Positions 1 through 34,677 of a stretch of DNA of 34,677 nt are shown here, piece by piece. The stretch is taken from NCBI GenBank assembly GCA_023489485.1, contig JAMDCU010000025.1, positions 1 to 34,677 of the forward strand, read 5' to 3'. The DNA comes from Chloroflexota bacterium. Lineage in GTDB: Bacteria; Chloroflexota; Anaerolineae; UBA4142. The position numbers and the translations under genes were made by a program. Every line of letters begins with the position of its first letter. Position 1 is the first letter of the stretch. The notes beneath the pieces were generated by a model that saw nothing but the letters and a program-made list of their open reading frames with translations, was not told the DNA's origin and made no database searches.

Positions 1-1497
1 AAGGATTAACAGCCAGCTGTCGACTTGAGTCAGGTCAAGGGATGGATCAAGAAACCCAAGGATAAAGCCGCAAGCCAGGAAGAGCCCGGCCAGTTTTATG
101 GGAGTTCCCACCCAGAACAGCAGCCGTCTCAAGGTTCGTGCACTCGACCAAATTCCCGCTTGGCGGAAGGATTTCGATAGGGTGCGAGAACGTCCGATAA
201 TCCGATCGACCGGCGCGGCCTGACTGACCATCGCGGAATTCATCCAGTCCCCGAAAATCCCTGCGATGAGAGCCAATAGGATGGCGAGCAGCACATTGGT
301 TGCGAGGACGGCTTGATCGATGCTCTCGATCTGTGATAGATCGACAATGTGCTTTTCGAAATAGGATTGGTTAAAGGTCGAGGTCAGAGTAGCGCCGGCG
401 CTGCAGTTGGGCGCATGAGGCGAGGGCATGCAGTCTGCGGTCCAGCTTCTGCCGCGATCGGCGGACCTCTCGTACGACTGGTCCGGTCCCAGCTCCGGAT
501 AGTGCGCGCTGTCCGCGACGCGACCATCCGGGTAAAGAAGACGCAATTGGCCACCGGATCCACTCAAGAAGATCTTGGTCTGGCTTGCGTAAAACACGCG
601 ATAACTGCGGCCGGCAATTGTCGTTCCTGGCGGGAACGTGTAGGTCGTCGAGTTCGTCGCGTCGGTGGCGCTCAAGTGCCAACCGCTGAGGTCGACTCGT
701 GCCGGGCCCGAATTGTAGATTTCGATCCATTCGTCACCCGCATCGATCGAGCCATCGCCATCCCAGTCAATGCCCTCGGGTCTGGTCAACATCTCGTTGA
801 GCGCAACGGACGATGCGAACGGCGTCGGGACCGCGAGAGCGGTTAGCGTACTGACTTGGGTCGGAGTGCTCGTAGGAGTGCTCGTCGGCACCGGCGTCAT
901 TTCGGGGGTCGACGTATCTGCCGGGACACTCGGCACAACACTTTGTTCGGTAGGCACCTCTATGGAGACAGCCGTTTCCGTGGGGACGGCCGTCTCGGTC
1001 GGTGTCTGGGTCTCGAACGGCGGCGTAGGAGATGGTCGTTCTTTTGCCGGCGGTTGTTCGGGGAGACGCGTTGGCGTACTTGTCTCCGTTGGCATGCTGG
1101 TGGGGGTGCTCGTCGGCACCGGTGTTTCTGTAACAGGCAAATTGGTGGGCGCCGGTGCTTGAGTAGGCGGCAAGCTCGTCGGCGGGGGCGCCTCTGTGGG
1201 AGGCAGGCTGGTCGCCGCGGGTACCTGTGTTGGGGGCGCGTTGGTCGGCGGCGGTGCTACCGTTGGCGGGGCGCTGGTCGGCGGCGCTGGCTGCGTGGGG
1301 GGCGGGTTCGTCGGTTGCTCCGACGGTTGCTCTGTCGGATGTCGTTTGGTGGGGTGAGGCCGCTTGGTTTTCTCGACGTGGGTCGGAACCGGCTTTTTGG
1401 TCTTGTCCGGAAGCGCGCCCCCTCCGGCAGGGGCGCCTCCGACGACGAAGACAAGAAGAAGTACGCTGCCAACCAGCAATGCAAATCGTCTGTTCAT
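1..1497 (-). CDS. Membrane-anchored lamin-tail-domain (LTD) protein, C-terminus cut by window edge
   Basis: The frame is open from the ATG at 1497 to base 1 (499 codons, no stop), so the 3' end lies outside the window. A signal peptide or N-terminal membrane segment (residues ~5-20) is followed by a long Pro/Thr/Ser-rich stretch (~35-225) built of PPT and TPTST units. Next is a lamin-tail domain (~230-350) with LNEM near its start, an Asp-rich DWDGDGSIDAGDEW loop and the WIEIYNSG strand. Two hydrophobic segments follow (~395-418 and ~460-483), so the LTD would be outside the cell and anchored at both ends. The start codon overlaps the stop of the diguanylate cyclase as ATGA, implying translational coupling. 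LTDs are presumed surface or nucleic-acid/carbohydrate-binding folds. The function here is unknown. Confidence 0.8.
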   Translation of the reverse strand, partial: MNRRFALLVGSVLLLVFVVGGAPAGGGALPDKTKKPVPTHVEKTKRPHPTKRHPTEQPSEQPTNPPPTQPAPPTSAPPTVAPPPTNAPPTQVPAATSLPPTEAPPPTSLPPTQAPAPTNLPVTETPVPTSTPTSMPTETSTPTRLPEQPPAKERPSPTPPFETQTPTETAVPTETAVSIEVPTEQSVVPSVPADTSTPEMTPVPTSTPTSTPTQVSTLTALAVPTPFASSVALNEMLTRPEGIDWDGDGSIDAGDEWIEIYNSGPARVDLSGWHLSATDATNSTTYTFPPGTTIAGRSYRVFYASQTKIFLSGSGGQLRLLYPDGRVADSAHYPELGPDQSYERSADRGRSWTADCMPSPHAPNCSAGATLTSTFNQSYFEKHIVDLSQIESIDQAVLATNVLLAILLALIAGIFGDWMNSAMVSQAAPVDRIIGRSRTLSKSFRQAGIWSSARTLRRLLFWVGTPIKLAGLFLACGFILGFLDPSLDLTQVDSWLLIL

Positions 1498-3455
1498 GTG
1501 ATGGGGTTCTTCTGTTTGCTCCGCGGTGTTTGCCGCGAGGCCTTGTCTGCATACATCGCGGCATCGGCCATCTTCAGGGCCTCGATCAGCAACTCGCCCG
1601 AGGATGCGGTAGCCGTACCGAGCGAAAGGTGGAGAAGCGGAATCTTTCCCGGCTCGTTCTGCGCGGCCATATTCTGCCGCACGCGCGCGATAGCTTCCTC
1701 CGCGACGGCTGCATCGCTTTGAGGGAGCAGGATGCCAAACTCATCGCCCCCGATTCGGGCGATCAGGTCCTCTTGGCGGAAACTCGAACACAAGACGCGC
1801 GCAGCCTGCTTGAGAAGCTCATCGCCCGCCAAGTGACCCAAAGTGTCATTCGCCTGCTTCAGCCCATCCAGATCCGCCACGACGATGCTGATGGGAAGCC
1901 GGCGGGAGTGCGCGAGGCGTGCCATCTCTTCCTCGAAATAGCCTCGGCTGTACAGGCCGGTGAGAGTGTCGTGCGAGCTGAGATAAATCAGCTTGGCTTC
2001 AGCTTGCTTGCGCGATGTCACGTCGCGAAAAATGCCGCGCAGTGCGTATGGCCGGCCGTCGACGAATCTGCAGTTGGCGCTCCCTTCGCAAAGAATCTTG
2101 TGGCCGTCTTTGGCGAGAAAGGTCAGCTCGATCTGGTCCATTTGCTCTCCCGCCATGGCGCGCTCAAAGATGCTCTCGCCATCGGCGCGTGCCTCGGGCG
2201 CGATGCTGTCAAAGAACTTTGGTGAATCGGCAACGTCGTATCCGAGCGTCTCCCGCCAGGCTTTGTTCGTGTAAAGAAAATGCCCGTCCGCCGCTACCGA
2301 TAGGATCAGATCGGTGGCATTCTCAAAAAGGTCACGATAGCGCTCTTCGCTTTCCACCAAGGCGGCTTCCATTTCCTCCCTTTCTTTGTCCCGCCTGGCG
2401 AGCGCTTCTGCCATCTGATCGATGTTGCCAGCCAAATCTCTCAATTCGCCGGAAGTGCCGGCAAGACCGGTGCGCGTTTGCACCCCCCCGGCGGCGATTG
2501 CTTGGGTGGCTTGGGCCAGGGCGCGAACCTGTCGACCGACGAGCAATTTGTCGCCGAACCAAGTGATTCCCAATACACTCGCCGCGGCGACGGCAATCGT
2601 CGCGACGTTGCGCCAAAAGTTGATAGTGCTGGCAGCAAACGCGTATTCGGCCGGGATTCCCACCACGACGGAACCCACGGGCGCCGTCGGGTCTCTGAGC
2701 GGAACGGCAGCAAATAGCCGTGAGGATCCATCGATATCCTGCCCCTCCCATGCCGCCTCGTCGGAACCGTTCGACGGCCGGACACCCGGTGCCGCCCACA
2801 GTTTCCCGGTCCACGGAGCCGGGTCAGGATATCGAGTGACGACAGTCGATTTCCGATCCAGAAGAGTGATGCTCGTATCGGGGGTACCTTGCGTCTTGGC
2901 GATAAAATCGCCCAGCCACTCCAGATCAAGCTCCGCCATCAGAACGAGCTGTACCTGCCCGGTGTTGTCTCGTATCGAAAGGGCGATCGGTTGCCCCGAT
3001 CGGCCGTCGACCCGATCTGCCTCATAGTCTCCGACAGTCAAGGCGTGCGTGGAGAGGACGCGCTGGAACCAAGGCGAATCGATAGAACTCGTGGGTCGCA
3101 AAAAGGGCAGACCGCTGCAGACCAGAGTCCCGTCAGGCCGGAATACCATAAGGTTGGCGTAGACGGGATAGCGGCTGAGGAGACTGGCCAATTGTGCGCT
3201 GCAAGCTTTCTCGTCGTGCCCGCGCACCGCGGGCTCTTGACCGACTTGGCCCAAGAGGTCATTGGTTTCCTGCGTCAGACGCTCGTACTCGCCGGCCACA
3301 AGCCGCGCCACGTCCACGGCATTCGCCTGTGCGGAGACGGCCTCGCGCGCGCGGTCTTGCGCGGTCAGATAAGATGTGATTCCGAAAGCTGGGATAGCAG
3401 CAAGCACAACGAGGAGCATGAATTGGACACGAAGACTTCCCCAGTGATGGGGCAT
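1494..3455 (-). CDS. Membrane sensor diguanylate cyclase (Cache-HAMP-PAS-GGDEF)
   Basis: 653 residues. An N-terminal membrane helix (~9-28) and a second one (~285-305) bracket an extracytoplasmic Cache-like sensor. A HAMP-like linker (~308-360, preceding a coiled coil rich in E and R), a PAS domain (~370-485) and a C-terminal GGDEF domain (~490-640) follow. The active-site GGDEF is intact at ~569-573, and the product-inhibition I-site RQED lies five residues before it, so an active, feedback-controlled c-di-GMP synthase is expected. No EAL domain is present. The start is supported by GAGGAG a few bases upstream. The gene follows the rodA terminator and is coupled to the LTD protein by a 4-bp overlap. 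The ligand is unknown. Confidence 0.93.
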   Translation of the reverse strand: MPHHWGSLRVQFMLLVVLAAIPAFGITSYLTAQDRAREAVSAQANAVDVARLVAGEYERLTQETNDLLGQVGQEPAVRGHDEKACSAQLASLLSRYPVYANLMVFRPDGTLVCSGLPFLRPTSSIDSPWFQRVLSTHALTVGDYEADRVDGRSGQPIALSIRDNTGQVQLVLMAELDLEWLGDFIAKTQGTPDTSITLLDRKSTVVTRYPDPAPWTGKLWAAPGVRPSNGSDEAAWEGQDIDGSSRLFAAVPLRDPTAPVGSVVVGIPAEYAFAASTINFWRNVATIAVAAASVLGITWFGDKLLVGRQVRALAQATQAIAAGGVQTRTGLAGTSGELRDLAGNIDQMAEALARRDKEREEMEAALVESEERYRDLFENATDLILSVAADGHFLYTNKAWRETLGYDVADSPKFFDSIAPEARADGESIFERAMAGEQMDQIELTFLAKDGHKILCEGSANCRFVDGRPYALRGIFRDVTSRKQAEAKLIYLSSHDTLTGLYSRGYFEEEMARLAHSRRLPISIVVADLDGLKQANDTLGHLAGDELLKQAARVLCSSFRQEDLIARIGGDEFGILLPQSDAAVAEEAIARVRQNMAAQNEPGKIPLLHLSLGTATASSGELLIEALKMADAAMYADKASRQTPRSKQKNPIT

Positions 3456-3537
3456 GTTTCTCCTCGAAGCGGGATGGCGAGGGAGCGGGTCCGTTCAAAT
3501 CGTCGGCCGCAAAGCCCCCCCCTGGCACCACACCCCT

Positions 3538-3566
3538 ATTCTACCATGATGTCATCGTGGGCCCAA
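3538..3566 (-). promoter_or_regulatory. Possible sigma70 promoter for the diguanylate cyclase gene
   Basis: On the minus strand, TTGGGC (3561-3566) is separated by 17 bp from TAGAAT (3538-3543), about 80 bp upstream of the ATG at 3455. The -10 is good and the -35 weak. It lies between the rodA terminator and the gene, the right place for a new transcription unit. Confidence 0.35.
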
Positions 3567-3674
3567 AATCCGGTTCCCCGGTCATCGGGCTAAACCGATT
3601 CCCTACGGCCTGGTCGGCCGAAACGCAAGGGCAGGGTGGAGGGAAATCTAATAGATGGGACGAGCAAGAGGGAA

Positions 3675-3714
3675 GAAGAAATAGTAAACTCGGCTCCGTA
3701 CGCCGGGCCGAGTT
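3675..3714 (-). terminator. Rho-independent-like terminator after rodA
   Basis: An 8-bp perfect stem (3687-3694 with 3707-3714, 12-nt loop) is followed on the minus strand by a U-rich tail (TTTACTATTTCTTCTT). It sits ~50 bp after the rodA stop and would close the mre-min-rodA transcript. The remainder of the 3456-3762 gap holds the putative promoter listed separately; I see no gene in it. Confidence 0.55.
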
Positions 3715-3762
3715 CATAGATCCGACCATCCAACCACGCAACGTCTCAACGGCCCTCGTCCT

Positions 3763-4899
3763 CTAATACCGTCGCGACGCCCCCGTCAAATCAAACCGCT
3801 GGTGCCGGATGAGAATGCTCTGCACGACGCCCTCACCCATGAGAAGTGTAATCAGAGAGCTTCCTCCCGCGCTCACGAACGGAAGTGGGATGCCGGTCAC
3901 CGGCATCAATCCCACATTCATCCCCAGATTCACAAAGCTCTGCATGAAAATCACCGCGACCAATCCCACGACGACCAGTTTGCCATAGGTCGTTCGCGCG
4001 ACACCCGCCACTCGGATCATCCTCAGAAGGATAAACGCGATCAGCCCCATGACAAACAGTGCGCCAAAGAATCCCAGCTCCTCGCCGATCACCGAAAAGA
4101 TAAAGTCGGTGGACCGAATGCGCAGAAAGCGGAGCTGACTCTGGGTTCCACTGCAAAAGCCCAGTCCTTGGGCTCCGCCCGACCCGATCGCGATGCGCGC
4201 CTGGGTAACGTTGTAGCCGGACCCCAGCGGGTCCATCTCCGGATTGAGAAAGGTCTGGATGCGCTCCTGCTGGTACGGCTGCAGGGTCGTAAAGATAGGA
4301 TAAGCGGCGACCAAAAGCACCGCCGCGGCGATCATCACGTCGCGGGGGCGCATGCCGGCGGCGAGCGCCATCACCCCCCATGTCAGAGCGAGGATGATGC
4401 TCGTGCCCAGGTCGGGCTGCAGGTAGACGAGCGCGATGGGCAGGGCGACAAAAGCAAAGGAGGCGGCGAGATATCGCCATTGGCTCATCTGCTCCTCGTG
4501 GTCGGACATGAATTTGGCGACGACGAGGACGAGGAGGAGCTTGCTCAACTCGGAGGGCTGGAACCGGAAAAAGGGGAGGTCGACCCAGCGCTGCGCGCCG
4601 TGCGTAATGACGCCGATGGCTGAGACGATGCCGAGCAACCCGACGGTCACAATCCAGATGGGCCAGCGGAGCGCGGCGTAGAGTCGATAATCGACGAAGG
4701 TGAGGATGAACATGCTCGCCACGCCGCCGGTCAGGTACAAGAGCTGCTTGATCGCTGTGCTTTGCCAATCCAGAGGCTGTGCGTCGATGCAGGCCGTCGC
4801 ACTGTAGATCATCAGGATTCCGATGACCGAGAGGAGAACGGTCGCGCCGAAGAGCCATAGATCAAAATGCTTAAAGAACTGACGGTCCGTGCGTTCCAT
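3763..4899 (-). CDS. rodA: RodA, SEDS-family peptidoglycan glycosyltransferase
   Basis: 378 residues with about ten membrane helices, the normal size for RodA. Family signatures are present: QPDLGTS with the catalytic Asp (~160), the loop DPLGSGYN followed by AIGSGG, TDFIFSVIGEELG, and the C-terminal PLPFVSAGGSS. RodA polymerises lipid II glycan strands in the elongasome together with PBP2, whose gene lies at the other end of this same cluster. The gene starts 9 bp after the minE stop, so it is in the same operon. FtsW is the main alternative SEDS member, but the MreBCD/PBP2 context and the sequence favour RodA. Confidence 0.95.
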   Translation of the reverse strand: MERTDRQFFKHFDLWLFGATVLLSVIGILMIYSATACIDAQPLDWQSTAIKQLLYLTGGVASMFILTFVDYRLYAALRWPIWIVTVGLLGIVSAIGVITHGAQRWVDLPFFRFQPSELSKLLLVLVVAKFMSDHEEQMSQWRYLAASFAFVALPIALVYLQPDLGTSIILALTWGVMALAAGMRPRDVMIAAAVLLVAAYPIFTTLQPYQQERIQTFLNPEMDPLGSGYNVTQARIAIGSGGAQGLGFCSGTQSQLRFLRIRSTDFIFSVIGEELGFFGALFVMGLIAFILLRMIRVAGVARTTYGKLVVVGLVAVIFMQSFVNLGMNVGLMPVTGIPLPFVSAGGSSLITLLMGEGVVQSILIRHQRFDLTGASRRY

Positions 4900-4908
4900 A
4901 GGTGCCGC

Positions 4909-5223
4909 TTAACGCGTCTTGCGTGACCTCTTGCGGATCGCTGGAGTCGAGGCGGGAGCCTCGTGCGCAACGCTCGGCGGGCGCAGGACGGGGATATCGG
5001 CCACGAGGCGAGTTCCTTCCGGGCCGCGGGAGAGAGTAAAGGCCACGTGAGCGCGATCGATGCTGATATGTCTGGATATCACGCCGATGATTTCGTCCTT
5101 CAACAATTCGAGTTCGCCCGGCGAAAGGGAAGCGCGGTCGTGGGCCAACACCAATTGTAGGCGCTCCTTGGCCACCATAGCGCTCGAAGGTGAACGGCCG
5201 AATAACCGCTCCATCAAGTTCAT
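4909..5223 (-). CDS. minE: MinE, topological specificity factor of the Min system
   Basis: 104 residues. The N-terminus MNLMERLFGR is an amphipathic membrane-targeting helix. The MinD-binding (anti-MinCD) segment with VAKERLQLVLAHDR follows at ~17-30, and the dimerisation domain (~36-85) includes LLKDEIIGVISRHI. A basic tail (RKRSRKTR) ends the protein and is longer than in E. coli MinE. MinE displaces MinC from MinD and stimulates MinD ATPase, producing Min oscillation or polar restriction. The gene follows minD1 by 66 bp and precedes rodA by 9 bp. Its first 35 residues match the N-terminus of MinC1 encoded upstream. Confidence 0.93.
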   Translation of the reverse strand: MNLMERLFGRSPSSAMVAKERLQLVLAHDRASLSPGELELLKDEIIGVISRHISIDRAHVAFTLSRGPEGTRLVADIPVLRPPSVAHEAPASTPAIRKRSRKTR

Positions 5224-5289
5224 TCTGCCCCCTGGATCAGCAATCTGCGCTGGCGCACCCCTCTCCTGAAATCGACCGCGCGCGGACGG

Positions 5290-6084
5290 TTAGCGTCCGA
5301 GCAAACGCGCAATCCGGTCGAGCAGACTCGTCGTGCCGTCAAAGCTCTGAAACGGAATCTGTTCGCCGAGCAGGCGCCGGGCGATGCGCATATAAGCCGC
5401 GCTCGCCCCGCCCTTTTCCTGAAGGGCGACGGGTGAACCGCGGTTCGTTGAGACCACGATCGCTTCGTCCTCCGGAACGATGCCGATCAGGTCGATGGCC
5501 AGAACTTCTAATACATCCGGCGTATCGAGCATATCCCCGTGGCGGATCATCAGAGGCCGCAGCCGGTTGATGATGAGCCGCGGGGTCGGCTTTTGCGCCG
5601 ATTCAATCAGGCCGATGATGCGATCGGCATCGCGGACAGCCGAAACCTCGGGCGTGGTCACGATGATGGCTTCGTGCGCGGGCGCGAGCGCGTTCCTAAA
5701 GCCGTGTTCGATCCCCGCCGGGGAATCGATCAGAATGAAATCAAAATCATTCTGGAGCGCGCCGCAGAGCTGGACCATCTGCATTTCGTTGACGGCGGTC
5801 TTGTCGCGCGATTGCGCCGCGGGAAGCAGCTGCAGGTCCGGCACGCGCTGGTCGCGGATGAGGGCCTGGTTCAGCCGGGCCCGTCCTTCCACCACGTCGA
5901 CGAGATCGTACGCAATGCGGTTCTCCAGGCCGAGAACCACGTCGAGATTACGCAGGCCGATATCCGCATCCAGGCAAGCCACGCGATGACCGCAGCGCGC
6001 CAAAGCGATGGCGAGGTTGGCGGTGGTCGTCGTCTTGCCCACGCCGCCCTTGCCAGAGGTGATGGTAATTACTCGTGCCGGCAT
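5290..6084 (-). CDS. minD: MinD (copy 1), septum-site ATPase
   Basis: 264 residues. The deviant Walker A motif KGGVGKT is at 12-18, DADIGLRNLD (switch I region) at ~40-49, and LIDSPAG (Walker B/switch II) at ~118-124. The C-terminal amphipathic membrane-targeting helix SLLDRIARLLGR is present. MinD binds membrane as an ATP dimer and recruits MinC or MinE. This copy lies directly before minE and after the MinE-fused minC1. It is very similar to minD2 upstream, which has the same length once a 27-bp duplication is discounted. The gene uses ATG at 6084, with a G-rich stretch but no strong Shine-Dalgarno. Confidence 0.95.
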   Translation of the reverse strand: MPARVITITSGKGGVGKTTTTANLAIALARCGHRVACLDADIGLRNLDVVLGLENRIAYDLVDVVEGRARLNQALIRDQRVPDLQLLPAAQSRDKTAVNEMQMVQLCGALQNDFDFILIDSPAGIEHGFRNALAPAHEAIIVTTPEVSAVRDADRIIGLIESAQKPTPRLIINRLRPLMIRHGDMLDTPDVLEVLAIDLIGIVPEDEAIVVSTNRGSPVALQEKGGASAAYMRIARRLLGEQIPFQSFDGTTSLLDRIARLLGR

Positions 6085-6182
6085 TCTAACCCCACATCCA
6101 AGTCAAGTTTCAGGCAAGTCCAAGGTTGCCTAGAGACTCACCCGAACCTGAAACCCCGGAGCAGAGCGATGGTCCCGCGTTT

Positions 6183-6209
6183 CCTGCCCCGCGCCTTTTA
6201 GCAGGGGCC
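6183..6209. repeat. GC-rich hairpin element between minC1 and minD1
   Basis: A short inverted repeat with a CTTTTA loop region (CCTGC at 6183-6187 pairs with GCAGG at 6201-6205, flanked by further GC pairing). It is closely similar to the hairpin inside the minC1 coding sequence at 6727-6750 and belongs to the same dispersed family. It lies in the 173-bp gap between the two genes and could also attenuate read-through. Confidence 0.5.
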
Positions 6210-6228
6210 GCGGGATGAGACTGGGAAC

Positions 6229-6260
6229 TCATTGGCCACTGGCCATTGGCTCATTCATCA
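6229..6260. repeat. Imperfect 7-bp periodic repeat at the 3' end of minC1
   Basis: CATTGGC, CACTGGC, CATTGGC and TCATTCA units run in tandem just after the minC1 stop. The reverse complement of the same motif recurs at 17332-17369, so this is a dispersed family. Confidence 0.6.
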
Positions 6261-7319
6261 CGGCACTCCCCACGGCTCGACGACGATCTGTCCACTCCGA
6301 ATGCGTGCGATTTCGGCTGGCCACGGATGCCAGCGTTTTTCATCCGGCGCGCGGGCCACCTGCTTGCCGATCCGTACCTGCGTCGGCGCAAGGATCAAAG
6401 CCCCCACGACGGCATTGTCGTCCCCGGCCGAGCCAGCGTGGACGACGCCTCGCAATTTGCCGAGCACGATCACGTCCCCTTCCGCAATCACCTCGGCCGC
6501 GGGGTTCACATCCCCAAAGACGACAATCGTGCCGGCGTAGTGAATGACCTGACCCGAGCGCACCGTCCGCCGAATGAGGAGAGCCTGGGAGGCCTGCAAG
6601 GGATTCTCGCGATCGACCGGTGCGGCGATAGCGGGCGCGGTGATCCCGGCTTGTGCCTTGGCGAATCTGGGCTTGAAATCGGGCAGCTCCCCTGCCGGCA
6701 CAGGCTTGGTCGCATACCGGATGGAAGCCCCCGCGCTTTTTAGCGGGGCCGGAGACTCGGCGCTGGTTGGCGGAGGAGCAGACCCCGCGCGCGCGGGACG
6801 CGTCGGCTTGGGTGCACCAACAGGCCGCCCCGGCGAGGCCGGCGTCTTGGCGATAGGGGTGCGGGCATCGAACCCGAGTGCTTCGGGAGGCGGCGGCATG
6901 GGCGGCGGCGGTGGAGTCACGGACCGGGTCTGGATCGAAGCGGGTAGCTTGGAGCTGACCACCTGGCCGATCACCGAACTCAGACTCATGGCGTGCCGGG
7001 CAAGTAGACGCGACACCTCTTCCAGTTCTCGAGAGCCGACGGATCGATTGCCGGTTTCCAAATGCACCCGGGCGCCGCGCCAGGTTGCATCGGCGTCGCG
7101 GCGGTCGAGCTGGACAGCCAGTTCGCCGACCAACTCCTTCCAGGGGCCATCGCCGAGCGTAATGCACAGTCCTTCTCGCGTCCCGCGGAAGGAAATCGAG
7201 ACCCGTTGGGTATCGGGAGAGATCCGCATGCGCTCTTGGGCCAGGACGACCTTGAGGCGCTCTTTGGCCACAGGTCTACTGGCGGGCGGGTGCTCGAACC
7301 ACCGGGCTAGGAAACTCAT
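6258..7319 (-). CDS. minC: MinC (copy 1) carrying a MinE-like N-terminal extension
   Basis: 353 residues. Residues 1-36 (MSFLARWF, then PVAKERLKVVLAQER and ISP) match the start of the neighbouring MinE at 17 of 35 positions by eye. They cover both the membrane helix and the MinD-binding segment. Residues ~38-110 are the MinC N-domain (FtsZ-inhibiting; ISFRGTREGL, RGARVHLETGNR). A Pro/Ala-rich linker runs ~115-245, and the MinC C-terminal beta-helix domain follows with the MinD-contacting RSGQ at 254-257 and ALILAPTQVRIG. The ATG at 7319 has GAGAGGA just upstream, so the extension is expected to be translated. The linker contains an inserted-looking GC hairpin (6727-6750). The gene starts 23 bp after minD2. 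The fusion is not the standard MinC architecture; its effect is unknown. Confidence 0.93.
   Translation of the reverse strand: MSFLARWFEHPPASRPVAKERLKVVLAQERMRISPDTQRVSISFRGTREGLCITLGDGPWKELVGELAVQLDRRDADATWRGARVHLETGNRSVGSRELEEVSRLLARHAMSLSSVIGQVVSSKLPASIQTRSVTPPPPPMPPPPEALGFDARTPIAKTPASPGRPVGAPKPTRPARAGSAPPPTSAESPAPLKSAGASIRYATKPVPAGELPDFKPRFAKAQAGITAPAIAAPVDRENPLQASQALLIRRTVRSGQVIHYAGTIVVFGDVNPAAEVIAEGDVIVLGKLRGVVHAGSAGDDNAVVGALILAPTQVRIGKQVARAPDEKRWHPWPAEIARIRSGQIVVEPWGVP
6727..6750. repeat. GC-rich hairpin inside the minC1 linker coding region
   Basis: CCCCGC and GCGGGG arms flank a TTTTTA-containing loop. It is nearly the same as the element at 6183-6209 and related to those at 18974-18992 and 20441-20462. 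It falls in the part of minC1 that encodes the unstructured linker (residues ~190-198). Confidence 0.5.
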
Positions 7320-7342
7320 GCTGTCCTCTCTAGACTCTCGAG

Positions 7343-8164
7343 CTACCGCCGCAACAGCTTCGCGAAACGATCCACAAAGCGGGGTGACTCGTCGAGTGGC
7401 GGGATGGGGACTCGTTCGCCTAACAAGCGCTGGGCCAGACGCACGAACGCCTTGCCCGAGCTCGTCCGACCGTCGAAGGCCACGGGCATGCCGTTATTCG
7501 TGGCGCTGATGATCGCTTCGTCTTCCGGGACGATGCCGATCAGATCGATCGCGAGGATCTCCAAGACATCCGGGGTGTCGAGCATATCTCCCCGTTTCAC
7601 CATGGAGGGACGCAAGCGGTTGAGGATGAGCTGAGGTGGCGCCTTTTCGGCGGCTTGCAGCAGGCCGATAATGCGGTCGGCATCGCGGACGGCGGACATT
7701 TCAGGAGTCGTGACGATCAAGACCTGGTCGGCGGGAGCGATGGCGTTCTTGAATCCCTGCTCGATCCCCGCGGGCGAATCGATCAGGATAAAATCTGTCT
7801 GCTGACGCAAGTCATCGCACAGGCGCATCATTTGTTTTTCGTTCACGGCGCGCATCATTTGTTTTTCGTTCACGGCATTCTTGTCTCGCGTCTGCGCGGC
7901 CGGAAGGAGTTGCAGTTCGGGCAAGCGCTTGTCGCGCACAAGGGCCTGGCGGAGACGGGCCCGTCCCTCCACGACATCCACCAGATCATACACGATCCGA
8001 TTTTCCAGCCCTAGGACCACGTCCAGGTTCCGCAGCCCGATATCCGCGTCCACACAGGCGACGTGATACCCGCGGCGGGCCAGGGCAACGCCGAGATTGG
8101 CGGTGGTCGTGGTCTTGCCGACGCCGCCCTTGCCGGAGGTGATGGTGATCACTCGTGCCGACAT
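7343..8164 (-). CDS. minD: MinD (copy 2), septum-site ATPase with a duplicated 9-residue segment
   Basis: 273 residues from the ATG at 8164, which is preceded by GGAG at proper spacing; an upstream in-frame start would add a non-MinD-like tail and is not used. Deviant Walker A KGGVGKT at ~12-18, DADIGLRNLD and LIDSPAG are intact. The C-terminal membrane helix RFVDRFAKLLRR is present. A perfect 27-bp tandem duplication repeats nine residues (NEKQMMRAV) at ~97-114. Without it the length is 264, identical to MinD1. The gene follows minC2 by 64 bp and precedes the fusion minC1 by 23 bp. Confidence 0.94.
   Translation of the reverse strand: MSARVITITSGKGGVGKTTTTANLGVALARRGYHVACVDADIGLRNLDVVLGLENRIVYDLVDVVEGRARLRQALVRDKRLPELQLLPAAQTRDKNAVNEKQMMRAVNEKQMMRLCDDLRQQTDFILIDSPAGIEQGFKNAIAPADQVLIVTTPEMSAVRDADRIIGLLQAAEKAPPQLILNRLRPSMVKRGDMLDTPDVLEILAIDLIGIVPEDEAIISATNNGMPVAFDGRTSSGKAFVRLAQRLLGERVPIPPLDESPRFVDRFAKLLRR
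7823..7876. repeat. Perfect 27-bp tandem duplication in minD2 (in frame)
   Basis: Two identical, directly abutting 27-bp copies (7823-7849 and 7850-7876). The frame is kept and nine residues are added. MinD1 has a single copy of the corresponding segment. Confidence 0.95.
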
Positions 8165-8228
8165 CTTTAGCTCCGCATAGAGTTTTTCGTCTCGCGCATG
8201 TTCGCCGGCGAGAGCTGGCCCACGTGCG

Positions 8229-9329
8229 CTAGATTCTGCCGCCGTTCCAGGGCTCGAGGACGATTTGGTTGCCGCGCACACGGGCAATTTCGGCCGGAGA
8301 CGTGTGCTGCGTCCTTTGGTCCGGCGCACGTGCGATATGTGTGCCGATGCGCAGCTGGGTGGGGGCAAGCGTCAGCGCGCTCACCGTGGCGCTGTTGTTC
8401 CCGGCCGCGCCCGCATGGACGAGACCGCGCAGACGTCCCCACACGAAAACATCTCCCTCGGCAATGACCACCGCTCCTGGATGAACATCCCCGAGGATGA
8501 CGATCGTCCCCTTGTGCTTGAGCGTCTGCCCCGAGCGAACGCTGCGGCGAAAGATCAGCGCGGGGGAACTGTCGTTCTTGCTTTCAGAATCGTCGAATGA
8601 CACGGGAGGAGTCACGTTGCGCGGATGCTCCATAGGTAAATACTCTGGAGGTGGAGGCAGCGCGGTCGTCTTCGTTTCTTTGTCCGCGCCGGGACCGGGC
8701 ACTTGATCCTCTGGAGTCGCTCCCGCGGCCGCAGAAGGGTCCGCCGCCGGCGTCGGCTCGGACGGCGGTGAAGAGCCCGGAGTGTGTTCCGCTCCAGCAG
8801 CAGACCCGGATTCTGCACTGGATTTTGTCGCGGACGCCGTGGAATCCGCCGCCGCTCCTTCGGTCGCCGCCGCTGGCGCTCCTTCGGACGGTGCCGCTGC
8901 CGGTCCTTCGGTTGCTGCCGGAGGAGATGCTTCGGACGCTGCCGCCGCAGGCGGTGCTTCGGACGCTGCCGCTTGCGGTGCTGCGGATGGCACGGCTTGC
9001 CCTTCCGCGCTTGCCTGCATTTTCGCTAGCACATTCTGTGCTTCTGGGTCGTCCAACACGGTGCTCAACGTCATCTGACGCTCCGCGAGCATGCCAATCA
9101 GTTCTTCCAGTTCGGAAACGCCAATCGCCCGATTGCCGGTTTCAAGCAAAACGCGCGCGCCGCGGAAAAAAGACTGCACGCCCGGGCGATCAAGCTGCAC
9201 GGCCAATTCCTTCAGCAAATCCTGCCACGCGCCTTCGCCCAACGAGATGTGCAGGCCTTCGCGTGTGCCTTTGAACGAAATGCACGAATTCAATGGGTTC
9301 GCAAGAGCCTCTCCCAGAATTTCCTCCAT
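8229..9329 (-). CDS. minC: MinC (copy 2), division-site inhibitor
   Basis: 366 residues. The MinC N-domain (~14-95; ISFKGTREGLHISL, RGARVLLETGNR) begins almost at the start, with no MinE-like extension. A very long Ala/Pro/Glu/Ser/Thr linker (~105-250) of repeated ASEA/PAAATEG-type units follows, with corresponding DNA repeats at about 8830-9010. The C-terminal beta-helix domain has the MinD-binding RSGQ at 265-268. MinC blocks FtsZ assembly when recruited by MinD. It is followed by minD2 after 64 bp and starts 24 bp after the mrdA stop. The Shine-Dalgarno is weak, so the exact start is less sure than the body of the gene. Confidence 0.93.
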   Translation of the reverse strand: MEEILGEALANPLNSCISFKGTREGLHISLGEGAWQDLLKELAVQLDRPGVQSFFRGARVLLETGNRAIGVSELEELIGMLAERQMTLSTVLDDPEAQNVLAKMQASAEGQAVPSAAPQAAASEAPPAAAASEASPPAATEGPAAAPSEGAPAAATEGAAADSTASATKSSAESGSAAGAEHTPGSSPPSEPTPAADPSAAAGATPEDQVPGPGADKETKTTALPPPPEYLPMEHPRNVTPPVSFDDSESKNDSSPALIFRRSVRSGQTLKHKGTIVILGDVHPGAVVIAEGDVFVWGRLRGLVHAGAAGNNSATVSALTLAPTQLRIGTHIARAPDQRTQHTSPAEIARVRGNQIVLEPWNGGRI

Positions 9330-9353
9330 TCTGTTGAGAGCAGAGCAGACAAC

Positions 9354-11846
9354 CTACTGCGTCGGGACGAACTGGATCGTAAAGCGCTGGTTCGGCGCGA
9401 GGTCCACCGCAAAGGGGTCCGAATCCCCTGGCGAGACGGTGTGAAGACACCAGCGCGAGGCCTCTTTCCAATTGAGATTGTTGAAGCTAAAAGCCCCGTT
9501 GCCGTCGGTATTCGCCGTCTTGACCGTATTGCCGTCACACTTGTCAGCCGCCACGCGCGCGCCCGAGACGCCGCGACCGTTCGAATTGATCACCGTTCCA
9601 AAAATGCCCGGCTGTTCCTCGATCCAGCTATCCACGCCAACCAGGCGCCCCACGTATTTCCGAGCGGGCCCGGAGGGCGGATTGGCGGGCGTGGTCGCGC
9701 CCGGTTGAAGCGTTGAGCCGATCGACGGCCCAGGATTGACATGGGCATCGGTGGGCAGATTGAAATACGCTTTCAGAATATCCGTGGCGGCCGGCGCGGC
9801 TACGACAGACCCTTCGCCGCCTCCATACACAAACACCGTCACGACGATCTGCGGATTTTCGTAGGGCGCAAAGGCGGTGAACCACGCATGCGTCGGCAAG
9901 TTCCCGTTGATCTTGGGTCCGTAATATTCGGCCGTCCCGGTCTTGGCCGCCACCGCGATATCGGCCAGGTTCGCTTTGGTCGAGGTGCCGCTCGTGACCG
10001 AGCTGCGCATCCCCTCGCGCACGAGGGCAAGGACCTGCGGATCAATGGGCAGCTTGCGAATCACCTGCGGCTCGATGGTCCGCACCGTATGACCATCGGC
10101 GTCCGTCACCGCGTAGACGAGCTGCGGCTTGTACAAAGTGCCGCCATTCGCGACCACCTCGGTATAATCCGCGACTTGGAGCGGTGTGGCGAGCACATAG
10201 CCTTGCCCGATCGCCATGTTGTAGGAATCGCCCAGGGTCCACACCTCGCCAATCGTCTTGCGTTTCCAGGTCGGGTCCGGGATCAGGCCTTTGGCCTCCC
10301 CCGGCAAATCGATATGGGTGAGGTCGCCCAAGCCGAACAGGCGTGCATAGGCGGCGAGACGGTCTTCGCCGAGGGGGTTTTCAAAGTCCTTGTAACCGCC
10401 GACGAGCTTGTAGAAAAAGACGTCGGAGGAGACCCGCAGGGCATCCCGGATCGTGAGCGAACCAAAGCCCGGCTTGTACCAATCGTAAAAGGGCTGCGCC
10501 AGAGCGAGATCGCCGGGATAGTATTGGTTCTCGAGCCACATAATGCCGGGCGTCGTGATGCGTGTGTTCACGTCGATCACATGTTCTTGCAGTCCCGCGC
10601 TCGCGTCAATCAGTTTAAAGGTAGACCCGGGCGGATACTGGCCCGTGATGGCGTGGTTGATGAGCGGATGCAGCGGGTCCTGGGCCAGCTTGAGGTAATC
10701 GTCCGTCGAAATTCCGGTCGCGAAAAGATTGTCGTCGTAGCTCGGGATATCGACCATCGCTCGGATCTGCCCGTTGCGGGGGTCAATCGCGATCGCGACC
10801 GCCTCCTGGGTCGCCTTGGCAGCCCGCATGGTCTTTTCCAATGCCGCTTCGGCTGCCTTTTGGAGCTCGCTGTCGATATTCAGGACAAGATTGTGTCCGG
10901 GGGTTGACGGTTCTTCGCCGAGGTTGGCGACCTCGCGCCCCGCGACGTGACCTCGCGCCCCGCGACGTCCACTTCGATATACCGACGTCCCTTGGTGCCA
11001 TGGAGGTCGGGCTCGAAGGTATACTCGAGACCGGCGATCCCGACCTCGTCACTCCCCGCATAGCCCTGGTCCAAATAACTGGAGAGGTCCTCCGCCGGTA
11101 TCATCCCAGTGTAGCCAAGGATATGTGAGAGCAGCGCTCCATCCACATACTGGCGTACCGGTTTCAAGTTCACCTGGACCCCGGGATAGTCCAGGTGTCG
11201 TTCTTCAAGAAAGAAGGCGACCTCGCGCGGTACGTTCGTGGCGACGAGAGCGGGCGCGTACGGGTCGCGGCGGCCCTGTGCGACGATCTCGCGCAGACCC
11301 AATTTGCGTTGGGGCGGAGTCACCGAGCGATCGATATCGGGCGGGTAACGCCCGACGGGATCCGTGCTCGTATTTTCGATGACCGTATCGATGGGCACGT
11401 TGAGCAGCGAAGAGAGGTCGCGAAAAATCCGCTCCTGCTGGTCATCCGGCAAGTCGGCAGGGACGATAGAAACGCTGAAGGAAGGAATGTTGCGGACGAG
11501 AATGCGTCCGACACGATCGTAGATGATGCCGCGCAGGGCATCCGTTTGAACCAGGCGAAAACGGTTTTGGTTCGCCTCGTCGCGGTAATAGCCGCCCTGC
11601 ACTATTTGGATGCGTCCCAATTGCAGTGCAAGGACGGCAAAAGCGACGAGGACCGCGGTCCGCAGGAGGCGAAAATGGCCGCGCGGTTTTTCCTCTTCTT
11701 CGTCGACGATTTCCTGGGCGTACGAGTACTTCCTGGGCGTACGAGTACTCGTTCTCTGGAGTAGACACCAAACCTCTCGGGTGGGAAGTCAGGTCGCCAG
11801 CCGACGGCGCGCTCAAACTGGGCCTCTGGGCAAGGCGCCCGGACAC
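9354..11846 (-). CDS. mrdA: PBP2 (MrdA) transpeptidase, frameshifted twice as written
   Basis: Elongasome class B penicillin-binding protein, split into three frames by two perfect tandem duplications (11712-11749, 19-bp unit; 10929-10968, 20-bp unit). Removing one copy of each restores a continuous 817-residue protein. It has an acidic N-terminal tail, a membrane helix (RTAVLVAFAVLALQL), a PBP dimer domain, and a transpeptidase domain with STFK, SYN and KTG catalytic motifs. An additional C-terminal ~110-residue segment with a carboxypeptidase-regulatory-like beta-sandwich (GIFGTVINSNGRGVSGARV, NTDGNGAFSFNN) is unusual for PBP2. The start was set at GTG 11846, which has GAGGA 7 bp upstream; TTG at 11867 is an alternative. 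A perfect TATAAT promoter lies just upstream. Its glycosyltransferase partner RodA is encoded at the cluster end. Confidence 0.9.
10929..10968. repeat. Perfect 20-bp tandem duplication in mrdA (frameshift)
   Basis: Identical copies at 10929-10948 and 10949-10968. Deleting one joins the frame as VAGREV then ANLGEEPSTPGHNLV, the expected PBP2 sequence. Confidence 0.95.
11712..11749. repeat. Perfect 19-bp tandem duplication near the 5' end of mrdA (frameshift)
   Basis: Identical copies at 11712-11730 and 11731-11749. Deleting one joins YSYAQE to IVDEEEEKPRGHFRLL and the membrane helix. Confidence 0.93.
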
Positions 11847-11895
11847 GCCGAGTTCCTCGTAGTGCAAATGCTGCGGCCCGTCGCGAGACCCGAAA

Positions 11896-11923
11896 ATTAT
11901 ACTTGAAATATCAGAAAAGGCAA
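11896..11923 (-). promoter_or_regulatory. Probable sigma70 promoter upstream of mrdA
   Basis: TTGCCT (11918-11923), a 16-bp spacer and a perfect TATAAT (11896-11901) on the minus strand, ~45 bp before the mrdA start, in an AT-rich patch of the 129-150 bp mreD-mrdA gap. It would allow mrdA-min-rodA expression independent of mreBCD. Confidence 0.65.
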
Positions 11924-11996
11924 AGAATGACTATCGGGAAAACGCAAGAACTCGGAGGGGAGAGAACCGTCGGGGGATGCGCCGTCTATAGCGGCT

Positions 11997-12494
11997 CTAC
12001 CATTCCACCTGCGGATGCAGAAAGCGGTGCAGTCTCTGCAGCGGGAAATAGACCAGCGGCAGCACAAACGTGTTGATGAGCGCTGTGGGGAGCGTGATCC
12101 ACACCACGTAATCTTCCCAATTGATCTGCCAGCCCAGCGTGCTCAGGATGCCGAGGATGATGAGATTGTAGACCAGGGTTGCCAAGAGCATCGCGGCGGG
12201 GGGAAGGAGCAGATTGCTCCGAAAGATATTCGTCTGGGCCAGGCTTAAAAGGAGGCCGACTCCGGTGAGTGCCAGCGTCTGCGTCCCGAAAGGCAATCCG
12301 GAGGCGAGGTCCAGAAAAAGCCCGCCGACGAAACCCCAAACTGCCGCTTCCCCCGGATTGCTCAGCAGTCCCCACGCCACGACGATCAGCAGCGCCAGGT
12401 CCGGCCTGAGACCGGCGATGGAGACCATCGGCAGCACGGCTGTCTGGATAATGCTCACGATGGCGAAAGCAGGTACAAGTAACCAGAGAGTCAT
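11997..12494 (-). CDS. mreD: MreD, rod-shape-determining membrane protein
   Basis: 165 residues with five to six membrane helices, normal for MreD. Typical features are the early RPDLALLIVVAWGLL stretch, the GFVGGLFLDLASGLPFGTQTL segment, and a C-terminal helix ending in basic residues. MreD is an integral membrane component of the MreBCD-RodA-PBP2 elongasome. It lies after mreC, in the canonical B-C-D order, separated by 136 bp that contain an inverted pair of octamer repeats. Confidence 0.93.
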   Translation of the reverse strand: MTLWLLVPAFAIVSIIQTAVLPMVSIAGLRPDLALLIVVAWGLLSNPGEAAVWGFVGGLFLDLASGLPFGTQTLALTGVGLLLSLAQTNIFRSNLLLPPAAMLLATLVYNLIILGILSTLGWQINWEDYVVWITLPTALINTFVLPLVYFPLQRLHRFLHPQVEW

Positions 12495-12495
12495 G

Positions 12496-12637
12496 GGTTA
12501 ATCGTTGGGTAGTTGGATCGTTGCCTAGTTCCACAGTTGCTTGGTTTCATAGTTTCGTGGTTAGCTCTAGCGCCACTAATAGCGTCAGGCTCTCCCAACG
12601 TGGCCACTGCAGAACTACGAGACTGAACAACTATTTA
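12496..12637. repeat. Inverted pair of imperfect 8-bp repeat arrays between mreC and mreD
   Basis: The left array (12496-12563) has 8-bp units ending in GTTG, GTTC or GTTT (GGTAGTTG, GATCGTTG, CCTAGTTC and so on). The right array (12601-12637) carries the same family in reverse complement (GAACTACG, GAACAACT). The right array overlaps the mreC stop codon. The same inverted layout recurs at 23495-23617. Confidence 0.65.
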
Positions 12638-13580
12638 ACTGCCGTGGGCGTCTTCGTCGGCGTGGGAGCGGCCGTCGGGGTCTCCGTCGGCTCGCTCGTG
12701 ATATCGGAGGGCGTGAACCTTTTCATGATGAGTACGAATTCCAGACGAGCAAAATCGACCGTCGGTTTGATGGTCGCTTCCTGAAAGAGCTCGTTATCGC
12801 GTTTGTGAACGTCGATCACTTGGCCGATCACAATTCGCTTTGGGAAATTCCCTCCCAACCCGGACGTGAGGATCGTGTCTCCCACCTTGATCGCATCACC
12901 CTGCGGGACGTATTTCATGAGCAGGTTGTTGTCGGTCAGGTTCGTGCTCGGGCCGCCCTGGATGACGCCCGTGGCCCGCGTCGATTGAACGACGGCGTTG
13001 ACCGAGCTGGACGCGTCGACGATCAAAAGGACTTTGGACCAATGCGTGCCGACCGTCCAGATCCGGCCGGCCAGCCCCTGTGGTGTCACTACCGGCATAC
13101 CGGCGATCACTCCTTCCGCGCTCCCCTGGTCCACGATGATGGACCGGACGAGATTGGAAGGGTCGTACCCGATAATGCGCGCGAGGTCGGGGTTGCGTCC
13201 GAGAACGGTCGCCCCCACGAGATCAAAATCGCCCCCACGAGATCAAAATCAGGGTTCGCCTGCGCGTAAGAGAGCTGCTGGCGCAGCGTACTGTTCTCGA
13301 GCTCGAGCTCTTGCACGCGGATGTGATCCAGCTTGCCCGCGTCCACCTGGGCTTGCAGGTCGGCGATCTGCGCGCGGAGCGCATTCACGTCGGCAAAACT
13401 GCCAAAGGCGCCCCGCGCGGTACCTTGAGCATCCGTGGTGCCGGCCAGAAAAGGCTCCATGAAAGTGAACGCAAGATTTTCGAGGGGTTGCAGTTGCCCG
13501 AATTCGTGAAGGGCTAACGCGGCTAGAGCGATGAGAATGAGGATGACGAGCAGAGTGAAACGATCGCGGCTTGGGTACAT
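12631..13580 (-). CDS. mreC: MreC, rod-shape-determining protein, frameshifted as written
   Basis: A 20-bp perfect tandem duplication (13210-13249) breaks the frame. With one copy removed, a 309-residue MreC results. It has an N-terminal membrane helix (~9-25), a coiled coil (~65-105; NALRAQIADLQAQV, LELENSTLRQQL), then the MreC beta-barrel region with VDQGSAEGVIAGMPVVTPQGLAG and GDTILTSGLGG. A Thr/Pro-rich tail (TETPTAAPTPTKTPT) follows. MreC is the extracytoplasmic scaffold that activates PBP2/RodA. It starts 18 bp after the mreB stop. The conserved remainder suggests a functional gene with either a sequencing or assembly error or a very recent mutation. Confidence 0.9.
13210..13249. repeat. 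Perfect 20-bp tandem duplication in mreC (frameshift)
   Basis: Identical copies at 13210-13229 and 13230-13249. Deleting one joins DFDLVGA to TVLGRNPDLARIIGYD, restoring MreC. Confidence 0.95.
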
Positions 13581-13598
13581 ATCGGCCCCGGCTTTGGA

Positions 13599-14657
13599 TT
13601 ACCGGTGCTGCCCGTGTGAATTCGAGACGACGCGATGGAGCGTCGAGAGCTCCTCGAGGACGTGGCCGGCGCCGCGCACCACACAGGTCAGGGGGTCTTC
13701 GGCGACGTAGCAGTGCATTTTGCTTTCCTGTGACAGCCGCCCCGCGACGCCGCCCAGGAGCGCCCCGCCGCCTGCCAGCGCGATGCCGTGGACCATCAGG
13801 TCGGAGACCAGCTCGGGCGGCGTCTCGTCGATCGTGGTCTTGAGCGCGTCGACAATTTGATTGACAGGGTTCGCGAGCGCCTCGCGAATCTCGATGCTCG
13901 AGACCTCGATCGCCATGGGCATGCCCGTGATCAGATCGCGGCCGCGCAGGACAATCGTCTTTTCCTCGACCAGAGGAAAGGCGGAACCGATGGCGATCTT
14001 GATATTCTCCGCCATGCGTTCGCCGATGAGGATGTTGTACTTTTCACGCGCGTAGCGGATGATCTCCTCGTCCATTTCATCGCCCGCGACGCGGATCGAG
14101 CGGCTGACGACAATGCCGCCCAGCGAAAAGACCGCCATTTCCGTCGTGCCCCCGCCGATATCCACGATCATGCTGCCGATGGATTCGGTGATCGGAAGCC
14201 CGGCCCCGATCGCCGCGGCCATAGGCTCTTCGACAAGAAAAACCTCACGCGCCCCGGCATTCATGGCGGCATCGTGCACGGCGCGTTTTTCCACCTCGGT
14301 CACGCCGCTCGGAATCCCGATGACGATCCGCGGCCGGTGAGGGATGGGGAACATGCCCCGGTCGTGGACCTTGCCGATAAAGTACTCGAGCATCTTTTCG
14401 GTGACGTCAAAGTCGGAAATGACCCCATCGCGCAGGGGACGGATGGCGATAATGTCCGCGGGGGTGCGGCCAACCATCTGTTTGGCTTCCGACCCGATGG
14501 CAAGGACTCGCTTGCTTCTCTTTTCGACGGCGACGACCGAGGGCTCATTGATGACGATACCGCGTCCGCGGACGAGAACGAGGGTATTGGCGGTCCCGAG
14601 GTCAATTCCAATATCGCTGGAGAAGAGTCCGAACAGCGAGTTGAGGGGGCTAAACAC
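13599..14657 (-). CDS. mreB: MreB, actin-like cell-shape protein
   Basis: 352 residues. After an N-terminal amphipathic stretch (MFSPLNSLFGLFSS), which may bind membrane, comes phosphate-1 DIGIDLGTANTLV. Further motifs are IRPLRDGVISDFDVT, the phosphate-2 region IVDIGGGTTEMAVFSLGGIV and the adenosine motif HGIALAGGGALLGG. MreB filaments organise lateral wall synthesis through MreC, MreD, RodA and PBP2, all encoded downstream in this cluster. It is the first gene of the cluster, preceded by a plausible promoter at 14751-14779. Confidence 0.97.
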   Translation of the reverse strand: MFSPLNSLFGLFSSDIGIDLGTANTLVLVRGRGIVINEPSVVAVEKRSKRVLAIGSEAKQMVGRTPADIIAIRPLRDGVISDFDVTEKMLEYFIGKVHDRGMFPIPHRPRIVIGIPSGVTEVEKRAVHDAAMNAGAREVFLVEEPMAAAIGAGLPITESIGSMIVDIGGGTTEMAVFSLGGIVVSRSIRVAGDEMDEEIIRYAREKYNILIGERMAENIKIAIGSAFPLVEEKTIVLRGRDLITGMPMAIEVSSIEIREALANPVNQIVDALKTTIDETPPELVSDLMVHGIALAGGGALLGGVAGRLSQESKMHCYVAEDPLTCVVRGAGHVLEELSTLHRVVSNSHGQHR

Positions 14658-14750
14658 AGATCAAGGGCTCCCGAGTTGGACGAATCCAAAAAAGGAAATA
14701 GGCATGCCATAACGCCACGGAGCGACGCACCGCCGTGGGACTACCCTGCC

Positions 14751-14779
14751 ATTTTATACCATAACCCCCGTAAACGCAA
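14751..14779 (-). promoter_or_regulatory. Possible promoter of the mre-min cluster
   Basis: TTGCGT (14774-14779), 17-bp spacer, TAAAAT (14751-14756) on the minus strand, ~95 bp before the mreB ATG. The -35 overlaps the T-tract of the rplY terminator. Confidence 0.45.
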
Positions 14780-14805
14780 AAAAAGTGGGGCGCCCAGCGC
14801 CCCAC
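14778..14805 (-). terminator. Rho-independent terminator of rplY
   Basis: A perfect 9-bp GC-rich stem (14785-14793 with 14797-14805, 3-nt loop) followed on the minus strand by seven Ts (14778-14784). It sits ~20 bp after the L25 stop. Confidence 0.88.
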
Positions 14806-14823
14806 CTGATCGGCCGAAACCCG

Positions 14824-15522
14824 CTATTTCTTTTCTTCTTTCTTCGCTTCGCCGCCCGCAGGGGCCTCCGCTCCTTCGGGAACTTCCTCTTCCTTCTTGC
14901 CCTTGCCGATGACTTCGACCTCGGCGGCGGCCGCCGGAACCGCTTCCGTGATCACTTCTTCCTTCACGGGCACCACCTTGGCGACCATTTCGTCGCGCGG
15001 CGTGAGGATTTCGATATTTTCTCCCACCTTGAGGTCGCTGACGAAAAGGCTCTGGTTCAAGTCGTTCAAGGACGAGACGTCGACTTCAATCACCGTGATC
15101 AACTCGTTGGCGAGCGCGCGAATCTGAACGGCGTCGATCCCGTGGATCAACAGACCTTCGCCCCGGCTCACCGCAGGAGAAGTGCCGACGAGAGACAAGG
15201 GGACCTCGGTCGTGATCTTTTCGGTCATGGAGACTTCTTGCAGGTCCACATGCACGATACGCCAGGTGATCGGATTGCGCTGCACCTCACGCGCGAGCAC
15301 GAGGCGCGGGGCACCCGAATCCAGCGTCAGGCGGATCAAACGGTTGTGTCCTGCCTTGGCGATGACGAGCTTGAGAGTTTTTTCGTCGATTTTCAAAGGA
15401 ATCGGAGATTCAAGATGCGTCCCGTACAGGATCGCCGGAACGGAACCGGCGCGGCGCAGGGCGCTCACTTGCTTGCCGATGACCGTGCGAGGCTCGGCGG
15501 TGAGGACAATTTCATCAGGCAT
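14824..15522 (-). CDS. rplY: Ribosomal protein L25, long CTC form
   Basis: 232 residues: the N-terminal 5S-rRNA-binding L25 domain (~1-95; NHRLIRLTLDSG, VQRNPITWRIVHVDLQEV), then the TL5/CTC C-terminal domain (~100-185; GEGLLIHGIDAVQIRALA, SLFVSDLKVGENIEIL), then a disordered Ala/Glu/Lys-rich tail. It binds 5S rRNA in the large subunit; the long form is also known as general stress protein CTC. It is a single-gene unit, with a near-consensus promoter upstream and a strong terminator downstream, and is divergent from the G5-domain gene. Confidence 0.95.
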   Translation of the reverse strand: MPDEIVLTAEPRTVIGKQVSALRRAGSVPAILYGTHLESPIPLKIDEKTLKLVIAKAGHNRLIRLTLDSGAPRLVLAREVQRNPITWRIVHVDLQEVSMTEKITTEVPLSLVGTSPAVSRGEGLLIHGIDAVQIRALANELITVIEVDVSSLNDLNQSLFVSDLKVGENIEILTPRDEMVAKVVPVKEEVITEAVPAAAAEVEVIGKGKKEEEVPEGAEAPAGGEAKKEEKK

Positions 15523-15589
15523 TTTTCAGAACCGACCTTCCTATGGATAGAGTGCTTGCCGGGGATGCAGCGTTTGGACAACACCGCAC

Positions 15590-15618
15590 ATTGTAACGAT
15601 AAAGGGCGAATTAGTCAA
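15590..15618 (-). promoter_or_regulatory. sigma70-type promoter of rplY
   Basis: TTGACT (15613-15618), exact 17-bp spacer, TACAAT (15590-15595) on the minus strand. Both boxes are 5/6 consensus. The predicted leader is ~60 nt. Confidence 0.78.
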
Positions 15619-15640
15619 ATCAAAAAACCTGTGTTACACT
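15612..15640 (+). promoter_or_regulatory. Possible extended -10 promoter of the G5-domain gene, possibly leaderless
   Basis: TAGTCA (15612-15617), 17-bp spacer and TACACT (15635-15640) preceded by TGT, an extended -10. Transcription would begin at about 15647-15648, on the GTG start itself. The -35 region overlaps the rplY -35 on the other strand, so the two promoters probably exclude each other. Confidence 0.45.
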
Positions 15641-15647
15641 CCCGCTC

Positions 15648-17354
15648 GTGCATCCCTCGGCATCGAACAATCACGGGCGCGAGGGCCAAGCCTCGCACTC
15701 ACTCGCTCGCTCCGCCGTCCTCCTTTATTGGCTCGCCCTCCTCGCCTCGGCTTGCGCGCCCATCCCCAAGCGGGTGGTCCTCGTGGTGGACGGCCAGCGC
15801 CGCGTCGTGGATACAGAGGCCGTCACGGTGGACCAAGTCCTGCAGGAGCAGCAAGTTGTCCTCGGCGACAATGACCGCGTCGATCCTCCCCTCTATGCCG
15901 AATTGGCCCGCAGCCAGACGGTCACCGTCACCCGAGTGCAGGTCAAAACTGAAAAGGTTCAGCAAGCCATCCCCTTTGAGCGTACGTTGATCCGGAGTGC
16001 AGGTCAAAACTGAAAAGGTTCAGCAAGCCATCCCCTTTGAGCGTACGTTGATCCGGGATGAATCCTACCCCGAGGGCCGCATGCGCGTGGTGCAATTAGG
16101 CGAGAACGGGACGATCCAAATCGTGTACACGATCACGATTGAAAACGGTCAGCAAGTGTCGCGCCGCGAAACCGGCCGCCAGATTGTCCTTCAGCCCAAG
16201 GACGAGATTCTCGCGATCGGGACGCAGGGGAGCCTGCCGAGCATTCCCGTCGCCGGGATGGTGACGTACCTCGCCAATGAAAATGCATGGGTGATGCGCA
16301 ATGACAGCAGCGACAAGCGTCCCCTTACCACGACGGGCGATCTCGACGGACGCGTTTTTTCGCTTTCCGCGGACGGCCGGTACCTCCTCTATTCCCGTGC
16401 GGGCGCTGAGAACTCGACGGTGCTCAATAGCGTTTGGCTCGTGGATACGCTCGTCAACGACCCGCCGCGCCAGCTGCCGCTGCAGGATGTGCTGTATGCC
16501 GAGTTGTCCGGCGACGCGCGGACGGTTAGACGGCCGCGGCGCCCGGGTGGAAGGCAAACAATGATCTCTGGAAGGCGACTCTCGTGCTCTCCAATCCCGG
16601 CTCCGGCCAGGGTACCGCCGAGCTGTTGGAAGCGAAACGGCTGTGGGATGCCAGTCAGCCCGCGCCGTATAGTTGGTGGGGGCCGCACCTGGAGCTCTCC
16701 CCGGATGGCCGGGCCATAGCCTACGCCCTGACAAATGAAATCGGATTTTCCGAGATTTCCGCTTCTTCCCTCGTGAATCTGCCTTTGCCCCGGGCCGCCT
16801 TCAAGTATTTCGCCCCCTTTTTGGCGCCAGGGGACTGGGTTTGGGAACCGCCGGTGTCCTGGTCGCCGGATAGTCGCTTTGTCGTCACCGTCGTCCACGC
16901 CGCGGTCGACCCGCCGAATGTCGCGAACGATAATCCGCTTTTTCAAGTGTGGGCATTTGCGCGGGACGGTACGGTCGCGGCGCCGCTCGCCCGACAGGCA
17001 GGGATGTGGGCTGCGCCCGTCTGGTCGCCTGTCGACGCCAAAGGCGAAAGCAACATCGCGTATGGTGTTGCCCTTTCGCCGAGCGACAGCGAGCACAGTC
17101 TGTATGCCCTGTACGTGATGAACCGCGACGGCGGGAACAAGCGTCAGATTTTCCCCGAGAGTGGCGAGGCAGGCCTGCCTCTTGTCCAGGTCGCCTGGTC
17201 GCCGGATGCGAGCCAGCTCATCGTCGTGCGGGACGGAGACTTGTGGCTCTATGATATGGCGAGCATGGGCTGGTCTCAACTGACGGCGACAGGGGATGCG
17301 TCGCTGCCACACTGGGTGAAGAGTCAATTGATCAATGAGCCAATCGGCCAATGA
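15648..17354 (+). pseudogene. G5-domain / beta-propeller lipoprotein gene with two frame lesions
   Basis: Starts at GTG 15648. The signal peptide ends in LLASAC, a plausible lipobox. A DUF348-like segment (RVVLVVDGQRRVV...TVDQVL) and a G5 domain (VQVKTEKVQQAIPFERTLIRDESY...VYTITIENGQQVSRRE) follow. The rest (from ~16250) is a TolB/WD40-like beta-propeller with repeats such as LSADGRYLLYSRAG, LSPDGRAIAYALT and WSPDSRFVVTV. A perfect 61-bp tandem duplication (15934-16055) shifts the frame. A second break at about 16527/16528 looks like a small deletion, because the frame resumes as TAAAPGWKANNDLWKATL with the expected AYS-type strand missing. It is probably a surface protein of the cell-wall or glycan machinery. 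As written it is not translatable in one frame. Confidence 0.75.
15934..16055. repeat. Perfect 61-bp tandem duplication in the G5-domain gene (frameshift)
   Basis: Identical copies at 15934-15994 and 15995-16055. 61 is not a multiple of three, so the G5 domain is interrupted; deleting one copy restores the frame. Confidence 0.96.
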
Positions 17355-17369
17355 GCCAGTGAGCCAATG
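17332..17369. repeat. Imperfect 8-bp repeats supplying adjacent stop and start codons
   Basis: Units CAATGAGC, CAATCGGC, CAATGAGC, CAGTGAGC, CAATGAAA run in tandem. The propeller gene stops at a TGA inside one unit (17352-17354) and the next gene starts at the ATG of the last unit (17367). No Shine-Dalgarno is left between them. The motif is the reverse complement of the one at 6229-6260. Confidence 0.65.
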
Positions 17370-20225
17370 AAACGCCTTCGCGCGCTCTTTGTTCTCTCCA
17401 TATGCTTGCTCGTCTTGGCCGTCGTCGGGGTGGTCGGTTTTTCCGACGTCCGGGATGAGCAGGAGCAGACGCGCGGCGTGACCTACGCGGCTGGCGAGCC
17501 GGGGCGCCCGCCCGCGGCGCTCGGATTGAATGCGGCGCTCGAGCAGTACTCGGATGCCGATCTCGACCGCGCCCTCCAGATGATTCACGATAGCGGCTCT
17601 CAGTGGGTCCGCCAGCATTTTTATTGGACTCAGTGGGTCCGCCAGCATTTTTATTGGAACGATATCGAGCCACAGCCGGGAGTTTTCCGGTGGGACACGG
17701 CGGACCGCATCGTGGCGCGCGTGAGTGCGCACGGCTTGCACCTGCTCGCCGTCCTCGACACCTCTCCTGCTTGGGCGCGCGCCCCCGGCGATCAGGATGT
17801 GACGACGGCCCCTCCTGCGCATGTGGAGGATTACGCTCGTTTCGTTTCCGAGTTCGTCAGGCGTTACGGAGAACAGATCCAGTACGTGCAGATTTGGGAC
17901 AATCCGAATATCCACCCGTTCTGGGGCAAGCGTGTGGCGAATCCCCTGGAATACACGGCCCTCTTGCGGGCGGCGGCTGTGGCCGCGCGGTCGGCGGATC
18001 CGAACATTCGGATCGTTTCGGCAGGGCTCGCGCCGAACGGGGAAAAGATTCGGGGCCATCCCGATTACTCGGACATCCTTTTCCTACGCGAGATGTACGA
18101 TGCCGGGGCCCGCGACTATTTTGACGTTCTGGGCGCAAAACCGTATGGGATGTGGAGCGGGCCGGAGGACCGGCGTGTCTCGCCGGACGTTTTCAATTTC
18201 TCGCGTGTCCTGTTGCTGCGCGACGAGATGCTGGCGCACGGGGATGCGGCGAAACCCGTCTGGGCAGTGGAGTTCGGCTGGAACGCCTTGCCGGCCGGTT
18301 GGGAGGGCGCGGCATCTCCCTGGGGCACCGACACGGAGCAGGTACAGAGCGATCGGCTCGCGGGCGCCATCCGGCGGGCTAAAAGCGAATGGCCGTGGAT
18401 GACAGTCCTGCTTGCACAGGATTTCCAACCGAACGCTCCGGCCAGCGACCCGCTGTGGGGTTTTGCTTTCGTAGACCGCAATTGGCAGCCTCGCCTCTTC
18501 TACCGGACGCTGGCGAGCGCAAGCGACGAGCCCGTGCAGCCCGCGACCTTTGATTTTGTGCGCTGGTACATGACGCTCGGCGCGCTGGCGCTGGTTGCGC
18601 TCGGAGCCGTCTGGCGTGGAACGGTCGCGGCATTTGAGATTCCGTGGGGCGCTGCCTGGGAGGCGCTTGAGACCCTTTTTGCCAGGCTGCCCGACCGAGC
18701 GCAATTTGCGTTCCTCGCGCTTGGCGTCATTGCTTTTTACTACTCGCCGAACACGGCGCTCAATCTCGCGCTCCTCGTCCCCATCTTTTTGCTCTCCGCC
18801 CTGCGGCTGGATTATGCGCTGGCGATCACCATATTCACAATTCCGTTCTATCTGTTGCCCAAGAATCTCGTCGGGACGATGCAGTTTTCGCTCGTCGAGA
18901 TTCTGGCGCTCGTGTCGGTCGCCGCGTGGGCGCTTCGCACGGGCATGCGCTGGGAAGCAAGAGACAGTAGGCACCCCGCAAAAAACGCGGGGTCTCCGCT
19001 TCGCTCCGAGAAAGCAGAAGGCAGGAGGCAGCGGGCAGAAGGCAGTGAGCGGTTCCGAGGACACGCCGGGCCATGGGAACGGGCACAATCCGCAATCGCC
19101 CCGATCCATGAGATGGCGGCCAATCTCAAATCTGTCGACTGGGCGGTGGTGTTTTTCGTTCTCGTCGGAGCGATGTCGGTCAAGTTCGCGGCGAACTTTG
19201 GGGTCGCGAATCGCGAGTGGCGCGTGATTGTGATCGAGCCCGCGCTCCTGTATGCGCTCGTGCGCGGAGGGGGATTGAATGCGCGTGGGCTGCGTAGGCT
19301 CGTGGACGCTCTGATCCTTTCGGGCGTCGCGGTTGCGTGCATCGGGCTTTACCAGTATTTTCTGACCGACTATGTTATCGTGGGCGAAGGGGTGCGGAGG
19401 GTGCTGGCCGTGTATGGCTCGCCGAACAACCTCGCGCTCTATTTCGATCGGACGCTGCCTCTCGCGATCGCGCTCGCCCTCCCGTTGGGAGTACGGATGA
19501 GCCGGCGGCGGCGTGTGCTCTACTCGCTCGCCGCGCTCCCGATGGGCATCTGCCTGTACCTTACCTGGTCGCGCGGGGCGTGGCTGCTGGGACTACCTGC
19601 CGGCCTCTTGGTCATTGCCCTCTTGAGTGGTCGCCGCGTGCGGCTGGCGGTCGCCGCGCTTATCGTCGTCGCGATCATCGTGCTCGTCCCCTTTCTCCGC
19701 ACGGAGCGAGGTCAGTCGCTTTTTCAGCAGGGCACAGGGACGGGCTTCTTCCGGGTGAGCGTTTGGAAATCGGGGCTCGCGATGATTCGCGATTATCCGC
19801 TGACGGGCGTGGGACTGGACAACTTTCTGTACAAGTACCCGGAGTATATGCAGCCGGACGCATGGCGGGAGCCCAACCTTTCTCACCCGCACAACATCAT
19901 TCTCGACTTTTGGGTCCGCCTGGGGATTCTGGGGTTGGTCGCCCTGGTCTGGATCGTGGGAGAGTTTTACCGGCGCGGCCTGCGTGTCTTTTCGTCCCAC
20001 CGCGACGATCCGGGCCGTTCCTACGCACGGGCCCTCGCCGTTGGATTGATGGCAAGCATGACGGCGGCGCTCGCGCATGGAATGATCGACGCGGCCTATT
20101 TCTATGTCGACCTAGCTTTTGTGTTCATGCTCGAGCTGGCCCTCGTCGTGAATCTCGATCGGGCGGACGCCGCAAGCGGAGGCTTACAGGTTCCGGCTTC
20201 AGGGTTCGAGGAAGTTGATCTTTGA
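17367..20225 (+). CDS. Glycosidase-like domain fused to O-antigen ligase/Wzy-type membrane polymerase
   Basis: 952 residues. After a membrane anchor (~5-25) comes a clan-A (beta/alpha)8 glycosidase-like domain (~50-400). It has VQIWDNPNIHPFWG where the catalytic acid/base motif is normally WNEPN, and WAVEFGW carrying the expected nucleophile Glu. The acid/base Glu appears replaced by Asn, so hydrolysis is doubtful. From ~410 the protein is a polytopic membrane domain with Wzy_C/O-antigen ligase features (SPNNLALYF, YLTWSRGAWLLG, YPLTGVGLDNFLYKYPEY, HPHNIILDFWVRLG). A 30-bp in-frame duplication repeats ten residues (~78-97). A repeat-derived stretch (~530-560) lies in a cytoplasmic loop. It probably polymerises or transfers glycans at the outer membrane face while the extracytoplasmic domain binds sugar. 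Confidence 0.85.
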   Translation: MKRLRALFVLSICLLVLAVVGVVGFSDVRDEQEQTRGVTYAAGEPGRPPAALGLNAALEQYSDADLDRALQMIHDSGSQWVRQHFYWTQWVRQHFYWNDIEPQPGVFRWDTADRIVARVSAHGLHLLAVLDTSPAWARAPGDQDVTTAPPAHVEDYARFVSEFVRRYGEQIQYVQIWDNPNIHPFWGKRVANPLEYTALLRAAAVAARSADPNIRIVSAGLAPNGEKIRGHPDYSDILFLREMYDAGARDYFDVLGAKPYGMWSGPEDRRVSPDVFNFSRVLLLRDEMLAHGDAAKPVWAVEFGWNALPAGWEGAASPWGTDTEQVQSDRLAGAIRRAKSEWPWMTVLLAQDFQPNAPASDPLWGFAFVDRNWQPRLFYRTLASASDEPVQPATFDFVRWYMTLGALALVALGAVWRGTVAAFEIPWGAAWEALETLFARLPDRAQFAFLALGVIAFYYSPNTALNLALLVPIFLLSALRLDYALAITIFTIPFYLLPKNLVGTMQFSLVEILALVSVAAWALRTGMRWEARDSRHPAKNAGSPLRSEKAEGRRQRAEGSERFRGHAGPWERAQSAIAPIHEMAANLKSVDWAVVFFVLVGAMSVKFAANFGVANREWRVIVIEPALLYALVRGGGLNARGLRRLVDALILSGVAVACIGLYQYFLTDYVIVGEGVRRVLAVYGSPNNLALYFDRTLPLAIALALPLGVRMSRRRRVLYSLAALPMGICLYLTWSRGAWLLGLPAGLLVIALLSGRRVRLAVAALIVVAIIVLVPFLRTERGQSLFQQGTGTGFFRVSVWKSGLAMIRDYPLTGVGLDNFLYKYPEYMQPDAWREPNLSHPHNIILDFWVRLGILGLVALVWIVGEFYRRGLRVFSSHRDDPGRSYARALAVGLMASMTAALAHGMIDAAYFYVDLAFVFMLELALVVNLDRADAASGGLQVPASGFEEVDL
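17599..17658. repeat. Perfect 30-bp tandem duplication in the glycosidase-like domain (in frame)
   Basis: Identical copies at 17599-17628 and 17629-17658. QWVRQHFYW is repeated, adding ten residues early in the barrel. Confidence 0.95.
18974..19051. repeat. Hairpin plus 7-bp repeat block inside the Wzy coding sequence
   Basis: CCCCGC/GCGGGG hairpin at 18974-18992, then 7-bp units (GCAGAAG, GCAGGAG, GCAGCGG, GCAGAAG, GCAGTGA) at about 19014-19051. It encodes a low-complexity charged loop (AEGRRQRAEGSERF) between membrane segments, unlike the surrounding protein. Confidence 0.6.
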
Positions 20226-20245
20226 ACTCGGAACCTTGAACCCTC

Positions 20246-20445
20246 CATATAGCCCGCGTCGTCTGCGGGCACGTCGAACCCCTGTATCCAGAAATGCGAG
20301 TCAATGTTGTGTGCGCGCGTCAGGCGGACGATCTTGTCTAGATTTGCCCCGCAAAAGCTGGTCCACCGGTCCCGAGTCACCGGAGTCGGATTAGATTTGG
20401 CGAAAGGAGGGATCGGTGGCGAGTCGCCGGAGGTCATAGACCCCG
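20246..20445 (-). pseudogene. Possible decayed gene fragment in the Wzy-UXS gap
   Basis: In the 387-bp gap (20226-20612) the minus strand encodes a protein-like stretch in one frame (TRDRWTSFCGANLDKIVRL, then NIDSHFWIQGFDVPADD). Just upstream in another frame is GVYDLRRLATDPSFRQI ending at a stop. Neither has a start, ribosome binding site or continuation. I read it as a possible remnant of a lost gene with a frameshift, but I do not recognise the family and a chance open frame is possible. The rest of the gap holds a GC hairpin and the UXS promoter. Confidence 0.28.
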
Positions 20446-20462
20446 CGCTCCCCGGCGGGGGC
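20441..20462. repeat. GC-rich hairpin element
   Basis: CCCCG and CGGGG arms around a short GC loop. It resembles the elements at 6183-6209, 6727-6750 and 18974-18992 but lacks their A/T-rich loop. Confidence 0.4.
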
Positions 20463-20546
20463 GAGTTAGCGCTGCGGTGCTGCAATTTCAATCGTCCAGA
20501 GGCCGTCCCATTAAATGCTGACGCTCACCCGGCGTGGCTATAGCAA

Positions 20547-20575
20547 TTGACTCCCCGCCCGAACTCATTTATACT
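20547..20575 (+). promoter_or_regulatory. sigma70-type promoter of the UDP-xylose synthase operon
   Basis: TTGACT (20547-20552), exact 17-bp spacer, TATACT (20570-20575). Both boxes are 5/6 consensus. The predicted leader is ~30 nt, including the AAGGA ribosome binding site ahead of ATG 20613. Confidence 0.8.
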
Positions 20576-20612
20576 GGGCCCAGATTCATCGCTTGTGGAA
20601 GGATAAACACCG

Positions 20613-21557
20613 ATGAGAATTCTTGTGACCGGCGGCGCGGGCTTTATCGGCTCGCACCTGTGTGATTATTTCCTCCAGCGCGGCGATGAGGTTATCGCGA
20701 TTGATAATTTCATCACCGGCAGCCCCGACAACATCGCCCATTTAAAAGACAACCCCCACTTTCACTTTATCCGGCAGGACGTGACCGATCACTTGCGCAT
20801 CGAAGGCTATCTCGACGCCGTCTTGCACTTTGCCTCCCCCGCCAGCCCCGTCTCCTACATCGCCTACCCGATTCAGACGCTCAAGGTCGGCGCTTTGGGC
20901 ACTCACAAGGCGTGCGGGTTGGCCCGCGCCAAAAGCGCGCGCTTTCTCCTCGCCTCGACGTCCGAGGTGTACGGCGACCCGCTCGTGTCTCCCCAGTCGG
21001 AAAGCTACTGGGGGAATGTCAACCCGATCGGCCCGCGCGGCGTTTACGACGAAGCCAAGCGCTTTGCAGAAGCGATGACCCTCGCCTATCATCGCGCCCA
21101 TAATCTCGATACTCGCATCGTGCGGATCTTTAACACCTACGGTCCGCGCAACGCGCTGGACGACGGGCGCGTCGTCCCCAACTTGATCGGGCAGGCCCTC
21201 CGAGGGGAGCCTCTGACCGTGCACGGCAGCGGGACTCAGACGCGCTCGTTCTGCTACGTCTCGGACCTCGTCGAAGGGATTGCCCGCTTGCTCGCCTCAA
21301 ACGAGACGATGCCGGTCAATATCGGCAACCCGAATGAAATCACGATCCTCACGTTCGCGGACAAGATCAATGCCTTGACCGGCAACAAGGCCGGCATTGT
21401 GTTTCGTCCGCGGCCGGTCGACGACCCGAACCGGCGCTGCCCCGATATCACGCGAGCGCGGAGCATTCTGGGTTGGGAGCCTCAAGTCGGCCTCGACGAA
21501 GGGTTGGAAAAGACGATCTCGTATTTTGCGGAGCGCCTCAAAGCGAAAGTAAGATGA
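20613..21557 (+). CDS. UDP-glucuronate decarboxylase (UDP-xylose synthase), SDR family
   Basis: 314 residues. The NAD-binding GGAGFIGSH motif is at the N-terminus (7-15). The UXS-type signature [26 protein letters not shown] follows, as do [31 protein letters not shown] (catalytic Tyr and Lys) and [18 protein letters not shown]. The family converts UDP-glucuronate to UDP-xylose (via a 4-keto intermediate) in the cytoplasm. Its substrate would come from the UDP-glucose dehydrogenase at 33.6 kb. It is the first gene after its own promoter and overlaps the next gene by ATGA. Confidence 0.9.
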
Positions 21558-23029
21558 TCCAGGTCGAGCGCCTGCGGCAGAACACGTTCCTCGTATGGCT
21601 CGCTCCGACGCTCGCGCTGATCGCGGGCGCGTTGATTCTCCTCCCCCTCACGAGCGCCCTCGCCGTCGTCGGCGGCGCCTTGGCCCTTTTGGCGCTCTTG
21701 CGCTGGCCGGAACTCGCGCTCTATCTCTTGATCTTCGCGGTCCCCTACGGATCGTGGTTCCCCATTCCGGTGAGCGTGGGCAATCTTACCGCGGTCGATT
21801 TCTGCGTCGCGCTCGTGCTCGCGTTGTGGGTCGCGCGGATGATTGTCAAGGACCGCGCCATCGTCATCCGGTGGCCTCCCCTCACCGGGCCGTTCGCGCT
21901 CTTGCTCTTCGCGGCCTTGCTCTCCACCACGGTGGCTCTCTCGCTCCAGTACGCCGCCAAAGAGATCGTAAAGTGGATCGAGATGCTCGCGATGTATGTC
22001 TATGTAGCGAATACGCTCGACGAACAAAAACTCCGGCGAGTGCTGACGGCCTTGTTCGTGGCAGGAGCATCGGAAGCGGCGATTGGGATTTATCAGTTTC
22101 TTTTCCACGTGGGGCCTGAAGGATTCACCCTGTTTGGCCGCTTTATGCGCGCGTTTGGCACGTTTGAACAGCCGAATCCGTATGCCGGCTATCTGGAGCT
22201 CATTATTCCAGTGGCGCTGGGAGTTCTGATTGGGTTTCTGCGAGCCGGCGCTGGGTTTCGAGCTCGCGGATCCGGGTCACAAGAGGTGGGTTTGTCGTTC
22301 TATACTTTGGCGATTCGACTCGCGCCCGCCCTCCTGGCGGCGGCGTCGCTCGCTCTGATGCTTGCCGCATTGCTCATGAGTTGGTCGCGCGGAGCATGGC
22401 TGGGGGCGGCCGGTGCGCTCGTCGTCGTCGTGGTCCTGCAAGGCCGGCGAGCGTTGGTTCTGGCCGGAGGCGCCGCGGGCCTACTCGCGATCGTCGTCTT
22501 GCTCAGCAATCTGAACATCATCCCCTCCGAGATCGCCGCACGCTTTAGCGGTGTCGAAGATTATTTCACCGTCTTTGACGTGCGCGGGGTCAAGGTGGAT
22601 GATTCGAATTATGCCGTCGTGGAACGGATGGCGCATTGGCAGGCGGCCCTGGAAATGTTTGCCGACCACCCCGTGCTCGGCGTCGGCATTGGCAATTACG
22701 CGCTGGCCTATCCGGTGTACGCGCTCCCGGGCTGGAGCGACCCGCTCGGCCATGCGCACAATTACTATTTGAACATCGCGGCGGAAGCGGGTCTCATCGG
22801 ACTGTTCGCTTACGGAATCCTGTGGTTGGCGGCCTTCTGGCAGGGGTGGCGTGCCGTCTTCCGGTCCGCCCCGGCCCGGGGGCTGGCGGCCGGACTGGTC
22901 GGCGTGCTCGTCGCCCTGTCCATTCATAATGGATTCGACAATCTATTTGTGCATGGGATGTATGTGCAGGTGGGTCTCGTCCTCGGTATGACCGCCTGGT
23001 TGAGCGCCGGGCCGGCCGCGCCGTTCTAG
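21554..23029 (+). CDS. O-antigen ligase/Wzy-type polysaccharide polymerase
   Basis: 491 residues from the ATG at 21554, which overlaps the UXS stop as ATGA; an earlier in-frame ATG inside UXS is not favoured. About ten to twelve membrane helices. Wzy_C-type features are [35 protein letters not shown], a large extracytoplasmic loop (~335-425) with [18 protein letters not shown], and [17 protein letters not shown]. Members join lipid-linked repeat units or ligate glycans at the outer face of the membrane. It is the second such protein in the locus, without the glycosidase-like domain of its neighbour at 17.4 kb. The exact acceptor cannot be told. Confidence 0.88.
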
Positions 23030-23055
23030 CTCGTCATCTTGCGTGGAGGTAGAGT

Positions 23056-23496
23056 TTGTCCAAATTGCTTGGGCTCGTTTCGTACAACCAAAGCGAGTTG
23101 TCGCGCTTTGCCAAGTTCGCCATCGTCGGCGGATTCGGCGCGCTGGTCGATTTCGGCGTCTTGAACTTGATGATTTTGGCTTTCAGTTGGCCCAAGTTCA
23201 TTGCGAACCTCTTTTCCGTCTCCTGTGCCATCGTGAGCAACTTTGTCTGGAATCGCTATTGGACTTTTCCGGAATCACGTGAGCGGACTTTGCACAGCCA
23301 GTTCGGGCAGTTTGCCGCCGTCAACCTCGTCGGCCTGGTGATCAATGAGGTCATCTTTCTGGGGCTGGACGCTGTCCTGTTCAGCCATCTGTTCCATCCT
23401 CCGGTCGATTATAATATGGCGAAAGCGACCGCGGTCGTGGTCGTCCTCTTTTGGAACTTTGGCGCAAACCGCCGCTGGACCTATCGCGGCATCTAG
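23056..23496 (+). CDS. GtrA-family small membrane protein
   Basis: 146 residues with four membrane helices. It has the family's opening FAKFAIVGGFGALVDFGVLNLM, the mid motif NFVWNRYWTF and the terminal FWNFGANRRWTY. GtrA proteins are thought to move or help use undecaprenyl-linked sugars during glycan modification. The start is TTG 23056, preceded by GGAGG at six bases. It lies between the Wzy polymerase and a glycosyltransferase, consistent with polysaccharide assembly. Confidence 0.9.
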   Translation: MSKLLGLVSYNQSELSRFAKFAIVGGFGALVDFGVLNLMILAFSWPKFIANLFSVSCAIVSNFVWNRYWTFPESRERTLHSQFGQFAAVNLVGLVINEVIFLGLDAVLFSHLFHPPVDYNMAKATAVVVVLFWNFGANRRWTYRGI

Positions 23497-23617
23497 TCCT
23501 ATAGTCAGGTAGTTGCCTAGTTGGATCGTTGTATAGTTCGAGTGTTCATTGGTCAGGTGGTTGCGCGTCGAACCGCTGTGCCGCCCGACTATGAAACTAT
23601 GGAACTATCCAACCAAC
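23495..23617. repeat. Inverted pair of imperfect 8-bp repeat arrays before a GT4 gene
   Basis: The left array has units GGTAGTTG, CCTAGTTG, GATCGTTG, TATAGTTC, GAGTGTTC (23506-23563). The right array has the opposite orientation, with ACTATGAA, ACTATGGA, ACTATCCA (23588-23617). Same family and layout as at 12496-12637. Confidence 0.65.
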
Positions 23618-23623
23618 ATTCCC

Positions 23624-24745
23624 ATGCGTATTGGCATAGATTTTACCTCGGCGGCGCGGGAACGGGCCGGGATCGGTCGTTATGCCCGGGAGCTCGTCCG
23701 CGCGCTCGCACGCATCGACCGAACGAACCAGTATGTCCTCTTTGTCCCGCGCGATGCCCATCCTGACTTGCTCGAATTCGACTGGCCGGCGAATTGGAAA
23801 ATCGCGCGGGCGCCCGTGACGGAGCGCGTCCTCGCGGCACTATGGCACCGGTTCCGCGTCCCCGCCCCCGTGGAAATCTGGACTGGCCGTGTGGACGTCT
23901 TTTACTCTCCGGATTTTCTCCTCCCTCCGACCCGGTCGCCGCGCACCCTCGTCACGGTGCACGATTTGTCCTACCTCCGCGTGCCGGAGTGCTTTCCCGA
24001 GGTGCTCAAGCGGTATTTGAATGCGGCCGTCCCGCGGGCAATCCGCCGCGCCGACCTTGTGCTCGCCGATGCGGCAAGCACCCGACGTGATCTTGAAGAG
24101 GTCTATGGCGTCCCGGCGGACAAGGTCAAGGTGCTCTACAGCGGAGTGGACGGGCGGTTTTGCCCACAAATCCCGGCAAGCGAACAAGCCCGTGTCCGAG
24201 AGAAATTCAGCCTGCACGAGCCCTATCTCCTCAGCGTCGGCACCGTACAGCCGCGCAAGAATTATGCCCGTCTCATCCAAGCCTTCGCTAACCTTCAATC
24301 TCCTACTTCCAATCTCCATCTCGTCCTCGCGGGCGGACCCGGTTGGATGTACGAGGATGTTTACCAAGCGGTCGACCGGTTGGGACTCAAGGACCGCGTG
24401 AAGGTAACGGGTTTCGTCGAGGACGCGGATTTGCCGCCCCTCTATGCGATGGCTGCGCTCTTTGTCTATCCCTCGTTGTATGAAGGGTTTGGGCTGCCCG
24501 TGGCCGAAGCGATGGCGTGCGGCACGCCGGTCGTGTGTTCGAACGCGTCGTCGCTCCCCGAGGTCGGGGGCGATGCCGTGCTGTATTTTGATCCGCGGGA
24601 TGTGGACGGGATGGCAGAAGCGATGCGCCGCGCGCTCGCGGATGAATCGCTCCGCGCCGACCTGCGCACCAGAGGTTTCGCGCAAGTCAAACAGTTCTCA
24701 TGGGAACGTGCGGCAAGCGAGTTGCTCGGATATTGGAGTAATTGA
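23624..24745 (+). CDS. GT4-family glycosyltransferase
   Basis: 373 residues from ATG 23624 (MRIGIDFTSA). The earlier in-frame start would lie in repeat DNA. GT-B fold: the N-domain carries RAGIGRYARELVRAL; the C-domain carries LLSVGTVQPRKNYARLIQAF and the nucleotide-sugar site YEGFGLPVAEAMACGTPVV with the paired glutamates. A short NLQSPTSNLHL stretch is encoded by repeat-like DNA (about 24294-24327) in a surface loop. Likely a cytoplasmic retaining transferase adding a sugar, plausibly mannose-type, to a lipid-linked glycan. Donor and acceptor are unknown. Confidence 0.9.
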   Translation: MRIGIDFTSAARERAGIGRYARELVRALARIDRTNQYVLFVPRDAHPDLLEFDWPANWKIARAPVTERVLAALWHRFRVPAPVEIWTGRVDVFYSPDFLLPPTRSPRTLVTVHDLSYLRVPECFPEVLKRYLNAAVPRAIRRADLVLADAASTRRDLEEVYGVPADKVKVLYSGVDGRFCPQIPASEQARVREKFSLHEPYLLSVGTVQPRKNYARLIQAFANLQSPTSNLHLVLAGGPGWMYEDVYQAVDRLGLKDRVKVTGFVEDADLPPLYAMAALFVYPSLYEGFGLPVAEAMACGTPVVCSNASSLPEVGGDAVLYFDPRDVDGMAEAMRRALADESLRADLRTRGFAQVKQFSWERAASELLGYWSN

Positions 24746-24747
24746 CT

Positions 24748-25521
24748 ATGGAAGACTCGGTTCACCGGTTCTATGAGGATCTGGCAGAAGACTATCATCT
24801 CCTCTTTGAGGATTGGAGACAAGCGGTCGCGTGGCAAGGAGAGGCGCTGAGCAAGCTCATCCGGGCACAGATGGGCGAGACGCCGGTCTCGGTGCTGGAC
24901 AGCACCTGCGGCATCGGCACCCAGGCGATTGGACTCGCGCTGCACGGCCAGAGGGTCCACGCGACCGACTTGAGCGCGGCCGCGGTCAGAAGGGCGAAAC
25001 GCGAGGCGCGTGCGATGGGGGCGGCGGTCACGTTCGGCGTCGCCGACGTACGCAACTTGGAGGTCCAGGTCCCCGGCACGTTCGACGTGATCATTTCGTG
25101 CGACAATGCTCTCCCCCATCTACTGACCGTTGAGGATTTGGATCTCGCCGCGCGCAATTTCTATGCCAAGCTGAATCCGAACGGGCTTGTGCTCGCGACG
25201 ATTCGGGACTATGATCAAATCGTCAAGGACAAGCCGGGCGCGACCGCGCCCAGGGTATTCGACAGCCCGGAAGGGCGGCGCATCGTTTTCCAGATCTGGG
25301 ACTGGCTGCCCGACGGGCACACCTATCGCGTCCACCAGTTCATTTTGGTGCAAGCGGGGAACGAGTGGAAGACGGTGCATTTTGAGACGGTGTACCGTGC
25401 GCTCTTACAATCGGAGCTGGAGGAATCGCTGCGCAAGCAGGGGTTTGCCGACATCCATTGGCATACGCCGGACGAGAGCGGCTATTACCAGCCGGTTGTG
25501 ACCGCGCGGAAACCGCAGTGA
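24748..25521 (+). CDS. Class I SAM-dependent methyltransferase
   Basis: 257 residues from ATG 24748, three bases after the GT stop. FYEDLAEDYHLLFEDW opens the protein. SAM motif I is VLDSTCGIGTQAIGLAL (~48-64), the acidic residue follows in ATDLSAAAVRRAK (~72-84), and VADVRNL and DVIISCDNALPHL are motifs II and III. The opening and motif I resemble the glycine/sarcosine N-methyltransferase-like group, but the substrate cannot be assigned. Between glycosyltransferase and esterase genes, modification of a glycan or lipid intermediate is possible. Confidence 0.85.
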   Translation: MEDSVHRFYEDLAEDYHLLFEDWRQAVAWQGEALSKLIRAQMGETPVSVLDSTCGIGTQAIGLALHGQRVHATDLSAAAVRRAKREARAMGAAVTFGVADVRNLEVQVPGTFDVIISCDNALPHLLTVEDLDLAARNFYAKLNPNGLVLATIRDYDQIVKDKPGATAPRVFDSPEGRRIVFQIWDWLPDGHTYRVHQFILVQAGNEWKTVHFETVYRALLQSELEESLRKQGFADIHWHTPDESGYYQPVVTARKPQ

Positions 25522-25530
25522 GGCTAGCTT

Positions 25531-26532
25531 ATGGCTGAAGGAAAAGTCATTATCGAGACGGTGACGAGCGATGTCTTGCGCGGCAATGCGCTCGGCGACC
25601 CTTTCACGCGTCGCGTGCCGATCTATCTCCCACCGGGCTATGAAAACGGCGACACGCGCTATCCCACCGCGTATGTCCTGACCGGGTTCACGGGCCGTGG
25701 GACGATGCTGCTGAACGACTCGGCGTGGGACGAGAACGTGCCGCAGCGGATGGACCGCCTCATTGCCGAGGGCCTTGTCCGGCCGATGATTCTCGTCATG
25801 CCGGACTGCTTTACGCGCGTCGGCGGGAGCCAATATTTGAATTCCACGGCGACCGGGCGATACGAAGACCACGTGATACAGGAACTCGTGCCGTTCGTAG
25901 ACAGCAAGTATCGCACGATTCCGGACCGCAATCACCGCGCCGTCCTGGGTAAGAGTTCGGGTGGGTATGGCAGTGTGATTCTCGCCATGCGCCATCCCGA
26001 GACCTTTGGTCTCATGGCGAGTCACAGCGGCGACATGTACTTTGAGCTGTGCTACAAGCCGGACTTGGTCCCCACCCTGCGCGGGCTCAAGAAATACGGC
26101 GGCTTGGACTCGTTCTGGGAGAGGTTTCCGACCATCCATCCCAAGGACCACGATTTCAACTCGACGTTGAATATCATCGCGATGGCGGCCGCCTATTCCC
26201 CCAACCCCCAGGCGCCGCACGGCTTTGATCTCCCCGTCGATCTCGAGACGGGGGAATTGCGCGACGACGTGTGGGCGCGCTGGCTAGAGTGGGACCCGGT
26301 CTATCTCGTCGACAAGCACCTGGATGCTTTGAAATCCCTGCGGTTGATTTATATCGACGCCGGCCTGCGTGACGAGTTCAACCTGCAGTACGGCGCGCGT
26401 ATCTTTTGCCAGCGCTTACAAGAGCGCGGCATCTCCTTCATCCACGAAGAATTCGACGACGGCCACATGAATGTCCAGTATAGGTATGATGTCTCGCTCA
26501 AGGCGATTTCGGATGCCCTAGCAAAAGCCTAA
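25531..26532 (+). CDS. Alpha/beta-hydrolase, esterase D/S-formylglutathione hydrolase-like
   Basis: 333 residues. PF00756-type putative esterase: RRVPIYLPPGYENG near the start, nucleophile elbow GKSSGGYGSV (~145-153), acid residue near DAGLRDEFNLQ (~285), and His in FDDGHMNVQYRY (~310). There is no signal peptide, so it is probably cytoplasmic. The family acts on acyl esters and includes de-acylases of glycans. It starts nine bases after the methyltransferase stop and is closed by a terminator, so it is the last gene of the 20.6-26.5 kb unit. The substrate is unknown. Confidence 0.85.
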   Translation: MAEGKVIIETVTSDVLRGNALGDPFTRRVPIYLPPGYENGDTRYPTAYVLTGFTGRGTMLLNDSAWDENVPQRMDRLIAEGLVRPMILVMPDCFTRVGGSQYLNSTATGRYEDHVIQELVPFVDSKYRTIPDRNHRAVLGKSSGGYGSVILAMRHPETFGLMASHSGDMYFELCYKPDLVPTLRGLKKYGGLDSFWERFPTIHPKDHDFNSTLNIIAMAAAYSPNPQAPHGFDLPVDLETGELRDDVWARWLEWDPVYLVDKHLDALKSLRLIYIDAGLRDEFNLQYGARIFCQRLQERGISFIHEEFDDGHMNVQYRYDVSLKAISDALAKA

Positions 26533-26563
26533 AGACAACCTGGACGTGCAACCGAAAAACAGC

Positions 26564-26595
26564 GGGGCGGTACCTCATAGGTGCCGCCTCGTTTT
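26564..26595 (+). terminator. Rho-independent terminator after the esterase gene
   Basis: A 12-bp stem with two G-T pairs (26564-26575 with 26579-26590, 3-nt loop) followed by GTTTT, ~30 bp after the stop codon. The remaining ~165 bp before the next gene show nothing clear. Confidence 0.75.
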
Positions 26596-26761
26596 CATGT
26601 CCGCCCCTTTTCCACTCCCCCGTTCTTCACCCACGCTCCACCCACCTTATGTTGCCCTCGGCGCTGGCGAAATTGCAACCTTCTCCCAACCTTTTCCCAT
26701 CCTCTACCCAACCCCGCACATCTAGAATGTCCATATCTACGAAATGGGAAAGGAAGCTCTC

Positions 26762-28093
26762 ATGGAGCGTGATCGCCAGCCGCACGTCGCGTATCTGATC
26801 AAGTGTTTTCCCCGCCTATCTGAAACGTTTATCCTGCACGAAGTGCTCGAGCTCGAGCGTCAGGAACTTTCGCTCCGGATTTTCTCCATCCTACCGCCGA
26901 CCGGCAAAGTGAACCAGGCCGCCAGGGAGGTGCGGGCGCCCGTCACCTATTTCCCAAACGGGTTTCCCGCGGGATGGATCATCTTGATAGCAGCGGCTCT
27001 CCGGCGCTTGCTCAAGAGTCCGGGAACGTTTCTCAGGGTCAGCCTTGAAGCCATTGTGCGCTTCCACCATATTGCGACCCCCAGGCATATCCTTTACGCC
27101 GCCTATCTTGCGGAGCAGTTGGAGAGAGAGGGCATTACACACCTCCACGCACATTATGCCAACACGCCCACGACTGTTGCGCTCCTGGCGCATCAATTCA
27201 CCGGCATCCCGTTCAGCTTCACGGCCCACGCCAAAGACATCTACCTGTCGCCCCGGGACACGCTCGCATACAAGATGAAGCAAGCGCGCCTTGTCGTGAC
27301 ATGCACCGACTACAACCGGCAGTATCTAACGTCTCTCCTGGGTCGGGACGACACGGCTTCCATTCACCGCATCTACCACGGCTTGGACCTCCGTCACTTT
27401 CCCGCCCCCGCAACCGCGAGCCCGGTTCCGTCCGCGCGTCCGCTTATTCTCTCGGTCGCGCGCCTGGTCGAGAAAAAGGGGCTCGTCTATCTCTTGCAGG
27501 CTTGTCGCTCTCTCATCGACCGGGGCTATGACCTGGACTGTCGCATCATCGGCGATGGCCCACTGCGGGCGACGCTCGAGCAGCAAATCCACGACCTGGC
27601 GCTTGGCGACCGGGTGGAATTATGCGGAGCGGAAACGCACGAGCGCGTGATCCAAATGTACCGGCAGGCGACCCTCTTCGCTCTTCCTTCTATCGTCGCC
27701 GAGAACGGCGACCGCGATGGGATTCCGAACGTGCTCGTCGAGTCGCTCTACATGGGCGTCCCCGTCGTCTCGACGCCGGTTTCAGGCATACCTGAGCTGA
27801 TCCAACCGGGGCACAACGGCCTGTTGGTGCCTCCAGGCGACAGCCGCGCCCTGGCGGAGGCCGTGGCGCAGCTCCTGGACTCGCCGCGACTGCGCGAGCG
27901 ATTGGCGGCGGCAGGTCGCGAGACGGTGCTCGCGGAATTTGATACCTCCGTCAATGCGCAGCGCCTGCTGGCCTTGTTTCTGAATCTGGAACCCGCCCCG
28001 TCAAGGACCAACCGGATCGCAACCTTTTCGCATCCACCGGCCAACCTGGGGGGCGTACATTTGAGTCGTAATGCAACAAGAAAGGTAGGATGA
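26762..28093 (+). CDS. GT4-family glycosyltransferase (colanic-acid/exopolysaccharide type)
   Basis: 443 residues from ATG 26762, which has AAAGGA eight bases upstream; ATG 26744 is possible but has no such site. The N-terminus YLIKCFPRLSETFILHEVLELE is typical of exopolysaccharide GT4 enzymes of the WcaL/AmsK type. FTAHAKDIYL and LSVARLVEKKGLVYLLQA follow, then the donor site ENGDRDGIPNVLVESLYMGVPVV. Probably cytoplasmic, adding a hexose to a lipid-linked acceptor. It begins a second gene run that continues without terminators to the right edge. Confidence 0.9.
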   Translation: MERDRQPHVAYLIKCFPRLSETFILHEVLELERQELSLRIFSILPPTGKVNQAAREVRAPVTYFPNGFPAGWIILIAAALRRLLKSPGTFLRVSLEAIVRFHHIATPRHILYAAYLAEQLEREGITHLHAHYANTPTTVALLAHQFTGIPFSFTAHAKDIYLSPRDTLAYKMKQARLVVTCTDYNRQYLTSLLGRDDTASIHRIYHGLDLRHFPAPATASPVPSARPLILSVARLVEKKGLVYLLQACRSLIDRGYDLDCRIIGDGPLRATLEQQIHDLALGDRVELCGAETHERVIQMYRQATLFALPSIVAENGDRDGIPNVLVESLYMGVPVVSTPVSGIPELIQPGHNGLLVPPGDSRALAEAVAQLLDSPRLRERLAAAGRETVLAEFDTSVNAQRLLALFLNLEPAPSRTNRIATFSHPPANLGGVHLSRNATRKVG

Positions 28094-28096
28094 ATC

Positions 28097-29389
28097 ATGC
28101 AAATGCTCACGATGCCGCCTTCGATCGTACAAGACGAGCGCCGGGGGGACGCACTCCGCTTTCTTCTCTACTGCCACGATACTTTTGGGTTGGGACATTT
28201 GCGCCGCGCCCTCGCCCTGGCGAAATACTTTACCGGCACACTGCCCAACGCAGAGGTCTTGATCGTGACCGGCTCGCCGATGGCGCACGCGTTTGCGCTG
28301 CCGCCGCGCACCGACTATGTGAAACTGCCTGCCGTGACCAAGATGAGCAGCGGCGGCTACCGCTCACGCAACCTCGATCTGGAATTCGCCGCGATCCGCG
28401 ACTTAAGGGCGACTCTCCTGCGTGAGACGGCCCAGTCCTACCGGCCGCATGTCTTTCTGGTGGATCATGCGCCTCAAGGCTTGAAAGGCGAGGTTCTCCC
28501 CACGCTCGCGCTGCTGCGGGAGACGCAGCCGGATTGCCTGCGCGTGCTCGGGCTGCGTGACATCATGGATTCCGGCTCCACCGTTCGACAAACGTGGCAT
28601 GAGGAAGGTGTCTATCACACTCTGGAGAACGATTACGACCTGATCCTGGTCTATGGTTCCCAATTGCTCTACGACGTCAGCGCGGAATATGCCCTGCCCA
28701 CGCAAGTGGCGCAGCGCGTGCGGTATTGCGGCTACCTCGACCGGGTGCCTGAGCCGTGCCCCTCCGACGAGCCAACCCACACTGACCGCTCGGTCGATGA
28801 GCCCCTGGTCGTCGTGACGGCGGGCGGCGGCGGAGACGGGTTCCCGCTGATGCGAGCCTACCTGAGTGGTTTGCAGCGTCTCGCCAAGATCCCATTTTCG
28901 AGTGTGATTCTCACGGGTCCGCTGATGGACCAGAACGAGGAATCGGAACTGCGTGAACGAGTAGCCGACTTGCCCTCTGACCAGGTTCGCGTCGAGACCT
29001 TCCTCGCCGATCCGCTGCCGCTGTTGCGCTCGGCCGACCTGGTCGTCGCGATGGCAGGCTACAACACCACCTGCGAGCTGTTAGCCCTGCGGCAGCGCAT
29101 GCTCCTGGTGCCGCGGTCGACGCCGCGGCAGGAGCAGCTGATCCGCGCGTCCTTGCTCGCCGACCGAGGTCTGGCGCAGATGCTGCCGATGGAGACCTTG
29201 GATCCGGGCCAGTTGATGGAAGGCGTCACGCAATCCCTCGGCCATCCGCGTCCGCAGCAGCGCCAGCTTACCGCGGCCGGCATTTCGTTTCAAGGTCAAG
29301 CGTTCGCCCGGCAAGCGATCTTGGATGCGCGCCGCCAGATGCAGTACCCTATGTGGATCGGCGATCTTGCCATGGCGCAGGCGGCTTAG
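28097..29389 (+). CDS. MurG/GT28-like predicted glycosyltransferase
   Basis: 430 residues. FLLYCHDTFGLGHLRRALALAK near the N-terminus matches the Gly-rich GHxxR-type loop of GT28-like enzymes (COG4671-type). VVVTAGGGGDG starts the C-domain, and MAGYNTTCELLALRQRMLLVPR is the donor-binding segment equivalent to the MurG GGxxT region. The ATG at 28097 is three bases after the preceding stop, with AGGTAGGA upstream. The enzyme is not MurG itself, which lies in the dcw cluster in most bacteria. Donor and acceptor are unknown. Confidence 0.82.
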   Translation: MQMLTMPPSIVQDERRGDALRFLLYCHDTFGLGHLRRALALAKYFTGTLPNAEVLIVTGSPMAHAFALPPRTDYVKLPAVTKMSSGGYRSRNLDLEFAAIRDLRATLLRETAQSYRPHVFLVDHAPQGLKGEVLPTLALLRETQPDCLRVLGLRDIMDSGSTVRQTWHEEGVYHTLENDYDLILVYGSQLLYDVSAEYALPTQVAQRVRYCGYLDRVPEPCPSDEPTHTDRSVDEPLVVVTAGGGGDGFPLMRAYLSGLQRLAKIPFSSVILTGPLMDQNEESELRERVADLPSDQVRVETFLADPLPLLRSADLVVAMAGYNTTCELLALRQRMLLVPRSTPRQEQLIRASLLADRGLAQMLPMETLDPGQLMEGVTQSLGHPRPQQRQLTAAGISFQGQAFARQAILDARRQMQYPMWIGDLAMAQAA

Positions 29390-29402
29390 GAGCTTTGACA
29401 CC

Positions 29403-30698
29403 ATGAAGATCGCTTACATCTGTGCCGATCCTGGCATACCGGTTCTGGGCAACAAGGGCGCATCAGTCCATGTGCGAGAATTCGCCGACGCCCTCGTCGA
29501 GATGGGAAAAGAAGTGCATGTCTATAGCGCCGCCGGCGGCGAGCCGGTGAACACGATGCGTGCGGGCTTGACAGTGCTCCCACCCTCGGAACAGACCCGC
29601 CAAGCGGCGCGACTCCTCGCGGAGGGGGTTGAGCGCCTTGACTCGCGATCTCATCCGCACCTCTATTCCGAGCTATTGCACCTCGTCGCCAACCCCGAGT
29701 TCGTCAACGCCGCGCTCCCCCTCCTGCGCGATTTTGCGCCGGATCTCATCATCGCCCGCCATGCGCTGTTCAGCAGAGCCGGGCCCGCCTTGGCGCAGTC
29801 TCTGAACTGCCCGTGTGTCTTGGAGGTCAATGCCCCGCTCGTCGAGGAACGCCGCCGCTTCTGGGACTTGGTCCTCTCGCGTGAGGCGGAGCAGGTAGAG
29901 ACCGAGGTCTTTGGAGAGGCGGATTTGCTCGTCGCCGTGTCCGAAGGGGTACGCGCCTATTTGGAGCGCTACCGTGCGCCGCGCGAGCGCATCCTCGTTC
30001 TGCCGAATGGAGTTAACGGGGCTCGCTTTCATCCGGGGGTAGAATGGCCGCGCAGTGGTCGGCGCTATGGATTGGAGGACGAGGTCGTGATCGGCTTTGC
30101 CGGCAGCCTCAAGCCGTGGCACGGCGTGGATGTGCTCCTCCGCGCCTTTGCGAGTGTGTACCACGCTTTGCGCGGTCTCGCGGTGCCCGGCTCGGCAGGA
30201 CTGGCCCTGCTCATCGTCGGCGACGGTCCTCAACGCGAGCCGTTGGCGCAGTTGAGCCGCGAATTGCGGGTCGAGGATGCCGTCACCTTCACCGGCGCCA
30301 TACCTCACTCGGATATGCCGGAGCACCTGGCCGCGTTCGATATCGCCGTGGCGCCCTACGCGGCGAGCGATGGTTTCTACTTTTCGCCGCTCAAAGTGAT
30401 GGAGTATATGGCCATGGGTCGGGCGATCGTCGCGCCGATGCTGGGGCAGTTGCCCTCGTTGCTCCAAGAAGCGACCGGCGCGTGCGGCCTGCTCTATCCG
30501 CCGGACGATCAACACGAATTGGCGCTCGCGCTGCTGCGCCTCGTCCGCGATCAAGCCCTGCGGAAGCAGTTGGGCGTTCGGGCGGCCGCTCAAGCGCGGC
30601 TCCGTTCGTCGTGGCAGAGCATCGCGCAGCAAATTGTCGAACGTGCGACGCATGCGCCGGGCCGGATGGCATCGCGGTTGGAAGCGGTGGCGGCATGA
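29403..30698 (+). CDS. GT4-family glycosyltransferase
   Basis: 431 residues from ATG 29403 (MKIAYICADPG), with AGGAG upstream overlapping the previous stop. KGASVHVREFADALVEMGKEVHVYS is the N-domain acceptor side; VLPNGVNGARFHPG and IGFAGSLKPWHGVDVLLRAF open the C-domain. YFSPLKVMEYMAMGRAIVAP carries the donor-site glutamate (E-x7-type region, here with SPLKVMEY). Its stop overlaps the ABC exporter start as ATGA, so the two are translationally coupled. Confidence 0.9.
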   Translation: MKIAYICADPGIPVLGNKGASVHVREFADALVEMGKEVHVYSAAGGEPVNTMRAGLTVLPPSEQTRQAARLLAEGVERLDSRSHPHLYSELLHLVANPEFVNAALPLLRDFAPDLIIARHALFSRAGPALAQSLNCPCVLEVNAPLVEERRRFWDLVLSREAEQVETEVFGEADLLVAVSEGVRAYLERYRAPRERILVLPNGVNGARFHPGVEWPRSGRRYGLEDEVVIGFAGSLKPWHGVDVLLRAFASVYHALRGLAVPGSAGLALLIVGDGPQREPLAQLSRELRVEDAVTFTGAIPHSDMPEHLAAFDIAVAPYAASDGFYFSPLKVMEYMAMGRAIVAPMLGQLPSLLQEATGACGLLYPPDDQHELALALLRLVRDQALRKQLGVRAAAQARLRSSWQSIAQQIVERATHAPGRMASRLEAVAA

Positions 30699-32593
30699 AG
30701 ACCAAGTCTCGTGATTCGCGCGGGCGGAGCATCGGGCTGCTGCTCGCCTTCTGGCCCTACGCTCGGCCCTATCGCTGGAAAATCGCCTTGGCTTTGCTCG
30801 TTCTCTTCGTCGACATGCTCGCCAGTCTCTTGGCCCCCTGGCCGATGAAGCTGATCTTTGACACTGTGCTGCTCGGCAAGCATTTGCACCGCCCCTGGTC
30901 GCAGCTGATTCCTGCACTGGTCGCGCAGAATCCATTGCTTCTGCTCGCGGTTCTGTGCGGGGTGCTCCTCGCCCTCGCTCTGATCGGCGCCCTCTCAACC
31001 TATTGGGGGACACGCCTTCTGGCGACGACCGGGCAGCGAGTCATATTTCGCTTGCGCGGGGCGCTCTTCGCCCACCTCCAGGAGCTCAGCCCGGCGTTCT
31101 ATGAGCATCAACGCTTGGGCGACCTCCTGACTCGTCTGACCTCGGATGTCCAAGCGGTACAGGACATGGTCGTCGTCGCGCTCCCCATGTTGCTGCTCAG
31201 CGGGATGACGATTGTCGGGATGATGGTGATCCTGGTGCTCATCAATCCGCTTTTCGGCGTCCTCGGCGTCGCCATTGCCATTTTGCTGTATGGGATCTTG
31301 CGCAGCTATCTCGTCAGCATCAAGCGCGTAGCTCGGCAGGCTCGTCGCCAGGACGGCGAGGCGAACGCCGTGGCGCAAGAGAATCTACTCGGCATTCGCG
31401 TCGTGCAAGCCTTCGGTATGCAAGCGCATGCCCGGCAGCGGTACGGCGAAAGCATTGCTCAATCCCTCCGGCTGGGCGAGGTCTCCGCCGACCTTGAAGC
31501 CGGCATGCCGTCGGCGGTGAGCTTGCTGACGGATGTAGGCATGATGCTCGTGTTGGGCGCGGGCGCTCTCATGGTCATGCAGGCGCGGATCACAGTGGGC
31601 GACCTGCTCGTGCTCACCGCCTATCTGCGCACAATGTACAAACCGATGCGCCAACTCAGCAAGCTGAGCAATACCTTTACACGCGCCTCGGCGAGCATGG
31701 AACGCATCCTCGATCTCTTGCAGACGCCTCCGGCGATCCGCGACCTCGACCGCGCTCTGCCAATCAAGCAAATGAAAGGCGCCGTCGCCTTCGATCACGT
31801 CACCTTCGGCTACAACCCGCAGCACGCGGTATTGCACGATATCTCGTTTCAGGTTGACCCGGGCATGATGGTCGCGCTCGTCGGTCACACGGGCGCGGGC
31901 AAGAGCAGCATCCTGCATCTCATCCAACGCTTTTATGATCCGCAGCAGGGTCAGATCTGCATCGACGGGCGAGACATTCGCGAAGTTACGCTGGCGAGCT
32001 TGCGCCAACAGATCGCGCTCGTGCCGCAAGACCCGATGCTCTTTCGCGCAAGCGTCCGAGAGAATATCGCCTATGGCAAGCCGCACGCGACCGATGCGGA
32101 GATCGTCGCCGCGGCTCAGGCGGCGAATGCCGACGAGTTCATTCGACGCTTGCCCCACGGCTACGACACCATCCTCGAAGAGCGCGGCGTCGGGCTGTCG
32201 GGCGGGGAACGCCAACGCCTCGCCATCGCCCGCGCGGTCGTTCGGCAGGCGCCGCTCTTGCTGCTTGACGAGCCGACCGTCGGCCTGGACGCGCGGGTCG
32301 AGCAGAGCGTCGTCGAGGCGCTGGAACGGTTGATCGTCGGGCGCACGACGCTCGTCAGCGCCCACCGTCTTTCCACCATCCAGCGCGCCGATCTCATTCT
32401 CGTCATCGACGGTGGTCGCATCGTCGAGGCCGGAACGCCCGCCCAGCTGATCGCCGCGCGCGGGCCCTATTATCAACTATACGCGCTTCAAGCGCAGGCA
32501 AGACCTATCCCGCGAACCCCCTTCCCGAGCCGGGAAGGGGGGATGACCTCACTCCCTCTCCCTGTGGGAGAGGGCATGGGGAGAGGTTACTAA
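30695..32593 (+). CDS. MsbA-like ABC exporter (fused membrane and ATPase domains)
   Basis: 632 residues from ATG 30695; the much longer open frame upstream lies inside the GT gene and is not used. Six membrane helices (~20-325) form a type-I exporter domain. The ATPase domain carries Walker A GHTGAGKSS (~396-404), Q-loop VPQDP, signature LSGGERQR, Walker B LLLLDEPT and SAHR (H-loop), all intact. Half-transporters of this kind act as homodimers to flip lipid-linked or amphipathic substrates. The coupling to GT genes suggests export of a glycolipid or glycan precursor. The last ~25 residues are encoded by two GC-rich hairpins and look acquired. Confidence 0.9.
   Translation: MKTKSRDSRGRSIGLLLAFWPYARPYRWKIALALLVLFVDMLASLLAPWPMKLIFDTVLLGKHLHRPWSQLIPALVAQNPLLLLAVLCGVLLALALIGALSTYWGTRLLATTGQRVIFRLRGALFAHLQELSPAFYEHQRLGDLLTRLTSDVQAVQDMVVVALPMLLLSGMTIVGMMVILVLINPLFGVLGVAIAILLYGILRSYLVSIKRVARQARRQDGEANAVAQENLLGIRVVQAFGMQAHARQRYGESIAQSLRLGEVSADLEAGMPSAVSLLTDVGMMLVLGAGALMVMQARITVGDLLVLTAYLRTMYKPMRQLSKLSNTFTRASASMERILDLLQTPPAIRDLDRALPIKQMKGAVAFDHVTFGYNPQHAVLHDISFQVDPGMMVALVGHTGAGKSSILHLIQRFYDPQQGQICIDGRDIREVTLASLRQQIALVPQDPMLFRASVRENIAYGKPHATDAEIVAAAQAANADEFIRRLPHGYDTILEERGVGLSGGERQRLAIARAVVRQAPLLLLDEPTVGLDARVEQSVVEALERLIVGRTTLVSAHRLSTIQRADLILVIDGGRIVEAGTPAQLIAARGPYYQLYALQAQARPIPRTPFPSREGGMTSLPLPVGEGMGRGY
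32517..32574. repeat. Two perfect GC-rich hairpins at the 3' end of the ABC exporter gene
   Basis: Hairpin 1 has an 11-bp stem (32517-32527 with 32531-32541). Hairpin 2 has a 9-bp stem (32554-32562 with 32566-32574). Both have 3-nt loops and no T-tract. They lie inside the coding sequence and extend it, in the manner of a palindromic repeat inserted at the stop codon. Confidence 0.75.
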
Positions 32594-32610
32594 TAAGGAG
32601 ACTATCTTCC

Positions 32611-33597
32611 ATGTACACTGATCAACCAATCCATGAAACCTGTCTCGTTACAGGGGCGGCCGGTTTCATCGGTTCACATTTGGCAGAAGCGCTTGTCGCC
32701 CGGGGGCATCGCGTGATCGGAGTAGATTCGTTCGTGGATTTCTACCCGCGTGCGTTCAAAGAGGCCAATCTCGAGCAGTTACGCCAATCGCCCAACTTTA
32801 GCCTGGTCGAGAGTGACTTGCAGACCGCCAACCTTCCGAAATTACTGACAGGCGTGGATTACGTCTTCCACCTCGCGGCGCAGGCGGGCGTACGCACGAG
32901 TTGGGGTGAAGGCTTTGCGTCTTACGTGGAAAACAACGTGCTCGCCACGCAGCGCCTGCTGGAAGCGGCGAAACAGAGTCGCGTCCGGCGTGTCATCTAT
33001 GCGTCTTCGTCGTCGGTTTACGGCAACGCCGCGGTGCAGCCCGTGCGCGAGGACAGCACGACCGCGCCGATTTCGCCCTACGGCGTCACCAAGCTCGCCG
33101 CCGAGCATCTCTGCCGCCTTTACACGACGGAACACGGCCTGCCGACCATCTCGCTGCGATACTTTACCGTCTTTGGCCCGCGCCAGCGCCCGGATATGGC
33201 GTTTCACAAATTCATTCGTGCGATTCTGACGGGCGATCCGATCGCGGTCTACGGCGACGGCGAGCAATCACGCGATTTCACTTACGTCGGCGATATCGTC
33301 GCCGCGAATCTGGCGGCGATGCGCCTGGGGCGCCCCGGGGCGTGGTACAACCTGGGCGGGGGCACGCGCGTGACCGTGAATCAGGTGCTGCGAATGCTCC
33401 AAGAGATCATGGGGAAGCGCGCCAACGTCGTTTACCAGGCGCGCCAGTTTGGCGATGCGGCGCATACCGCGGCGGACACGACCGCCGCTCGTTCCGACCT
33501 GGAATTTGCACCACGTTTTTCGCTCGAAAAGGGCCTGCGCCTGGAAGCAGAATGGCTGACCGAGCTCATCTCGGCGCCGGCGCTCGAACTCGCTTGA
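32611..33597 (+). CDS. NAD-dependent sugar-nucleotide epimerase, probably UDP-glucuronate/UDP-glucose 4-epimerase type
   Basis: 328 residues, extended SDR family: [15 protein letters not shown] (~14-28), [13 protein letters not shown] (~87-99), [10 protein letters not shown], catalytic Tyr/Lys in [12 protein letters not shown] and [28 protein letters not shown] with [12 protein letters not shown] is common among UDP-glucuronate 4-epimerases. With the UDP-glucose dehydrogenase gene starting 17 bp downstream, UDP-GlcA to UDP-GalA conversion is a reasonable guess. A GalE-type or dehydratase role is not excluded. AAGGAG lies upstream of the ATG. Confidence 0.87.
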
Positions 33598-33613
33598 GAG
33601 AAAGGAGAATACA

Positions 33614-34677
33614 ATGAGCAACATTTGCATGATTGGCACCGGGTATGTCGGTCTGGTGACGGGTACGTGCGTCGCGGATATGGGTCATCGGGTGACCTGT
33701 CTGGACATCGTGCCTGAAAAAATCGCCTCGCTGCAGGCAGGCGTTCTCCCCATTCACGAACCGGGGCTCGTGGAAATGGTCGAGCGCAATGTGCGGGCGG
33801 GGCGGCTGCACTTTACGACGAGTTATGCCGAGGCGCTGAACGGCGATGGCCGGCAGGGCGTGGCCGATTTCATCTTCATCGCCGTGAATACGCCCCCCGC
33901 GGCCGACGGCCGCACCGCCGACTTGAGCTATGTCGAGTCCGCAGCGCGGAGCATCGGCACCTACCTGAATCACGATGCCGTCATTATCAACAAGAGCACC
34001 GTGCCCCTTGGCACTGGCACGCTCGTCGAAAGCATCATCGCCGAACACCTGCGCGATCAGGCGGTGTCGTTTGCCGTCGTCTCCAATCCCGAATTCCTGC
34101 GCGAGGGGAGTGCGATCCGGGATTTTGAAAACCCGGACCGCGTCGTGCTTGGCTCGACCACCCGTGAGGCGGCGGAGCGCGTTGCGCAGCTCTATTTGCC
34201 GCTGCGAGCGCCGATCCTCATTACCGATCTCGCGACCGCCGAGATGATCAAGTACGCCTCGAACGCGCTCCTCGCGACCAAGATTTCGTTCATCAACGAG
34301 ATCTCCCAGATCTGCGAGCGGTTGGGCGCCGACGTGAAAGAAGTAGCGGCGGGCATCGGCTACGACCGGCGCCTCGGGCGCGCGTTTCTCGATGCCGGGA
34401 TCGGGTACGGCGGCAGTTGCTTTCCGAAAGATGTCGCGGCGCTGGCACAAATGGCGGACGGCGCCGGCCTCCACCCGCAAATGTTGCACGCGGTGATGGA
34501 AGTGAACCGCGATCAGCGCCGTCACGTGGTCCGCAAACTCGCCTCGCTCCTCGGCGACCTGCGGGGCAAAACCATCGCGATCCTGGGGCTCGCCTTCAAG
34601 CCGGACACAGACGACATGCGCGAGGCGCCGGCGATCGAGATTATCCGGGGGCTCGTCAAGGTAGGAGCCAAGGTGCG
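33614..34677 (+). CDS. UDP-glucose 6-dehydrogenase, C-terminus cut by window edge
   Basis: ATG 33614 has AAGGAG seven bases upstream. 354 codons are visible before the right edge, so roughly the last 80-90 residues are missing. The Rossmann motif [12 protein letters not shown] is at 6-17, VNTPP at ~99-103, SNPEFLREG (substrate loop), [19 protein letters not shown] (central helix), the catalytic Cys269 in GGSCFPKD, and [16 protein letters not shown] in the C-domain. It oxidises UDP-glucose to UDP-glucuronate using two NAD+. The product feeds the epimerase next to it and the UDP-xylose synthase at 20.6 kb. Confidence 0.95.

Follow-up and report, generated by a model that had tools for sequence, protein, structure and literature searches.

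A MinC protein carrying the N-terminal segment of MinE in a duplicated min cluster of a Chloroflexota bacterium

Introduction

Does a single natural protein hold both MinC and a piece of MinE, its competitor for MinD? MinC and MinE compete for one MinD site, and pattern formation rests on competition between separate molecules. The question is raised by a locus of an uncultured Chloroflexota bacterium (GCA_023489485.1, contig JAMDCU010000025.1), in which the initial annotation, made from the sequence alone, proposed that the N-terminus of MinE is fused in frame to a complete MinC. A natural protein with both ligands would provide a ready test of an activator tied to an inhibitor and of the need for the hidden state of MinE, and would illustrate the origin of a Min component through a duplication followed by a single deletion. 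A fusion that is no more than a passive scar would be of modest interest.

The window, that is, the whole stretch of 34,677 nt that was analyzed, carries on its minus strand mrdA, minC2, minD2, minC1 with the MinE-like segment (E′), minD1, minE and rodA, in this order:

9354..11620, minus strand: mrdA (PBP2), the upstream flank kept in relatives; frame broken as assembled (conserved neighborhood)
8229..9329, minus strand: minC2, the second MinC, without a MinE segment (TIGR01222, PF03775)
7343..8164, minus strand: minD2 (TIGR01968, 369 bits; P-loop and helix-7 residues kept)
6258..7319, minus strand: minC1, the E′-MinC1 fusion gene, 353 aa (ORF, family profiles, predicted fold)
5290..6084, minus strand: minD1 (TIGR01968, 377 bits)
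4909..5223, minus strand: minE, intact, 104 aa (PF03776, E 5e-20 over profile positions 1-67)
3763..4899, minus strand: rodA, the downstream flank kept in relatives (conserved neighborhood)

MinC1 begins with the N-terminal segment of MinE

Three features were assigned to the N-terminal part of MinC1:

7209..7319, minus strand: E′, the MinE N-terminal (anti-MinCD) segment, residues 1-37 (PF03776, TIGR01215, BLASTP, codon-position pattern)
7293..7319, minus strand: putative membrane-targeting helix MSFLARWFE, residues 1-9 (hydrophobic moment, alignment)
7227..7283, minus strand: putative MinD-contact segment, residues 13-31, with V-A-K-E-R-L at 17-22 (alignment; low-confidence AlphaFold helix at 17-30; contact helix of E. 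coli MinE at 13-31, PMC6803595)

The MinE profile PF03776 matched MinC1 residues 14-37 at profile positions 1-24 of 68. The match scored 24.5 bits on the whole of MinC1 (E 2.7e-5), just under the cut-off of 25, and 29.3 bits on residues 1-39 alone (E 8e-7). In the genome search E′ scored 26.7 bits, above the cut-off, and E′ and the intact minE were the sole MinE matches. Positions 1-36 of a second MinE profile, TIGR01215, matched residues 1-36 of MinC1. BLASTP aligned E′ with the window's own MinE without gaps (24/35 similar, E 3e-8) and gave exactly the 17/35 identities that had been counted by eye. The ungapped BLOSUM62 score of this pair was 79, whereas 200,000 shuffles averaged -23 and never exceeded 39; the profile E-values and the shuffles rule out a chance resemblance.

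The contact core VAKERL is unchanged in the alignment and includes K19, E20, R21 and L22, numbered as in E. coli MinE. The hydrophobic face SFLARWF is kept, and the hydrophobic moment of the helix is 0.64 as compared with 0.61 in the genome's own MinE. Residues 10-12 are H10-P11-P12, and the basic cluster R10-K11-K12 that follows the membrane helix in E. coli MinE is absent. The proposed membrane anchor was thus retained in its hydrophobic face but not in its basic cluster, and because the latter is gone, MinC1 probably binds membrane less strongly than MinE does, or in a different manner. D29, invariant across the aligned MinEs of the family, is replaced by E, and E′ is more diverged from other MinEs than the intact MinE is. 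MinE homology ends at about residue 37 (ISPDT versus ISPET) and MinC homology begins at about residue 40, which slightly shifts the boundary first placed at residue 36.

Between E′ and minE, the fractions of identical nucleotides at codon positions 1, 2 and 3 are 0.69, 0.74 and 0.29 (35 codons). Positions 1 and 2 together agree at 50/70 sites, and position 3, which is saturated, agrees at 10/35 (Fisher p 5e-5). Because the first two positions are kept far better than the third, E′ evolved as protein; this constraint may be partly older than the fusion. The topological specificity/dimerization domain of MinE is missing from E′, where the PF03776 match stops at position 24/68, and since this domain is absent the protein is a MinC by membership and not a MinE.

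The MinC part of the fusion is complete

The remainder of MinC1 comprises the following features:

6966..7196, minus strand: MinC N-terminal domain, residues 42-118 (sub-threshold PF22642 and PF05209; AlphaFold pLDDT mostly >85)
6585..6965, minus strand: Pro/Ala-rich disordered linker, residues 119-245, ~90 residues longer than in relatives (AlphaFold, sequence comparison)
6273..6584, minus strand: MinC C-terminal domain, residues 246-349 (PF03775, E 9e-30; AlphaFold; Foldseek to 4v02)
6549..6560, minus strand: RSGQ, the MinD-binding motif of MinC1, residues 254-257 (sequence; role according to PMC6803595)

MinC_C (PF03775), the beta-solenoid domain, matched residues 249-348 with 103 bits (E 9e-30; cut-off 33), and MinC_N_1 matched residues 42-108 under its cut-off. 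The Pfam scores of the N-terminal domain are thus sub-threshold, including that of PF05209, yet its AlphaFold fold at high pLDDT and its alignment to relatives identify it as the N-terminal domain of MinC, the one known for FtsZ inhibition. When supplied with an alignment of related MinCs, AlphaFold modeled residues 42-118 and 246-349 with high confidence, residues 121-240 as disordered and E′ as a separate tail with a low-confidence helix at 17-30. The best Foldseek matches were the MinC structures of Aquifex, Thermotoga, Pseudomonas and E. coli, with a target TM of 0.85 for 4v02. MinC1 is therefore complete from about residue 40, having lost little beyond its original start. Matches to PF03776, TIGR01215 and MinC_C in one protein, together with AlphaFold and Foldseek, bear out the in-frame fusion of a MinE N-terminus to a complete MinC. 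Both MinC copies have unusual linkers: between two landmarks they span 143 and 179 residues as compared with 50-60 in relatives, and these Pro/Ala-rich stretches are ~90-125 residues longer than in any family relative.

The ORF opens with ATG 7319 on the minus strand, and the Shine-Dalgarno sequence noted in the initial annotation is present:

7325..7329, minus strand: Shine-Dalgarno-like AGAGG, 5 nt before ATG 7319 (sequence inspection)

The frame also contains two internal start codons, GTG 7271 (residue 17) and ATG 7229 (residue 31). The fusion could be an evolutionary scar, real as DNA, in which E′ is a passive tail or is bypassed by translation from one of these internal starts, and MinC1 would then be an ordinary MinC. 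The internal codons are in line with this possibility, as are the divergence of E′, the loss of its basic patch and the low AlphaFold confidence for this segment. However, ATG 7319 has the best ribosome-binding sequence ahead of it, and that in front of ATG 7229 is poor; moreover, the VAKERL core has not changed, and while codon position 3 is saturated, positions 1 and 2 are conserved. We regard a scar as rather unlikely.

The fusion joint in the draft assembly

The genome carrying the fusion is a single draft, 71% complete, so we considered a misjoining of minE2 and minC1, either as separate genes or as genes of different organisms. Within 10 kb of the contig (7823-17660), stretches of 19-61 bp are duplicated exactly, head to tail, at six places:

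7823-7876, 10929-10968, 11711-11749, 13209-13250, 15934-16056, 17599-17658: exact tandem duplications

In 231 kb taken from other contigs of the same genome no such duplication occurred; 288 kb of relatives had a single one, of 16 bp. The first, of 27 bp, gives MinD2 an exact 9-residue repeat, AVNEKQMMR occurring twice. The mrdA gene (9354-11760) is frameshifted at the 20-bp duplication at 10929, and the 19-bp one at 11711 may put its start out of frame; a further 20-bp duplication (13209) interrupts mreC (12631-13580). These six duplications look like assembly joining errors or the product of an unusual local mutational process.

The draft status and the duplications, at least two of which break mrdA and mreC as joining errors would, count in favor of an artifact. 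Against it, the E′/MinC joint has no duplication, the nearest being ~500 nt upstream of the fusion start codon, and it is in frame and lies at domain borders. Sequence to the left and to the right of the joint correlates with the genome in tetranucleotide usage at r 0.92 and 0.95, respectively; 23 pieces of the genome itself gave 0.83-0.945, and other genera of the family 0.61-0.84. In addition, the unusual long linker is common to both MinC copies, the neighbors on both flanks are conserved, and the genome holds one orthologous rodA. The tetranucleotide signature and the conserved flanks argue against a contig joined across genera, although a join to a very close relative would escape the tetranucleotide comparison. 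On this evidence an assembly artifact is very unlikely and the fusion gene is very probably real.

The fusion occupies the place of minE in a duplicated cluster

We compared the locus with the 13 other genomes of the host family. Min genes were present in 12 of them, all with a single minC, minD and minE, and the order was mrdA-minC-minD-minE-rodA wherever the contig reached far enough. The host genome alone in the family has mrdA-minC2-minD2-[E′::minC1]-minD1-minE-rodA. E′ starts 23 nt past the minD2 stop codon, at the place of minE in the relatives. As the minCD(E) genes are duplicated in tandem here and the fusion stands where minE2 would be, it looks like a product of duplication and deletion.

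In the MinC tree, MinC1 and MinC2 both fell within the family clade (support 100/98), a placement that, with the long linkers of both, is consistent with a history common to the two copies within this lineage. MinD1 and MinD2 are 68% identical, about the distance between genera of the family, and both are on long branches, whereas RodA of the same genome is not. Sister relationships of MinD1 with MinD2 and of MinC1 with MinC2 were neither supported nor rejected by the trees (AU p 0.11-0.49).

The fusion probably arose by duplication plus deletion, with the order of events read from the relatives. The minC-minD-minE cluster would first have been duplicated in tandem; a deletion would then have run from inside the upstream minE, taking its topology/dimerization domain and the spacer, to the downstream minC, which lost its start codon. 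What was left would be a MinC, otherwise complete, preceded in frame by MinE residues 1-37.

Possible action of the fusion on MinD

In E. coli MinE, residues 2-12 bind the membrane and residues 13-31 contact MinD, and in the MinE dimer the topology domain hides both (PMC6803595). Residues 1-31 suffice to antagonize MinCD, and the MinE segment alone displaces MinC (PMC6803595). MinE and the RSGQ motif of MinC share helix 7 of MinD, at S148, D154 and I159 (PMC6803595), and mutations of MinE at K19, R21 and L22 affect MinD binding (PMC2883074). Both motifs are present in MinC1, as K19/E20/R21/L22 and RSGQ, and both MinD1 and MinD2 keep the P-loop, S148 and D154, with L at 159 (E. coli numbering). 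The description of the two MinD ligands as mutually exclusive was too strong, as the MinD dimer is two-sided and MinE occupies one side (PMC6803595).

From these relations, MinC1 would most likely still have two ways to bind MinD on the membrane, one via the RSGQ surface of MinC and one via the MinE contact segment; binding through E′ is somewhat favored. The E′ arm would be permanently exposed, because the MinE domain that normally hides the contact segment is absent. Since the MinE segment of E. coli displaces MinC and antagonizes MinCD, a fused E′ is expected to limit the MinC1-MinD complex: it could hold MinC1 on membrane coated with MinD and at the same time favor dissociation or ATP hydrolysis, and the result would be a short-lived, self-limiting inhibitor beside the ordinary MinC2. 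That MinC1 is self-limiting rather than simply tethered is a tentative proposal, and the whole explanation, a fusion by duplication and deletion with a self-limiting MinC1, stands at about even odds.

Alternatively, E′ and RSGQ might engage different sides of a MinD dimer or neighboring dimers, so that MinC1 would cross-link the MinD lattice and act as a stronger, better-anchored inhibitor without self-limitation. The two-sided MinD dimer with MinE on one side (PMC6803595), a linker of ~125 residues that could allow both ends to reach, and the hydrophobic N-terminus that is kept all accord with such bridging, but the free anti-MinCD segment in E. coli suppresses MinCD rather than strengthening it (PMC6803595), and we consider bridging somewhat unlikely. 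Among the outcomes, a self-limiting complex appears most likely, a cross-linker less likely, and a passive tail possible. The combined model, in which MinC1 with an unlatched MinE activator either self-limits its complex with MinD or cross-links MinD, beside MinC2/MinD2 and free MinE, is doubtful.

Rarity of the fusion and comparison with other min loci

No second MinE-MinC fusion was found among the matches listed in 396 genomes of the class. Two MinE matches occurred in the host genome and three others (G221, G273 and G239); among the matches listed, both were whole MinEs in G221 and G273. A fusion in a genome of the class with no MinE of its own could lie outside this listing. A survey of 400 genomes of the phylum gave no further convincing match across MinE and MinC in one frame, and weak matches reaching the MinE part (e.g. 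G598, residues 8-112 at 27.8 bits) appear to be extended alignments. MinE or E′ shared an ORF with MinC in 0/69 named loci, mostly of Chloroflexota, retrieved by MinC alignment; the single MinD-MinE match in one ORF (L120) was a weak 29-residue alignment. A search of genome contigs by peptide pattern found no close relatives of the fusion. The initial annotation knew of no described MinE-MinC fusion, and we likewise found none in the searchable open papers. E′-MinC1 is apparently unique and known from a single draft genome.

MinC1 has in common with known MinCs (PF03775, PF05209/PF22642; E. coli, T. maritima) both folded domains, RSGQ and a site upstream of minD in a cluster flanked by mrdA and rodA; it differs in the 37 N-terminal MinE residues, the ~125-residue linker and the adjoining second MinC copy. 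E′ aligns over residues 1-37 without gaps, including K19-E20-R21-L22, with the anti-MinCD domain of MinE (PF03776, TIGR01215). In contrast to MinE, it lacks the topology/dimerization domain, has the basic cluster at 10-12 replaced and is attached to MinC, and no latent state is expected.

Two MinCs were also found in 6/6 genomes searched of a sister family, f2 (G014-G019). In three loci of this family (L110, L112 and L115), one minD and one minE follow a tandem minC pair; the extra MinC and the gene order around minD/minE match those seen here. The sister-family pair differs in being an apparently independent duplication by the tree, in its one MinD and one MinE, and in having no MinE segment on either MinC in the loci read. 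A shared origin of the two pairs received no support from the MinC tree, which puts both host copies in the host-family clade. Outside the host family, with a single MinE and MinC and no fusion, two MinDs stand in tandem at L134:5341-7095 (unplaced bacterium) and L168:4814-7035 (Eremiobacterota).
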